This document shows positions 1 to 58,145 of a stretch of DNA of 58,145 nucleotides, one piece after another. Made by a program: the position numbers and the translations under genes. Below the pieces are notes generated by a model that saw nothing but the letters and a program-made list of their open reading frames with translations, was not told the DNA's origin and searched no databases. Position 1 is the stretch's first letter. The number at the start of each line of letters is the position of its first letter. The stretch comes from Bacteroidales bacterium. GTDB taxonomy: Bacteria; Bacteroidota; Bacteroidia; Bacteroidales; UBA932. The stretch lies in assembly GCA_015060335.1 (NCBI GenBank), contig SUYR01000019.1, forward strand, positions 1 through 58,145, read 5' to 3'.

Positions 1-2
1 TG

Positions 3-164
3 CCAGTTTCTCACAATCGTTTTGCAAAGATGAAACTTGTCTCTGAGTCTTCTTCTGAACGTTTGTCCTTAGTGCACTTGATGGATCACGGCTTGGGAAT
101 GGCCCCGAGAGGAGCAATGTGTTTGAACGGAGAATTGCTGGAATATGTTTCAAATCAATTCTAA
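3..164 (+). CDS. C-terminal end of an unrecognised protein (cut by window edge)
   Basis: An open frame runs in from the left edge and ends at a TAA, giving 53 residues that finish with ELLEYVSNQF. An internal ATG exists at codon 10, but the frame is open to the edge, so I treat it as the tail of a longer gene. I recognise no domain. It lies 65 bases upstream of a membrane-protein gene on the same strand and may belong to the same accessory module. Confidence 0.45.
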   Translation, partial: PVSHNRFAKMKLVSESSSERLSLVHLMDHGLGMAPRGAMCLNGELLEYVSNQF

Positions 165-229
165 TAGTCCGGAAGTTAATTTACATTTGAAATAGAGTGG
201 TTTTTACTTGTTGTTGAAAAGTAGAGGAT

Positions 230-2623
230 ATGAATGTAGATTCAGTTTTTGTGTTAAACCAGGATAAGATACCTGATACACTGCAAGTAGTCGTGGAGAA
301 TATCCCAGAAACCATACTTGTCAATGGAACTGTGGAAATTTCAAATATGGTCGAACCATATAATTATGAAGGACAACTTGATAGTTTGGCGGCTATATGG
401 AGGAGTGTGGCAGAGTTTGGTATTGGTTACAGCGATGCGATTTCAAATATCGCGTTTCCTTTGATAATTGCTGTGTTCGCCTTCGCACTGCCTTTTTTGT
501 TCTCTGCCATTAATCATGTAAACAACAAGTATGAGTCGATAGTAATCGCCAACATGTTCAAATCATCCCCAAAATATAAGACTTTTTGGTGGAGCATAGC
601 TGTTAATGTTGGTGTTATGCTATTGTATGGAGGATTGTCGTTGCTACCCTTTGAAGTATTCCATCATAAGGCTGGTTTGGTTTTCTCGTACTTGTTTCTT
701 GGCCTCGTAATATGGATGGTGATTTCGGTGTTTTTGTTTATGCAATATTGTATGTTATACAATAAACCATATGGTGTTGTTGAGGAAATAAAAAGACGTT
801 ATCAAACAGAGAAGGCTATTGTAGAAAAGAAGGTCTTGAAACAATCAAAGAAGTTCAAGAAGATAGGAGAAACAAAATCACAATCAGGAAAGGAGGTTTT
901 GGAAATGGTGGGTTCTATGTATGTTAGAAGCTATTCAAATAGTGCAGATTTTGAGCTCATTAATCGCTTATCCGAAATGTGTAGATATGCGATCAAGAAG
1001 AATAATTATAGTCTATATTCTTCAGTATGGTTAAAAATGCATGAGATCCAGAAAACCGAAGCTGTATTTGATGATACCCAAAACGAGTCAGTATCGGATG
1101 ATTGTCAGAAGAGATTGACTAATAGTTTCTTGCTCAAGACCTATGAAAGTTTAGAAGAATCATCGATTGGTGTGGAGATACAAGGTTCTCTTATAAGAAC
1201 CTGGTTGCAATGTTTTGCTCATGATAAGTATCCCAATTATAGTGATTTCCATTTGCTTATGCACACCTTATTTAAGGTTGCTGGTAAGGGTAATAGTGGG
1301 TTTATAGAGAAGTACTTTGCCGATAGTAAGTATTCCTTCGGATATGTGCTAACTCTGCCGCAAGTGCTGTATGTCAAGGGTGGTGATACTTCAAAAAGAG
1401 TAAGTGAGGAGAAGAAAAGTCGAGAAACGTGGAATGAAATATGTGATTACCATTTTCTGTTGGCAGCATTTGCTTTTTATATGGGGCTCAAAACGTTACC
1501 GAAGCTAATAATGACAGAAGAGTATGGATTTGAACTGCTTCCGCGAAATAGACAGGAACTGTTACTGACTTATATGAGATGTAAATTAAAAATGAGAGCG
1601 GATGGAGGTTATGATTATTTGAGTGCAGAAGAGTTGTATGGAAGGAGAGTAGATCCTGATTATATTGACACCTTTGCAGTTCTTATGTTTGCATTGTTAG
1701 ATGATGCTAAACGTAAATACTATTTTCTTTATACCCCTAATGACTTCAAAGACAAGATAGACGACTGTAAGAAGATATTCAATAATATCGGTGAAAAATT
1801 CAAGAAGGATACCTATATAATGTCTAGTCACAAAGAAATCTGCCAATTAGATTTTAATAAAGTATTTGAAAATTCAAAGGGGATACTAATAAGTAAGCCT
1901 TCGAAAAAGGAATTTGGCGCCAAAATCCCAAAGTGGTTAGAGCACGATATAAAGATGCATATACATAATCAGATTATGCACTTGAAGAATTTTACCGGTT
2001 TTGAGATGTGGGGAAACACTTCTGAAAATAAGACAGAAGTACTAGAATTTGGCAAGTGTCCTGTCCGATTGTTCAAACACCTTGTTGCACAAATGTCAAG
2101 AGAAGGAGTACGATATTATTTGCGAAATGTGTCAGAGATACATCGTACTAGAGCATACTATCTATATATGCAAATTCTAACGAGTTGGAGTTGTGAGGTA
2201 GTTAAAGTTCGGCCAGATGGTATAGCGGATAAAGTAAAAAACTTAGTTAATAATCATCCTGAAAAATATGTATTAGTTGACTATGATAGCCATGCAGGTA
2301 TATTTCTTTCCAGGGATTATAAGGATTTTCGACATCAAAAATGTGAGGGGATAGATTATGTGATGTGCAATAGTATGGGCTATCTCAAGGATACGTATTT
2401 CTATAAGCAGTTGGAGGGCCGGCTATACCTTATTTTAAAAGATGATTTGCCTGCGTTGATTAGAGCTGTTGATACGGATGTCGATATTACACTAGAGGAT
2501 CAAAGCAATTATGAAAAACAATGCATGGATTTGAGAATGGACATTGATAGTAAGTATGTGATTAAATATAGAAAGAATGTTAATATTACTGCGTTTGAAT
2601 TGCTGCCGATGAATATGAATTAG
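230..2623 (+). CDS. Large membrane protein of unknown function (797 aa)
   Basis: I do not recognise this family. The first 60 or so residues are not hydrophobic. Three predicted membrane helices follow, at about residues 72-94 (ISNIAFPLIIAVFAFALPF), 119-141 and 148-171, and then a long soluble region of about 620 residues, probably cytoplasmic, with many Lys, Tyr and Asp residues. Just after the last helix, at about residues 185-220, is a strongly basic Lys-rich stretch. No nuclease, ATPase or protease motif is obvious. The DNA is clearly AT-richer than the shikimate or leucine genes further on. The gene sits in a same-strand run with a 139-aa membrane protein and two tiny genes next to a tRNA-Leu gene, a context typical of accessory or defence islands. 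That role is inference from context only. Confidence 0.75.
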   Translation: MNVDSVFVLNQDKIPDTLQVVVENIPETILVNGTVEISNMVEPYNYEGQLDSLAAIWRSVAEFGIGYSDAISNIAFPLIIAVFAFALPFLFSAINHVNNKYESIVIANMFKSSPKYKTFWWSIAVNVGVMLLYGGLSLLPFEVFHHKAGLVFSYLFLGLVIWMVISVFLFMQYCMLYNKPYGVVEEIKRRYQTEKAIVEKKVLKQSKKFKKIGETKSQSGKEVLEMVGSMYVRSYSNSADFELINRLSEMCRYAIKKNNYSLYSSVWLKMHEIQKTEAVFDDTQNESVSDDCQKRLTNSFLLKTYESLEESSIGVEIQGSLIRTWLQCFAHDKYPNYSDFHLLMHTLFKVAGKGNSGFIEKYFADSKYSFGYVLTLPQVLYVKGGDTSKRVSEEKKSRETWNEICDYHFLLAAFAFYMGLKTLPKLIMTEEYGFELLPRNRQELLLTYMRCKLKMRADGGYDYLSAEELYGRRVDPDYIDTFAVLMFALLDDAKRKYYFLYTPNDFKDKIDDCKKIFNNIGEKFKKDTYIMSSHKEICQLDFNKVFENSKGILISKPSKKEFGAKIPKWLEHDIKMHIHNQIMHLKNFTGFEMWGNTSENKTEVLEFGKCPVRLFKHLVAQMSREGVRYYLRNVSEIHRTRAYYLYMQILTSWSCEVVKVRPDGIADKVKNLVNNHPEKYVLVDYDSHAGIFLSRDYKDFRHQKCEGIDYVMCNSMGYLKDTYFYKQLEGRLYLILKDDLPALIRAVDTDVDITLEDQSNYEKQCMDLRMDIDSKYVIKYRKNVNITAFELLPMNMN

Positions 2624-2679
2624 AATACATATGCCTATTTTAAGACATATAAAATTGAACAAAGTTTACATGTTAGCCT

Positions 2680-3099
2680 ATGCAAGAAGTAATTGAGAAT
2701 AATGATCCTATGAAGGACTTACGAGATAAACTACAGCAGGTCATTTGGGATAATGAGAAACTTTTGGAAGACAGGGTATTCGCGCTTGCTACTGGTAGTT
2801 TCGCAATTTCCTTGACTATTTTTCAGATTCAAAAATCATGGGTGCCATTGTCCAAGTGGCTAATACTGGCATCTTGGGTTATTTTGCTAGCTGCTGTTAT
2901 TTTGATTGTTTATAGTCTCTACTATGCAAGGAATGGGGCAGAAAAAGCAATTAAGAGCCCTAACTCAAATTTGGGGGAGGTAATAACAAGCGGAAATAAG
3001 AAAACAAAGAGGTTGAATGCAATATCGTATTACCTAACATTTGTGGGTATATTGTTAACTGCAACTGCTGCGATAATAACACTGTTTTGTAATTATTGA
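2680..3099 (+). CDS. Small membrane protein of unknown function (139 aa)
   Basis: The N-terminal 33 residues are charged and probably form an amphipathic or coiled segment (KDLRDKLQQVIWDNEKLLED). Hydrophobic segments follow at about residues 34-50, 58-81 and 114-137, with a basic loop (GNKKTKR) between the last two. The size and the charged N-terminus followed by a few helices resemble small membrane effectors of the SLATT kind that accompany bacterial defence genes, but no signature proves this. The gene begins 56 bases after the 797-aa gene and is followed 6 bases later by a 48-aa frame, so the four genes are probably co-transcribed. Confidence 0.7.
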   Translation: MQEVIENNDPMKDLRDKLQQVIWDNEKLLEDRVFALATGSFAISLTIFQIQKSWVPLSKWLILASWVILLAAVILIVYSLYYARNGAEKAIKSPNSNLGEVITSGNKKTKRLNAISYYLTFVGILLTATAAIITLFCNY

Positions 3100-3105
3100 T
3101 AGGTT

Positions 3106-3252
3106 ATGAGTGAAGAATTAAGTACAAGGATAGTCTATCCATCCGATAAGCCAATTCAGCAGAATGGCTTAACTATGCCAATAAATATACCTATTCCTGT
3201 ATCTCAGACTCCGATTGATATAGGTAATAGTGGAAATCAAGAAACAAAGTAA
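3106..3252 (+). CDS. Tiny protein, 48 aa, unknown
   Basis: An ATG frame of 48 codons starts 6 bases after the stop of the 139-aa membrane protein and ends 5 bases before the next small frame. The product is Pro/Ile-rich in the middle (PINIPIPVSQTPIDIG) with no membrane helix and no recognised domain. The tight spacing on both sides and the same strand are the main support for it being real. No database support was available. Confidence 0.45.
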   Translation: MSEELSTRIVYPSDKPIQQNGLTMPINIPIPVSQTPIDIGNSGNQETK

Positions 3253-3257
3253 GACAT

Positions 3258-3392
3258 ATGAATGATAAGCACCAACCGATTTTGATAGGTAAAAAGGCTC
3301 CTGCACATGGAGGAGTTACTATGCTGGTTGCGATTGCTATTCAGAAAGCATCAGAATCTCAAACGCCAAATAAAACAAACGGAAAGAAGTAA
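3258..3392 (+). CDS. Tiny protein, 44 aa, unknown
   Basis: An ATG frame of 44 codons follows the 48-aa frame by 5 bases. The product is basic at both ends (MNDKHQP, KTNGKK) with a short hydrophobic core (VTMLVAIAIQKA). I recognise no domain. It is the last gene of the accessory module before the tRNA-Leu terminator. Spacing suggests an operon, but a chance frame cannot be excluded. Confidence 0.4.
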   Translation: MNDKHQPILIGKKAPAHGGVTMLVAIAIQKASESQTPNKTNGKK

Positions 3393-3495
3393 TTTACTCT
3401 ATTTGTTAAAGCCACCAAGTCAATCATCTCATATAGGTCGACTTTCGTATTTAATGAGGCAAAATTGGTAATGTGGACATAAAATTGCTGTTTCT

Positions 3496-3515
3496 GTGGT
3501 GCAAGCGTGGTGCAA
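3496..3515. repeat. Tandem GTGGTGCAA repeats beside tRNA-Leu
   Basis: GTGGTGCAA occurs twice, at 3496-3504 and 3507-3515, separated by GC, giving an 11-base period of about one helical turn. It lies about 56 bases beyond the 3' end of tRNA-Leu, at the boundary between the AT-rich accessory module and the ordinary chromosome. Helically phased short repeats beside a tRNA 3' end are what arm-type sites of a tyrosine recombinase look like. No integrase gene is in the window. Confidence 0.4.
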
Positions 3516-3564
3516 AAAGGAAAAAGAAAAATGCAAGTTCTTGAAAATCAAGCACTTGCATTTT
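3513..3564 (-). terminator. Intrinsic terminator of tRNA-Leu
   Basis: An inverted repeat (AAATGCAAGT paired with ACTTGCATTT, continued by CTTG/CAAG across one mismatch) occupies 3528-3564. On the minus strand it is followed by a T-rich run (complement of 3513-3530). It lies just downstream of the tRNA-Leu 3' end in the tRNA direction. Confidence 0.8.
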
Positions 3565-3570
3565 GTTGGG

Positions 3571-3652
3571 TACCCGGAGCCGGGATCGAACCGGCACGGA
3601 TTGCTCCACTGGTGTTTGAGACCAGCGCGTCTACCGATTCCGCCATCCGGGC
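3571..3652 (-). tRNA. tRNA-Leu (anticodon CAA)
   Basis: The minus strand folds as a class II tRNA of 82 nt. The 7-bp acceptor stem is GCCCGGA/TCCGGGT with a terminal G-U pair. The anticodon stem CTGGT/ACCAG carries loop CTCAAAC with anticodon CAA. There is a long variable arm, and the T arm reads GCCGGTTCGATCCCGGC. The discriminator base is A, and a full CCA end is not encoded. It reads UUG leucine codons. The unrelated accessory genes begin on its 3' side, the usual side for tRNA-targeted integration. Confidence 0.95.
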
Positions 3653-3671
3653 TTTGCGCATCGGAGAGGTA

Positions 3672-3746
3672 GTGCCTCGCTTGATGCCAGTGCATCGTAG
3701 AGGGAATCGCTACAGTAAGTCTGTTGCTGGGTGCCTCGCTTGATGC
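3672..3746. repeat. 16-bp direct repeats in the tRNA-Leu upstream region
   Basis: GTGCCTCGCTTGATGC occurs perfectly at 3672-3687 and 3731-3746, 59 bases apart. Both copies lie between the predicted tRNA promoter and the tRNA, so they would be in the primary transcript. This most likely reflects a local duplication of the leader. Function unknown. Confidence 0.6.
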
Positions 3747-3776
3747 TGAAGGTGGTAGACCTTCTGGTTAGGGCTG

Positions 3777-3807
3777 CAAAGATATTGTAAATTGTGGGAA
3801 ATATCAA
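3777..3807 (-). promoter_or_regulatory. Bacteroidota-type promoter for tRNA-Leu
   Basis: On the minus strand there is TTG (3807-3805), a 20-base spacer, and TATCTTTG (3784-3777), matching the TTG/TAnnTTTG consensus. Transcription would start near 3770 and give a leader of about 118 nt before the tRNA. Confidence 0.7.
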
Positions 3808-3846
3808 CTTTTTTTGCATAGTGCTGCGAATATTTCGCCAATGTTA

Positions 3847-3854
3847 TATCTTTG
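3847..3854 (+). promoter_or_regulatory. -7 element upstream of SGNH hydrolase
   Basis: TATCTTTG matches the -7 consensus TAnnTTTG, 20 bases before the ATG at 3874. I see no good -33 TTG at the usual distance. It lies back to back with the tRNA promoter. Confidence 0.45.
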
Positions 3855-3873
3855 TCGGATAAAACTTACGGTT

Positions 3874-4533
3874 ATGAAGATGAAAGTGATTATTGCATGT
3901 CTTATGACATTTGTGTCTGTTTCACTCTCTTATGCGCAAACGCATGATTGGGCTAATTTCAAGAGATATCAGGAAAGTAATGCTCAGGTGAGCGTAAAGC
4001 CGAGAGCGGTGTTCATGGGTGATTCGATTACTGACAATTGGGCGAGGATGGACGGTGAGTTCTTCAGTTCCAATAATTATGTCGGTCGTGGTATCAGCGG
4101 ACAGACGACTTCTCATATGCTTGTACGTTTCAGAAAGGATGTGATCGATCTGGGTCCGAAATTTGTCGTTATTCTAGCCGGTACCAATGATATTGCACTG
4201 AACAATGGTTATATATCATTGGAGAACATACTTGGAAACATAGTCTCTATGTGTGAGCTTGCGAAGGCCAACAAGATCAAGCCGGTGCTCTGTTCTGTTC
4301 TTCCGGCTGCTGCATATAGGTGGAGACCAGCCTTGAAGCCGGCGGAGGATATCATGAGGCTTAATGAGATGATAAAGGATTATGCGAAGGAGAGCCGGAT
4401 TCCGTACGTGGATTACCATTCGGTGCTGAAGGATGAGAACAATGGTCTTCCGAAGCTGCATGCAGATGACGGAGTACATCCTAATATAGATTGCTATAAG
4501 ATTATGGAAAAGATTATAGTGGAATATCTGTAG
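3874..4533 (+). CDS. Secreted SGNH/GDSL-family hydrolase
   Basis: This is a 219-aa protein of the SGNH hydrolase fold, i.e. an esterase, acetyl-esterase or lipase. I chose the ATG at 3874 because it directly opens a signal peptide (MKMKVIIACLMTFVSVSLSYA) and lies just after a -7 promoter box. The family blocks are visible in order: block I FMGDSITDNW with the nucleophile Ser, block II GRGISGQTT with the oxyanion Gly, block III VILAGTND with the Asn, and block V DGVHPN with the catalytic Asp and His. The protein should act in the periplasm or at the surface. This subgroup often removes acetyl groups from glycans, but the substrate cannot be read here. It is followed by an independent FMN-riboswitch promoter, so it appears monocistronic. 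Confidence 0.85.
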   Translation: MKMKVIIACLMTFVSVSLSYAQTHDWANFKRYQESNAQVSVKPRAVFMGDSITDNWARMDGEFFSSNNYVGRGISGQTTSHMLVRFRKDVIDLGPKFVVILAGTNDIALNNGYISLENILGNIVSMCELAKANKIKPVLCSVLPAAAYRWRPALKPAEDIMRLNEMIKDYAKESRIPYVDYHSVLKDENNGLPKLHADDGVHPNIDCYKIMEKIIVEYL

Positions 4534-4536
4534 CCT

Positions 4537-4566
4537 TTTGATAATTGAAAATAGTTTATAAATTTG
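4537..4566 (+). promoter_or_regulatory. Promoter of the FMN-riboswitch transcript
   Basis: TTTG at 4537-4540, an 18-base spacer and TAAATTTG at 4559-4566 match the Bacteroidota promoter pattern. The expected start, about 7 bases on (near 4573), coincides with the first base of the riboswitch aptamer. Confidence 0.7.
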
Positions 4567-4572
4567 CATCCG

Positions 4573-4717
4573 CATATCTTCAGGGCAGGGTGAGAATCCC
4601 GATCGGCGGTATAGTCCGCGAGCCGAAAGGCACGAACCGTTGGAACTACGGTACCGACAGTGATCCCGTTGGAACGGCATATGTCTTCCGAAGGGTAAGT
4701 CTGGATGAAAGAAGAAT
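4573..4717 (+). promoter_or_regulatory. FMN riboswitch (RFN element)
   Basis: The conserved RFN blocks appear in order: TCTTCAGGGCAGGGTG, CGGCGGTATAGTCCGCGAGCC, ACCGACAGT and AGTCTGGATGAAAGAAGA. Helix P1 forms between TCTTC (4577-4581) and GAAGA (4711-4715). The P5/P6 region is somewhat long. A transcription terminator follows 1-2 bases later, so FMN binding should switch the downstream gene off. The only downstream gene before the next terminator is a TonB-dependent receptor. Confidence 0.93.
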
Positions 4718-4718
4718 C

Positions 4719-4743
4719 GACAGGCCGGTTGGTCCTGTCTTTT
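4719..4743 (+). terminator. Riboswitch expression-platform terminator
   Basis: GACAGG (4719-4724) pairs with CCTGTC (4734-4739), with an inner CC/GG pair around GGTT, followed by TTTT. It lies directly after the FMN aptamer and before the receptor gene, which is the layout of an OFF switch acting on transcription. Confidence 0.85.
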
Positions 4744-4791
4744 AACGCCTTGAATTGTATGCCATGAGTTACAGTTTAAGGTTTTTTGTTT

Positions 4792-7185
4792 ATGAACAGA
4801 CTATTACTTATGGGCATCACAATTCTCTTGTCTGCAATGACTGTGCAGGCAGTTGATGTCCCAGGCAGCAGAGCCGCTTCAGAGAACCCTTCTCAGGTGA
4901 ATCTCAGCATTTCTGACACCCTGACTCTTCAGGAAGTTACTGTACACGCTGTTTTTTCCAATCCTAACAACAGCCCTCTCCGCCTTACTACCATAGATAG
5001 CGAAGAACTTCGTGCACGGGCTGCGGCTCGTACATATCCGGAGCTTATGAAAGCCATACCGGGAGTATATGCTACAGCCGAGACGGGAAGCTACGGGGAT
5101 GCCAAGTTCAATATACGAGGTTTCGGTCAGGAGAATATTGCTGTGCTGCTGAACGGAATTCCTATCAGCGGCCTGACTTCGGGAAATATGTTCTGGAACA
5201 ACTGGATGGGACTTGCGGATGCAACTCATGCCATTCAGCTGCAGAAGGGTGTGGGTGCGTCCATGCTTTCTGACGGATCCGTAGGAGGCTCGGTAAATAT
5301 CATTACTTCAGCGCCGCAGGAAAAGCTGAGTGCCAATGCCGGCATATATGGTTCTCATTTCGGTACATATAAGGGCTATCTCAGCATCAGCAGTGGGCGG
5401 TTGCCGAAAGACTGGTCAGTAAGTCTGATGGCATCATATGTGGGTGGAAAAGGATATGTGGATGCTACAGACGTAAGCGCATTCTCCTATATGCTCAATG
5501 TGGGTAAACGTATCGGCAAGGAGCATACTCTGCTTTTCACCGCCCTGGGCTCGCCGGAAAGGCATGAACAGCGCTCTCAGAGACTTAGTTTTGAGGAGAT
5601 AAATATGTACGGACGTTCCTACAACGAGAACTGGGGATACCGCGACGGAGAGAAGTACAATATCAGCAAGAACAATTATTTCAAGCCATATTTCACTCTT
5701 CAGCATATATGGGACGGAGGGAAATTCTCGATGAAGAATTCCATTTATCTTGCAATCGGAAACGGAGGCGGAAGGTGGACTGAGACGAAGGGAAAGCCGA
5801 TTCTCTCGTTTGTCAAGGACGGACAGATAGACTGGGATGCGGTTGGGCAGGCAAATCTGTCTGCTGACAATTCGTATCTTCCAGCCGGTGCTCCGGAAGG
5901 AAAGGCTGCTGCAAATATGCTGAGTGATTTCATGGCGGGACATACGCAGACCGGTGCAATCGCTTCTGCGGAGTATAAGCTTACGGACAGGTGGACTCTG
6001 GGCGCGGGTGCTCATTATCAGTATTATTCGACTTGGGAACACGAACGCATCACCGATCTTCTCGGAGCGGATTTCTGGTATGAGGATTATGCCGGCAAAT
6101 CACTTGCGGGGCTTGCAGGACGTGACCCGTACAAGACTGTCGGGGATTATGTCCGTACCAATAACGGCAAGGTAACTCATCACGGAACATTTTATCTTAC
6201 AGCACACTATCAATCCGAAAATCTCGCAGCGAATATAGGCCTTTCAGGCTTTGGAAGCGTTAACAGGAGGTGGGATAAATATAATTATACGGGCGCTGAC
6301 GTATGGAGCGATATTGCGAGCGGACTAGGAGCGAGCCTCAAGGGCGGTGTGCTCTGGAGACCAGCATATGGTCACAGCCTGTATATTAACGGAGGATGGT
6401 ACAGCCGCCTGCCATATCCAAGTGTTTGGTTTTCTTCCGGCAATAATGAGATTACTGAAAATGTAAGCAATGAACGCAATACCCTTGGAGAACTGGGCTA
6501 TCGTTTCACATGGGGACGAGGTGGCGTAGAACTGACAGGATATGCGGCTTATTGGAAGAACAGGTCTATGATGTCGGATCCGTATAAGCAGGCAGATGCG
6601 ATCGGAGCCACAAAGTATATGGTGACAGGACTGGATGCGTTCCATTATGGGGCGGAACTGGATGCCTTCTATAAGCCTGCTGACTGGGTGAAGGTCTCAG
6701 CTTATGCTTCTCTCGGCGACTGGAGGTGGAAGAATGATGTGGAAGCCATCATATATGATAATTATTCTGACAATCAGGTGGGAACAGTCGGCGTATATTC
6801 AGATGGACTTCCTGTGGGAGGAGCACCTCAGACTCAGATCGGTGCTGAACTATCGTTCTATATTCCAGGAGGATTCTCAATCACTGCAGACTGGAATTTC
6901 AATGACAGAATGTATGCTGAATTCGATCCTGTGACCCGTACATCTTCTGAGGACCGCAGTCCGGCATACAGAATCCCTGCATACCATATTCTCGGAGCCA
7001 CATTGCAATGGTCAGGAGAGTTTGCCGGAAGGTATGGAGTGACAGTCTTTGCTACTGGTGCCAATTTATTGGATACCATGTATATAGAACGTGGTAAGGA
7101 TGGTGCCGGCCATGATCTGGCTTCATTCCGAGGTTACTGGGGATTCGGGCGTAATTTCTCGTTCGGAATCAGATTCTCGCTATAG
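4792..7185 (+). CDS. TonB-dependent outer-membrane receptor under FMN control; candidate flavin importer
   Basis: This is a 797-aa TonB-dependent transporter. The ATG at 4792 is preferred over a TTG two codons earlier because it starts the signal peptide (MNRLLLMGITILLSAMTVQA). A plug domain spans about residues 45-165, with LQEVTVHAVFSN, the IRGFGQENIAVLLNGIPI block and GSVGGSVNIIT. A 22-strand-type barrel follows and ends in FSFGIRFSL with an aromatic-rich last strand. There is no N-terminal carboxypeptidase-regulatory domain and no SusD partner, so it resembles vitamin or metal receptors more than glycan SusC proteins. Control by an FMN riboswitch is seen directly; uptake of riboflavin, FMN or FAD is inferred from that. 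No inner-membrane flavin transporter is adjacent, and a terminator-like hairpin follows the gene. Confidence 0.88.
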   Translation: MNRLLLMGITILLSAMTVQAVDVPGSRAASENPSQVNLSISDTLTLQEVTVHAVFSNPNNSPLRLTTIDSEELRARAAARTYPELMKAIPGVYATAETGSYGDAKFNIRGFGQENIAVLLNGIPISGLTSGNMFWNNWMGLADATHAIQLQKGVGASMLSDGSVGGSVNIITSAPQEKLSANAGIYGSHFGTYKGYLSISSGRLPKDWSVSLMASYVGGKGYVDATDVSAFSYMLNVGKRIGKEHTLLFTALGSPERHEQRSQRLSFEEINMYGRSYNENWGYRDGEKYNISKNNYFKPYFTLQHIWDGGKFSMKNSIYLAIGNGGGRWTETKGKPILSFVKDGQIDWDAVGQANLSADNSYLPAGAPEGKAAANMLSDFMAGHTQTGAIASAEYKLTDRWTLGAGAHYQYYSTWEHERITDLLGADFWYEDYAGKSLAGLAGRDPYKTVGDYVRTNNGKVTHHGTFYLTAHYQSENLAANIGLSGFGSVNRRWDKYNYTGADVWSDIASGLGASLKGGVLWRPAYGHSLYINGGWYSRLPYPSVWFSSGNNEITENVSNERNTLGELGYRFTWGRGGVELTGYAAYWKNRSMMSDPYKQADAIGATKYMVTGLDAFHYGAELDAFYKPADWVKVSAYASLGDWRWKNDVEAIIYDNYSDNQVGTVGVYSDGLPVGGAPQTQIGAELSFYIPGGFSITADWNFNDRMYAEFDPVTRTSSEDRSPAYRIPAYHILGATLQWSGEFAGRYGVTVFATGANLLDTMYIERGKDGAGHDLASFRGYWGFGRNFSFGIRFSL

Positions 7186-7231
7186 TTACCCTGTCGGCTA
7201 ATATTCTGTGAATCAATATGTTACGTCTCTG

Positions 7232-7256
7232 AGGGTCGGTAAAAATTCCGACCCTT
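7232..7256 (+). terminator. Likely terminator after the receptor gene
   Basis: GGGTCGG (7233-7239) pairs with CCGACCC (7248-7254) around an A/T loop, followed by only a weak TTAAAT run. It separates the riboswitch unit from aroB. The rest of 7186-7387 holds a possible -7 box TAAGTTTG (7362-7369) for aroB and nothing else I recognise. Confidence 0.55.
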
Positions 7257-7387
7257 AAATCGTTAATGTGTTGATACTGATATAGTTGGCGGGCAGACAA
7301 AATATCTCGCATTTCTGATGCATTTGTTGAAATATCTGTACGATAGCCCAAAGATTTTCATTAAGTTTGTAGGATATTTGATATCCT

Positions 7388-8545
7388 ATGGAACAGATAA
7401 ATATTTTTTCCGGCAAAAAGACGATAAGCCATATTCTTGTGGAGAACGGATTGGATGGCCTCTCCGTGGCGCTTGGAACATATGACAGAGTCTATGTGGT
7501 CATGGATAATGCTGTAGCCATGTGCTGCCCGGCTGCCGGACAGATTGCGGAAATACTGAATGCCAGATCGATTCCCGGAATGCTCGTTGAGGCGCACGAG
7601 TCCACCAAGACAATGGATACTGTGATGACCATATGCTCATGGCTTCTCGAACAGGGTGCGGACAGGGACGCGCTTGTGGTAGCAGTAGGAGGCGGCATAA
7701 CCTCAGATATGGTCGGATTCGCAGCATCCATCTATAAGAGGGGAGTGCGTTTTGCCTATGTGCCTACTACATTGCTTTCTCAGGTTGATGCGGCCATTGG
7801 CGGAAAGACCGGAGTTAACTTCGAGAGGTACAAGAATATTCTCGGTGTCATACGTCAGCCTGAATTCACATATATATGCCCCCAGCTGCTTGTAAGCCTG
7901 TCTGAAAGGGATTTTCTTTCGGGTGTAGCAGAGATGCTGAAGACATTCATCATTGAGGATAATGAGAATTATTATGATGCGGTAGGACTGCTTTCCGATA
8001 TGAATATGGAGCATTGCAGCCGCATGTCAGCAGGAGAGGATGAAGTGGAATCATGGCAGGAATGCGTAGAGAAATATTCAGGCGAACTTCTCAAGCTGAT
8101 ATGTGAAGCAGCAAAGGTAAAGGCCGGAGTTGTGTCTCGTGATCAGTATGAAAAGGACGAACGCAGAAAGCTCAATCTCGGACATACATTCGCGCATGCC
8201 ATAGAGACTCTTGCACAACGCAGACCTGACGGAAATGATGTGACTCATGGTGAAGCGGTTGCGATGGGAATCTTACTTGCTGCAGAGCTTTCCGAGAGAT
8301 ATGCAAAACAGGATGAAGCCTGGATGGAAATATGTGATTATGACCTTCATAAACGCCTTACTGATGATTTTCTTTCCATAGGTCTGCCTGTAAATTGCCC
8401 GTATCGTATTGAGGATATGGCTGAGGTGATGAAGAAAGACAAGAAGGCGGAAGCCGGGAAGGTGCACTTTGTTCTTCCTGCCGCAGTGGGCGATGTCCGT
8501 ATAGTGGACTTTACTGTTGATGAAATCCTTTCCCTTATGGCCTGA
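7388..8545 (+). CDS. aroB: 3-dehydroquinate synthase
   Basis: AroB (385 aa) converts DAHP to 3-dehydroquinate, the second step of the shikimate pathway, in the cytoplasm using NAD and a divalent metal. The NAD-binding glycine motif VVAVGGGITSDMVGFAAS, the PTTLLSQVDAAIGGKTGVN block with conserved Asp and Lys, and the metal-binding His regions (NLGHTFAHAIE, THGEAVAMGI) are all visible. It is slightly longer than the common 350-370 residues because of an acidic insert near residue 215. It starts a same-strand run aroB, aroD-aroA fusion, aroC, with 50 bases to the next gene. Confidence 0.95.
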   Translation: MEQINIFSGKKTISHILVENGLDGLSVALGTYDRVYVVMDNAVAMCCPAAGQIAEILNARSIPGMLVEAHESTKTMDTVMTICSWLLEQGADRDALVVAVGGGITSDMVGFAASIYKRGVRFAYVPTTLLSQVDAAIGGKTGVNFERYKNILGVIRQPEFTYICPQLLVSLSERDFLSGVAEMLKTFIIEDNENYYDAVGLLSDMNMEHCSRMSAGEDEVESWQECVEKYSGELLKLICEAAKVKAGVVSRDQYEKDERRKLNLGHTFAHAIETLAQRRPDGNDVTHGEAVAMGILLAAELSERYAKQDEAWMEICDYDLHKRLTDDFLSIGLPVNCPYRIEDMAEVMKKDKKAEAGKVHFVLPAAVGDVRIVDFTVDEILSLMA

Positions 8546-8595
8546 CCTTCGTTCACACCGGACCGGTCTGTCATTCTGAAAAACATAAACGAACT

Positions 8596-10686
8596 ATGAT
8601 CTGTACAACAATAATAAATAAAGACCTCAAGGGTATTCTCGCTGCTCTTGAATCCTGTGAGATGGCAGAAATACGCCTTGACAGCTGTGACCTTTCCATG
8701 AAGGACATAGAAGAGGTTTTCTCTTCTGATGTCCCATTGGTGGCAACATGCAGGATAGCTGAACTTATGACTGGCGAGCCGTCCCTTCAGGATCCGTCCA
8801 TGTCGGAGCAAAGCCGTGAATTCAAGGCAATGCAGATTGCTGAGAAAAAACTCATCCGTGCTATTGAGGCAGGTGCACGCTATGTGGATGTGGAGATAGA
8901 AGTGCAGAAACAGATGTCAAAAAGGATAAGGAATACCGCACATGAAAACGGAACTATATTCCTGAGGTCATATCATGATTTTTCCGGAACTGGTAGTGTC
9001 GATCAGCTGCGAAGTATGGTGGAGAACTGCAGATATCATGGAGCTGACATGGTGAAGCTTGTCACCACGGCACATTCTCAGGAGGATGTGGATAGGGTAA
9101 TGTCTCTTTATGAGTGGTGCAGGACAGAGGCCGGCAATGGTGTGGAGGCTCTTGCTGACGGCGGGCTGATAGCATTCTGCATGGGAGAAGAGGGTAAACA
9201 GTCCCGTATCGAATGCCTGAAAAAAGGAGCTCCCTATACTTACGCTGCACTTTCAGCAGAAGAGGCTGCGGCTCCGGGACAGTGGCCGGCAGCGGAAATG
9301 GCAGAAAAGGTGTATGGTAATCATAAGTTCGTCAATTCGGATCCGCTGGTGATGCCGGTTTCCAAAAGTTATGCTCAGAGAGCTATAATTGCCGCAGCTC
9401 TTGCCGATGGGGAGTCTCACCTCAAAGGATATACTTCATGCGGTGATAACGAGTCAGCGTTGAAGGTGGCGCAGATGCTTGGAGCGGAGGTTAGGCGAGA
9501 TGGCAGTGAGCTGATAATCAATGGTATATCGGCTTCTCTGGGATGTCTGGACAAATCGGAACTTCATGTAGGTGAATCAGGACTTCTGACCAGGGTAATG
9601 ATACCTGTAATGACACAACTATGTCCTGAGAAGGTTACATTTACCGGTGAAAAGACTTTACCGGGACGTCCTCTTACAGGAGCAAAGGAGATCCTTGAAA
9701 TACTTGGAGCGGAATCATACAATTGCAGTCAGGAGTCATTGGAAGTCATGGAGGGTGATGATTGCCTTCGTATTCCTCTTGCCGTCAGAGGACCGCTCAA
9801 ACCTGGAAGGGCAGATATATCAGGCAAGCATGGATCTCAGCTCATATCAGGTCTTCTTATGGCATTGCCGTTTGCCGAGCGCAATTCAAATCTGGTAGTA
9901 CACGAGCCGAAGAGTATTCCATATATGTTCATTACCCTTGAGATTCTCAAGAAATTCGGCATAAAGATCGGTAACGAGATGTTGGGAGGACGTGATTTCC
10001 TTGAATCGAACGGGGACTGGTCACTTTGTACTGAAATGGTATTCAAGGTGAAGGGTGGTCAGAAATTCAAGGCAGCAGATATCGACCTCGAGGGCGACTG
10101 GAGTGCCGCTGCTAATTTCCTTGTAGCAGGTGCGATTTTCGGAAAAGCTGAGTTGTCAGGACTGGATACGACTTCGCTACAGGCCGATCTTTGCGTAATG
10201 GATATACTCATGGATGCAGGAGCGAGTCTTTCTCAGCTTGATGGTGATAAAGGAAATATAACAGTACAGCGTGCCCCTTTGAAGGCGTTCAATGTGGATG
10301 CTTCCAATTGCCCGGACCTTTTCCCGATAATTTCTGTCTTGGCTGCATTCTGTCAGGGTACAAGCCGTCTTGAGGGAGTAGGCAGACTTGCCAACAAGGA
10401 AAGCAACAGGGCAAAGGCAATCATCGGGATGCTTACTCAGATGGGAGTGAAGGCTTCGGTGGAAGATGATGAAATGGTGATTGAAGGACATTCTCTTACA
10501 GAGCGTATTCTCAATTCAAATATGCTCAAGGGAGGTAGCTATACATCATGCCATGATCATAGAATGGTGATGGCTCTCAAAGTAGCTTCGCTTGGAGCGG
10601 ACAGCCCGATTGTAATCGATGATGAGGAATGTGTCGGCAAATCATTCCCACAGTTTCATGAAATATTTGACATACTTGTAAAATGA
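8596..10686 (+). CDS. Fused type I 3-dehydroquinate dehydratase and EPSP synthase
   Basis: A single open frame of 696 codons carries two shikimate enzymes. Residues 1 to about 240 are a type I dehydroquinase (AroD, step 3), with AEIRLD, the catalytic His127 in RSYHDF and the Schiff-base Lys154 in MVKLVTTA. Residues from about 245 on are 5-enolpyruvylshikimate-3-phosphate synthase (AroA, step 6). They show MPVSKSYAQRA with Lys257, GESGLLTR, GSQLISGLLMALP, the Asp in NCPDLFPII, and HRMVMALK plus VGKSFPQF near the C-terminus. The frame is uninterrupted through the junction, so the fusion is not a sequencing split. The two domains catalyse non-consecutive steps. The stop overlaps the start of aroC by 4 bases (ATGA), implying coupled translation. 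Confidence 0.93.
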   Translation: MICTTIINKDLKGILAALESCEMAEIRLDSCDLSMKDIEEVFSSDVPLVATCRIAELMTGEPSLQDPSMSEQSREFKAMQIAEKKLIRAIEAGARYVDVEIEVQKQMSKRIRNTAHENGTIFLRSYHDFSGTGSVDQLRSMVENCRYHGADMVKLVTTAHSQEDVDRVMSLYEWCRTEAGNGVEALADGGLIAFCMGEEGKQSRIECLKKGAPYTYAALSAEEAAAPGQWPAAEMAEKVYGNHKFVNSDPLVMPVSKSYAQRAIIAAALADGESHLKGYTSCGDNESALKVAQMLGAEVRRDGSELIINGISASLGCLDKSELHVGESGLLTRVMIPVMTQLCPEKVTFTGEKTLPGRPLTGAKEILEILGAESYNCSQESLEVMEGDDCLRIPLAVRGPLKPGRADISGKHGSQLISGLLMALPFAERNSNLVVHEPKSIPYMFITLEILKKFGIKIGNEMLGGRDFLESNGDWSLCTEMVFKVKGGQKFKAADIDLEGDWSAAANFLVAGAIFGKAELSGLDTTSLQADLCVMDILMDAGASLSQLDGDKGNITVQRAPLKAFNVDASNCPDLFPIISVLAAFCQGTSRLEGVGRLANKESNRAKAIIGMLTQMGVKASVEDDEMVIEGHSLTERILNSNMLKGGSYTSCHDHRMVMALKVASLGADSPIVIDDEECVGKSFPQFHEIFDILVK

Positions 10687-11711
10687 ATACATTCGGAAGA
10701 AAGTTCAGAGTCTCCATTTTCGGAGAGTCGCATGGCGAATTGATAGGAGCGGTCATTGATGGAGTGCCTGCAGGGCTTGAGCTGTGCGAGGAAGATTTCC
10801 AGACGGATATCCTCAGACGCAAAAGCGGTGCGAAAGGTACAACTCCACGTATTGAAGCAGATCTGCCGTCTATAGTCAGCGGAATATTCGAGGGCCATAC
10901 TACAGGTGCTCCTCTCACAATTATATTTCGGAATACAAACACCCATTCATCAGACTATAGTCTGTTCTCCGCAATGCCGCGTCCGGGTCATGCAGACCTT
11001 ACTGCAGCCCTCAAATGGGATGACTGTCAGGATCCTCGAGGCGGCGGACATTTTTCGGGAAGACTTACCTTGCCGATTGTAGCCGCCGGTGTTGTAGCGA
11101 AGAAGATGCTCTCAGATCTTACTATTCTGGATGAAACTCCTTGTAATGACATACATGCGGATATCATCGAACTTGGTGGCATACCTCGCCCGGCTGATAC
11201 TCCGGACGGAGAGCAGCCACAGGCATGGCGACAGGCGATCGATCAGGTTGTCAAGGAAGGTGACAGTCTCGGAGCGATAGTGGAATGTACGGTTCCTGAT
11301 ATCGATCCAGGTTATGGCGAGCCTTTCTGGGACAGCGTGGAATCATGTCTAGCTCATGCGGTCTTTGCCATACCGGGAGTGCGAGGCATAGAGTTCGGTG
11401 ATGGCTTCAAGGCTGCAGCTATGAAGGGCTCTGAGCATAACGATCCTATAACTGAAAGCGGAAGACCTTCAAAAAATGGTGCCGGAGGAATCAACGGTGG
11501 TATCACAAACGGTGCTCCAATATGTTTCAGAGTAGCATTCAAGCCTACTTCAAGCATACGTAAGGCGCAGCAGACATATAATTTTGAGAAAGGGGAAATG
11601 GATTCTCTTGAGGTCCCAGGACGCCATGATGTATGCTTTGCCTTAAGGGCTCCTGTAGTTGTAGAGGCTATGACTGCGATAGTGCTTGCAGACCTTGTGA
11701 GTCTACGATAA
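10683..11711 (+). CDS. aroC: Chorismate synthase
   Basis: AroC (342 aa) makes chorismate from EPSP using reduced FMN, the last step of the shikimate pathway. The N-terminal signature is clear (GRKFRVSIFGESHGE), as are the central RPGHADL and DPRGGGHFSGR blocks and the FMN-site region GDGFKAAAMKGSEHND. Its start overlaps the stop of the AroD-AroA gene by 4 bases. The cluster lacks aroE and aroK, which must lie elsewhere. Its FMN need is a chemical link to the flavin-regulated gene upstream, but an intervening terminator argues against co-regulation. Confidence 0.95.
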   Translation: MNTFGRKFRVSIFGESHGELIGAVIDGVPAGLELCEEDFQTDILRRKSGAKGTTPRIEADLPSIVSGIFEGHTTGAPLTIIFRNTNTHSSDYSLFSAMPRPGHADLTAALKWDDCQDPRGGGHFSGRLTLPIVAAGVVAKKMLSDLTILDETPCNDIHADIIELGGIPRPADTPDGEQPQAWRQAIDQVVKEGDSLGAIVECTVPDIDPGYGEPFWDSVESCLAHAVFAIPGVRGIEFGDGFKAAAMKGSEHNDPITESGRPSKNGAGGINGGITNGAPICFRVAFKPTSSIRKAQQTYNFEKGEMDSLEVPGRHDVCFALRAPVVVEAMTAIVLADLVSLR

Positions 11712-11757
11712 AATGGCATGATGTGTGATACGGCTCAGGTTATCCCATATCAGTTTT

Positions 11758-13287
11758 ATGAAAATCAAATCAGCATATGCTTTACCGCTTGCCGCAGCAG
11801 GTCTGTCAGCCTGTGGCAACTGCGTGTCTGATGACCGCCCGAATATCCTTTTCATTATGACCGATGACCATACGACTCAGGCGATGTCGTGCTATGAAGG
11901 TGCATTGGCAGAGACACCAAATATGGACAGGCTCGCCCGGGAGGGCATACGTCTGGATAACTGTTATGCTACGAATGCGCTTTCAGGTCCGTCAAGAGCA
12001 TGTATTCTGACGGGAAAACTGAGTCATGAAAACGGTTTCAAGGATAATTCAAGTGTTTTCGACGGTTCCCAACAGACCTTTCCGAAGTTGCTTCAGGATG
12101 CGGGCTATACTACAGGAGTTGTCGGCAAATGGCATCTGATATCCCAGCCCGAAGGTTTCGATCATTGGAGCATCCTCACCGGCCAGCATGAGCAGGGAGA
12201 CTATTACAATCCTGATTTCAATGAAAACGGACAGAAAACTACAGAACAGGGATATGTTACGGATGTAATAACTGACAAGGCTATTGAATTCATGGATTCG
12301 GCAGATGGTCCTTTCATGCTTATGTGTCATCATAAGGCGCCACATCGCAACTGGATGCCGGCTCCAAGACATCTGGGCATGTATAATGATACTGTCTTTC
12401 CCGAACCTGCCACACTTCTTGACGATTATTCCGGAAGGGGAGAGGCTGCCCGTACTCAGGATATGTCAATCGCAGAGACATTGACGGAAGACTGGGATCT
12501 CAAGTTGCTTTCAAGGGACGAAATTCTTTCGACCCGAAATAATCTGCGGGATGTATATCTGCGTATGCCTGAGCCTGTGCAGCATAAGTGGGACAGTGTA
12601 TATGCACCGAGAATAGCAGAATATCGCAGCGGTACTCTCAAGGGCAATGATCTTACAAGGTGGAAGTATCAGCAGTATATGCGGGATTATCTTGCCACAG
12701 TCAAGAGCGTTGATGAAAGTATCGGTACTATTCTGGACTATCTCGAAAAATCCGGGAAGCTGGACAATACTATTATTGTATATACTTCCGACCAAGGATT
12801 CTTTCTCGGAGAGCATGGCTGGTTTGACAAGCGTTTCATGTATGAGGAGTGCCAGAGAATGCCGCTGCTGATACGCTATCCGAAGGAAATCAAGCCGGGC
12901 AGTACTTCAGATGCAATATGCATGAACATAGACTTCGCTCCTACCTTCCTGGATTATGCTGACGCGGAAATCCCGTCCGATATGCAGGGCGAGTCGTTCA
13001 GGAAGGTGCTGGGAGGTGATATTCCTGATGACTGGAGGGATGCTGCATATTATCACTATTATGAGTATCCGGCAGAGCACATGGTCAAACGCCATTATGG
13101 TATCCGCACGGATGACTATAAACTCATGCATTTCTACAACGATATCGACCAATGGGAAATGTATGACCTGAACGCTGATCCTCAGGAAATGAATAATGTT
13201 TATGATGACCCAGCCTATGCTTCCATCCGTGAACAGCTGCATGAGAAGCTTGAAATGGTCCAAGAAAAATATAATGATCCAATTTAA
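11758..13287 (+). CDS. Lipoprotein sulfatase, serine-type active site
   Basis: This is a 509-aa sulfatase of the S1 (formylglycine) family. I chose the ATG at 11758 because it opens a lipoprotein signal peptide ending LAAAGLSAC. Metal ligands sit in NILFIMTDDH (about residues 29-38). The modification motif is Ser76-Gly-Pro-Ser-Arg followed by ACILTGK, so the formylglycine precursor is Ser rather than Cys, which fits an anaerobe with a radical-SAM maturase (none in this window). Further S1 landmarks are GVVGKWHL, YTSDQGFFLGEHGWFDKRFMYEE and the C-terminal KLMHFYNDIDQWEMYDL. It resembles N-acetylglucosamine-6-sulfatases and iduronate-type enzymes, but the exact subfamily is uncertain. It is 5 bases upstream of an SGNH hydrolase and probably co-transcribed, suggesting joint removal of sulfate and ester decorations. 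Confidence 0.88.
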   Translation: MKIKSAYALPLAAAGLSACGNCVSDDRPNILFIMTDDHTTQAMSCYEGALAETPNMDRLAREGIRLDNCYATNALSGPSRACILTGKLSHENGFKDNSSVFDGSQQTFPKLLQDAGYTTGVVGKWHLISQPEGFDHWSILTGQHEQGDYYNPDFNENGQKTTEQGYVTDVITDKAIEFMDSADGPFMLMCHHKAPHRNWMPAPRHLGMYNDTVFPEPATLLDDYSGRGEAARTQDMSIAETLTEDWDLKLLSRDEILSTRNNLRDVYLRMPEPVQHKWDSVYAPRIAEYRSGTLKGNDLTRWKYQQYMRDYLATVKSVDESIGTILDYLEKSGKLDNTIIVYTSDQGFFLGEHGWFDKRFMYEECQRMPLLIRYPKEIKPGSTSDAICMNIDFAPTFLDYADAEIPSDMQGESFRKVLGGDIPDDWRDAAYYHYYEYPAEHMVKRHYGIRTDDYKLMHFYNDIDQWEMYDLNADPQEMNNVYDDPAYASIREQLHEKLEMVQEKYNDPI

Positions 13288-13292
13288 TATCT

Positions 13293-14090
13293 ATGAAGAA
13301 AATTATGATTTTTTTGCTGCTGTTGATCTCGGTAGCGGCAAACGCTTTTGAGCATCCATGGAAGTCCATGAGAGTGGTTTATCTCGGAGATTCCATCACT
13401 GATCCAAGAACAACTGCCAGCGAGAAGGACTACTGGTCTTATCTGCACGACTGGCTGGATGCCACTCCATATGTATTTGGAAGAGGTGGACATCAGTGGA
13501 CGAATATCCTCTCTCAGGCGGATAAGATGAGGCAGCAGATAGGTGATGAGTTCGATGCCATCATGATTTTTGTCGGAACGAATGATTATAATGCTGGTGT
13601 GCCGATAGGGGAATGGTTTACAGAGAAGAAGGATACTGTCAATGCCAACGGAAAAATGGTGGAAAGAGTCCGCCGTACTCCTGTATTTGACAATTCCACA
13701 TATCGAGGACGTATCAATTTTGTTCTGGATAGTCTCAAGAGGACATATCCTGCCAAGCAGATAGTGATGCTGACGCCTATACATAGGGCTTATGCACGTT
13801 TCAGCAGAGGAAATGTACAGCCGGACGAATGCTATCAGAACTCATGTGGAGAATATCTGGATGCCTATATAGAATCCATCAAGGAAGCTTCTGCACTGTG
13901 GTCAGTACCGGTAATAGATCTCTACTCTCTCAGTGGACTTTATCCTATGCATGCCCAGCAGCAGGGTCTTTATGTACCTGGTGGTGATGATAATCTGCAT
14001 CCCAATGAAGAAGGAAACCGCCGCATGGCATTGTGCCTCTATTACCAGCTTCTGACTCTTCCGTGCCGGATGGATGGCCAACCATCGTAG
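13293..14090 (+). CDS. Secreted SGNH/GDSL-family hydrolase
   Basis: This is a 265-aa hydrolase with signal peptide MKKIMIFLLLLISVAANA. Block I is VYLGDSITD with the nucleophile Ser, the Gly block is FGRGGHQW, block III is IFVGTNDYN, and the C-terminal Asp/His pair sits in GDDNLHPNEEG. It is larger than the SGNH protein at 3874 and not its close copy. It starts 5 bases after the sulfatase stop, so the two form an operon. A carbohydrate-esterase role is plausible but not shown. It converges with the minus-strand utilisation locus, 25 bases away. Confidence 0.83.
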   Translation: MKKIMIFLLLLISVAANAFEHPWKSMRVVYLGDSITDPRTTASEKDYWSYLHDWLDATPYVFGRGGHQWTNILSQADKMRQQIGDEFDAIMIFVGTNDYNAGVPIGEWFTEKKDTVNANGKMVERVRRTPVFDNSTYRGRINFVLDSLKRTYPAKQIVMLTPIHRAYARFSRGNVQPDECYQNSCGEYLDAYIESIKEASALWSVPVIDLYSLSGLYPMHAQQQGLYVPGGDDNLHPNEEGNRRMALCLYYQLLTLPCRMDGQPS

Positions 14091-14115
14091 CCTTCGCGCC
14101 CTAACATCCTGTCTG

Positions 14116-15786
14116 TCAGTGATTTGTGCTATATGCCTGCTCCCCAAAGTACGCAGGCGTTGGGTGTAAGTGGCTGATTGTCATATGAATGTCGTCGATG
14201 TTCACGGTAAGGCCTGCGTGTCCCCATGCTCCGAAGAACAGTTCAATCTCGGTGTTGTAGCCTGAGTTGAATTCCACACGGATCTCTGTCCACTGGTCCG
14301 GATTCAGAGGGATTGCCTTGTCCTTGACACCACCGACCGGCAGTCTGGCTCCGAGATATGCCTTTTCATAGCCTGAGAGGCTTGATTTTGCATATCCTGT
14401 GATTACATAGTCGGTGTTCTTGTGGACGATGATCTTCTGGGTACATGCGTCTTTCCAGACTCCCTCGTCCTTGTTTGTCAGTTTGCAGGATACCTTTCCT
14501 CCGTGTGCATCGTATGAAGTGGAGGCATGAGGCGCTTCCCACAATGTCTTGTAATTGATGCTTTCTGTAGGTTCGTTCTCGAAGCCTCCTTCCCATACCA
14601 TGTTGAATCCGTCGGCATCCGCCCTCAGTTTTGCATGATAGAGGAATATATGCCATGTGTCATATGTCACGGAAGCATCAGATGTGACGGTGGACGATAC
14701 AAACCAGAAATCCCTTCCGTCGCAGAACCAAGGATGGATTGAAGGACCGTAGGTGTCATTGAGGATAATCTTTTCGCCGCTCCATTCGCCTTCAGGAGAT
14801 GCGGCGTCGCGGTAGACGAGTTTGCGCTGGTTCACCGACAGATACAGCATTATCCATCTTTTATAATAACTGTTATATCTGACTGAAAATTCGGAGACAT
14901 GACCGTTGGTCACCGGGGCAGCCTGACTCTCGTCCTTAACCCATGCCTTTCCGTTCCAGTATTCATATTCGTTTTTGTCCAGAACCTTCTCCTGTGCCAC
15001 GCGTGCCACATGCACCTTTTCATGCCTTCCGGACTTGGTGCCCCACATATATACCGTGCCTTCATGGACTTCATATGCTATCTGCACGAAGTTGCTCGTT
15101 CCGTCCCACTTCACTCCCGAACGTGTCCATGTGTCACCGAAGTCATCTGAATATACGATTTCGCTGTAATTGCATGTCCAGTAGTCGTTTTCGCCAGTCG
15201 GCTTCCAGTTGTTGACGCTCATGTAGTTAATATACTGGCGCCTTGAACTTCCCTCAGGTACGGACATTCCGCCCGTCGGAATGCAGGTTATCTCATAATC
15301 TGATCCGTCAGGATGCTGCCCGGTCTTCTGGCGGGATGTGATTATTTCCATCCTCTTGTCCTTGCCTTCGTCCCACAACATGGAATCATAGTACAATCCG
15401 TCGTCCAGATTCCTGTCTCTGGTTATCGCTACGGCATTTGAGAGCCAGTCTCCGCCTCTGTTGTTGAAATTGTCGCCGAACACTGCCCATACCGTACCGT
15501 CTCCGGCATCCCACATATTGCCGAAATCTGTCGATGACATTCCGAATCTCTTGAGGGTGTTGTTGGGGTTCGGAAGATCCTCGCCCTTTGGAGTCATACC
15601 CACGACTCTGGCGACCTTTCTTACATTGACGGCTTCAATCGAAAGAACATCTTCACCACCTTCGACGAGGGCAAATTCGTCGTCAGTATTGTTGTCTGTA
15701 TTTCCCGTACCGCCATTTGGCTGAGGTGTCTCTTCGCATGAGACGGCAATGCATGCTGCAAGAAGAAGCAGATAAATCTTTTTCAT
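14116..15786 (-). CDS. DUF4185-type lipoprotein with C-terminal carbohydrate-binding domain
   Basis: This 556-aa lipoprotein (MKKIYLLLLAACIAVSC) is the last gene of the utilisation locus. Residues about 50-400 look like a DUF4185 five-bladed propeller. They include the acidic blocks MSSTDFGNMWDAGDG and WAVFGDNFN and repeated blade motifs such as YSDDFGDTWTRSG, and end near LVYRDAASPEGEWSG. The DUF4185 family includes endo-D-arabinanases (GH183), and the acidic residues in these blocks could be catalytic. Residues about 400-550 form a beta-sandwich carbohydrate-binding module starting at DGFNMVWEGGFENE. The gene begins 7 bases after the sensor kinase stop. It shares both domains, in opposite order, with the protein at 18587. 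Enzyme activity is inference; a binding role is the alternative. Confidence 0.7.
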   Translation of the reverse strand: MKKIYLLLLAACIAVSCEETPQPNGGTGNTDNNTDDEFALVEGGEDVLSIEAVNVRKVARVVGMTPKGEDLPNPNNTLKRFGMSSTDFGNMWDAGDGTVWAVFGDNFNNRGGDWLSNAVAITRDRNLDDGLYYDSMLWDEGKDKRMEIITSRQKTGQHPDGSDYEITCIPTGGMSVPEGSSRRQYINYMSVNNWKPTGENDYWTCNYSEIVYSDDFGDTWTRSGVKWDGTSNFVQIAYEVHEGTVYMWGTKSGRHEKVHVARVAQEKVLDKNEYEYWNGKAWVKDESQAAPVTNGHVSEFSVRYNSYYKRWIMLYLSVNQRKLVYRDAASPEGEWSGEKIILNDTYGPSIHPWFCDGRDFWFVSSTVTSDASVTYDTWHIFLYHAKLRADADGFNMVWEGGFENEPTESINYKTLWEAPHASTSYDAHGGKVSCKLTNKDEGVWKDACTQKIIVHKNTDYVITGYAKSSLSGYEKAYLGARLPVGGVKDKAIPLNPDQWTEIRVEFNSGYNTEIELFFGAWGHAGLTVNIDDIHMTISHLHPTPAYFGEQAYSTNH

Positions 15787-15793
15787 CGTATTG

Positions 15794-18517
15794 TCAGTTG
15801 TTTTTATATGTGGTTGGTGCAGTACCGAACAGGTCCTTGAAACATTTAGTGAAATAAGCAGGAGAAGAGAATCCTGTCATATATGCTACCTCGCTTACCG
15901 ACAGGTTCCCGCTCTTGATGAACAGGGCGGCCTTGCGCAGACGGTATCTTCTGAGCAGGTCGGTAGGGGAAAGTCCGAAATTGGCCTTTGTCTTCCTGTA
16001 CAACTGTACTCGGGAAAGCCCCAGTGAGGTGCTCATGTCTTCTATTCCCAGTTCGCTGTTCTCGAAATTATTTTCCATGTAATCCATCAGATTGTCGCGG
16101 AAGATATCGTCGGCGCAAGGAATTTCCTTTATGCTCACATCCAGAATCTTGTCTGCATTGAATTCGCGGGCGAATGCCTCCTTCAACTGCTTCCTTTCTT
16201 CCATGATGCGTATGAGTTTTATCTTGACATAGTCTATGTTGAAAGGTTTTCGGATATATTCGTCCGCTCCCTCTGCAATTCCGTGCACCATCTGGCTGTC
16301 GTCCGTGAGGGCAGTGAGCAGTACGACCGGAATATGGCTGGTGGCGATATTGCTCTTGATATCCCTGCACAACTGGTAGCCGTTAATATGAGGCATCAGC
16401 ACGTCACTGAGTACAATGGATATATTGTTTTCGAGCACGGACTGAGTGGCTTCGTAGCCGTTGGATACGGAGATTACCGTGAAATTGTCCGAGAGTTCGC
16501 TCACCAGATAGTTGCGTATGTCGTCATCGTCCTCTGCCACGAGTATGGTTTCGTCATATTTTCTGGACAGCAGTTCCTTAACGGTTTCGTCTTCGTCGAA
16601 ATCAGGGAACTCTTCATTGAGATTCTCATTGTGGAACACAGTGTCTTCAGGAAGAAAATCCTTTCCCTTAGGCAGTTCCACATAGAAAGAGGTGTATTTC
16701 CCCGGTTCACTTTCCACGGAAATCCTTCCCTTGTGGAGTTCCACATATTCCTTGCTCAGGTGCAGTCCTATACCTGCTCCGTGATTCTGGACATTGCCTA
16801 CGGAATAGAATCGGTCGAATATGTGCTGCTGTGTGTTGAGGTCCATTCCCTTTCCTGTGTCATGGACTTCTATGATGACGGATGTTTCGGTCTCGGTTAT
16901 CGAGACTGTTATGATTCCGTATTTCTTCGAGTGTTTGAATGCGTTGGAAATCAGGTTGATAAGGACCTGCTCCATCTTGTCGCGGTCTATCCACAGGTCA
17001 AGGGACTTTATGTCTGACTGAAAGTTGTATACGATTCTTTCATTCTGGGCATAAGTCTCGAAGTACCTGATTATTTCATTCGTGAATGAAATGATGTCTG
17101 TCTCCTGTACGGACAATATCTTCTTGTTGTTCTCTATCTTCCTGAAGTCAAGGATCTGGGTCACAATCTTGAGCAGATGTCTTGCGTTGTACCTCAGAGT
17201 CCTGATCTCCTTCTGGATTGCGGGATCCTTTACCGATTTCTCGATCTTGTCCAGAGGATTCAGAATCAGGGTCAGAGGTGTACGGATTTCGTGCGATATG
17301 TTGGTGAAGAACTGAAGTTTCTGATTCGCCATCAGTTCTATCTGGATGTTCTGAGCAAGGAGTTCATTTGTCTTGTCTTCGATTTCAAGGTTGCGTTCCA
17401 CCAGCATCCTGTACTTTCTTGTCATCTTTCGTGTGGTGACAAACGATACCACTGCAATCGAAAGCAGCAGCAGACAGAGCGCTATCATGAGCAGAGCCGA
17501 ACGCGACAGGATCCTGTAGTTGTGCTGGATGTCTTCCAGATCCTTTTTCTGAGAATTTATATGTCTCTGGTAATTCAGTATCTGCTCTGACTGCATCTTT
17601 ATGGTGGATGCATTGCTGATATCCACAATCGAGGATTTCAGGGTGTAGTTCTTGTCAACTTTTTCTCCGCGGAGTATCTTCAATGCTGTCTCTATGACAA
17701 ATTCTCCTCCAGGCGGATATAGGAATGAGGCGTCTATCTTGCCTTCGATTATGGCATCCACGCCTACTATTGCGTCAATGCCGATGAATTTTATCCTGTC
17801 GGCATCATTGCTGTTACGGAAGTTTATTGCTTCATAGGCAGCCAGGACCATATCGTCGTTGTGGCCGAATATGAGGTCGATGTCCTTGTAGTCACTGATG
17901 TCCTCGACCCTTGCCTTTGCGACGTCGTGGATCCAGTTTCCGTTGATTCTTGTTATGTCGTAATGTCCGTTTATGACATCTATGAATCCCTGATGTCTTT
18001 CACGCGCCGGAGAAGATCCTTCAAGGCCGCAAATCTCCAGTATAGATGAGCCGTCTGGAAGTATCGACCTTACATATTCTCCCACATCCCGGCCTATTTC
18101 GTAATTGTCCGCACTGATATAGGTGGAATACATGTCGGACTCTATCTTGCGGTCCCAGATGATGGTAGGGATTCCGCTCAGGTATGCCTCCTCCGCAGCG
18201 TCTGTTATCTGGGATGAGGACTCGTTTGGTGATATGATCAGCAGGTCCACGCCTTCGTCGATGAGTTCCCTTATCTGACTGACCTGCTGTTCGGTGTCGT
18301 TCCTGGATACCTTGATGTTGAGGTTGATGTTGGGATATTTGGTGGCTTCAGCCTCCATCTGTATCATCATGATCTGTCTCCACATGTCGTCTGCACACTG
18401 TGAGAAGCCTATCCTGTAGGTGACGGCATCTTCTGGAACGGATGTCTTGTTGCAGGATATACCCATCACTGACATGAGCAACAGGGATACAGATATTATC
18501 AAGGTCCGGATATTCAT
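15794..18517 (-). CDS. Hybrid two-component system sensor/regulator with periplasmic sugar-binding domain
   Basis: A one-protein regulator of 907 aa. I start it at the ATG at 18517 because a signal sequence begins there; the upstream extension has no hydrophobic start. Domains in order: a periplasmic-binding-protein type 1 sensor (RbsB/LacI-like, about residues 33-300, IGFSQCADDMWRQIM), a membrane helix (about 341-361), a histidine kinase core with His409 in NISHEIRTPL, an ATPase (NLISNAFKHS, GAGIGLHLSKEYVE), a receiver (LVAEDDDDIR, phospho-Asp in VLSDVLMP), and a C-terminal AraC DNA-binding domain (AYMTGFSSPAYFTKCFKDLFG). Regulators of this architecture, such as Bacteroides BT1754, sense monosaccharide, in that case fructose. 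Its place beside a fructokinase gene fits fructose sensing. It should activate the surrounding locus. Confidence 0.92.
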   Translation of the reverse strand: MNIRTLIISVSLLLMSVMGISCNKTSVPEDAVTYRIGFSQCADDMWRQIMMIQMEAEATKYPNINLNIKVSRNDTEQQVSQIRELIDEGVDLLIISPNESSSQITDAAEEAYLSGIPTIIWDRKIESDMYSTYISADNYEIGRDVGEYVRSILPDGSSILEICGLEGSSPARERHQGFIDVINGHYDITRINGNWIHDVAKARVEDISDYKDIDLIFGHNDDMVLAAYEAINFRNSNDADRIKFIGIDAIVGVDAIIEGKIDASFLYPPGGEFVIETALKILRGEKVDKNYTLKSSIVDISNASTIKMQSEQILNYQRHINSQKKDLEDIQHNYRILSRSALLMIALCLLLLSIAVVSFVTTRKMTRKYRMLVERNLEIEDKTNELLAQNIQIELMANQKLQFFTNISHEIRTPLTLILNPLDKIEKSVKDPAIQKEIRTLRYNARHLLKIVTQILDFRKIENNKKILSVQETDIISFTNEIIRYFETYAQNERIVYNFQSDIKSLDLWIDRDKMEQVLINLISNAFKHSKKYGIITVSITETETSVIIEVHDTGKGMDLNTQQHIFDRFYSVGNVQNHGAGIGLHLSKEYVELHKGRISVESEPGKYTSFYVELPKGKDFLPEDTVFHNENLNEEFPDFDEDETVKELLSRKYDETILVAEDDDDIRNYLVSELSDNFTVISVSNGYEATQSVLENNISIVLSDVLMPHINGYQLCRDIKSNIATSHIPVVLLTALTDDSQMVHGIAEGADEYIRKPFNIDYVKIKLIRIMEERKQLKEAFAREFNADKILDVSIKEIPCADDIFRDNLMDYMENNFENSELGIEDMSTSLGLSRVQLYRKTKANFGLSPTDLLRRYRLRKAALFIKSGNLSVSEVAYMTGFSSPAYFTKCFKDLFGTAPTTYKNN

Positions 18518-18586
18518 TGTATTTTTGTTTTTAAGGAAGGTGGCTCCTGCCTGATGGCCATACAAGCCACCTTCCTGAAAATATCA

Positions 18587-20053
18587 TTATTTCTTAGATG
18601 CCACGAACTGGATCTCGCTGCCGCTCACGCTGATTGCCTGAGGCGCAAAAAGCGGAGTCTCGGCATCAGGATCTGCAAGGAGAAGTTTCTCACCGCTCCA
18701 CTCGCCTTCAGGAAGACCTGCGTCACGATAAACGAGGCAGCCTGATGTAGCGCTGCGGTAGATCATCATATAAGTATATTTACTTTCGTTATATACTACA
18801 CTCATGCAGTCGGTAGGACCGTACATGATACCAGCAGCAAGTGTCTCATCCTTCACCCATTCTTCGCCAGCCCAATATTCATATGATGCGATTTTACCGA
18901 AGTCAGATGCATTTACGCGAGCCACATATGTGAGTCTGCCCTTGTCTCCTGCAGGAGAACCGAACATATATACGTAGTTGCCGTTCTGGACATATGCTGC
19001 CTTGATGAATCTGCTCTCTGCCGGCCATTTGAGAGAAGTCTCTGTCCAAGTCTTGCCGTCTTCTGACGAATATACTACGGAACCGTTTGATGTCCAGTCA
19101 GGTTCGAATGTCTCGGCATCGTCTTCCGGTCCCGGCTGGCTTTCGCCTGCATACTCATAGAAATGTGCATATTTTGTTCCGTTCACGCTTACGCAAGCAG
19201 TAGGGATGAGTGCAGATGCAGTCACAGACTCAGTTCCTACTGTCACGATCTTCATGTCGCCCTTTGCAGTGTAGAGTACATTGTGCAGGTTCTTGTCTCC
19301 CATCTTGACATTGTGGAGGATACCCCAGATGGCATCACCGTCCTTGCATGCTGTGATTTTCTCGGCAGAGTCCACTTCGTTGAATGATGCATTTGTGAGT
19401 GATGAAGAGGTCACCTGAGCGTTCTTAGGCATGAATGAGTCGTTTGCAGATCCTGTAGGGATGACCTTCATGTCGTCAAGTTCGAGCCAGAGGTCATACC
19501 AGCACCAACCGCCGAAGAAAGCATCGACCTTGAGGTCGTCTACATTCTCGAAGGTATATGTGTATTCTTCCCAGACATCGTTCTTTTCAGCATTGTTTGT
19601 GTTTACGTCATGAGGAGCGGCGCCTCTGAAGCCCATATAGGCGTTGAGTCCTTTCCATGCTCCCTGATACCACAATGAAAGAGTGTATGACTTGTTTTTC
19701 TTTACACAGATTGACTGTACTGCAACATCTCCCCAGCCGTCAAATCCCACATTGGCATGCAGAGAGCGTGAGCCGGTGAGCGGAGTCTCCGCTTCTGAAA
19801 CATATTCAGGCATGTAGTAAAGTGATTTTGACTTCCAGTTCTCATCTCCGATGAAGTTTTCGAAACCTCCGTCAGTGAGCATGTTGAAACCGTCCGGGTC
19901 CACTGCAATCTCAGTTTTTGCAAGGTAGAGTGAACCGATCGAAGTAGGATTCGGATTTTCCTTCAATGAACCGTTTCCGTCACCGTTCTGGTCCTTCTCA
20001 CATGCTGCAAGCATGGTGAATGCAACAGCAAGAATAAATAAGTACTTTTTCAT
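18587..20053 (-). CDS. Surface lipoprotein: carbohydrate-binding domain plus degenerate DUF4185-like propeller
   Basis: This 488-aa lipoprotein (MKKYLFILAVAFTMLAAC) follows susD, the usual slot of a surface glycan-binding protein. A carbohydrate-binding module (about residues 53-200) begins at DGFNMLTDGGFENF. A propeller-like part (about 212-485) shares EYWAGEEWVKDE and LVYRDAGLPEGEWSGEK with the protein at 14116. The acidic STDFG and FGDNF blocks of that protein have no clear counterpart here (ACKDGDAIWGILHNV stands in their place), so it is more likely a binding protein than an enzyme. Domain order is the reverse of its paralogue. It lies 35 bases downstream of susD. Confidence 0.72.
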   Translation of the reverse strand: MKKYLFILAVAFTMLAACEKDQNGDGNGSLKENPNPTSIGSLYLAKTEIAVDPDGFNMLTDGGFENFIGDENWKSKSLYYMPEYVSEAETPLTGSRSLHANVGFDGWGDVAVQSICVKKNKSYTLSLWYQGAWKGLNAYMGFRGAAPHDVNTNNAEKNDVWEEYTYTFENVDDLKVDAFFGGWCWYDLWLELDDMKVIPTGSANDSFMPKNAQVTSSSLTNASFNEVDSAEKITACKDGDAIWGILHNVKMGDKNLHNVLYTAKGDMKIVTVGTESVTASALIPTACVSVNGTKYAHFYEYAGESQPGPEDDAETFEPDWTSNGSVVYSSEDGKTWTETSLKWPAESRFIKAAYVQNGNYVYMFGSPAGDKGRLTYVARVNASDFGKIASYEYWAGEEWVKDETLAAGIMYGPTDCMSVVYNESKYTYMMIYRSATSGCLVYRDAGLPEGEWSGEKLLLADPDAETPLFAPQAISVSGSEIQFVASKK

Positions 20054-20088
20054 AATGTGTTTGTATTAAGGTGTTAATGATTATGTTT

Positions 20089-21717
20089 CTATAATGGATA
20101 ACCGTCGTTCTGCTTGAGTTTCGGATTGCTTATCCTTTCTGATTCAGGGATAGGGTAGAGATGTCTGTAAGTCTCGTTTGATGGAGAATGACCCCACCAT
20201 GATCCCTTGACATATACATCGCCGAACCTGAGCATCTGCTCCCTTCTCATACCTTCACCGCAGAACTCCCTTCCAAGTTCCTGCAGGAATTCTCCGTACT
20301 GGACAGGTATGCCGTTCACCTGTTTTACTGCGCTGAGTTGGTCTGCCGTGAGTTCCCTGACCTCTTTCGGAAGTGAAGCGTCGAAACTCCTTGAGCGGAT
20401 CTCGTTCACTATGTCAGCCGCTCCCTGGGCATCGCCGTTTCTCAGGAGACATTCAGCCTTCATCATCATGGTCTCCGAAAGCCTGTACATCACCCAGTCC
20501 TGATCGGTCTCCCATTTCTGACCGATCTTGATTTCATATTTTCCGTATCTGTATCCCTCGAATTCATCCGCCGCAGTGGGACTTGAGATGAAGTTCACAT
20601 GATTGTACGGAATGTTCTTGTTGGAAATCATCAGGAAAAGAGGCTCTTTGGTGACATAGTCCACCTGCGGTCCCATAAGATAGGTGTCGACATACCTGCG
20701 GTCATTGTATGATATGCAGTTATGTGTCACAGGGTCCTCTTCTGCGTCGAATGTGTCGGCGACATATGACGGATTCGCTCTCAGACCGTTATAGCCTGCA
20801 GATGCCGCATCATATACTCCCTTTCCGTTCCAGTGCATTGTCTTGGCATATATGCAGTGCAGGATAGGATGTCCGTCGGTCGCGGTGGTCTCGTCATACG
20901 GGATGGAGAATATCACCTCCGGAGAAGATGTGTTGTCAAGGCTGAATACATGTGAGAATGACATGTCCAGTTCATATTTCCCGCTGTTTATTATCTCGTT
21001 GCAGAGAATAAGGGTCGAGTCACGTTTTGATGCATACTCCGGTCCAAGCCATGATTCGGCATTGAGATATATCTTGGCAAGCATATGCTTGGCCGCCCAT
21101 TTGTTGAAACGGCTGTATGTCTTCTCTTCTGTGAGTTTGTCCATGTTGCTGCGTATCTCACTCACCACGAAGTCATATACTTCCTTTCTGGTCCTGGTTT
21201 CAGGCAGATAGTTGTCCGGCACTATGAACGAGTTCTCGATAGGGACGTTGCCGAAGAACGAGAGCAGATGGTAGTAATAGTGTGCACGAACTACCTTGAT
21301 CTCTGCGATGGTGGCCTCGTCAAGTTCCACCCCGGCAGTCTCGAGTTGGTAGAGCACGCGGTTGCAGCAGGATGTTATTCCGTACCAGAGATGGTTCCAA
21401 ACCTCTTCGAAATGCGGGTCGGTAGTGTTCCATTCATGCTTGTTCAGACGCTGCCATATGCCGTTGTCGTTCCATCCTCCGTCGGTATTGATCGGAACGA
21501 CCCATGCATCCGTACCCAGTTCATGAAGGTCCCATACGCTCCTGTCTTCGAAGAACCACCTCATCTGACCGTATATCGGCGAGAGCATATAACCGCTGTT
21601 CTGGTCTGCATCGGCCATCAACTGCTCCATGGTGATGTTGCTGTATACTCTCGGCTCAAGGTCGGTGCATGAGACAAGCAGAACAAGCAGCGATATCATG
21701 TAAATTAATTTCTTCAT
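20089..21717 (-). CDS. SusD-like outer-membrane nutrient-binding lipoprotein
   Basis: This is a 542-aa SusD/RagB family protein with lipoprotein signal MKKLIYMISLLVLLVSC. It should cap the adjacent SusC and bind the oligosaccharide at the cell surface. Family features include the N-terminal TDLEPRVYSNITMEQL, TPR-like helices with EIKVVRAHYYYHLLSFFGNVP and KHMLAKIYLNAE, and the C-terminal GMRREQMLRFGD and YPIPESERISNPKLKQNDGY blocks. It starts 22 bases after the susC stop. Sequence alone does not reveal the ligand. Confidence 0.93.
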   Translation of the reverse strand: MKKLIYMISLLVLLVSCTDLEPRVYSNITMEQLMADADQNSGYMLSPIYGQMRWFFEDRSVWDLHELGTDAWVVPINTDGGWNDNGIWQRLNKHEWNTTDPHFEEVWNHLWYGITSCCNRVLYQLETAGVELDEATIAEIKVVRAHYYYHLLSFFGNVPIENSFIVPDNYLPETRTRKEVYDFVVSEIRSNMDKLTEEKTYSRFNKWAAKHMLAKIYLNAESWLGPEYASKRDSTLILCNEIINSGKYELDMSFSHVFSLDNTSSPEVIFSIPYDETTATDGHPILHCIYAKTMHWNGKGVYDAASAGYNGLRANPSYVADTFDAEEDPVTHNCISYNDRRYVDTYLMGPQVDYVTKEPLFLMISNKNIPYNHVNFISSPTAADEFEGYRYGKYEIKIGQKWETDQDWVMYRLSETMMMKAECLLRNGDAQGAADIVNEIRSRSFDASLPKEVRELTADQLSAVKQVNGIPVQYGEFLQELGREFCGEGMRREQMLRFGDVYVKGSWWGHSPSNETYRHLYPIPESERISNPKLKQNDGYPL

Positions 21718-21739
21718 TTTTGAAACTGATTGAATGTTC

Positions 21740-24670
21740 TTAGAAAGATATGTTCACACCTACGGTCACTGAACGCAGTGTCGGATATTTATGATGGTTG
21801 TCAAGTCCCGGTGTAAGTCCTGTTATGTTCACCGCTTCCGGGTCGATACCGGTGTATTTGGTGAACGTAAGCAGATTCTGGCCGGTGACATATATCCTGG
21901 CACTCTTCACCACCTTCTGCTTCGATGTGTCGAAGGAGTAACCCAGAGTGATGTTGTCCAGTTTCATGAAGTCACCGTCTTCGACATATCTTGCGAGGTA
22001 GGTCGAAGGAGCGAAGTTGTAGTAGTCCCCGATCTTTGTGAATGCACTCTTCGGTACATTGTAACTTGTCAGCCACGCCAGAGTCTCGTACATCATTCTG
22101 TACTGGTTGAGTATCTGATACAGGAAGGCTCCTCTGAACGAAAGGGTGAGGTCAAAGCCGAAGAAATCCACTCTCGTGTTTATGGAAGCGTACATCTTAG
22201 GCATACCGTTTCCTATCACCTTCTTCTGTTCTTCTCCCGCAGCGGAGTTCTCCGCACCCTTGATTCTCCATTGTGTTCCCTGTGCCCTGAGACCCACGTC
22301 CTCATAGCCGTAGAAGTTTCCTACAGGCCACCCTTCTTCAAGGCGGTGCGAATAGGTCTGCACATGGTTCATGTTGCCCAGTTTGAGATATTCAAGTTGG
22401 TAAAGGTCGTTGGAAAGGGAGATGAGCCTGTTCCTGTTGAAGGATACATTTCCTCCGATGCTCCATCTTACGTTCTGTTTCCTGATGATTTCTCCATTGA
22501 GTTCCACTTCGACTCCAGCATTCATGATCGATCCGACATTCGCAAGCATCGAATTGGAGATGTTCGGTGGAGTAGGGACGGTATATGTGTAGAGAAGGTC
22601 ACGGGTGTGACGGTAATATCCGTCCACGGCTCCATGGAGGCGGCCGTCGAGGAACGAGAAGTCGAGTCCCACATTTGCCTCATGCTTTTCCTCCCACTTC
22701 AGGTCCGGATTAGGGTTGTTTGAAGGGATTATGCCGTTCACCCATTTGCCGTCCACAAATGACATGTACGAATTGTTGAAATTGTACAGTGAGATATATT
22801 GGTAGGCAGAACCAGGTTCTGTTCCTGTGACTCCGTATCCGGCGCGCAGTTTGAGTTCGTCTATCCAGCCGATTCCATTCATGAAGTCCTCATTGCTGAT
22901 TCTCCATCCGGCACTTACCGACGGGAACCATCCCCATCTGTTGTTTGCTCCGAACTTGTCGCTGCCTTCCCTTCTGAGACTCGCCATGACAAGATAACGG
23001 TTGGCATAGTTGTAATTGACACGGCCGAAGAAGCCTATCAGTTTTCTTTCCCATTTGTTCGAACTGAGGGTGGAAAGACCTTCCAATGTGGATTCTCCTG
23101 AGCCGATGTTCCATACTCCGAATCCGTCGATAGGGAAATTGTATGCCTTCATGCTCCAACTCTGGCTTACGAAACGGTTGTAACTGTAGCCCAGTGTTGC
23201 AGAGATGTTGTGGTCACCGATCATTTTGGAATAATCCGCCTGAACCTCGAGGGTCATGTCGCTGTTGTGTCCGCCGCTGAGTGTGGCAGAACCGAACTCG
23301 CTTCCGTACACTGCCGCATATGTCTTGTGAGAACCGGCCCATTCCTTTTCGTTGAAATAGCCCTGATATATACCTGTGGCACTGATCCTCAGGTCCTTGA
23401 GCGGTTCTATCGTCACCTTTCCGCTGGCAGTCAGGGAGTTGTAGTTGTTCACTCCGGTATATTCATTGGCTGCGCAGACAGGGTTCTGTCCGTTTGAAGT
23501 CTCGTAATACTTTCCATCTGAGTCATAGACAGGTAGGGTCGGGTTTCTCATCGAGGCCTGGGCATAGAGTTCTCCCGGAACAAATCCGTCCCTGACTATC
23601 TTGTCGTTGATGTTGAGGTTGATGCGGAGCCTGTCGTCAAACATCGAGTGGTTGAGCGCAAGTTTGAGCGCAAGAGACCTGTGGAATGATTTCTCATATA
23701 TACCCTGCTTGTCAGAGTAGGTGAGGCTTCCGACATAACTTGTATTCTTCTGACCTCCCTTTATGGAAAGATAATGATTGTGCGAGACCGGATTGCGGGT
23801 GATTTCGCCCACCCAGTCGGTAGAACCTCCGAAATCGTTCATTCCCTTTCCTGCAAAATCAGGATTTTCCATATATCTGCGGTAATCGGCTGCGCTTAAC
23901 TGGTCGTCCTGACCGGCCATGCGGTCGAACTTCACATATCCGTTATATTCCACGCTTGCCCTTCCTGCTTTAGGAGACTTGGTGTTTATGATGATCACAC
24001 CGTTAGTTCCTCTTGTACCGTAGATTGCTGCGGCAGAACCGTCCTTGAGCACATCTATGGATTCGATGTCTTCCGGTGCCACGGAGTTGAGCGATCCGCC
24101 TGCGATACCGTCTATCACAATCAGAGGGTCCGAAGATGCAGCAAGAGTAGAAATACCGCGCAGGGATATGCTTGGTGAAGCATTAGGCTCTCCAGAAGTC
24201 ATTGCCATACCGAGTCCCGCCACCTTACCCTGAAGCAGTCCGAGGGGAGATGATACGCCACCTTGGATGAAATCGTCAGCCTTGACTCGTGTTATCGAGG
24301 TGGTGATTTCCTCCTTTTTCATAGAACCGTAACCGATGGCTATCACTTCCTGGAGTCCGATAGCATCTTCCTGCATTGTGACGTCAATGACAGACCTTCC
24401 ACCCACCTTGACGGTCTCGTTCTTCATTCCCATGAATGAAAATTCAAGAACTGCATCAGGAGAGTTTACACTTATGCTGTAGGTTCCGTCGTCATCAGTG
24501 ATGCTGCCGTTCAGACTTCCTTTTTCAAGGACGCCGACTCCCGGCATGGCCACCCCGAAAGAGTCCTTTACTGTTCCGCTCACCTGATGGCTTTGAGCGG
24601 ATACGGCCTGTGCAAGGAACAGTGCGGCAATTGCCGGAACCGCCTGTAATATTATGTGACGCATAGACAT
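21740..24670 (-). CDS. SusC-like TonB-dependent outer-membrane transporter
   Basis: This 976-aa transporter imports oligosaccharides with the SusD next door. It has a signal peptide (MRHIILQAVPAIAALFLAQAVSA), a carboxypeptidase-like regulatory domain (about residues 28-100, GTVKDSFGVAMPGVGVLEKG), and a TonB-box/plug start (LQEVIAIGYGSMKKEEITTS). The SusC signature is SLRGISTLAASSDPLIVIDG with IDVLKDGSAAAIYGTRGTNG. The barrel ends in SVTVGVNISF. The first ATG (24670) and a second two codons on (24664) are both possible starts. There is a gap of only 2 bases to the upstream GH172 gene, so the two are surely co-transcribed. Confidence 0.94.
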   Translation of the reverse strand: MSMRHIILQAVPAIAALFLAQAVSAQSHQVSGTVKDSFGVAMPGVGVLEKGSLNGSITDDDGTYSISVNSPDAVLEFSFMGMKNETVKVGGRSVIDVTMQEDAIGLQEVIAIGYGSMKKEEITTSITRVKADDFIQGGVSSPLGLLQGKVAGLGMAMTSGEPNASPSISLRGISTLAASSDPLIVIDGIAGGSLNSVAPEDIESIDVLKDGSAAAIYGTRGTNGVIIINTKSPKAGRASVEYNGYVKFDRMAGQDDQLSAADYRRYMENPDFAGKGMNDFGGSTDWVGEITRNPVSHNHYLSIKGGQKNTSYVGSLTYSDKQGIYEKSFHRSLALKLALNHSMFDDRLRINLNINDKIVRDGFVPGELYAQASMRNPTLPVYDSDGKYYETSNGQNPVCAANEYTGVNNYNSLTASGKVTIEPLKDLRISATGIYQGYFNEKEWAGSHKTYAAVYGSEFGSATLSGGHNSDMTLEVQADYSKMIGDHNISATLGYSYNRFVSQSWSMKAYNFPIDGFGVWNIGSGESTLEGLSTLSSNKWERKLIGFFGRVNYNYANRYLVMASLRREGSDKFGANNRWGWFPSVSAGWRISNEDFMNGIGWIDELKLRAGYGVTGTEPGSAYQYISLYNFNNSYMSFVDGKWVNGIIPSNNPNPDLKWEEKHEANVGLDFSFLDGRLHGAVDGYYRHTRDLLYTYTVPTPPNISNSMLANVGSIMNAGVEVELNGEIIRKQNVRWSIGGNVSFNRNRLISLSNDLYQLEYLKLGNMNHVQTYSHRLEEGWPVGNFYGYEDVGLRAQGTQWRIKGAENSAAGEEQKKVIGNGMPKMYASINTRVDFFGFDLTLSFRGAFLYQILNQYRMMYETLAWLTSYNVPKSAFTKIGDYYNFAPSTYLARYVEDGDFMKLDNITLGYSFDTSKQKVVKSARIYVTGQNLLTFTKYTGIDPEAVNITGLTPGLDNHHKYPTLRSVTVGVNISF

Positions 24671-24672
24671 TC

Positions 24673-26259
24673 TTATTTATTGCTGTTTACAGTACAGTCC
24701 TTGTCTCCGTACCAGTATGAAGTCGTGTAGTAGTCTGCTGTTCCGAGATTCCATGACAGCATCTCAATGTCATATCTGAATGACTTGGTGAACGGAATCG
24801 CATCAAGATTTCTTGTCCTCATGAAGGAGTTGTAACCGTGGGATGAGGTCTCGTCCGCCCTTGGCGCGCCGCCGAACGGAGTGAGGAAAGGTACTACAGG
24901 TGCCCACGAGCAGTTGAAGTAGTCTTCTGTTCCTGTGCCGAAATGCGATGGGAACGTGTCGTCGTCCACCCATATCTTCTCGTCACCTTCGCCATACCAG
25001 TCTATTGCATAGTTGTAGAGCGAGAGGAGGTCTCCCACATATACTCCGCGTCCCTTGATGGTCATGAAATTCCAGTCGAGATTCTCGTTGGAGTCGTAGT
25101 TGTTGTTCAGAGGAATACCTTTTTCGCTGCGGAACGAGGTGTGGAAATACAAGGAGTTTTCGTCCCACTTGTAAGAGCCGGTGACTGCAGTGATACCGAT
25201 ATTGACTGTCTTTCCGGAGTTGTTGGATATCCTGATGCTTGCGTTTTCTCTATAAGGCATCACGAACCGGCATTTCATATTTCCGTTACCGTCAGAGAAA
25301 AGATACCATCCGTCCACTTTCGGCGCGCCCATTCCTGCTCCCGAAAAGTCTGCGAGCGGAGCCTTGATGCATGTCTTTGAATCAAATGTTCCTTCGATGT
25401 CGAGTGCCCTCATTATGTCTGCATAATCCTCTCTCTCGAATCCGTCCACCTGAATGCCGAGGTGTCTGATGGCCTTGGTGCCTTTCGGAAGATCGAGTGC
25501 AACAGATTCACCGTCCTTTACGCTCTGCCTTACCTCTGAGGTTTTTCCTCCGGTGCAGTCCTGAGGATTGAGAAGGGTCTTGCTTACCTTCTCCATCTTT
25601 GCGGAAAGTTTTCCGGCATCTGCCAATGTGAATGTCTTCACATCTGTTCCCTCTGGCCATGTGCGGTAGTTGATATGATAATATCTCGGTACGAACACGT
25701 TTATATCCGGCTCCTCGAAAGTGATCTTGCAACTTCTGCTGTAAGGGATAGGAAGGAAGAAAGAGTTTCCTCCGACTCCGTCCATCGCGGTCACGTAGTG
25801 GGTGTGGGTGAGTGAAAGTCCCTCAGGCACGTCGAGAGGGAATCTCTTCATGTCATATGCCGGTATGATTATCTGTGGCTCATCTGCCCCATCCAGATAT
25901 ATTCTCATTATACCGTACTTGTCCTTTGTGGTCATCCATATACGTGTAATCGCTCCAGGACCTTTCTCGTCGAACATTACCTTTTCAAGTCTGTTGCCGA
26001 CTGTGTCGAGGCGTTCATATCCGCCTCCGTCGACATTCGCAAACCATCCTTCCTGGTCAGGTGCGATGCTTCGTCTGTCGTAACTGCTGACCTGCTTCTG
26101 TGTATATCCGCTTTCAGGGAACCTTGTCATATTGTCACGGTCGAGCATTTCCTCGAGCAATGTGTCAAGGGTGATCGCGGAGGACTTTCTGGAAATTCCA
26201 TCGTTGCAACATGCTGCAGACATGATGCATGCTGCCATTATGATAAGTACTCTTTTCAT
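24673..26259 (-). CDS. DUF2961 / GH172-family glycoside hydrolase (lipoprotein)
   Basis: This 528-aa protein with lipobox MSAAC belongs to the DUF2961 family, now CAZy GH172. Known members are alpha-D-fructofuranosidases / difructose dianhydride I enzymes and exo-alpha-D-arabinofuranosidases. Visible landmarks are the N-terminal RDNMTRFPE and SSYDRRS, the GPGAITRIW strand, LYNYAIDWYGEGDEKIWVDD, and the GTGTEDYF motif (about residues 441-448) carrying a conserved acidic residue. The gene is wedged between a fructokinase gene (23 bases upstream) and susC (2 bases downstream), so its product is probably fructose, released as alpha-fructofuranosyl units. D-arabinofuranosidase activity is the main alternative. 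Confidence 0.85.
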   Translation of the reverse strand: MKRVLIIMAACIMSAACCNDGISRKSSAITLDTLLEEMLDRDNMTRFPESGYTQKQVSSYDRRSIAPDQEGWFANVDGGGYERLDTVGNRLEKVMFDEKGPGAITRIWMTTKDKYGIMRIYLDGADEPQIIIPAYDMKRFPLDVPEGLSLTHTHYVTAMDGVGGNSFFLPIPYSRSCKITFEEPDINVFVPRYYHINYRTWPEGTDVKTFTLADAGKLSAKMEKVSKTLLNPQDCTGGKTSEVRQSVKDGESVALDLPKGTKAIRHLGIQVDGFEREDYADIMRALDIEGTFDSKTCIKAPLADFSGAGMGAPKVDGWYLFSDGNGNMKCRFVMPYRENASIRISNNSGKTVNIGITAVTGSYKWDENSLYFHTSFRSEKGIPLNNNYDSNENLDWNFMTIKGRGVYVGDLLSLYNYAIDWYGEGDEKIWVDDDTFPSHFGTGTEDYFNCSWAPVVPFLTPFGGAPRADETSSHGYNSFMRTRNLDAIPFTKSFRYDIEMLSWNLGTADYYTTSYWYGDKDCTVNSNK

Positions 26260-26282
26260 GTATAGTTTGTTTTAGTGTAAGA

Positions 26283-27140
26283 TTATCTTCTTGCAGGAGT
26301 CCATGCTCCGGCCTGTGTGCATACGTAGGCGGCTGTTTCGACTGCCCTCCTGTGTGCCTCTGCTATGCCGCTTCCGTTCAGAAGTGCTCCGATGAGCGAA
26401 CCGGAGAATGCGTCTCCAGCTCCTACTGCATCCACAACCTCCACTTTCGGTGTCTTGAGTGTGGATACGCCTTCTTCGTGATATATCGAACTGAATTTGT
26501 CTCCTCCTGTCAGAACGACCATCTTGAGACTCCATCTGTCCATGAAGAAGCGGCATGCCTGGTCAGTGTCAAGATCCCGGATTTCAAAGACACCCTTGAG
26601 AATTTCAAGTTCATCATCGTTGATCTTGAATATGTTTGCCATTTCCAGAGAGGATTCGATCAGTTCCTTCGACCAGAAATGCTGTCTGAGGTTGATGTCA
26701 TAGACTTTGAGCGTGTCTTCCTTCATCGCCTCGACCAATGCCTTTGTGGTTGCGCGGGAAACCTCATGCCTCTGTGCAAGAGTTCCGAAACTTATCGCTC
26801 CGGCCTTTCCTGCAAGTTCCAGAGCCTCCTGTGTGAGAGGAATATGGTCCCATGCCACATTCTCGCAGATCTCGTAATCAGGCTGCCCGTCGACCACGGT
26901 CACATTCACAGTGCCGGTCGGAAAATCCACCTCGCTCACTTGAATCTTTATTCCATGGTTTCTGCTCACTTCGAGGAGTTCTTTTCCGAGTTGGTCCTTG
27001 CCGACTGCACTTACAGCCCAGCCTTCCGCTCCGTTCTGCGAAGCATGATATGCGAAGTTGACAGGTGCTCCACCTGCTTTCCTTCCACTGGGGAGGAGGT
27101 CCCAGAGATATTCTCCCACCCCGATGACAATAGGTTTCAT
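26283..27140 (-). CDS. PfkB-family fructokinase
   Basis: This is a 285-aa sugar kinase of the ribokinase/PfkB family. It has the N-terminal GEYLWDLLPSGRKAGGAPVNFAYHAS block with the sugar-binding Gly-Gly-Ala-Pro-Asn, and a C-terminal VDAVGAGDAFSGSLIGALL motif with catalytic Asp and anion hole. It most resembles fructokinases (ATP + fructose to fructose-6-phosphate), cytoplasmic. It starts 3 bases after the MFS porter stop, and the arrangement porter-kinase-hydrolase-SusCD mirrors the fructan locus of Bacteroides, minus its GH32 enzymes. Confidence 0.88.
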   Translation of the reverse strand: MKPIVIGVGEYLWDLLPSGRKAGGAPVNFAYHASQNGAEGWAVSAVGKDQLGKELLEVSRNHGIKIQVSEVDFPTGTVNVTVVDGQPDYEICENVAWDHIPLTQEALELAGKAGAISFGTLAQRHEVSRATTKALVEAMKEDTLKVYDINLRQHFWSKELIESSLEMANIFKINDDELEILKGVFEIRDLDTDQACRFFMDRWSLKMVVLTGGDKFSSIYHEEGVSTLKTPKVEVVDAVGAGDAFSGSLIGALLNGSGIAEAHRRAVETAAYVCTQAGAWTPARR

Positions 27141-27143
27141 TGT

Positions 27144-28391
27144 TTATCTGAGTTTTAGTTCTTTTTCGATTGCTTCGAGAGACTTGCCTTTTGTCTCAGG
27201 GATGAGGAACCAGATGAACAGGCCTGCTGCAAGACAGAGGGCTGCAAAGATTCCAAATGCTACATTGGTGCCGAGTGTGCTCTCCATCCATGGATAGAAC
27301 TGCACTACGAGAAAGGCACATGCCCAGCTGATGCCGGTAGAGAATGCCATCGCAGTACCGCGGACGCGTGACGGATACATTTCTGATGTCACGACGAACA
27401 TAAGCGGAGAGAGAGAAAGGGCAAAGAATCCGATGTAAGCAAGAATTGCTGCAAGTACGCCAATGCTGCTTGGATCTGCTATCGAATATGCATATGTAAG
27501 GTATGCAAGGGAAACAGTACATCCGAAACAGCCGCATACAAGCAGCGTCTTGCGTCCGAACTTATCTACTAACCATAATGCTATCACTGTAAAGATCAGG
27601 TTCGCCACTCCTATGAACACTGTCTGAAGGAGAGGGTCACTGTCGGCAATGCCGAGTTTGCCGAGTATGCTCGGAGCATAGTTGACTACGACATTGATAC
27701 CTGTTATCTGCTGGAAGAAGGCAAGCATGCTGCCAAGGAATACCACATAGCCCATTCTTCCCTTGAAAAGTTCCTTGAATGCGACCTTTTCCCTCTCGCA
27801 TTTCTGTCCCTTCTGCTCCAGCCATATCGGACTTTCCGGAAGGAACAGCAGGAGTACTATGTCAAGAATGGCGAATGCCAGAGGCAGACCGAGCATCAGA
27901 TGCCAGTTCATTTCGTAGGATGAGAAGAAGAGGTTGGCGCAATATGCCACGAGAATACCGACTACAACGAACAGTTGGTAGAAGGAAACGAAGGTTCCTC
28001 GGAGTTCGGCCGGTGATATTTCCGTAATATAGGTAGGAATCACTGCGGAGAGGACACCGACTCCAAGTCCACCTATGAACCTGTATATCACAAGTGCGGA
28101 AGCGGAGTGTGAAAGGAAGCCGCATCCTCCTGCCGACAGTCCGAGAAGGACGGCGGAAATGATCAGCATCAGTTTCCTTCCATATTTGTCGCTCAGACGT
28201 CCTCCAAGCAGTGCGCCGAAAAGGCAGCCGACCATAAGGGCGCCTGTTACAAAACCCTTTGTCAGTGCATCAAGTGAAAATTCTGCTTCGATGATGTCGA
28301 TTGCGCCGGAAATGCCTCCCATGTTCAGACCGACCACGAGTGCTCCGAATGCTGCAATGAATGCGTAAGTGAACGCGATACTCTTTTTCAT
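27144..28391 (-). CDS. MFS sugar porter, probably for fructose
   Basis: This is a 415-aa inner-membrane transporter of the sugar porter family with 12 predicted helices. Signatures are GGRLSDKYGRK after helix 2, YRFIGGLGVGVLSAVIPTYI, PESPIWL before the central loop, QQITGINVVVNYAP in helix 7, the DKFGRKT repeat and the C-terminal PETKGKSLE. It is the first gene of the minus-strand operon and is followed by fructokinase at 3 bases. Sugar identity is inferred from the kinase. I found no convincing promoter in the 180 bases upstream; the shared pnp terminator lies there. Confidence 0.9.
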   Translation of the reverse strand: MKKSIAFTYAFIAAFGALVVGLNMGGISGAIDIIEAEFSLDALTKGFVTGALMVGCLFGALLGGRLSDKYGRKLMLIISAVLLGLSAGGCGFLSHSASALVIYRFIGGLGVGVLSAVIPTYITEISPAELRGTFVSFYQLFVVVGILVAYCANLFFSSYEMNWHLMLGLPLAFAILDIVLLLFLPESPIWLEQKGQKCEREKVAFKELFKGRMGYVVFLGSMLAFFQQITGINVVVNYAPSILGKLGIADSDPLLQTVFIGVANLIFTVIALWLVDKFGRKTLLVCGCFGCTVSLAYLTYAYSIADPSSIGVLAAILAYIGFFALSLSPLMFVVTSEMYPSRVRGTAMAFSTGISWACAFLVVQFYPWMESTLGTNVAFGIFAALCLAAGLFIWFLIPETKGKSLEAIEKELKLR

Positions 28392-28520
28392 GTCTATCAG
28401 TTTTTAGTGTCAATTGTTCTGTGCTGCAAAACTGATGATTTTGTCCAATCGGGGAAATAAATATCGTTTCAAAATCTTATACTCATGTTACATCGGGTAC
28501 TCCGCTTGTCACACTATACG

Positions 28521-28557
28521 AAAAAGGACAGCCACCGATGATGACTGTCCCTTTTTT
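28521..28557 (-). terminator. Terminator of pnp
   Basis: GGACAG (28526-28531) and CTGTCC (28545-28550) form a stem flanked by A5 on the left and CT6 on the right. On the minus strand it ends in a T run just after pnp. The flanking A run makes it potentially bidirectional. Confidence 0.82.
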
Positions 28558-28573
28558 GATATGTGTTTGTCGA

Positions 28574-30895
28574 TTAGAACATCTCTGGCTCGTTGTTCTG
28601 TTCTGGAGCCTCAGCAGGACGCTCACGACGTGGACCTCTTGGACCTTTGTCATCGCGACGTGGGCCACGGTCACCTCTGCGGTCATCACGACGCGGACCG
28701 TTGCCGTTCTCACGACGTGGACCCTTGTCTCCGCGTGGCTTGCGCTCTGGCTCTACGTAACCCTCAGGCTTCTCGATAAGAGCCTTGCGTGAAAGTCTCA
28801 TCTTACCTGTCTTGGCATCGATCTCAAGGAGTTTTACATCCACTTCGTCGCCTACGTTGAGTACGTCCTCTACCTTCTCGGTCTTGTTCCAGTCGATCTC
28901 AGAGATGTGGAGCAGGCCTTCCTTGCCAGGGAGAATCTCAACGAATGCTCCGAACTCAAGGATAGAAACAACCTTTCCGTGATATACTGTGCCAACTTCA
29001 GGAACTGCAGTGATACCGTTGATCCATGCGATAGCCTTGTCCATAGACTCCTTGTCAAGACCGAAGATATCTACAACACCCTTCTGAACGCCGTCAATCT
29101 GCTCCTCAGTGATAGTGATTGTAGTACCTGTCTCGCGCTGAATCTTCTGGATAGTCTCGCCACCCTTTCCGATGATCGCTCCGATGAACTCACCGTCAAC
29201 GATGAGCTGTACCATGCGTGGAACGAATTCCTTGTACTCTGCACGTGGCTCGCTGATGGTCTTCATCATCTCACCCATGATGTGGAGACGACCCTGACGT
29301 GCCTGCTCGAGTGCCTTTGCGAGAACGTCATATGAGAGTCCGTCCACCTTGATGTCCATCTGGGTAGCTGTGATACCGTCCTTTGTACCTGTTACCTTGA
29401 AGTCCATATCTCCGAGGTGGTCCTCGTCGCCGAGAATGTCGGTAAGGATTGCATATCTTTCGTTAGGATTGTCCTTGTCTGTGATAAGACCCATTGCTAC
29501 ACCTGCTACAGGCTTCTTGATCTTCACACCTGCGTCCATGAGGGCGAGGCAGCCGGCACATACTGTAGCCATTGAAGATGAACCGTTTGACTCGAGGATA
29601 TCTGAAACCACGCGTATTGCGTAAGGATTCTCCGGAGCCATAGGGATCATAGGCTTGAGGGCACGGTATGCGAGGTTTCCGTGTCCGATCTCACGACGGC
29701 CGACACCGCGCTGAGGACGAGCCTCACCTGTTGAGAACGGTGGGAAGTTGTAGTGGAGAACGAACTGGTCAGTCTCCTGAATGAGCACCTCGTCGCGCTC
29801 CTTCATGTCCAGCTTTGTACCGAGTGTTACAGTCGAGAGTGACTGAGTCTCACCACGTGTGAAGATTGCCGATCCATGTGCGCATGGGAGGTAATCAGTC
29901 TCACACCAGATAGGACGTACAGTCGTAGTGTCGCGGCCGTCGAGACGCACACCCTCGTCAAGGATCATGTTTCTCATTGCAGCCTTCTCCACTGCGTGAT
30001 AATATCTTTCAATCATCATTCTCTTCTCTTCCTGCTCCTCTTCCGGAAGTGTAGCGTAGAACTCTTCCTTGAGAGCCTCGAAAGCGTCAGATCTCTCATG
30101 CTTTGCTGATCCGCTCTTTGCGATAGCGTAGCATCTGTCATAGCAGAATTCCTGGATAGCCTTGCGGAGATCCTCGTCGTTCTCCTCGTGGCAGTAAGTC
30201 CTCTTTACAGTCTTGCCTACAGCCTCTGTGAGCTCCATCTGCACCTTGCAGTGTTTCTTGATCTCCTCGTGAGCGAACTTGATGGCCTCGAGCATATCTG
30301 TCTCGCTGACCTCCTTCATCTCACCCTCTACCATCATGATGTTGTCGTATGTAGCCGCAACCATGATGTCGATATCTGCATCAGCCATCTCGCTGAAGTT
30401 AGGATTGATCTTCAGCTCGCCGCCGATTCGTGCGACGCGTACCTCAGAGATAGGACCATCGAACGGAATGTCACTCACTGCAAGCGCTGCTGATGCTGCA
30501 AGACCAGCGAGTGCATCAGGCTGGATGTCCTTCTCAGCTGAGATAAGATTTACATTTACGAATACTTCTGCGTGGAAATCCTCTGGGAAAAGCGGACGAA
30601 GCGCTCTGTCCACAAGACGTGCGATAAGGATTTCATAGTCAGAAGCCTTGCCTTCTCTCTTCATGAATCCGCCTGGGAATCTACCAGCAGATGCATATTT
30701 CTCCTTGTAGTCCACCTGGAGCGGCATGAAGTCAACATCCTCCTTTGCGTCTTTAGCGCATGTAACTGTAGCGAGGAGCATTGTGCCTCCCATCTTGACT
30801 ACAACAGAACCGTCAGCCTGCTTTGCGAGCTTACCGGTCTCGATCTCGATTATCCTGCCGTCGGATAATTCAATTGTCTTTTTTACGATATTCAT
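28574..30895 (-). CDS. pnp: Polyribonucleotide nucleotidyltransferase (PNPase)
   Basis: This is a 773-aa phosphorolytic 3'-5' exoribonuclease. Two RNase PH-like cores are visible: the first from [19 protein letters not shown] with [13 protein letters not shown], the second around [19 protein letters not shown] and [13 protein letters not shown] domain ([16 protein letters not shown]) and an S1 domain ([18 protein letters not shown]) follow. After the S1 domain is an Arg/Gly/Asp/Pro-rich tail of about 60 residues, ending EMF, with repeats of the GPRRDD kind. The tail makes the protein longer than the common 700-710 aa and suggests extra RNA contact. It lies downstream of rpsO, the classical rpsO-pnp pairing, but with a terminator between them. 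A small hairpin (30915-30929) sits just before the start codon. Confidence 0.96.
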
Positions 30896-31041
30896 TGTTT
30901 CATCTTCAGCCTGCCTCCCCCTATGGGAGTCGATTAATACTCAGTTTCATCGTTGACGGTCTTCATACCAGATCCGTCTTATATAATGTCATTCTTCAGG
31001 CGCCGCAGGCTGTTGTCTGCGCCATCGGACTTATTTGCGCG

Positions 31042-31080
31042 AAAAAAGGGGGCTGGACCACACGTGGCCGCGTCCCCCTT
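31042..31080 (-). terminator. Intrinsic terminator of rpsO
   Basis: On the minus strand GGGGG pairs with CCCCC around an inner palindrome CCACGTGTGG, followed by TTTTTT. It lies 25 bases after the rpsO stop. The remaining 150 bases to pnp hold the pnp leader. Confidence 0.88.
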
Positions 31081-31104
31081 CGTCGGTTCCTACTATATCG
31101 TAGC

Positions 31105-31380
31105 TTATCGACGGAGACCAAGCTCCTTGACGATAGCTCTGTATCTCTCAATATCAATCTCCTTGAGATAATCAAGGACACGACGTCTCTTACCTACAAG
31201 CTTCAAGAGTGAACGACGAGTAACATAGTCGTGCTTGTTGCTCTTGAGGTGCTCGGTAAGGTGAGCGATACGGTAGGAAAATAATGCCACCTGGCTCTCT
31301 GGAGAACCTGTGTCAGTATTAGACTTTCCGTACTTCTCGAAAAGCTCCTGTTTTTTCTCTGGTGCCAAATATTCAGCCAT
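31105..31380 (-). CDS. rpsO: 30S ribosomal protein S15
   Basis: S15 (91 aa) binds the central domain of 16S rRNA and bridges the ribosomal subunits. The family core is intact ([29 protein letters not shown] and [12 protein letters not shown]). The gene has its own promoter at 31441-31470 and a short hairpin at the very start of its mRNA, a possible autoregulatory site. Confidence 0.97.
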
Positions 31381-31415
31381 CTTTTGAAAAAATTAGAGGT
31401 TAATAAATCAGTAAT

Positions 31416-31435
31416 GCAAACCACCTGAGGTTTGC
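31416..31435 (-). promoter_or_regulatory. Hairpin at the 5' end of the rpsO mRNA
   Basis: GCAAACC and GGTTTGC form a 7-bp stem with a 6-base loop. The predicted start of transcription (about 31434) places it at the extreme 5' end of the message, about 35 bases before the start codon. It may stabilise the mRNA or act in S15 feedback. Confidence 0.4.
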
Positions 31436-31440
31436 GGGCG

Positions 31441-31470
31441 CAAATATAGTTACATTTTTTGAATTTACAA
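31441..31470 (-). promoter_or_regulatory. Promoter of rpsO
   Basis: On the minus strand there is TTG (31470-31468), a 19-base spacer and TATATTTG (31448-31441), a near-perfect match to the Bacteroidota TTG/TAnnTTTG promoter. Confidence 0.78.
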
Positions 31471-31481
31471 TCAAATCAGGG

Positions 31482-31973
31482 CTATAATTTCTGCAATGTT
31501 TCTTTGGCGCGTTTGAGATATGTCTTCAATGTGTTTTCAGATACACTCAGTTCTTCGGCGGCATCCTTGATCTTCATCCTATGAACATATACCATTGTGA
31601 ATGCTTCCCGACATTTCCCTGTAAGAGACAATATTTTCCTATATGCCTCCTCGACTTTATGAAAACGCTCCATGGCAAGCCTTTCTTCTTCGTGAGTGTC
31701 GCTGTGATTTATTTCTTCGAGATGGAGAATCTTTCCCTGCATAGAGTTCTTGGATGATGAGAGAAAATTGATTGAAGAATTTCTGACGGCCTTGAATATG
31801 TATGAGGAATGTGAGTCTATGCGGGAGAAATTTTCCCATAGCCTTATAAAACATTCCTGAACAATATCTTTCGCAGATTCGAAAGGAACACCAAGCCTTA
31901 CAGAATGTATGACGAGACTGTTGAACAGCTCGTCATAGATTTTTCGGAAAGTATGCTCTTTATCTGACCTCAT
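31482..31973 (-). CDS. ECF-type RNA polymerase sigma factor
   Basis: This is a 163-aa sigma-70 family factor of the FecI/ECF type. Region 2 is seen in AKDIVQECFIRLWENFSRID, and region 4 helix-turn-helix in MKIKDAAEELSVSENTLKTYLKRAKETL. I prefer the ATG at 31973 to the one at 32012 because a -7 box TAAATTTG lies at 32007-32000 and would start transcription near 31993, downstream of the longer start. It is transcribed away from the FecR anti-sigma gene with about 110 bases between. It should drive the SusC/D locus to its right when released by FecR. Confidence 0.9.
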   Translation of the reverse strand: MRSDKEHTFRKIYDELFNSLVIHSVRLGVPFESAKDIVQECFIRLWENFSRIDSHSSYIFKAVRNSSINFLSSSKNSMQGKILHLEEINHSDTHEEERLAMERFHKVEEAYRKILSLTGKCREAFTMVYVHRMKIKDAAEELSVSENTLKTYLKRAKETLQKL

Positions 31974-31999
31974 CGCCCCTGCATCTTGATATGTCAACA

Positions 32000-32007
32000 C
32001 AAATTTA
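32000..32007 (-). promoter_or_regulatory. -7 element of the sigma-factor gene
   Basis: TAAATTTG on the minus strand, about 27 bases before the preferred ATG at 31973. No good -33 TTG is visible. Confidence 0.4.
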
Positions 32008-32082
32008 TACAAATTCCTGTAAAAAAACGGATTTCTCTGTCACCTATTTCAGTAAAAACCTGTCTTAAAGAAAAAACCATAA

Positions 32083-33153
32083 ATGAAAACTAACGACAAC
32101 AGACTTGATTCAGATGCTTTTGAGGACTTGATGCATGAGGTCGGGGTTCTTGATGCTCTTGAGAAGGAACGGGAACAGAACTTTCTTGAGATAATGTCAA
32201 CTATACGCATCAGACGTAGAAAAAGGATATTTTTTTCCATATCCTGTACAGCTGCTGCGGCTGTCACTCTGTTTCTGATCTTGATGTTGCCTGCCGGAAA
32301 GAAAGATATGTCAGAAATCCCGGAGGTACCTACTCTCATTACAGATTCCGGTGAGAGTTTTGTTCTTGAAGACCGTGATTCATATACATTGGATCTCCTG
32401 GCGGTTTCGGATACTCGAGAAGAACCTGCAAAGGTCCGCCCTGAGGACGTACCTGCCGAAAATGAGGCCGCTCAGGAGACTTTCGTAAATGCATCTTCTG
32501 TCCGACGCAGTACGGTAGTGATACCTCAGGGATATACCTACAACATCCTTTTCGATGACGGCACGCAGGCATATCTCAATTCCGGAAGTTATATCGAGTT
32601 CCCTGAGTCGTTTGCAGGAAGAGAGGAAAGACGGGTAAGTCTCAGGGGTGAAGGCTATTTCAAGGTGGCCAAGTCAGACAAGCCTTTCATCGTGACTGCA
32701 TCAGGGGTGGAAATCAAGGTCTATGGTACCGAGTTCAATGTGAATGCGGGTAAGGAGGGCAAAGTGGAGACGATCCTGGTTTCCGGCTGTGTCGGAGTCA
32801 GGGAAAATCCGATGGCGGAGGAAATAGTCATGGAACCCGGAAATATGCTGACCTGTGATATTGTGGAACATAGTACTGACGTCAGGAAGGTTGATCCGTA
32901 TGACTACCTTGCCTGGATGAGAGGAGATTTCACTTACACAGACAGACCTCTTTCAGAACTGATTGAAGAGATTGAAGCATTTTATGGAATAGAAGTCAAC
33001 AGTGATGGAGTTGCTGTAGATATGCCTGTGACCATAAATCTGAGCAGAAAACTCGGACACAGGCAGATTATGGAAATACTGGAACTTGCTTTCGGTATAG
33101 GATTCAAGAAAACAGGAGAAAAAACATATAACTGTATTACGAACTTTAACTAA
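32083..33153 (+). CDS. FecR-family anti-sigma factor
   Basis: This is a 356-aa inner-membrane anti-sigma protein. A cytoplasmic N-terminus of about 48 residues ends in a basic patch (RIRRRKR). One membrane helix follows at about residues 50-69 (FFSISCTAAAAVTLFLILML), then a periplasmic FecR domain with VIPQGYTYNILFDDGTQAYLNSGS and GEGYFKVAKSDKPFIV, and a C-terminal DUF4974-like part (DYLAWMRGDFTYTDRPLSELIEEIEAFYGI split over two blades). It should relay a signal from the STN domain of the SusC 13 bases downstream to the divergent sigma factor. The linker of about 70 residues between helix and FecR domain is acidic and unusually long. Confidence 0.92.
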   Translation: MKTNDNRLDSDAFEDLMHEVGVLDALEKEREQNFLEIMSTIRIRRRKRIFFSISCTAAAAVTLFLILMLPAGKKDMSEIPEVPTLITDSGESFVLEDRDSYTLDLLAVSDTREEPAKVRPEDVPAENEAAQETFVNASSVRRSTVVIPQGYTYNILFDDGTQAYLNSGSYIEFPESFAGREERRVSLRGEGYFKVAKSDKPFIVTASGVEIKVYGTEFNVNAGKEGKVETILVSGCVGVRENPMAEEIVMEPGNMLTCDIVEHSTDVRKVDPYDYLAWMRGDFTYTDRPLSELIEEIEAFYGIEVNSDGVAVDMPVTINLSRKLGHRQIMEILELAFGIGFKKTGEKTYNCITNFN

Positions 33154-33166
33154 ACGGGTTTTGCTT

Positions 33167-36100
33167 ATGAAAAAATCAAAAGACAGGACAGGATTAATTA
33201 TGAGGTTGTGCGCATCGGTGCTTGTCGCGTCAATGTCCATAATCTCATCCTCTCAGTTCGTATTGTCTGCAACCGGACTCCCTGAAATTCCGCAGCAGAC
33301 TGATACGAAGTCGACAGTAACTCTCAAGTTCAGGCGCGTACCGATAAGAGAGGCTCTTAATGAAATCAAGAGACAGACAGGCAGAGGCTTTGCCCTCTCC
33401 GCGGATGTGGAGAAGGCAATCGGGAATGTGTCTGTGGATGTGAAAGATGCGACAATCCATCAGGCTATGGAATCTCTGCTGTCAGGAACAGGCTATGAGT
33501 ATTCGATAGTCAACAGTCAGATAGTCATTCTTAAGAAACGGGCATCCGATGGCAAGATACGGATATCCGGCACGGTCATGGACAATTATCGTGAACCGGT
33601 GACGGGTGCTATAATATATGTAAAAGGTACTTCGAATTCAGCGGAGGCTGATATCGATGGAAATTTCTCTCTTATCATGGATGAACCTGGAGAAATAGAA
33701 ATCTCATATATCGGTTTCAAACCTTATCGTCTTAGTGTGATGAATGACTTGAGCGGCATCGTTGCGAGACTGGAACCTGACAACGTGCTTGAAGATGTGG
33801 TCGTTACCGGTATCTTTAACAAGAACAAGGAGACATTTACAGGATCTGTCACTTCCATTTCGGAGAAGGAACTCCTGAATTTCAAGGGACAGAACCTGAT
33901 TGCCACTCTCAAGAATATCGACCCTGTGCTTAACGTGGCAGTAAACAATCTTGCGGGCAGTGACCCGAACACTCTGCCGTCCCTGAGCATACGAGGAAAT
34001 GCATCCCTTGGCTCAAGTCTTGAGGAAATCGAAATGGGTGTACAGGCTTCGCTGAATACTCCGCTGATCATTATGGACGGATTTGAGATATCTCTGGAGA
34101 AACTCATGGATTACAACGAGGAAGATATTGCATCCATGAATATTCTTAAGGATGCCTCTGCGACAGCCATATACGGTTCCAGGGGAGCCAATGGTGTCAT
34201 TGTCATAACGACAAAGGCTCCTGAAGCAGGACGTATCAAGGTGTATTTCAAGGCAGGACTGAACCTTGAAATGCCTGACCTGTCTTCTTACAATCTGATG
34301 AACGCCAAGGAGAAACTTCAACTTGAATACGAAAACGGAGTATATGACTACAAGTATGATATGGCTACGGATGTGGCATTCAAGAATCTATATCATGAGA
34401 ATCTCAAGAATGTAAACCGAGGAGTGGACACATACTGGATAGGTCAGCCGGTCAGGGTCGGTGTCGGTCAGAGATATAACCTGAATCTGACAGGTGGAAA
34501 CAATACCTTCAGATGGAGGACAAGCCTCGGGTACAACAACATTGCAGGTGCCATGAAAGGATCGGACAGAAACAATTTCAACGGAACCATAGATCTTTCA
34601 TACACTCACAAGAAACTGATCTTCAACAATCAGACATCAATTACCACCAATAAGGCGCAGAACAGCAAATATGGAGAATTCAGCACATATGCTCAGATGA
34701 ATCCTTATTGGCCGATTTACGATGATAACGGGGAACTCATAAAGTCATATACAAGCCCGTTGTCAGAGATTACCACTCAGGTGGGTAACCCTTTGTATAA
34801 TTCAACCCTCAATACATACAACAAGTCCAATTATACCCAGATTGTCAACAATTTCTCGATAGAGTGGAACATAATCGATGAGTTGAGACTGCGCGGACAG
34901 GTAGGAATATCAAAGACATTCAACAAATCAGATGTGTTCTATCCTGCAGAACACACGATGTTTGATTCTTATCCGATTTCGGATGCCATGAAGAAGGGCT
35001 CATATACCTACGGCACTGGCGAAGCTTTCGCCCTTAACGGCAATGCTACTCTTTCATATTCCAAGACTTTTGCAAAGAAGCATACTGTATATGTGGGAGC
35101 GGATTTCTATATATCGCAAAACAGTAGCTACAGATACTCGTTCTCTGCTATCGGTTTCCCTAATTCCAACCTTGATTTCATCGGAAGTTCATTGGGCTAT
35201 GCTGATGGAGCAAGACCTTCGAGCAGTGAGGATATGAACCGTGCTATAGGTTATACTGTAAATGCCAACTATTCTTTTGACAACAGGTATTTCGTTGATG
35301 GCTCTTTCCGTGCGGACGGCTCATCTCTTTTTGGAGGTAATAACAGATATGCTCCGTTCTGGAGTGCCGGTGTCGGCTGGAATATCCATCGTGAGAAGTT
35401 CATGGCAGACCAGAAATTCATTTCCAATATGAAACTGAGGGGTTCGGTGGGAGAAAGCGGCTCCCAGAATTTCTCATCCTACCAGGCTTTATCGACCTAT
35501 GCCTATTATACAGATCAGAAGTACGGCCTTTGGAATGGAGCCTATCTTATGGGACATGGCAATCCTAACCTCAGATGGCAGAAAGTCTTCCAGTGGAATA
35601 TCGGTCTGGACATTTCTGTGCTTGACGGTAGAATATCAGCTGCTGTCGATGTGTATAACAAGGATACAAGAGACCTGCTTTCAAGAAGAGACCTTCAGGC
35701 TTCTACAGGCTTTACCTCGTACACGGAAAACGTAGGTGCTATCAATAACAAGGGTGTTGAGGCGATGCTTAGCGCATACCTTGTCAGAAATCTGGAGAAA
35801 AGGATAATATGGTGCATAACCGGTAGGATGGCTTATAACAAGAATACGATTGTCAAACTTTCGGATGCCCTCAAGAAAGATACTCAGGATGCCTTGACTA
35901 AGAATATCGAACTTGGAACACTGCTTTTTGAAGGAGACCCTACTAATGCTATTTATGCAGTACGTTCCCTCGGAATAGATCCGAGTACAGGAGATGAACT
36001 TTATCTGACGAAGGACGGGAAAATCACCGATACATGGAAGAGTTCAGACAGAGTTTTCCTTGGTTCATACGACCCTAAATACCGAGGTAATGTGAGTTCG

Positions 36101-36532
36101 CTTTTCCAATGGGGAGGACTTACCTTGAACCTTGCGTTCGGTTTCTATTTCGGAGGTTACCAATATAATTCCACATTGCTCAGCAAGGTAGAGATAATGA
36201 GAAACATGATAGCTGTCGGCAATGTCGACAAGAGAGTTTATGCAGACCGTTGGCAGAAGCCGGGTGATGTGAAGTTCTTCAAGAAGATCGACGACAAGAG
36301 TACCAAGGCCACATCCCGTTTCGTGATGAAGGAGAATGTGTTTGAACTCCAGAACATTTCTCTTCAGTATGCTTTCGACGGTCCGAAACTTAAGGAAAAG
36401 GCAAAGATACAATCCATCATTCTTGGTGTGAACATGTCAGATATATTCCACCTGTCTACCATAAGGCAGGAGAGAGGAACGGGTTATCCTTTTGCCAGAC
36501 ACGCATCAATGTCACTTTCTTTAACATTCTAA
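33167..36532 (+). CDS. SusC-like TonB-dependent transporter with N-terminal STN signalling domain
   Basis: This is a 1121-aa outer-membrane transporter. The ATG at 33167 is chosen over a TTG two codons earlier. After a signal sequence comes an STN domain (about residues 45-115, TLKFRRVPIREALNEIKRQTG) that signals to FecR. A carboxypeptidase-like domain (GTVMDNYREPVTGAIIYVKG) follows, then a plug with LEDVVVTGIFNKNKETFTG, PLIIMDGFEISLEKL and ILKDASATAIYGSRGANGVI. The barrel ends in ASMSLSLTF. It is partnered with the SusD 11 bases downstream. Regulation is expected by trans-envelope sigma/FecR signalling rather than by the hybrid system of the other locus. Confidence 0.94.
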   Translation: MKKSKDRTGLIMRLCASVLVASMSIISSSQFVLSATGLPEIPQQTDTKSTVTLKFRRVPIREALNEIKRQTGRGFALSADVEKAIGNVSVDVKDATIHQAMESLLSGTGYEYSIVNSQIVILKKRASDGKIRISGTVMDNYREPVTGAIIYVKGTSNSAEADIDGNFSLIMDEPGEIEISYIGFKPYRLSVMNDLSGIVARLEPDNVLEDVVVTGIFNKNKETFTGSVTSISEKELLNFKGQNLIATLKNIDPVLNVAVNNLAGSDPNTLPSLSIRGNASLGSSLEEIEMGVQASLNTPLIIMDGFEISLEKLMDYNEEDIASMNILKDASATAIYGSRGANGVIVITTKAPEAGRIKVYFKAGLNLEMPDLSSYNLMNAKEKLQLEYENGVYDYKYDMATDVAFKNLYHENLKNVNRGVDTYWIGQPVRVGVGQRYNLNLTGGNNTFRWRTSLGYNNIAGAMKGSDRNNFNGTIDLSYTHKKLIFNNQTSITTNKAQNSKYGEFSTYAQMNPYWPIYDDNGELIKSYTSPLSEITTQVGNPLYNSTLNTYNKSNYTQIVNNFSIEWNIIDELRLRGQVGISKTFNKSDVFYPAEHTMFDSYPISDAMKKGSYTYGTGEAFALNGNATLSYSKTFAKKHTVYVGADFYISQNSSYRYSFSAIGFPNSNLDFIGSSLGYADGARPSSSEDMNRAIGYTVNANYSFDNRYFVDGSFRADGSSLFGGNNRYAPFWSAGVGWNIHREKFMADQKFISNMKLRGSVGESGSQNFSSYQALSTYAYYTDQKYGLWNGAYLMGHGNPNLRWQKVFQWNIGLDISVLDGRISAAVDVYNKDTRDLLSRRDLQASTGFTSYTENVGAINNKGVEAMLSAYLVRNLEKRIIWCITGRMAYNKNTIVKLSDALKKDTQDALTKNIELGTLLFEGDPTNAIYAVRSLGIDPSTGDELYLTKDGKITDTWKSSDRVFLGSYDPKYRGNVSSLFQWGGLTLNLAFGFYFGGYQYNSTLLSKVEIMRNMIAVGNVDKRVYADRWQKPGDVKFFKKIDDKSTKATSRFVMKENVFELQNISLQYAFDGPKLKEKAKIQSIILGVNMSDIFHLSTIRQERGTGYPFARHASMSLSLTF

Positions 36533-36543
36533 TCGACATCTCC

Positions 36544-37998
36544 ATGAAGAATATATATATCATATCAGCACTTTGCTGCGTACTTTTTGTTTCCGCCTGT
36601 GATTTTCTGGATGTTAATCCCAAAACGCAGGTACCGGCAGATAAGATGTTTATGCAGGAAGCCGGCTTCGAAGATGCTCTTAACGGCTGTTACATGAAGA
36701 TGAACAGTAAGCATCTTTATGGAAAGTTTCTGACTCTTTCCGGAGTGGATTTTCTTGCCGGTTATTATGACAGAACCACATCTGGAACTCTTGAGCATGC
36801 CCTGAGCAATTTCGAATTCGATAATTCATATCTGAAGAGTCAGATAAAATCAACCTACAACGAGTTCTACAATGTCATACTCCAGGTCAATGATGTCATT
36901 GTACATCTCGACTCTGAACAAGGAAGGAATGTGGTCAAATCTCCGGAGAAAAGAAACCTTCTTATGGGTGAGGCTCTTGCATTACGGGCATTTCTGCATT
37001 TTGATATTCTACGTCTATTCGGTCAGGTTCCTAAGAATGCGACCATTACAGTATCTCTTCCGTATTCGGAGGTGACAGGTGTTGATGCAAGACCTCTCTA
37101 CGGCTTTGATGAATATCTGGCGAAAGTTATGAATGACATAGAGGATGCGGAGGAACTTCTCAAAGAAGATCCGTGCAGGACATATAATCTCAACACTCAT
37201 GTGCATGCCGAGGTTAAAGATGATTTCTATCATTACCGGAAATACCGTTTCAACTATTATGCTGTGAAGGCCTTGAAGGCACGTATTTACCTCTATATAG
37301 GGGACCGTACGAATGCATACAAGGAGGCTATGAGCATAATTGATGCAAAGAACCAGGATGGATCGGATTATTTTGCACTTGCCGGAGACAATGATTTCAA
37401 TAAGTCATATTTCGCCATGCCTTCAGAGACAATCATGGGTCTTTCCAACAGAGGACTGGATAATAATGAGACTGAGAGGCTCTTCAAGAACGAATCAAAT
37501 GCCTTTCCTATGCTTTTCAGTAAGTCCAGATGCGAAATGATGTTTTACTTTAATACAGCAAGCAACAACCGCTTCAGCAGATGGTGGGGTGAGGTTACCA
37601 ATGCGACAGGAGGCCTCAATCCATACTACAAGAAATACATGCAGAACGAGGGTGTGTCTGACGACGCTGTCAAGTTGGACAACAAATGGCTCGTTCCGCT
37701 TTTCAGACTGTCTGAAATATACCTGATAGCGATGGAATCGACGGACGATCTTGCGCAGGCCAATGCTTTGTATACGGAATATATGCGTGCGAGAAATGTT
37801 CAGGTAGAAGACTATTTCCAGGATCTGTCTATGGTACAGGGAGAAACAGTGTTTGAAATGCGTATAGAATTTATGGCGGAGGGCCAGATGTTCTACACCT
37901 ACAAGAGAACCGGAGCGACCGATATGTATTTTGATTACAGCAAGACCATTACTGAAGATAATTATGTAGTACCTGTTCCAGAAAGCGAACTTAAATAG
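36544..37998 (+). CDS. SusD-like lipoprotein
   Basis: This is a 484-aa SusD/RagB homologue with lipobox LFVSAC followed by DFLDVNPKTQVPADKMF, a typical SusD start. Conserved pieces include LLMGEALALRAFLHFDILRLFG, a KALKARIYLYIGD TPR-like helix, and RLSEIYLIAME near the C-terminus. It ends YVVPVPESELK, the shortened form of the usual final segment. It pairs with the upstream SusC to capture an unknown substrate. Confidence 0.92.
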   Translation: MKNIYIISALCCVLFVSACDFLDVNPKTQVPADKMFMQEAGFEDALNGCYMKMNSKHLYGKFLTLSGVDFLAGYYDRTTSGTLEHALSNFEFDNSYLKSQIKSTYNEFYNVILQVNDVIVHLDSEQGRNVVKSPEKRNLLMGEALALRAFLHFDILRLFGQVPKNATITVSLPYSEVTGVDARPLYGFDEYLAKVMNDIEDAEELLKEDPCRTYNLNTHVHAEVKDDFYHYRKYRFNYYAVKALKARIYLYIGDRTNAYKEAMSIIDAKNQDGSDYFALAGDNDFNKSYFAMPSETIMGLSNRGLDNNETERLFKNESNAFPMLFSKSRCEMMFYFNTASNNRFSRWWGEVTNATGGLNPYYKKYMQNEGVSDDAVKLDNKWLVPLFRLSEIYLIAMESTDDLAQANALYTEYMRARNVQVEDYFQDLSMVQGETVFEMRIEFMAEGQMFYTYKRTGATDMYFDYSKTITEDNYVVPVPESELK

Positions 37999-38006
37999 AC
38001 GAATCG

Positions 38007-38870
38007 ATGAAGAATATATTTATAAGATTATTTGTATCTGGAATCCTTATCCTGGCTGCCTCATGTTCGGAGCACTATCCTATGTATGAACTCAAGGATA
38101 CACGGCTTGGATTCCGGTATGTATTTGATGAAAATGCCCAGAAGGTTCTGGACTCTGCCATCCGCTATACATTTGTATATCAGCCGGCAGACGTAACTGA
38201 AGATACTGTCTGGGTAGAGCTGAAGACCTCGGGTTTTCTTTCAGATGCTGACAGAAATTTTGAGATAGAGCAGGTAGATGCTACTGCAGAAAACATTCAT
38301 ACGTCTCTTCCTGAAGGAACAGAAGTCCTGAATGCGGAGCCGGGAGTCCATTACAAGGCATTTACAGAAACCGGTATCAAGGAAATGATGGTGGTCAAAG
38401 GTGGCAGCGCACAAGCCAGATTCCCGGTAGTGGTTCTCCGTCATGAAGATATGCAGGGAGCCAAGATATATCTGAGGCTGAAGGTCAAGGAAAATAATAA
38501 TTTCAAAGAGTCTTTCCCTGCAGACAGATTTATGGTGATAGAAATGTCGGATATGCTTTCAAAACCGAAAGAATGGGGCTTGGGAGCAATCGAGTACTAT
38601 TTTACAGGTCCTTACAGTGATGCCAAGCTCAGATTTATGATTGACAATGCTTCATGGAAAGTTGATGATAAATGGTTTGCGGAGCATTTTTCCACTTACA
38701 ATGTGGATATGGGATATGCAGGTTATCTGTCCACTTATTTCACAAACAAACTGATAGAGGTCAATGACGCGAGAATCGCACGTGGAGAGGATGTCATAAA
38801 GGATGATAAAGGGAATCCGATCTACTTTGTCAATTACGGAAATCCGCAGCCTTATAAGTCAGGAAATTAA
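38007..38870 (+). CDS. DUF4843-family lipoprotein
   Basis: This is a 287-aa lipoprotein (ILILAASC). The start SEHYPMYELKDTRLGF and the central VKGGSAQARFPVVVLRHEDMQ are typical of DUF4843 proteins, which sit next to SusD and PKD-like lipoproteins in sigma/FecR-controlled Bacteroidota loci. The role is unknown, probably a surface-exposed accessory binding protein. It starts 8 bases after susD and ends 11 bases before the next gene, so it is in the same operon. Confidence 0.8.
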   Translation: MKNIFIRLFVSGILILAASCSEHYPMYELKDTRLGFRYVFDENAQKVLDSAIRYTFVYQPADVTEDTVWVELKTSGFLSDADRNFEIEQVDATAENIHTSLPEGTEVLNAEPGVHYKAFTETGIKEMMVVKGGSAQARFPVVVLRHEDMQGAKIYLRLKVKENNNFKESFPADRFMVIEMSDMLSKPKEWGLGAIEYYFTGPYSDAKLRFMIDNASWKVDDKWFAEHFSTYNVDMGYAGYLSTYFTNKLIEVNDARIARGEDVIKDDKGNPIYFVNYGNPQPYKSGN

Positions 38871-38881
38871 ATTGCGCCATT

Positions 38882-40477
38882 ATGAAGAAGATATATTTGA
38901 TTTTATTGTTCCTTCCTATCCTGATGACATCTTGTTTCAAGGATATGGGCAACTATGATTACAAGACCTTCGAGGAATTTGAAGTAAGCGGTCTTGAAAG
39001 CAGTTACGATGTCATTTCCTACGTGGAAAACCTGAAGATAACCCCGGTCGTTACTCCGGAAGAAGGTGACTTTGAGTATGAATGGTTTGTGACAGAGTCC
39101 AGAAAAGGACTCCATCAGATAGAGGAATATGCTGTAGTCCTGTCACGGGATAAGGTGCTTGATGTGCCATTCGAATATCCTACCGGCTCATATGAACTGC
39201 ACCTTAAAGTGACAGATAAGGTCAGCGGCGATGCGGAATTTGTCAGGATGACAGTCAATGCGGTCACACCGTTCCTTAATGGACATTATGTGCTGTACGA
39301 GACGGCAGAAGGCAATACGGAGATGGATATTCATTATTCTGATGGTAATGTCACCCGAGAGGCGGTCAGCGAGTTCTATGGCGCCTCCCTTCCAGGCAAG
39401 CCGAATACGTTGTCTTATGTTCCGGAAATGTCATATCTTGACGAGGAAAGCGGAAGCAATGTGGTCAATTATGTGATGGTTCCTTCAAGCGAAAACGGGA
39501 TGGTGTCGTTCAATATGACAGATATGTCTGTTGCACGTACGATGGACCAGTGGTTTTACGGTGAGTACGACTGCTCTGATATCAGACACATATCCTCGTT
39601 GGGATATAATGTGCTCATATTTGCGAAGACGGGAGTTCATTCCAATTATCAGATCGTCAACGGAGTATGGGTGCAGCTCAGTGCAGGAAAATTTTCTCCT
39701 CAACCGGATGTCATAGATGCAACTGCATATGAGGTGTCTTCGGATGTGTGCTATTTCGGTGATATGGCATTATTCCATGATGCTGTGAATAACAGATTCA
39801 TCAGCATAGATTTGAACGGAGGACTGAAAGTCTGCACCTTGCAGTCCCCTTCCCCTATAGAGGGTGAAGAACCTGTACCGGAGCAGATTGATGGAAAAGT
39901 GATTTTCATGGGAGGTATTAGTCCGTCAGGAGTAACTGGATATGATTTCAGGGACTATATGGTCATTATCGCTGAGGGAAATGACTCAGGCAGGACCTGT
40001 TATTACGTCAAGCCGGACGGTCAGCGAGGACTTGATATCGTAAGAAAGATGAAGTTTGATGCAGGAACACCGTTTGCGACAGCCTCTTTCTACACGTCTT
40101 CAAAGAACGGAGCGAACTATCTCTATGCTGTCAGTGACAATAAGATATATTCAATGAACCCGAACACAGGTGCTGTAGAAGAACTGACCTTCACTTCACG
40201 TCCGGAAGGCGAAATTACACTTTTCCAGACCATGTTCAATGTCACTGCTGACCAGAACTCTGATGCGTATTTCAATGGCTTTGTCATCGCTACTGTCTCG
40301 TCAGGAAAATACACTGTCGCTCTTTATGACATGATAGGCGGCCTTCCGGTGTTGAATACAGGTCCTGTCAGGACTTTCGAAGGTGAAGGAAAGGTCAAAA
40401 GTGTACAGTACGCATCTCAGACTAAAAAGGCTGGAGTGATGAATATCGGAAATTCCGTATACTCAATACATTATTGA
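38882..40477 (+). CDS. PKD-like-family lipoprotein
   Basis: This is a 531-aa lipoprotein (MKKIYLILLFLPILMTSC) followed by FKDMGNYDYK, a signature start of the PKD-like family found beside DUF4843 genes. The N-terminal part (about residues 25-130) looks like one or two Ig/PKD-type sandwiches (ITPVVTPEEGDFEYEW). The rest appears to be beta-propeller-like, with recurring aromatic strands, e.g. YLYAVSDNKIYSMNPNTGAV. It probably binds substrate at the surface. Its stop codon overlaps the amidohydrolase start by one base (TGATG). Confidence 0.78.
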   Translation: MKKIYLILLFLPILMTSCFKDMGNYDYKTFEEFEVSGLESSYDVISYVENLKITPVVTPEEGDFEYEWFVTESRKGLHQIEEYAVVLSRDKVLDVPFEYPTGSYELHLKVTDKVSGDAEFVRMTVNAVTPFLNGHYVLYETAEGNTEMDIHYSDGNVTREAVSEFYGASLPGKPNTLSYVPEMSYLDEESGSNVVNYVMVPSSENGMVSFNMTDMSVARTMDQWFYGEYDCSDIRHISSLGYNVLIFAKTGVHSNYQIVNGVWVQLSAGKFSPQPDVIDATAYEVSSDVCYFGDMALFHDAVNNRFISIDLNGGLKVCTLQSPSPIEGEEPVPEQIDGKVIFMGGISPSGVTGYDFRDYMVIIAEGNDSGRTCYYVKPDGQRGLDIVRKMKFDAGTPFATASFYTSSKNGANYLYAVSDNKIYSMNPNTGAVEELTFTSRPEGEITLFQTMFNVTADQNSDAYFNGFVIATVSSGKYTVALYDMIGGLPVLNTGPVRTFEGEGKVKSVQYASQTKKAGVMNIGNSVYSIHY

Positions 40478-42825
40478 TGAAACGCAGAATCTTCATTATA
40501 TTTTTGATGTTCATGTCGGCATGCATGTCACTGCATGCCGGCAGTGAGTTGGTACTCTATAATGCTAATGTGGTAGATACGGACAAGGGGACGGTCCTGT
40601 ATTGTCGTGATGTCATAGTTGAAGGTGGATCCATTGTGTCTGTCAGACCTTCCCGCGGGAACTTGCGTCGTAATGCTGTCGATATGACAGGAAAGTTTCT
40701 TATGCCCGGTCTGATAGACTCTCATGTTCACTTTGCCAATGCATGCAGGAAGCCTGAGGCGGCGGAAGCCCTGTCAGAAGAGTTTCTGAGAAACGGAGTG
40801 ACCACCGTGAGGGATGTAGGTGGAAACTATCTCTTCATAAAGGAATATAACAGCATGCGTGAAGAAGGACGGTTCAATGGCCCGGATATATACTATAGTT
40901 CCATATGGGCTGCCGAACCGTTCGATATGCCGTCTGTGCATGCAGAGGGGACTGACTCGGAGAACAATCCCTGGAGCAGGATGTTCAGTATCAGGGATTC
41001 GTCCGATCTGGCTTTGGAAAGGGCCGTCAAGGAGGCATATGACATCGGATGTACTGGCTTCAAACTTTATATCAATTATTCGGCAGAAGATCTGTCGAGG
41101 TTTGTTCCGTTCGCCAAGAAATACGGGATGAAGGTGTGGGGACACTCGTCTCAGATAAATGGAGCGGATGCCATGCAGGTGGCTGCTTCCGGTATGGAGG
41201 TGATGTCCCATGCATATCTTCTCCCGCGTCATTATTATCCGGGAAGACATCTCTCCCCGAACGACAGGGAGTATGTTGGCGCTGTTCTGGATGAAATGCT
41301 CAGGAATGATGTGGTACTGGATATGACCGTATTTCTCAGCTACGGGTCCGGAACCTTCTTCGCTTCCGAGGTGGCGCGTATGGCATATGAGAAAGGAGTC
41401 AGTTTCGTGACGGGTACTGATCTGCCAGGGTGCAGGCTACATGAGGAAATCGATATGCTTTCCAAGGAATGCGGTATTGCCGCAGTCGACATACTGCGTG
41501 CCGCCACGGTAACAGGAGCAAGGATCATCGGGAAGGCGGGAAAGCTTGGAGTGATCGCGGAGGGTGCGGAAGCCGACATGATTGTACTTGATGCAAATCC
41601 TCTTGAAGACCTCTCGGTATTGAGGGATATCTGCATGACTGTCTCTGACGGCGATCTTGTCTATAGCCGTCCCTCTGCAGGGAACAGTGTGACCCTGTAT
41701 AACTGCAATGTCATAGACACCAAGGCAGGAAAGGTCCTCAAGGGAAGGACAATAGAAGTCAGGGACGGTATTATTACAGACATATCGAGGGCTGCCGCAT
41801 CTCCGGGAGAGGACGATGTGGACATGACCGGCAGGTATGTGATGCCGGGGATGATAGATTCGCACGTTCACTGGGGTATATTTTCGCAGACAGAAGAACT
41901 TTCGGAGACTTTTTCCAAGGATTTTCTTGCAGCCGGGGTGACAACTGTCAGGGATCTTGGCAGCAATTATCTCAATATCAGCAGATTCAATAAAGGGGTG
42001 AGGAATGGGCTATATGCCGGTCCTCGTGTGTTCTATTCGGCCTTATGGGCTGCCGGAAACTATTTCATGGATCCTATGGATTCAATCGGATGGGAAGGAG
42101 AGGGGGATCCTCCCTGGAGCCGGAAGCTGAATGTTTCCCAGTGTACGGACGAAGATATCGAAAAGGCTGTACTGGAAGCCAAGGCTATAGGTTGCACGGG
42201 TTTCAAACTCTATATCAATTTTTCCGGACAGGATCTGGATAGGGTAGTGCCTGTAATGAAGAGATATGGAATGAAGGTCTGGTCCCATGCCTCACAGGTG
42301 AAGGGAGCGGATGCTCTTGCTGTGGCGCAGTCCGGGGTGGATGCGGTCTCACATGCATATATGCTTTGCAATGACCTTACCTCCCGTGACTCTCTCACCG
42401 CTGCAGAGAAAGATTATCTCAAGCGCGTGTTCCGGGAGCTTCGCCGCAACAAGGTGATTCTGGATGCGACAGCCCATATAAGCATGTATGAAGGAGAAAT
42501 GATGTACAGTCGTGAGATCATATCCCGAGCATATAAGGCAGGAGTAAAGATAGCTGCAGGTACGGATTTCTTCGGGAGTGCGATATATGATGAGATTCTT
42601 CAGTTGAGCAGGTGCGGAATCTCCAATGCAGATATACTCAGAGCAGTCACATGTCACGGCGCGGAGATTCTCGGCATGGAAGGGAAAGTCGGGTCGGTAC
42701 GGAAGGGTACGATGGCTGATCTGTTAGTGCTGGATTCCAATCCGTTGGAGGATATCTCTGCCTTAGGTAATGTGCAAATGACATTAATGGCCGGGATACC
42801 TGTGTATGAAAAGTCTGTGCAGTAG
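40477..42825 (+). CDS. Secreted double amidohydrolase (two tandem amidohydrolase domains)
   Basis: This is a 782-aa protein with signal sequence MKRRIFIIFLMFMSACMSLHA (possibly a lipoprotein via MSAC). It holds two complete amidohydrolase-superfamily domains in one chain. Copy 1 (about residues 24-400) has GLIDSHVHF, TTVRDVGGNY, WGHSSQINGADAMQVAASG, MSHAYLLPRH and VTGTDLPG. Copy 2 (about 405-782) has GMIDSHVHW, TTVRDLGSNY, WSHASQVKGADALAVAQSG, VSHAYMLC and AAGTDFFG. Both keep the HxH metal ligands, later His residues and the final Asp, so both look active. Relatives are imidazolonepropionase-like hydrolases and Xaa-Pro dipeptidases, so cleavage of an amide or peptide bond is likely. It closes the sigma/FecR/SusCD operon. 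The copies clearly arose by duplication but have diverged. Confidence 0.85.
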   Translation: MKRRIFIIFLMFMSACMSLHAGSELVLYNANVVDTDKGTVLYCRDVIVEGGSIVSVRPSRGNLRRNAVDMTGKFLMPGLIDSHVHFANACRKPEAAEALSEEFLRNGVTTVRDVGGNYLFIKEYNSMREEGRFNGPDIYYSSIWAAEPFDMPSVHAEGTDSENNPWSRMFSIRDSSDLALERAVKEAYDIGCTGFKLYINYSAEDLSRFVPFAKKYGMKVWGHSSQINGADAMQVAASGMEVMSHAYLLPRHYYPGRHLSPNDREYVGAVLDEMLRNDVVLDMTVFLSYGSGTFFASEVARMAYEKGVSFVTGTDLPGCRLHEEIDMLSKECGIAAVDILRAATVTGARIIGKAGKLGVIAEGAEADMIVLDANPLEDLSVLRDICMTVSDGDLVYSRPSAGNSVTLYNCNVIDTKAGKVLKGRTIEVRDGIITDISRAAASPGEDDVDMTGRYVMPGMIDSHVHWGIFSQTEELSETFSKDFLAAGVTTVRDLGSNYLNISRFNKGVRNGLYAGPRVFYSALWAAGNYFMDPMDSIGWEGEGDPPWSRKLNVSQCTDEDIEKAVLEAKAIGCTGFKLYINFSGQDLDRVVPVMKRYGMKVWSHASQVKGADALAVAQSGVDAVSHAYMLCNDLTSRDSLTAAEKDYLKRVFRELRRNKVILDATAHISMYEGEMMYSREIISRAYKAGVKIAAGTDFFGSAIYDEILQLSRCGISNADILRAVTCHGAEILGMEGKVGSVRKGTMADLLVLDSNPLEDISALGNVQMTLMAGIPVYEKSVQ

Positions 42826-42873
42826 GACGGATCGTTTGTTTATAGCTGTTCCAGAAGTTTTCCTGCATAATTC

Positions 42874-42904
42874 TTGCAATTCTCAAATCCATTGGATAAA
42901 TTTG
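42874..42904 (+). promoter_or_regulatory. Promoter of the leu operon
   Basis: TTG at 42874-42876, a 20-base spacer and TAAATTTG at 42897-42904. Transcription is expected near 42911, ten bases before the leader-peptide ATG. Confidence 0.75.
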
Positions 42905-42920
42905 TCGTCGCTAAAACGAA

Positions 42921-42980
42921 ATGAATATGCGTAACATGTCACTACAGTCCCTATTGCTATGGAATCAGCCGCAGGCTTGA
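42921..42980 (+). CDS. Leucine leader peptide (leu attenuator)
   Basis: A 19-codon frame after the leu promoter ends in SLLLWNQPQA and stop. Four leucine codons lie at residues 8, 11, 12 and 13 (CTA, CTA, TTG, CTA), three of them consecutive. It precedes an intrinsic terminator and leuA. Ribosome stalling at these codons when leucyl-tRNA is scarce would free 42979-42987 to form an antiterminator. Confidence 0.82.
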   Translation: MNMRNMSLQSLLLWNQPQA

Positions 42981-43037
42981 CTCCCGGGATGTGTATTGAT
43001 GATGTTGTATTACTGATTGATATTGTCATTATATATG

Positions 43038-43070
43038 AGCCTCCGGAGTCTGCCGGGGGCTTTTGTTTTT
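43038..43070 (+). terminator. Attenuator terminator of the leu operon
   Basis: AGCCTCCGG (43038-43046) pairs with CCGGGGGCT (43053-43061), nine pairs with one G-T, followed by TTTTGTTTTT. Its left arm and loop, CCGGAGTC (43043-43050), can instead pair with GACTCC-C-GG (42979-42987), which begins inside the leader-peptide stop codon. This gives the mutually exclusive antiterminator expected of attenuation. Confidence 0.85.
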
Positions 43071-43129
43071 GACACATGCTCACGGAAATCCGGATGGACC
43101 CAATAGAATAATATATAACAACGAACTAT

Positions 43130-44626
43130 ATGGACCAGAAACTTTACATTTTCGACACGACTCTCAGGGACGGAGAACAGGTCCCGGGATGTCAGCTGAA
43201 CACCATTGAGAAGATCGAGCTCGCAAAGATACTCGAAGCAATGAAGGTGGATGTCATCGAGTGCGGTTTTCCCGTTTCCAGCCCCGGTGACTTCAAGTCA
43301 ATCGTGGAAATATCGAAGATCGTTACCGAGTCAAGACTCTGTGCCCTGACCCGTGCGGTGGAACACGATATAGACGTGGCTGTTGATGCCCTTCATTTCG
43401 CCCGCCTGAAAAGGATCCACACCGGCATCGGTACTTCAGATTACCATATAAAATATAAATTCAATTCCAATCAGGAAGAAATTCTCCAGCGTGCTGTGGC
43501 TGCGGTGAAATATGCCCGCAGGTTCGTTGATGATGTGGAATTTTATGCGGAGGATGCGGGCCGCACAGACAATGAATACCTTGCGAGAGTCGTAGAAGCG
43601 GTCATCAAGGCAGGTGCTACGGTGGTGAATATCCCCGATACCACAGGCTACTGTCTGCCTTCGGAGTATGGCGCCAAGATAAAATATCTTGTGGACAATG
43701 TGCCGAACATCGATAAGGCTATCATCTCGACCCATTGTCACAATGACCTCGGAATGGCTACGGCAAATACCATTTCCGGTATCCTGAACGGAGCAAGGCA
43801 GGTGGAAGTTACCATGAACGGTGTCGGCGAAAGGGCAGGAAATACTGCAATGGAAGAGGTCGTAATGGCTGTAAAGAGCCGCAAGGATATCCCGGTTTAT
43901 ACCGATATAGAGACTACTCATTTTCATAAGGCTTCCCATGCTGTCTCCACCCTCATGCGTATGCCGGTGCAGCCGAACAAGGCTATAGTCGGACGTAATG
44001 CATTTGCTCATTCTTCCGGCATCCATCAGGATGGAGTCCTCAAGAACAGGGAGAATTACGAAATCATTGATCCTGCGGATGTCGGAGTCAACGATTCTAC
44101 TATAGAACTGACCGCGAGAAGCGGACGTGCTGCGCTGAATCATCATTTCCATCGTCTGGGAATACATCTCAATAAAGAACTCCTTGATCAGGCATATGAC
44201 AAGTTCCTCAAGCTGGCTGACTGCAAGACAGACATCAACGACTCAGACCTTTATATCATAGCCGGTGTCACCCAGGATAAGCATGCCCAGAAGATCCGCC
44301 TGAAATATCTTCAAGTGGTCTGCGGAAAGAATGCCATTCCGATGGCTACCGTCAAGCTGGTGATCGACGGAGAAGAATGCACCGCGACCTCAAGCGGAAA
44401 CGGACCTGTTGATGCTGCATTCCAGGCTGTCAGGAGTCTTGTCCACAGGAAGATTACTCTTGAGGAATATCTGGTGCAAGCGATTACCAGAGGTACAGAC
44501 GACGTCGGAAAGGTGCATATACAGATTGAAAACAAAGGCAATATTTATTACGGTTTCTCAGCCAATACGGACATAGTGACAGCTTCGGTTGAGGCATATG
44601 TGAATGCGATTTCAAAGATATTGTAA
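43130..44626 (+). CDS. leuA: 2-isopropylmalate synthase
   Basis: LeuA (498 aa) condenses acetyl-CoA and 2-oxoisovalerate, the first committed step to leucine. The HMGL-like barrel starts with [14 protein letters not shown] and carries [15 protein letters not shown] with the metal-binding His pair, and [16 protein letters not shown]. The C-terminal regulatory domain (from about residue 390, [23 protein letters not shown]) is the leucine-binding allosteric part, so both feedback inhibition and attenuation are expected. Its stop overlaps the leuC start by one base. Confidence 0.95.
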
Positions 44627-46008
44627 TGGGAAAGACTCTTTTTGACAAGATATGGGATGCCCATGTGGTCAAGAGCATACCCGACGGTCCGGATGTACTT
44701 TACATAGACCGTCACCTGATACATGAGGTGACTTCGCCTCAGGCTTTTTCTGCATTGAAGGCAAAGGGTACAAAGGTGTTCCGTCCGGAAAAGACGTTTG
44801 CCACATGTGACCATAACACACCCACTCACGACCAGGACAAGCCTATTGCTGAGCCTTCTTCTGCAGCTGCAGTCGAAGCTCTTGCCAGAAATACAGCAGA
44901 AAACGGTATAAGTTATTTCCCTCTTGGCGATCCGGCAAACGGAATTGTACATGTCATGGGACCGGAACAGGGTATCGTCCTCTGCGGTCAGACTGTTGTC
45001 TGCGGCGACAGCCATACTGCGACCCATGGCGCATTCGGAAACATAGCATTCGGCATCGGTACAAGTGAGGTTGAAATGGTGTTCGCCACCCAATGCCTGA
45101 TGCAGAACAAGCCGATGCAGGCACGTATAACTGTCGACGGAACTCTTGCTGACGATGTGACACCGAAGGATGTGATTCTCTACATAATCTCCCGTCTTGG
45201 AACAGGCGGATGTAACGGATGTTTTGTGGAATATGCAGGCGAGGTATTCAGGAATATGAGCATGGAAGGCCGTATGACTGTATGCAATATGAGTATAGAA
45301 ATGGGTGCCAAAGGCGGAGTGGTGGCTCCTGACCAGACCACCGTGGATTATATCCGAGGACGTAGGTTTGCTCCGACAGGGGCTGATTTCGATGTTATTG
45401 CTGAAAAATGGCTTGAACTCAGGACAGATGAGGATGCTGTGTTTGATAAGGAATATCATTTCGATGCCTCGGATATCCGTCCGATGATAACGTATGGAAC
45501 AAATCCGGGAATGGGAATGGCTGTTGACGGACTGATACCGTCGCAAGCTGTCGGATGCGATGAAGGAAGTTTCAGAAAGGCATTGGCCTATATGGATTTG
45601 AAATCCGGCGAGAAACTGCTTGGTCATAAGGTGGATTATGTGTTCCTGGGCTCCTGCACTAATGGAAGAATCGAGGATTTCAGAGCCTTTGCCAATGCTG
45701 TGAAAGGCTGCAGGAAAGCTGATGATGTTGTTGCATGGCTTGTGCCCGGATCCAAGCAGGTGGAAAGACTTATTGAAGAGGAGGGTCTGGGTAATATCCT
45801 TCGTGACGCCGGATTCGAGATACGTCAGCCGGGATGTTCTGCCTGTCTTGCTATGAATGACGACAAGATACCTGAAGGAAAGTATTGCGTATCCACATCA
45901 AACAGGAATTTTGAGGGAAGGCAGGGCTACGGTGCACGGACAATGCTTGCCGGACCTCTTGTGGCAGCAGCGGCGGCATTGACAGGATGCGTTTCACTGC
46001 CAAAATAG
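44626..46008 (+). CDS. leuC: 3-isopropylmalate dehydratase, large subunit
   Basis: This is the 460-aa aconitase-family subunit, which isomerises 2- to 3-isopropylmalate together with LeuD. The 4Fe-4S cysteines are visible in FLGSCTNGR and [35 protein letters not shown] and the DHNTPTHD block near residue 65 are characteristic of LeuC. It overlaps leuA by one base and is 7 bases from leuD. Confidence 0.96.
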
Positions 46009-46015
46009 AAAAACA

Positions 46016-46597
46016 ATGGAAAAGATATCAATTATAAAATCCACAGCAGTTCTGGTGCCGACAGCGAATATCGACACCGATCAGATCATACCGGCAAGAT
46101 TCCTGAAGACCACCTCCCGTAAGGGCTTCGGGGAGAAACTCTTCTATGACTGGCGATTCAATGCAGACGGAAGTCCCGTCCCGAATGTGCTTGATGGTCA
46201 GGTCGGATGCATCATCGTAGCAGGAGAGAATTTCGGATGTGGATCAAGCCGCGAACATGCGGCCTGGGCGATTCACGATGCCGGATACAAGGCTGTGGTG
46301 TCTTCTTCTTTTGCAGATATATTCAAGGGGAATGCATTGAACAACAGTCTTTTGCCCGTGCAGGTGAGCTCAGGCTTCCTCTCAGTTCTTACAGCAGCCC
46401 TTAGGGCGGATCCGTCTCTGGAAATCATGATAGACCTTCCTGCTCAGACCATTTCGGCCGAAGGGGTAGGACAGGAGACTTTCCCGATAGTCGGCTACAA
46501 GAAGGAATGTCTCATGAACGGATATTCGGACATAGATTACCTGCTCTCCGATGTGGAGAGCATACTGGATTACGAAGCCGATTCCCAGACATCATGA
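46016..46597 (+). CDS. leuD: 3-isopropylmalate dehydratase, small subunit
   Basis: This is the 193-aa swivel-domain subunit that completes the LeuC active site. Characteristic blocks are TANIDTDQIIPARFL near the N-terminus, and GCGSSREHAAWAIHDAGYKAVVSSSFADIF with FKGNALNNSLLPV. The size is normal. It is followed by 91 bases containing a dispersed-repeat-like sequence before leuB. Confidence 0.95.
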   Translation: MEKISIIKSTAVLVPTANIDTDQIIPARFLKTTSRKGFGEKLFYDWRFNADGSPVPNVLDGQVGCIIVAGENFGCGSSREHAAWAIHDAGYKAVVSSSFADIFKGNALNNSLLPVQVSSGFLSVLTAALRADPSLEIMIDLPAQTISAEGVGQETFPIVGYKKECLMNGYSDIDYLLSDVESILDYEADSQTS

Positions 46598-46633
46598 CCG
46601 TAACCTTCCAACTCTCATCCTGACAGTCTTCCT

Positions 46634-46669
46634 GTCATCCTGAGCGGAACGAACTGAAGTCGAAGGATC
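46634..46669. repeat. Dispersed intergenic repeat-like element
   Basis: A stretch beginning GTCATCCTGAGCGG and ending GTCGAAGGATC has imperfect dyad ends (ATCCT/AGGAT) and resembles the short palindromic intergenic repeats common in Bacteroidota. A partial copy TCATCCTGA lies just upstream (46615-46623). It is placed between leuD and leuB inside the operon. Confidence 0.45.
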
Positions 46670-46688
46670 ATTAAAACAAAGAAGTAAA

Positions 46689-47756
46689 ATGAAAAAGAAA
46701 ATAGCAGTACTTCCGGGCGACGGAATCGGTCCGGAAATCATAGCACAGGCAGTTGCGGTTCTTGATGCCGTTGCCGAAAAATATGGACATCAGTTTACTT
46801 ATGAATATGCTCGGATAGGAGCATGTGCAATCGATTCATGCGGCGATCCATATCCTCAGGAAACGCATGAAAAATGCATGAATTGCGATGCCATCCTCTT
46901 CGGTTCCATCGGTGATCCTAAATATGATAATGACCCTTCTGCCAAGGTCCGCCCTGAACAGGGACTTCTCAGGATGAGGAAAAACCTCGGGCTATATGCC
47001 AATATCCGCCCGGTAAAGCCATATGACACTCTTCTTGATGCGTCCCCGTTGAAGAACGATAGAGTCGCAGGCTCAGACTTCATAGTGGTCCGTGAACTGA
47101 CAGGAGGAATATATTTCGGAGAGCCGAGAGGTCGTGATGAGTCCGGTGACAAGGCGTTTGACAGTTGTGTGTATTCAAAAGAAGAGATTGAGCGTGTTTC
47201 ACATATTGCCTTCCAATATGCCCTCCGCCGCAGAAAGAAGGTTACTCTGGTAGATAAGGCCAACGTCCTTGCCACATCAAGGCTTTGGAGAGAGACTGTG
47301 AAACATATCCATCAGTCCTGCTATCCTCAGGTGTCTTTAGACTTTATGTTCGTGGATAATGCAGCCATGAAGATGGTCTCCAATCCGAAGGACTTCGATG
47401 TGATCCTTACAGAAAATATGTTCGGAGATATCCTCAGTGACATTTCCGGTGTCATAAACGGAAGTATAGGTCTTCTCCCTTCCGCATCCTTTGGCAGGGA
47501 CCGCAGCCTGTTCGAGCCTATCCACGGATCTTATCCTCAGGCGGCAGGCAAGGATATCGCCAATCCGATCGCCACAATCCTCTCGGCAGCCATGATGCTT
47601 GAAGATGCCTTCGGACTTTTACAGGAAGCCCAGGCAGTCAAGGATGCCTGTGCCAAAGCCATTGCAGACGGAATCTGTACGGAGGACATAGTTCCGGGAA
47701 GCCGATATGGTACAGTTGCGACAGGACAATATATAATTGACATGATAAAGGCGTGA
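46689..47756 (+). CDS. leuB: 3-isopropylmalate dehydrogenase
   Basis: LeuB (355 aa) oxidatively decarboxylates 3-isopropylmalate with NAD. The order of motifs is standard: VLPGDGIGPEI, LRMRKNLGLYANIRPV with the substrate arginines, RELTGGIYFGEPRG, DKANVLATSRLWRE, and NMFGDILSDISGVINGSIGLLPSAS with the metal aspartates. The NAD-site HGSYPQAAGKDIANPIATI follows. Its stop overlaps the next start by one base. Confidence 0.96.
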   Translation: MKKKIAVLPGDGIGPEIIAQAVAVLDAVAEKYGHQFTYEYARIGACAIDSCGDPYPQETHEKCMNCDAILFGSIGDPKYDNDPSAKVRPEQGLLRMRKNLGLYANIRPVKPYDTLLDASPLKNDRVAGSDFIVVRELTGGIYFGEPRGRDESGDKAFDSCVYSKEEIERVSHIAFQYALRRRKKVTLVDKANVLATSRLWRETVKHIHQSCYPQVSLDFMFVDNAAMKMVSNPKDFDVILTENMFGDILSDISGVINGSIGLLPSASFGRDRSLFEPIHGSYPQAAGKDIANPIATILSAAMMLEDAFGLLQEAQAVKDACAKAIADGICTEDIVPGSRYGTVATGQYIIDMIKA

Positions 47757-48424
47757 TGCTATCTTTGCAGGGTATGGTTATGGAGAAAGTATATTCGGAT
47801 CCTTCTTTAGGGGATATCGTGTTCAGAAAGCGCAAGGGACTTCGTCGTATCAGCATACGGGTACATCCTCTCAAGGGAGTCAGTGTGTCGGTTCCATATC
47901 CTGTTCCCTATGCCGCAGCTCTTGCTTTCTTCAGACTCAAACGTGAATGGATACTTCAGACGGTAGCAAGGCAGGAAGAACGTTATGGAGATCTCCCAAA
48001 GGCTTCTCCAGAGGAAATCGAGTCCATGAGGAAACGGGCCAAGGTTGAGCTTCCGGTACGTCTTGACGAGTTGGCAAGGGAGTATGGATTCGTGTATAAT
48101 AAGGTAACCATAAAGCATAATTCCACCAATTGGGGCAGTTGTTCGACCAGAAACAATATCAACCTCAATCTGAATATTGTCAGGCTGCCCGATGCTCTGA
48201 GGGATTATATACTTCTTCATGAATTGTGTCATCTGCGTCATCACGACCATGGTCATGCCTTTCATCTGCTTCTGGAGCATGTCTGTACGGATAATATCCT
48301 GAAAGCGTGCGACAGCGGGGATCTGGAGGCAAAGTCTCTGGCCCACGCAGTTGCCACCTCAAAGGCGAAATATCCGGTCTCGCATGTGTGTTCAAAGGCG
48401 ATAAAGGCATATCCTTTGCTCTGA
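47756..48424 (+). CDS. YgjP-like zinc metallopeptidase (DUF45/M48-related)
   Basis: This 222-aa protein has the DUF45 signature: TIKHNSTNWGSCSTRNNINLN split into KHNSTNWGSCS, and then LHELCHLRHHDHGHAFH, in which HELCH is the zinc-binding HExxH and the later His is the third ligand. The ATG at 47756 overlaps the leuB stop (TGATG); internal ATGs at 47774 and 47780 are possible alternatives. The role is unknown. Position at the end of the leucine operon suggests co-transcription, not function in the pathway. Confidence 0.83.
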   Translation: MLSLQGMVMEKVYSDPSLGDIVFRKRKGLRRISIRVHPLKGVSVSVPYPVPYAAALAFFRLKREWILQTVARQEERYGDLPKASPEEIESMRKRAKVELPVRLDELAREYGFVYNKVTIKHNSTNWGSCSTRNNINLNLNIVRLPDALRDYILLHELCHLRHHDHGHAFHLLLEHVCTDNILKACDSGDLEAKSLAHAVATSKAKYPVSHVCSKAIKAYPLL

Positions 48425-48451
48425 AATGATAGATAATCACCATCTTTTCAG
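48421..48451 (+). terminator. Weak terminator-like hairpin after the leu operon
   Basis: CTGAAATGAT (48421-48430) can pair with ATCTTTTCAG (48442-48451) with one mismatch. Only an AT-rich tail follows, so termination strength is doubtful. Confidence 0.3.
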
Positions 48452-48481
48452 AATATTTGCTAAAAAATAGCTCAAAAAGTA

Positions 48482-48509
48482 TTGCGTAATAGAAAAATTT
48501 ATAAATTTG
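48482..48509 (+). promoter_or_regulatory. Promoter of the ilv operon
   Basis: TTG at 48482-48484, a 17-base spacer (a little short) and TAAATTTG at 48502-48509. The start is expected near 48516, about 40 bases before the leader-peptide ATG. Confidence 0.6.
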
Positions 48510-48555
48510 TAGCCACGTTAGTATATGTAGTGTAAGGAAAATTGAAATCCAGACA

Positions 48556-48663
48556 ATGAATCACGGTTTACATACCACAGGTCTCATCACTTTGGCAGGC
48601 AATGGAGTCCTTATCGGACTGCATGTCATCGTCATTGTCGTGTCTCTAATCGTCGGAATGTAG
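48556..48663 (+). CDS. Branched-chain leader peptide (ilv attenuator)
   Basis: A 35-codon frame starting at ATG 48556 has 17 Ile, Val or Leu codons (5, 6 and 6), concentrated in residues 18-33 ([16 protein letters not shown]). Such density just before a terminator and ilvD is the mark of multivalent attenuation by Ile, Val and Leu, as in enterobacterial ilv leaders. The peptide itself is probably not functional. Confidence 0.83.
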
Positions 48664-48693
48664 GCTGTCGGTCCATTGGTGTTATATATACAA

Positions 48694-48741
48694 GTCGTCT
48701 GCAACGCCATTGGTAAAGATTGCAGACGACGATTGTTTTTT
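48694..48741 (+). terminator. Attenuator terminator of the ilv operon
   Basis: GTCGTCTGCAA (48694-48704) pairs perfectly with TTGCAGACGAC (48720-48730), 11 pairs, followed by GATTGTTTTTT. It ends 4 bases before the ilvD ATG. CCATTGGT occurs both upstream (48673) and in the loop (48707). I could not identify a clean competing antiterminator by eye. Confidence 0.85.
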
Positions 48742-48745
48742 ATTT

Positions 48746-50575
48746 ATGAAAGAACTTAGAAGCAGCATATGTACCACAGGCCCGAAGATGGCTGGTGCAA
48801 GAGGTCTCTGGAGAGCGAACGGCATGAAGGACAGCCAGTTCGGTAAGCCTGTAATAGCGATTGTCAACTCTTTTACTCAGTTTGTGCCGGGTCATGTCCA
48901 TCTTCATGAGATAGGTCAGGAGATAAAGAAGAGGATAGAGGAACTGGGATGTTTTGCTGCAGAATTCAATACTGTTGCCGTTGATGACGGTATCGCAATG
49001 GGTCATGACGGAATGCTTTATTCCCTTCCTTCCCGTGAGGTGATAGCGGATAGCGTGGAATACATGTGCAATGCGCATTGTGCTGATGCAATGATATGTA
49101 TATCCAATTGCGACAAGGTTACTCCGGGTATGCTTATGGCGGCGATGAGACTCAATATTCCCGCTGTCTTTGTAAGCGGAGGCCCGATGGAGGCTGGTAA
49201 GGTCGGGGAAAAATATTATGACCTTGTAGATATCATGGTGAAGGGTGCGGATCCGACAGCTACAGCTGACGAGCTGGAGGCCCTTGAAAGAGGTGCTTGT
49301 CCGGGATGCGGATGCTGTTCGGGCATGTTCACAGCCAATTCCATGAATTGTCTCAGTGAAGCACTCGGTATGGCTCCGTCCGGCAACGGTACTATCCTTG
49401 CGACCCACAAGGAACGACGTAACCTCTTCCTCAGGGGTGCGGAACTTATAGTAAAGAATGCACTTGCATATTATATGGACGATGACGAAAGCGTTCTGCC
49501 TCGTTCAATCGCCACTAAGGAGGCATTTATGAATGCCATGTCTCTCGATATCGCCATGGGCGGTTCGACCAATACAGTACTTCATCTTCTTGCCATAGCC
49601 AGAGAGGCTGGTGTGGACTTCACCATGAAGGATATCGATGCCCTCTCCAGGAAAATCCCCGTGCTGTGCAAAGTATCCCCAAACAGCCGCTATCATATTC
49701 AGGATGTAGCCCGCGCCGGTGGCGTAATGGGTATCCTGGCAGAGCTTGATAGAGGCGGTTTTCTTTATACAGGCACTTCCAGAGTGGACTATCCGACTCT
49801 CGCAGATGCTATAAGTGCAGAAGATGTTGTGCGTTGCGGTTGCCCTGATGAAGTCACATCAAAGTATCTTGCGGCATCGGGTGGACATTTCAATCAGATT
49901 CTCGGGTCAAACTATTGCTATAATGACTCATTCGAGACAGACCGGGAACAAGGCTGTATCCGCGATGTTGAACATGCTTATTTCCGTGATGGCGGACTTG
50001 CTGTGCTTTCTGGAAACATCGCGCAGGACGGCTGTATAGTCAAGACCGCTGGTGTGGATGAATCTATCTGGAAGTTCAGGGGTACAGCTGTTGTCTTTGA
50101 ATCACAGGAAGATGCAGTCGAAGGTATTCTTGGGGGAAAGGTAAAGGCAGGTGATGTCGTAATCATAAGATATGAAGGACCTAAGGGCGGTCCTGGCATG
50201 CAGGAAATGCTGTATCCGACCTCGTATCTTAAGAGTATGAAGCTCGACAAGCAGTGTGCGCTTCTTACTGACGGACGTTTTTCAGGAGGTACATCAGGGC
50301 TTTCGATCGGTCATGTATCCCCTGAGGCAGCCGCAGGAGGACTGATTGCTCTTGTTAAGGATGGAGACATCATCAATATAGATATCACTTCACGCAGTAT
50401 TGGAGTGGAACTGTCGGAAGAACAGCTGGAGGAGAGAAGGAAGGAAATGCTTTCTCGTGGAAAATCTGCATGGAAACCGCTTAATCGTGACCGTCAGGTA
50501 AGCAGGGCACTGAAGGCATATGCCTCGATGGTGTCATCTGCTGATAAAGGTGCAATCAGAATACTGGAGGACTAG
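48746..50575 (+). CDS. ilvD: Dihydroxy-acid dehydratase
   Basis: IlvD (609 aa) is an Fe-S enzyme making the 2-oxo acid precursors of valine, leucine and isoleucine. I start at the ATG at 48746. An in-frame TTG at 48710 would begin inside the terminator hairpin and adds non-homologous residues. Family blocks are [26 protein letters not shown], the cluster cysteines in [10 protein letters not shown] and [20 protein letters not shown], and the C-terminal [21 protein letters not shown]. It is followed by ilvB after 3 bases. Confidence 0.96.
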
Positions 50576-50578
50576 CTT

Positions 50579-52270
50579 ATGAACATGAATGGTGCTCAGG
50601 CGATTATTGACGCCCTCATTGAAGAAGGAGTCGATACCATTTTCGGTTATCCGGGTGGTGGTATCATGCCTTTCTACGACCAGTTGTATGTCAACATGGA
50701 CAAGATCAATCACATCCTTGTCAGGCATGAACAGGCTGCTGTACATGCTGCAGAGGGATATGCGCGCAGTTCTGGCAAGGTAGGGGTCTGTGTGGCGACT
50801 GCCGGTCCGGGTGCCACAAACTTTGTGACCGGAATAGCGGACGCCATGATGGATTCAACGCCTATTGTGTGCATCACAGCCCAGGTGCAGAAGGAAGGAC
50901 TGGGAGCATCGTCATTCCAGGAAGCGGATATTATAAGCATTACACTTCCGATTACTAAATGGAACTATGAGATTACCTGTGCGGATGAAATCGCTCCGAT
51001 GCTTGCCAAGGCATTCAGAATTGCCCGGTCAGGTCGTCCTGGTCCTGTTGTCATAAGCATTACAAAGAACGCTCAGACTGAAATGACGGATTTCAAATAT
51101 ATGAAGGAATCATCTGAGTGCATGAATCTGCTGCCAGAGGATAAACTTGATCAGGCAGTAGCTTGGATCAACGCTTCCAGAAAGCCTCTTCTCATTGCCG
51201 GTCATGGAGTCATATTGTCAAGAGCTGAAGATGCCCTTAGCGAACTTGCCGTGAAGACAGGCATACCTGTGGCTACCACAATGATGGGACTTTCATGCAT
51301 TCCGTCAGACCATCCTAATTATGTGGGTTGTGTGGGCATGCATGGTTCACATGCTCCCAACAGGATGACACAGCAGGCAGATCTTATAATCGCAGTCGGA
51401 ATGAGATTCAGCGACAGAGTTACAGGAAATGCCAAGGGATATGCACGGAATGCCAGGATAATCCATATTGAGATAGATCCGGTGGAAGTGGGCAAGGCTG
51501 TAAGGGCAGATCTTTCAATTGTAGGTGATGCTCGACAGGTGCTTGAAGCGCTGAATGCAAGGCAGCTCAAATGTCAGTCCCGCCCGGAATGGTGGAATCT
51601 TGCCAGGGAAATAGCTGCCAAGGAGGCAGTCAGGCTTACGGCTACACAGCTTTCTGACAAGAACGGACTCACAATGGCTCTGGTCGTTCAGCGTATATCC
51701 ATGCTGGCAGGCAATAATAAGATAGTTGTTACAGATGTGGGACAGAATCAGATGTTTGCAGCACGCTTTTCTTATTTTGCGGACCGCAGGAGCTGGATTT
51801 CGTCAGGTGGACTCGGTACAATGGGATACGGACTTCCGGCAGCAATAGGTGCAAAGGTGGCTAATCCTGACAGAAATGTGATAGTTTTCATGGGAGACGG
51901 CGGATTTCAGATGAATATACAGGAGCTGGGTACTATTCTTCAGTCCAAGATTGGAGTCAAGATGGTGCTTATGAACAACTCCTGGCTCGGTATGGTGCGC
52001 CAGTGGCAGGAACTCTTCTACGATAAGAGATATTCTTTTACTTATCTGGAAAACCCTGATTTTCAGAAGGTTGCGCAGGCTTATGATATCCCGTCGAGAA
52101 GGGTGACATCTATCGATGATCTGGATGAGGCCATTGAGGAAATGCTTCAGACAGATGGAGCCTATCTTCTGGAAGCCTGTGTGGGTGACGGCGAAAATGT
52201 ATTCCCTATGATTCCGGCAGGAGCTACAATTGACAAGATATTCATGGATAAGGACTTTAATCAGCTATGA
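50579..52270 (+). CDS. ilvB: Acetolactate synthase, catalytic subunit
   Basis: This is a 563-aa ThDP enzyme (AHAS large subunit). The motifs are GYPGGGIMPFYDQL, the ThDP-activating Glu in RHEQAAVHAAEGYAR, ATAGPGATNFVTGIADA, FAD-domain sequences around GMHGSHAPNRMTQQAD, and the metal/ThDP site MGDGGFQMNIQELGT followed by NNSWLGMVRQWQ. It starts 3 bases after ilvD and overlaps the small-subunit start by 4 bases. Confidence 0.96.
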   Translation: MNMNGAQAIIDALIEEGVDTIFGYPGGGIMPFYDQLYVNMDKINHILVRHEQAAVHAAEGYARSSGKVGVCVATAGPGATNFVTGIADAMMDSTPIVCITAQVQKEGLGASSFQEADIISITLPITKWNYEITCADEIAPMLAKAFRIARSGRPGPVVISITKNAQTEMTDFKYMKESSECMNLLPEDKLDQAVAWINASRKPLLIAGHGVILSRAEDALSELAVKTGIPVATTMMGLSCIPSDHPNYVGCVGMHGSHAPNRMTQQADLIIAVGMRFSDRVTGNAKGYARNARIIHIEIDPVEVGKAVRADLSIVGDARQVLEALNARQLKCQSRPEWWNLAREIAAKEAVRLTATQLSDKNGLTMALVVQRISMLAGNNKIVVTDVGQNQMFAARFSYFADRRSWISSGGLGTMGYGLPAAIGAKVANPDRNVIVFMGDGGFQMNIQELGTILQSKIGVKMVLMNNSWLGMVRQWQELFYDKRYSFTYLENPDFQKVAQAYDIPSRRVTSIDDLDEAIEEMLQTDGAYLLEACVGDGENVFPMIPAGATIDKIFMDKDFNQL

Positions 52271-52500
52271 TACAGAAATATACAGTGACGGCGGAAGGTG
52301 AAGGCCGTCTGGATATAGTAAGCAGGATTTCTATGCTTTTCATGCAGAGGCATATCTTTGTGGAGAGTCTTACTTTCCTACCGTTGGAGGGAATGGCAAG
52401 CCGTTATCAGGTATGCGCACTTGCAAAGGAAGATACAATCAGGAAGGTTGTAGCTCAGATGGAGCATATTGAAGGATTGAAAACAATAAATTTCGAATAA
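52267..52500 (+). CDS. Acetolactate synthase, minimal regulatory subunit (ACT domain)
   Basis: This 77-aa protein is essentially one ACT domain (YTVTAEGEGRLDIVSRISMLFMQRHI). It overlaps ilvB by 4 bases (ATGA), so translation is coupled and stoichiometry with the catalytic subunit is likely. Most regulatory subunits (IlvN/IlvH) have 90-190 residues with an extra C-terminal domain. This one is closer to the short IlvM type and ends 16 bases before ilvC. Valine feedback might therefore be altered. I see no frameshift that would hide a longer C-terminus. Confidence 0.88.
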   Translation: MIQKYTVTAEGEGRLDIVSRISMLFMQRHIFVESLTFLPLEGMASRYQVCALAKEDTIRKVVAQMEHIEGLKTINFE

Positions 52501-52516
52501 ATAACTTTAACGAACT

Positions 52517-53563
52517 ATGGCAACAATGAATTTTGGCGGTGTTGACGAGAATGTCGTTACCCGCGCGGAATTTCCGCTTGAAAAGGCAAGAGAAGTATTG
52601 AAGAATGATGTTATCGCAGTTATCGGTTATGGTGTTCAGGGTCCTGGACAGTCTCTTAACCTCAGAGATAACGGATTCAATGTAATCGTAGGTCAGAGAA
52701 AGGATTCAAAGAGCTGGGATAAGGCTGTAGAGGACGGCTGGGTACCGGGCGAAACACTTTTTGATATCGAAGAGGCTTGTTCAAAGGCTACAATCATAGA
52801 GTATCTTCTTTCAGATGCTGGTCAGATCGCTGTGTGGCCGACCATCAAGAAGCATCTTACACCAGGTAAGGCGCTTTATTTCTCACACGGATTCGGCATC
52901 ACTTACAATGACCGTACAGGTATTGTTCCCCCAGCTGATGTTGACGTGATTCTTGTGGCACCTAAGGGTTCTGGTACATCTCTCCGCAGACTCTTTGTTG
53001 AGGGTCGTGGTCTTAACTCATCATATGCTATTCATCAGGATGCTACAGGCAAGGCTTATGACAGAGTGATTGCGCTTGGTATCGGAGTGGGATCCGGCTA
53101 TCTTTTCGAGACCACTTTCAAGAAGGAAGTATATTCTGACCTTACAGGTGAGCGTGGTACTCTCATGGGTGCTATCCAGGGTATCTTCGCTGCTCAGTAT
53201 CAGGTACTTCGTGAAAACGGTCACACTCCTTCAGAGGCATTCAACGAGACTGTTGAGGAACTCTCTCAGAGCCTTATGCCGCTTATCTCGGAGAATGGTA
53301 TGGACTGGATGTATGCTAACTGCTCTACTACCGCTCAGCGTGGTGCTCTCGACTGGTGGAAGAAGTTCCGTGATGCAACCCTTCCTGTATTCAACGAGCT
53401 TTATGAAAGCGTCAAGACCGGAAACGAGGCTCAGATCTCAATCGATTCAAACAGCCAGCCAGACTATCGTGCAAAGCTCAATGCCGAGCTCAAGGAAATG
53501 CGCGAAAGCGAACTCTGGCAGACCGGCGAGACAGTCCGCAAACTCCGTCCGGAACGCAACTGA
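52517..53563 (+). CDS. ilvC: Ketol-acid reductoisomerase (NADP+)
   Basis: IlvC (348 aa) converts acetolactate to dihydroxyisovalerate. The Rossmann motif is VIGYGVQGPGQSLNLRDNG, followed by GQRKDSKSWD, which recognises NADPH phosphate. The KARI domain has the metal ligands in DLTGERGTLMGAIQG and ENGHTPSEAFNETVEE. The length fits the short class I form typical of Bacteroidota. Synonymous codon choice is noticeably more uniform than in neighbours, consistent with high expression. The operon ends here. Confidence 0.96.
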   Translation: MATMNFGGVDENVVTRAEFPLEKAREVLKNDVIAVIGYGVQGPGQSLNLRDNGFNVIVGQRKDSKSWDKAVEDGWVPGETLFDIEEACSKATIIEYLLSDAGQIAVWPTIKKHLTPGKALYFSHGFGITYNDRTGIVPPADVDVILVAPKGSGTSLRRLFVEGRGLNSSYAIHQDATGKAYDRVIALGIGVGSGYLFETTFKKEVYSDLTGERGTLMGAIQGIFAAQYQVLRENGHTPSEAFNETVEELSQSLMPLISENGMDWMYANCSTTAQRGALDWWKKFRDATLPVFNELYESVKTGNEAQISIDSNSQPDYRAKLNAELKEMRESELWQTGETVRKLRPERN

Positions 53564-53584
53564 TCCTGACATTCTGACAATCAG

Positions 53585-53638
53585 TATAATGCAGAAAGGC
53601 GATTTCCCGTAGCGGGGGAATCGCCTTTCTGCATTATA
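53585..53638. terminator. Very long hairpin after ilvC
   Basis: TATAATGCAGAAAGGCGATT (53585-53604) and its exact complement (53619-53638) form 20 perfect pairs, continued by TCCC/GGGG (one G-T) around loop GTAGCG, for 24 pairs in all. There is no T run on either side, so it is not a classical terminator. It may stabilise or end the ilv message, or be a small palindromic mobile repeat. The 150 bases that follow, before the RHS fragment, hold nothing I recognise. Confidence 0.7.
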
Positions 53639-53811
53639 AATACAAAATTGTGTTTCTTTCTGTTCGATCACTGTTGAGTAACAGATTGTTCCATATCCCA
53701 AGTCGCTTGTCATTAATACGTTCTCCAGCAGTACAGTCCAACACCACTGGAGTTGCTATTAAATTATTGACAAGAATTACGACTTAAAATTATGAAATCA
53801 TTATATGTATC

Positions 53812-55134
53812 GTGGTCGATTATAGCTATGATATATACGGTTTTCCTACCCGTAGAAAGCTTGGGGCCATTATGGATCAGACCTACAGCTTTGATCACCA
53901 TACAGGAAATCTGCTTCATAGAACGGACAACATCCGAAATATAGAGGAACAATTCCAGTATGATAATCTGAACAGGCTTACAGGTATAAACGACCGAAGT
54001 ATCATATATTCTGATAACGGAAACATCACTCATATAGTAGCTCCCGGAAATACAGTGGTCGAAGAAAACAGTTATGACCCTTGGGGACGACTGCGTAATC
54101 CGGAAACCCACGAACTTCATGCTCCGGGGACAGAACCTGAACTGATGCTCGGACGAGGTTATACCGGACACGAACACCTGACCTGGTTCGGCCTCATCAA
54201 TATGAATGCCCGTCTGTACGATCCACTCATCGGGCGTTTCCTTTCTCCGGATCCATTCGTTCAGATGCCGGATTTTACGCAAAATTTCAATAGATATTCA
54301 TATTGTTTGAATAATCCGCTTGTATATGTCGATGAAAGCGGGGAGTTAGTATTTACAACGGCTATTATTGTAGGAATATGCGTAGGTGTGGCTATCGGTG
54401 CTGGCTTTGGTGTATATGAGGGATATAAAATAGCAGAAAAGAAAGGATTAGAAGGATCTGCTAAAACGTGGACCATAATTGGTGGAGGCCTAATTGGTGG
54501 CGTAGCTGGTGGAGCATCAGCATTAGTTGGTGCATACGTAGGAGCTGGTATGGTCGCCGCTAAAATTGGAGGATTTTATGCAGGCGCCATTACTGGAGGT
54601 GCTGCAGGAGCAACTGCCGGTTTTATTAATGGATTTGGAATGGGTACTTTAGAAACAGGTAATCCATTATATGGCCTCAACCAAGGATTATATCAAGGTA
54701 CAATTGGTGGACTCACAGGAGCGTTAATGGGAGGCCTAATTCAAGGTACATCGTCTGCAATTAAAGGAAATAACTTTTGGGATGGTAGCTCCAATCTATC
54801 ACATAGAAGCTCTTCTTCTAATATACTGGAGTATGATTTAGAACCAGATCCTACTGGAGGAAATGAAACATTATATAGGGGTACAACAGGTAGTGAGAAT
54901 TCTTATGGAGAGTTATATATGACAGATAATTATGAAAATGCTAGTTCGTATGTGAGGAATGGTGGTAATGTCGCCAAAATCCAAATTCCCAAATCCACAC
55001 TTGAATTAATGCAATATAATAGCGATCTTTGTATCAAAAGGGGAATTAACGCGACTTGGAGCAATGTGCCATATAACGAATATGTGTTTTCTCCTAAGGT
55101 TAAGGCTTCTATTGTTATACGATTAAAGTTTTAA
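53812..55134 (+). CDS. Orphan RHS tip with ADP-ribosyltransferase-like toxin (5' truncated)
   Basis: The frame of 440 codons starts inside an RHS repeat region (DYSYDIYGFPTRRKLG). An in-frame TAA lies just upstream (53785), and GTG 53812 is only a formal start, so the large N-terminal shell is missing. Residues 118-170 carry the RHS core motif (GHEHLTWFGLINMNARLYDP, then GRFLSPDPFV and YSYCLNNPLVYVDE). A Gly/Ala-rich hydrophobic stretch (about 180-330) may help toxin translocation. The last about 90 residues look like an ADP-ribosyltransferase: YRG (Arg356), a central hydrophobic/Ser region and NEYVF with Glu423. DNA composition drops in GC after the core, as usual for exchangeable tips. The toxin assignment is inference from motif spacing. 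Confidence 0.72.
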   Translation: MVDYSYDIYGFPTRRKLGAIMDQTYSFDHHTGNLLHRTDNIRNIEEQFQYDNLNRLTGINDRSIIYSDNGNITHIVAPGNTVVEENSYDPWGRLRNPETHELHAPGTEPELMLGRGYTGHEHLTWFGLINMNARLYDPLIGRFLSPDPFVQMPDFTQNFNRYSYCLNNPLVYVDESGELVFTTAIIVGICVGVAIGAGFGVYEGYKIAEKKGLEGSAKTWTIIGGGLIGGVAGGASALVGAYVGAGMVAAKIGGFYAGAITGGAAGATAGFINGFGMGTLETGNPLYGLNQGLYQGTIGGLTGALMGGLIQGTSSAIKGNNFWDGSSNLSHRSSSSNILEYDLEPDPTGGNETLYRGTTGSENSYGELYMTDNYENASSYVRNGGNVAKIQIPKSTLELMQYNSDLCIKRGINATWSNVPYNEYVFSPKVKASIVIRLKF

Positions 55135-55137
55135 GAT

Positions 55138-55509
55138 ATGGTAACGTCAAGTTCTATAAAAGAAAAATCGATGGAAGTTCTATATGGATTTATGTGTAGT
55201 TTAAAAGAATATCATAACATAGAGATTCCCACAAAATATCATTTCTTTACTCAAGTAATTGATGATTCTGCCCATACTAAACAATATATAGAGAACAAAA
55301 CTGAACAACGTAAAACTTTAGTCAAGGCAAAGCCATCTGATATAGATGAGTTGGTACATATTATATATGAAAATCAAGATAAGATTTCGTGGGTTGATTT
55401 CTATCTGTATTATATAGATATTGACACAGCAACCTATATCGTTGAATTAGTTTGCTTAAATAAAACAAGTGATGAAATCAACTACCACGTATGTACTGGT
55501 ATATTTTAA
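55138..55509 (+). CDS. Candidate immunity protein for the RHS toxin
   Basis: This is a 123-aa soluble protein with no signal peptide and no recognised domain. It starts 3 bases after the toxin stop, exactly where cognate immunity genes sit in polymorphic-toxin cassettes, and shares the low GC of the toxin tip. It is acidic to neutral, with a helical N-terminus (SIKEKSMEVLYGFMCSLKEY) and beta-rich C-terminus. Immunity is inferred from position only. Confidence 0.6.
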   Translation: MVTSSSIKEKSMEVLYGFMCSLKEYHNIEIPTKYHFFTQVIDDSAHTKQYIENKTEQRKTLVKAKPSDIDELVHIIYENQDKISWVDFYLYYIDIDTATYIVELVCLNKTSDEINYHVCTGIF

Positions 55510-55521
55510 AACATCAAAACA

Positions 55522-55854
55522 ATGAAACACTCTAAACTGATTATATCGGCAATAATATTGTTTATTTCTACATCTGTGTCGGCCCAAGTAGCAATCCGTA
55601 CCGATATCGGTGTCGTAGGATATAAGACAACTTGTTTTGATCCACTGCAGGTGTCAAGCACTCCAGGATTTGGTTTCCAACTTGGAGCAGACTATGACAT
55701 ACATATAAAAAAGAGGTTCTATCTTACTCCTGGACTATACTGGTCATATAGAGCAGCATTGGGTGATTCAACAGTTGAAGGAGTATATGGTTCCGAACTG
55801 TTGAAAGAGAATTTGTGTAGAATTTTTCATTTTAGAAGAGTGTATAATGCGTAA
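55522..55854 (+). CDS. Truncated outer-membrane beta-barrel-like protein
   Basis: This is a 110-aa product with a clear signal peptide (MKHSKLIISAIILFISTSVSAQ) followed by VAIRTDIGVVGYKT and the strand-like FGFQLGADYDIHIKKRFYLTPGLYWSY. It resembles the N-terminal half of small porin-like barrel proteins (usually near 200 aa), then ends abruptly in non-barrel sequence, suggesting truncation. The start VAIR-D-G-VGYKT recurs in a decayed minus-strand copy near 57.0 kb. Its end overlaps the next gene by 8 bases. Confidence 0.6.
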   Translation: MKHSKLIISAIILFISTSVSAQVAIRTDIGVVGYKTTCFDPLQVSSTPGFGFQLGADYDIHIKKRFYLTPGLYWSYRAALGDSTVEGVYGSELLKENLCRIFHFRRVYNA

Positions 55855-56344
55855 CAGATTAAAGTATATTCCAAACCTCATTCTGATACTCATTTTGACG
55901 TCCTGTGAGTATTGGGATAGTGGTCATGACATCATTGCATTCATCAATGATTCAGATGTTGCACTGGATATAACATCTCAATTGGATTATCCGGATCTAG
56001 ACATAGGCGAAAAATCAATACTTGCATTTCCAGAATGGAGTAGGCGTGTGGCTCCTCATTCTGGGAATACAGAAGCATTAAAGTATCAATCTCCTAATTG
56101 GGAAATCCGTTTTCGTGATGACATAAGAAGTGGGGTGTTGGTAATCCAAATATTAGATTCAAAAATTGTAGATAGTCTGGACTGGGATACGATACGTAGT
56201 GGCAATATGGTGTTACAGCAATATTTTGTAACATTGAATGATTTAGAACGTCTAAATTGGATTTTGTATTACCCTCCCCGGGAAATAATGAAGAACATTA
56301 AGATGTCGCCACCATATAAAGAAGCGAAGAAGATTGCAAAATGA
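55847..56344 (+). CDS. Lipoprotein of an unrecognised paired family, copy 1
   Basis: This 165-aa protein has a lipoprotein signal (LILILILTSC). After the lipidated Cys come EYWDSGHDIIAFINDSDVALD, read in two pieces as WDSGHD and FINDSD, and a C-terminal block RLNWILYYPPRE followed by MKNIKMSPPYKEA. Both blocks recur in the next gene, so the two are paralogues. No known domain is recognised. It lies in the RHS toxin neighbourhood, possibly as an accessory immunity or envelope protein. Confidence 0.62.
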   Translation: MRNRLKYIPNLILILILTSCEYWDSGHDIIAFINDSDVALDITSQLDYPDLDIGEKSILAFPEWSRRVAPHSGNTEALKYQSPNWEIRFRDDIRSGVLVIQILDSKIVDSLDWDTIRSGNMVLQQYFVTLNDLERLNWILYYPPREIMKNIKMSPPYKEAKKIAK

Positions 56345-56823
56345 AGAAGATATTATTTTTAATTACACTTGTGTTGACAGTATCATGTAAAATACCATGG
56401 TATTGGGATTCTGGGCACGACTATATTACCTTCGTTAATGATTCTAATATATTACTAGATGTCAGATACGAGTTTGGCTATCATGAAACTAATATACGGC
56501 AATTTGGCCGTGTAACCTTTGCTGCTCCTGGTTCAGGAAGTGTAGATGCTCTTTACAATGGTGATCGTAAAGAAAATTGGGAATTAGCTTTCCAGCTGTA
56601 TGATACTGTAACGGTTCAAATATCTGATTCTAAGATAGCGGATTATAATGTGATGGAGGAGGTTGATGAGAATTTGATTTTGCAACGTTATTATTTGACG
56701 TTGGAAGACGTAAAACGCCTAAATTGGATTTTGTATTACCCTCCTAGAGAAGTTATGAAAGATATCAAGATGTTGCCACCATACGAAGAAGCTATCAAAC
56801 AACATGAGAACCAAGCAGAGTGA
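56341..56823 (+). CDS. Lipoprotein of an unrecognised paired family, copy 2
   Basis: This 160-aa protein has lipobox VLTVSC. It shares WDSGHDYITFVNDSN and RLNWILYYPPREVMKDIKM with the preceding gene, which it overlaps by 4 bases (ATGA). The middle region (about residues 50-110) is divergent between the copies. Function unknown. Tandem duplication with a diverged centre is what is often seen in immunity or antigen families. Confidence 0.62.
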   Translation: MKKILFLITLVLTVSCKIPWYWDSGHDYITFVNDSNILLDVRYEFGYHETNIRQFGRVTFAAPGSGSVDALYNGDRKENWELAFQLYDTVTVQISDSKIADYNVMEEVDENLILQRYYLTLEDVKRLNWILYYPPREVMKDIKMLPPYEEAIKQHENQAE

Positions 56824-56923
56824 TCAGGGAAAAGGCCCGAAATCCTTTTGTAAGCTTCCCCTTTTTAGGACAGTCAGCAATTAGACTTTTCAGTTAATAT
56901 TTCCTGTTTTGTAAGTTTCCTTT

Positions 56924-57037
56924 TGTTTTATACCCGACGATACCTTAGTCAGCACGAATCGCAACTTGGGCGTATGAGATATTCATACCGGCTATCAGAA
57001 GCACGATTGATGCAAGTATAATATTTAGCCTTTTCAT
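56924..57037 (-). pseudogene. Decayed outer-membrane beta-barrel-like gene
   Basis: On the minus strand the frame reads MKRLNIILASIVLLIAGMNI, then SYAQVAIRAD, an in-frame TAA (56947-56945), and GIVGYKT. It matches the N-terminus of the truncated barrel gene at 55522 (AQVAIRTDIGVVGYKT), with the stop replacing the Ile codon. Beyond 56924 similarity disappears. An alternative ATG at 57040 overlaps the stop of the upstream immunity-like gene, as in a coupled operon. Confidence 0.7.
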
Positions 57038-57537
57038 CATTTTGAAGTATTGTATGAATTGTGAATAGACCACAATTCTTCACCTATAAAACAACCATAC
57101 ATCATTTTATGGTAAACAGATTTAGGTGGGAAAAGATATGTAACATATGAATTCACTACATAATCCGGTATCTCATCAAAAGAGAGTATTGCACCATTGA
57201 CTTGCCAAATATGCCAACACCGTTCTCCGATGCAAGGTTCATCAACATAATTCCTAAAATAAATATTTGACAATTCAATATTTGTCGGAGTATTACCATA
57301 TTTTTTCCACAAACCCTCTTTAACCCCTAAATTAATAGTAGTATGGCAACAATATTCCACAGAACCTTTAACAATATCACCTACGTCAGGAGACTGGTGT
57401 TTATCATATTTTTCACTAAATATAGCGATTACATCGCCACCTAACAAAGCAGAATCTGATTGTAAAAATTGAAAGTATTTCTTACAATCCGGCAATTCTA
57501 CCTCGAAGACATCATTGATACGCTTATAGACTCTCAT
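57037..57537 (-). CDS. Imm26-like immunity protein
   Basis: This is a 166-aa soluble protein. The N-terminus (INDVFEVELPDCKKYFQFLQ and GDVIAIFSEKY) resembles the Imm26 immunity family, which begins with a GDIFEIPL-type strand and a following V-IAIF strand. It lies just downstream of a degenerate metalloprotease-like RHS tip on the same strand and overlaps the decayed barrel gene start, so toxin, immunity and barrel are in the same order as in the plus-strand cassette. Family assignment is moderate. Confidence 0.55.
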   Translation of the reverse strand: MRVYKRINDVFEVELPDCKKYFQFLQSDSALLGGDVIAIFSEKYDKHQSPDVGDIVKGSVEYCCHTTINLGVKEGLWKKYGNTPTNIELSNIYFRNYVDEPCIGERCWHIWQVNGAILSFDEIPDYVVNSYVTYLFPPKSVYHKMMYGCFIGEELWSIHNSYNTSK

Positions 57538-57628
57538 ATCGCAAAATTAATAAATATTGTAACTCGGCCAAATTTAGGAGCTATGGAGTTTATTCTATTG
57601 TACAGGTTTTCCAAACCGTACTTATTTA

Positions 57629-57724
57629 TTAACAATTGTTCCATAACCCTTGCCTCTTGCTTTGAATTACATGTCCATATTCATGTCTGATCAGATCCCT
57701 ATTTTCATTTAATGTATTTATATA
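57629..57724 (-). pseudogene. Remnant of an RHS-associated HEYGH metalloprotease-type toxin tip
   Basis: A 31-codon open piece on the minus strand reads INTLNENRDLIRHEYGHVIQ and continues SKRQGLW before a stop. An in-frame stop lies just upstream at 57728. RHEYGH followed by an aromatic or hydrophobic residue, Gln and Ser is a recurring active-site segment (HExxH zinc motif) in toxin tips of Bacteroidota RHS proteins. No full-length frame survives, so this is a relic. Confidence 0.55.
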
Positions 57725-57736
57725 CGATTATACGCT

Positions 57737-58060
57737 TTAAGGTAATTTCATATAGTTAGCAATATATTCATCAGTATATAGCGTATTAGCTTCACAATAA
57801 TTCATTAATGCTTTATTGATAAAATCAATACCCTTCTGCTTTTGACCTACCAAATAATATAAAATTGGTAGCCTTGCATAACAATGATAATTAATTGGAT
57901 TCCAAGATCTATTTTCCAATATGTATGATATAATGCTTTCGTAATTAGGGAACCTTTCATAATAAACTCTTGCATATTGTTGTATTGCATTCTTAAAACT
58001 AATTATAGTATTTTCTAGGTAAGCATCCGACGAAGTACATATTAACCAATTAGCCGCCAT
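57737..58060 (-). CDS. Unknown 107-aa protein, possibly a truncated immunity protein
   Basis: The frame opens with MAANWLICTSSD at 58060, directly at the edge of a repeat-rich tract, and ends 12 bases before the HEYGH remnant. It is helix-rich (FKNAIQQYARVYYERFPNYE, LPILYYLVGQKQKGIDFINK), similar in feel to TPR-like ends of immunity proteins. I recognise no family. The N-terminus may have been lost or replaced at the repeat boundary. Confidence 0.45.
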   Translation of the reverse strand: MAANWLICTSSDAYLENTIISFKNAIQQYARVYYERFPNYESIISYILENRSWNPINYHCYARLPILYYLVGQKQKGIDFINKALMNYCEANTLYTDEYIANYMKLP

Positions 58061-58145
58061 TACTGAGGTAGTACCCGGTAGTGGCGGCTAGTAGTTGGTA
58101 GTAGATGGTCATTACCTGCCATTAGCGGGTAGTACCTGCCAGTTG
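58044..58145. repeat. Dense short repeats at the right edge
   Basis: The last about 85 bases are built of GGTAGT/TAGTA units, two copies of TACCTGCCA (one near 58115, one near 58135), GCGGGTA complementary to TACCTGC-like units, and GCCGCCA...TGGCGGC dyads around 58054-58090. No coding frame is evident. It looks like an intergenic repeat or recombination site at the border of the toxin area and is cut by the window end. Confidence 0.45.

What the first reader, a model, noticed from the sequence alone, without database searches (positions are those of the whole stretch)
4573..7185. FMN riboswitch directly controlling a TonB-dependent receptor
A well-formed RFN aptamer with its own promoter and OFF terminator precedes a single gene, a 797-aa TonB-dependent receptor without SusD partner. 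RFN elements normally control riboflavin synthesis or inner-membrane transporters. An outer-membrane receptor under FMN control predicts active uptake of riboflavin, FMN, FAD or a flavin-carrying molecule across the outer membrane, by analogy with B12 (BtuB) and thiamine receptors. I do not recall a characterised flavin TonB receptor, though similar predictions may exist.
Basis: partly seen in the sequence, partly recalled or inferred. Interest (0 to 1): 0.85.

Follow-up and report, generated by a model that had tools for sequence, protein, structure and literature searches.

The report
Vitamin B2-controlled outer-membrane flavin receptor
A Bacteroidales genome in which two key vitamin B2 synthesis genes were not found carries an RNA element of the FMN-riboswitch family directly in front of an outer-membrane receptor gene, and the same pair recurs across the order in genomes lacking a key B2 synthesis gene, so the receptor is predicted to be the door through which these bacteria would pull flavins (vitamin B2 or its cofactor forms) through their outer membrane, a step for which no protein was seen in the papers searched here.

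Summary
An FMN riboswitch (RF00050, 78 bits, gathering 66.2) lies at 4572-4720, 71 nt before a 797-aa TonB-dependent receptor (4792-7185), with a Bacteroidota-type promoter and a conserved terminator/antiterminator. It is not a one-off. In the window's family 30 of 149 genomes carry an orthologue; 29 have the riboswitch directly upstream and 0 of 30 have ribH. Across the order, 61 further genomes (62 sites) split almost cleanly: 22 whose only site leads to such a receptor all lack ribH; 37 with a site before ribD or ribB all have it (one of these also has a receptor site). The next-closest receptors, without riboswitch, sit mostly in genomes with ribH (29 of 31 checked). In 7 of 22 loci of other families an ENPP-type nucleotide pyrophosphatase (one a fragment) follows, a plausible FAD-splitting partner. 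Transport is untested, and 78 of 149 family genomes have neither receptor nor ribH, so other routes must exist. Two published FMN-riboswitch surveys, seen in passages, show no TonB receptor. New variant of a known kind (compare BtuB/B12 and OMthi/thiamine).

The parts
4537..4566 (+). Bacteroidota-type promoter: TTTG (4537-4540), 18 nt, TAAATTTG (4559-4566)
   Evidence: Read, letters checked; a TAnnTTTG box occurs from about 40 nt before to 9 nt into the aptamer in 58 of 74 riboswitch-receptor loci against 2.0 expected from letter shuffles. The consensus itself is recalled.
4572..4720 (+). FMN riboswitch aptamer (RFN element)
   Evidence: RF00050, 78.0 bits, gathering 66.2; aligns with 43 relatives
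4579..4586 (+). Aptamer stretch TTCAGGGC that can pair with the terminator's 5' arm (antiterminator half)
   Evidence: Complementarity to GCCTTGAA at 4747-4754; exact GCCTTGAATTG downstream of the aptamer in 30 of 74 loci
4748..4787 (+). Intrinsic terminator: CCTTGAATTGTA / TACAGTTTAAGG stem (4748-4759, 4770-4781), then TTTTTT (4782-4787)
   Evidence: 12-bp stem, -11.8 kcal/mol; same hairpin with T run in close relatives
4792..7185 (+). TonB-dependent outer-membrane receptor, 797 aa, predicted flavin receptor
   Evidence: Plug PF07715 3.2e-13; predicted fold pLDDT 80.5, matches TonB-dependent transporters
7230..7257 (+). Hairpin after the receptor, possible end of a one-gene transcript
   Evidence: -17.9 kcal/mol for 7226-7258; no clear T run follows, so the terminator role is inferred

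Best explanation
This is most likely a one-gene flavin-uptake unit: an FMN riboswitch sits directly before a TonB-dependent outer-membrane receptor that is predicted to import riboflavin, FMN or FAD in a bacterium likely unable to make riboflavin. Shown by sequence: promoter-like box, aptamer, a terminator whose 5' arm can alternatively pair with the aptamer's 5' strand, and the receptor. Inferred: when FMN is scarce the aptamer strand TTCAGGGC pairs with GCCTTGAA, the terminator cannot form and the receptor is made; when FMN is plentiful it folds the aptamer, frees the 5' arm, and transcription stops just before the start codon. Inferred: the receptor, energised by TonB, binds a flavin outside and passes it to the periplasm; an inner-membrane carrier, not identified here, takes it further, and the flavokinase found in the genome makes FMN. 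In some other families a nucleotide pyrophosphatase encoded behind the receptor would split FAD to FMN and AMP in the periplasm (inferred).
For: Riboswitch above the curated cut-off. In the family, 29 of 30 genomes with an orthologue have the riboswitch directly upstream; 0 of 30 have ribH against 41 of 149 overall, and 1 of 30 has ribB against 42 of 149. In the order, 62 sites in 61 genomes outside the family: first gene ribD 26, ribB 11, receptor 23, off contig 1, another outer-membrane protein 1; ribH absent in 22 of 22 receptor-only genomes and present in 37 of 37 with a ribD- or ribB-linked site. Orthologues in the order draw: 25 genomes, riboswitch upstream in 24 (the 25th is cut by its contig end), ribH in 0 of 25. 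Specificity control: the 31 best-scoring next relatives without riboswitch, ribH in 29. Four genera contain both states: g1, g4, g6 and g100. Flavokinase present in the window's genome. A nucleotide pyrophosphatase follows the receptor in 7 of 22 loci of other families, one of them a fragment.
Against: No binding, growth or expression data. 78 of 149 family genomes have neither ribH nor the receptor, among them four same-genus genomes at 98-99% completeness, so genomes without ribH can do without it. Two of the 31 riboswitch-less next relatives also lack ribH. Two orthologue loci with enough upstream sequence show no riboswitch (L085; L139, apparently the same record as G066). One genome with ribH (G362) also has a receptor-linked site. 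No inner-membrane flavin carrier is linked to the receptor. The fold match is to the whole transporter superfamily. In the thiamine parallel the riboswitch-linked transport operons did not change significantly with thiamine (passage of PMC5613172), so response to FMN must be measured. The window genome is 86% complete, so its own missing rib genes are less certain than those of G041 (100% complete, same pair, same absences).
Confidence: 0.87

Rival explanations
1. The receptor imports something else whose need follows flavin status, for example an iron chelate or haem, and the FMN riboswitch only couples it to flavin level.
For: Iron and riboflavin metabolism are linked in some bacteria (passages of PMC6041382); the plug region weakly matches haem, siderophore and B12 receptor models and one PDB siderophore receptor.
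Against: Does not predict that receptor-only riboswitch genomes lack ribH (22 of 22) while those with ribD- or ribB-linked sites have it (37 of 37). All nine NCBIfam hits are far below their cut-offs, e.g. 49.2 against 316.85 bits. The next relatives without riboswitch are mostly in genomes with ribH (29 of 31).
Confidence: 0.08
2. The receptor takes up a flavin-bearing or flavin-like compound other than the free cofactors (a protein-bound flavin, lumichrome, a deazaflavin or a lumazine).
For: TonB-dependent receptors often take bulky ligands (general knowledge); the closest Foldseek match is the PQQ receptor PqqU/YncD, though many superfamily members score well.
Against: The riboswitch family reports FMN (established knowledge), and carriers lack ribH, so they would need a flavin that flavokinase can use.
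Confidence: 0.1
3. The riboswitch is left over from a lost rib operon and now sits by chance before an unrelated gene.
For: In the same genus other genomes have the riboswitch before ribD.
Against: The pair recurs across many families, most receptor-linked aptamers of the family differ as a type from the ribD-linked ones, and the promoter and antiterminator are conserved.
Confidence: 0.02

Closest known systems
OMthi (BT2390) of Bacteroides thetaiotaomicron, a TonB-dependent thiamine receptor under a TPP riboswitch (PMC5613172, passages read)
   Same: Vitamin riboswitch before a TonB-dependent receptor in the same order; deletion together with synthesis raises the thiamine requirement about tenfold over deletion of synthesis alone (passages)
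   Different: Ligand is thiamine; in most genomes one operon with pnuT and tnr3; B. thetaiotaomicron also makes thiamine, while the flavin pair is in genomes without ribH
BtuB, cobalamin receptor
   Different: Far below the NCBIfam cut-offs for B12 receptors (42.7 against 836; 35.1 against 599.7 bits); FMN, not cobalamin, riboswitch
PqqU (YncD), receptor for the redox cofactor PQQ
   Same: Top Foldseek match (9c4o, E 1.5e-38, TM 0.80 by target length, 15% identity); ligand is a small aromatic redox cofactor
   Different: No kinship shown beyond the superfamily; no FMN riboswitch known to me (recalled)
Riboflavin transporters found by FMN riboswitch: RibU, RibM/PnuX, RibN, ImpX, RibXY, RibZ, RibV, RfuABCD (PMC4418817, passages incl. 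Table 1; PMC3766115, passages)
   Same: Transport gene directly under an FMN riboswitch
   Different: As described in those passages they are permeases, ABC/ECF systems or their binding proteins; none is a TonB receptor (the search for TonB gave 0 occurrences in either main text)

Membership tests
FMN riboswitch (RF00050) | Covariance score at or above the gathering score, full-length model match | tested here: met
   78.0 against 66.2 bits, model 1-138
FMN riboswitch (RF00050) | Conserved aptamer core shared with ribD-linked elements | tested here: met
   45 invariant columns in 44 aligned elements, receptor- and ribD-linked
FMN riboswitch (RF00050) | Binds FMN and changes expression | not testable with these tools
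   Needs in-line probing or a reporter
TonB-dependent receptor superfamily | Plug domain | tested here: met
   PF07715, 50.6 against 23.9 bits
TonB-dependent receptor superfamily | Large outer-membrane barrel around the plug | tested here: met
   Predicted model only: pLDDT 80.5, pTM 0.80, aligned over residues 37-797 with BtuB, FecA, FhuA; the Pfam barrel model PF00593 is not hit
TonB-dependent receptor superfamily | Works with TonB | not tested
   No experiment; TonB box not examined
SusC/SusD pair | SusD lipoprotein next to the receptor | tested here: not met
   Flanking genes are a GDSL lipase and aroB
BtuB (vitamin B12 receptor) | Equivalog score cut-off | tested here: not met
   NF007926 42.7 against 836; TIGR01779 35.1 against 599.7 bits
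Haem/haemoglobin receptor | Subfamily score cut-off | tested here: not met
   TIGR01785 49.2 against 316.85 bits
Flavin uptake system | Measured flavin binding or uptake | not testable with these tools
   Inferred from riboswitch and absence of ribH

The most novel reading that the evidence does not exclude
Bacteroidales own a dedicated outer-membrane flavin import route that has taken the place of riboflavin synthesis across many families: a TonB receptor class that takes up flavins, including intact FAD, a periplasmic ENPP-type pyrophosphatase that splits FAD to FMN, and in some lineages further outer-membrane partners (a SusC/SusD pair in one genome, an OMP_b-brl_4 protein in others), all placed under FMN riboswitches.
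Probability: 0.42. Interest if true: 0.87.

Novelty: new variant of a known kind. Interest (0 to 1): 0.77.

Why it matters
How Gram-negative bacteria get flavins through the outer membrane is not described in the passages read here, which name only transporters of other kinds. A TonB receptor class whose riboswitch-linked form is found, with one exception, only where ribH is missing makes the question directly testable, predicts which Bacteroidales depend on others for vitamin B2, and would add flavins to the cargo of TonB-dependent transport beside B12, thiamine and PQQ.

Tried and rejected
The simple terminator scan found none; its rules do not fit this stem with a 10-nt loop.

Leader folding: z -1.89, 10 of 200 shuffles as good, weak; the case rests on conservation, not energy.

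Inner-membrane flavin carrier: 100 neighbourhoods (L032-L051 and L083-L162; 94 hold the receptor) were clustered; no recognisable carrier gene keeps company with the receptor, but only 16 proteins of these loci were read and few were scanned. One locus (L137) has an MFS-like gene next to the receptor, not followed.

Operons of other families: some have a second receptor-like gene or an OMP_b-brl_4 protein between receptor and pyrophosphatase; their role is not settled.

G033's hit (25.6 bits) was dropped as below cut-off and without a related gene. G432's site (28.5 bits, cut by the contig end) was kept because its receptor is a clear orthologue. G676's two weak sites: one before ribD, one without a gene found.

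Structure search: whole superfamily matches; no inference on ligand drawn. Tree: quick method, long branches among the other receptors; 7 of the 49 Plug-bearing genes of the genome were used (nine fetched, two dropped as short), and no receptors of known substrate.

Literature: ten full-text searches; most hits were seen as listings only, seven papers in passages, none in full. No paper describing a flavin TonB receptor was seen. The library is open-licence PMC only, so subscription papers and databases such as RegPrecise are not excluded.

Whole-genome scripts were not possible.

Full report
OBSERVATION. The FMN riboswitch is real: RF00050 at 4572-4720 +, 78.0 bits against a gathering score of 66.2, whole model. 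It is the only one found in the assembly of 2.46 Mb, 54 contigs, 86.1% complete. The ATG of the receptor is at 4792 and the stop ends at 7185, 797 aa. Pfam finds only the Plug domain. Neither adjacent gene is SusD: a GDSL lipase upstream and aroB downstream, the latter 202 nt away, with a hairpin at 7230-7257 between them. The receptor is therefore most likely a one-gene transcript (inferred).

LEADER ANATOMY. A TTTG-N18-TAAATTTG promoter of the Bacteroidota kind (consensus recalled) lies at 4537-4566. In 74 riboswitch-receptor loci (the window and 73 public ones) TAnnTTTG occurs between about 40 nt before and 9 nt into the aptamer in 58, against 2.0 expected from shuffles; with a TTTG at the right spacing in 18 against 0.08. 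Between aptamer and start codon lies a 12-bp hairpin followed by six T (4748-4787; -11.8 kcal/mol). Its 5' arm region GCCTTGAA (4747-4754) is complementary to TTCAGGGC (4579-4586) on the aptamer's 5' side. Exact GCCTTGAATTG follows the aptamer in 30 of 74 loci, and the first 18 loci listed (29 were examined) all show the hairpin with a T run, 17 built on GCCTTGAA and one (L095) on GCCTTGGA; of the other 11, six carry GCCTTGAA, one of them with a T run. This is a textbook arrangement for an FMN-off switch: pairing of the aptamer strand with the arm excludes the terminator, and FMN-bound aptamer frees it. That mechanism is inferred. In 22 of 74 loci the first in-frame ATG lies within -1 to +6 nt of the aptamer's 3' end and no terminator was found (8 more give an ATG inside the aptamer, and in 13 no start was assigned), so control there is probably at translation (inferred).

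THE PAIR RECURS. In 149 genomes of the window's family, 52 have an FMN riboswitch match (51 above cut-off). The receptor search gives 35 genomes at E below 1e-60, of which 30 are orthologues (E below 1e-176, the window's own genome included) and 5 hold only a relative of 30-33% identity. The other 28 unbroken orthologues are 44-67% identical to the window's receptor; the copy in G044 is frame-broken. By the coordinates, 29 of the 30 have the riboswitch directly upstream on the same strand; the exception is G066. Of the other 23 riboswitch genomes 21 have ribH; in the 16 of these that I read the next gene is ribD (one example confirmed by Pfam RibD_C 3.2e-51). One (G140) has a SusC/SusD pair behind its riboswitch, and one (G033) is a sub-threshold hit. 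In public genomes, titled Bacteroidales, Candidatus Cryptobacteroides, Candidatus Egerieousia and the like, a model built finds the element before the receptor in 73 of 80 loci; 5 misses have under 175 nt of upstream sequence and 2 (L085, L139) are true misses at a permissive threshold. Most receptor-linked aptamers of the family differ from the ribD-linked ones, most plainly in one hairpin (GTTG...TACG against GGTG...TCCG); seven receptor-linked ones carry a third form.

IT GOES WITH ABSENCE OF SYNTHESIS GENES. ribH (PF00885) is present in 41 of 149 family genomes and in 0 of the 30 with the receptor (Fisher p 2e-5, not corrected for kinship). ribB (PF00926) is present in 42 of 149 and in 1 of 30 (G043, which lacks ribH). 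The window's own genome lacks both, as does G041, a 100%-complete genome of the same genus with the same pair. It keeps flavokinase, and it still needs FMN: chorismate synthase, an FMN-dependent enzyme (recalled), is encoded at 10683-11711 of the window. Other rib genes were not searched genome-wide.

ACROSS THE ORDER. 65 of 295 genomes have the element (64 above cut-off). Leaving out the four of the window's family, 61 genomes hold 62 sites. The first gene is ribD in 26, ribB in 11, a receptor in 23, off the contig in 1 (G410), and the start of another outer-membrane protein in 1 (G294) (ribD and receptors by BLAST, ribB by reading, examples confirmed by Pfam). ribH: absent in 22 of 22 genomes whose only site is before a receptor, present in 37 of 37 with a site before ribD or ribB, present in G410, absent in G294 (p 1e-16 for 22 against 37, not corrected for kinship). 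Only ribH was tested here, not the rest of the pathway. The receptor-only state is found in 13 families besides the window's own, and four genera contain both states (g1, g4, g6, g100), so it is not one old event. G362 has both kinds of site, has ribH, and its first receptor frame is broken.

SPECIFICITY. Searching the 295 order genomes with the receptor gives 109 with E below 1e-40, with a clear step: 24 genomes at 496.8 bits or more, plus G193 in two contig-end pieces, then nothing until 401.8 bits. Of these 25, 24 have the riboswitch upstream (the contig of the 25th, G395, starts inside the gene; the site of G432 is cut short and below cut-off) and 0 have ribH. Of the 84 genomes with only lower matches I checked the 31 best-scoring without a riboswitch hit: 29 have ribH. 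One genome, G197, has the riboswitch before a receptor of the lower tier and lacks ribH; it is counted among the 22 above. In the tree these lower-tier receptors and the riboswitch-linked ones form one group apart from seven other receptors of the window's genome, SH-aLRT 99 (quick tree). Order receptors can carry an N-terminal CarboxypepD_reg domain (G349) that Pfam does not find in the window's receptor. A phylum-wide draw of 395 genomes gave 28 above cut-off, the window's genome included; the other 27 lead to ribD or ribB (the ribB calls rest on reading, with two of these examples, L192 and L216, confirmed by Pfam), so the receptor use looks like a Bacteroidales invention within this sample.

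PARTNERS. In 7 of 22 receptor loci of other families (five families) a nucleotide pyrophosphatase/phosphodiesterase follows on the same strand, in G249 as a fragment of 136 aa; the G349 copy matches PF01663 at 6e-90, ENPP1 at 5.6e-80 and a bacterial phosphodiesterase-nucleotide pyrophosphatase at 1.3e-72. Enzymes of this kind split dinucleotides, FAD among them (recalled), so these runs look built for FAD (inferred). No such neighbour stood out in the window's family.

FOLD. The predicted model (pLDDT 80.5) is a TonB-dependent transporter; best Foldseek match PqqU/YncD, best structural alignments BtuB. This fixes the class, not the ligand.

KNOWN. Two FMN-riboswitch surveys were read in passages: PMC3766115 (no FMN regulon in Bacteroidaceae; 0 occurrences of TonB) and PMC4418817 (Table 1 of non-synthesis targets holds no outer-membrane receptor). 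PMC6593275 (passages) lists only other riboflavin transporters. PMC5613172 (passages) is the thiamine parallel, tested by deletion. I therefore call this a new variant of a known kind.

LIMITS. The substrate is inferred; many family genomes lack both ribH and the receptor (78 of 149; some of them incomplete); the inner-membrane step is unknown; counts are not corrected for kinship.

Noticed in passing
L032 5738-8869 and 4168-5727 (-), riboswitch at 9001-9118 (-): In genome G140 an FMN riboswitch of the receptor-linked type precedes a SusC/SusD pair instead of the receptor, hinting at a second outer-membrane flavin system.
   Followed up: partly
L275 (G362): A genome with ribH and an FMN riboswitch before ribD also has an FMN riboswitch before a receptor whose first frame is broken into pieces, followed by an unbroken lower-tier receptor and a pyrophosphatase.
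   Followed up: partly
L187 (G294), 1501-1620 and the gene after it: FMN riboswitch before the start of an outer-membrane protein about 34% identical to the OMP_b-brl_4-type proteins that follow the receptor in other families; genome lacks ribH.
   Followed up: partly
Genomes G084, G096, G107, G129 (same genus, 98-99% complete): No ribH, no ribB, no receptor orthologue and no FMN riboswitch match: flavin supply unexplained.
   Followed up: no
L085 and L255: Receptor orthologues with enough upstream sequence but no FMN riboswitch even at a permissive threshold.
   Followed up: partly
window 7388-11711: aroB, an aroD-aroA fusion and aroC follow the receptor; gene runs of matching lengths lie beside it in several relatives (clusters 12, 8, 9). 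Chorismate synthase needs FMN (recalled), but a functional link is unproven.
   Followed up: no
window 230-2623: 797-aa protein without any Pfam or NCBIfam match at E 0.001.
   Followed up: no
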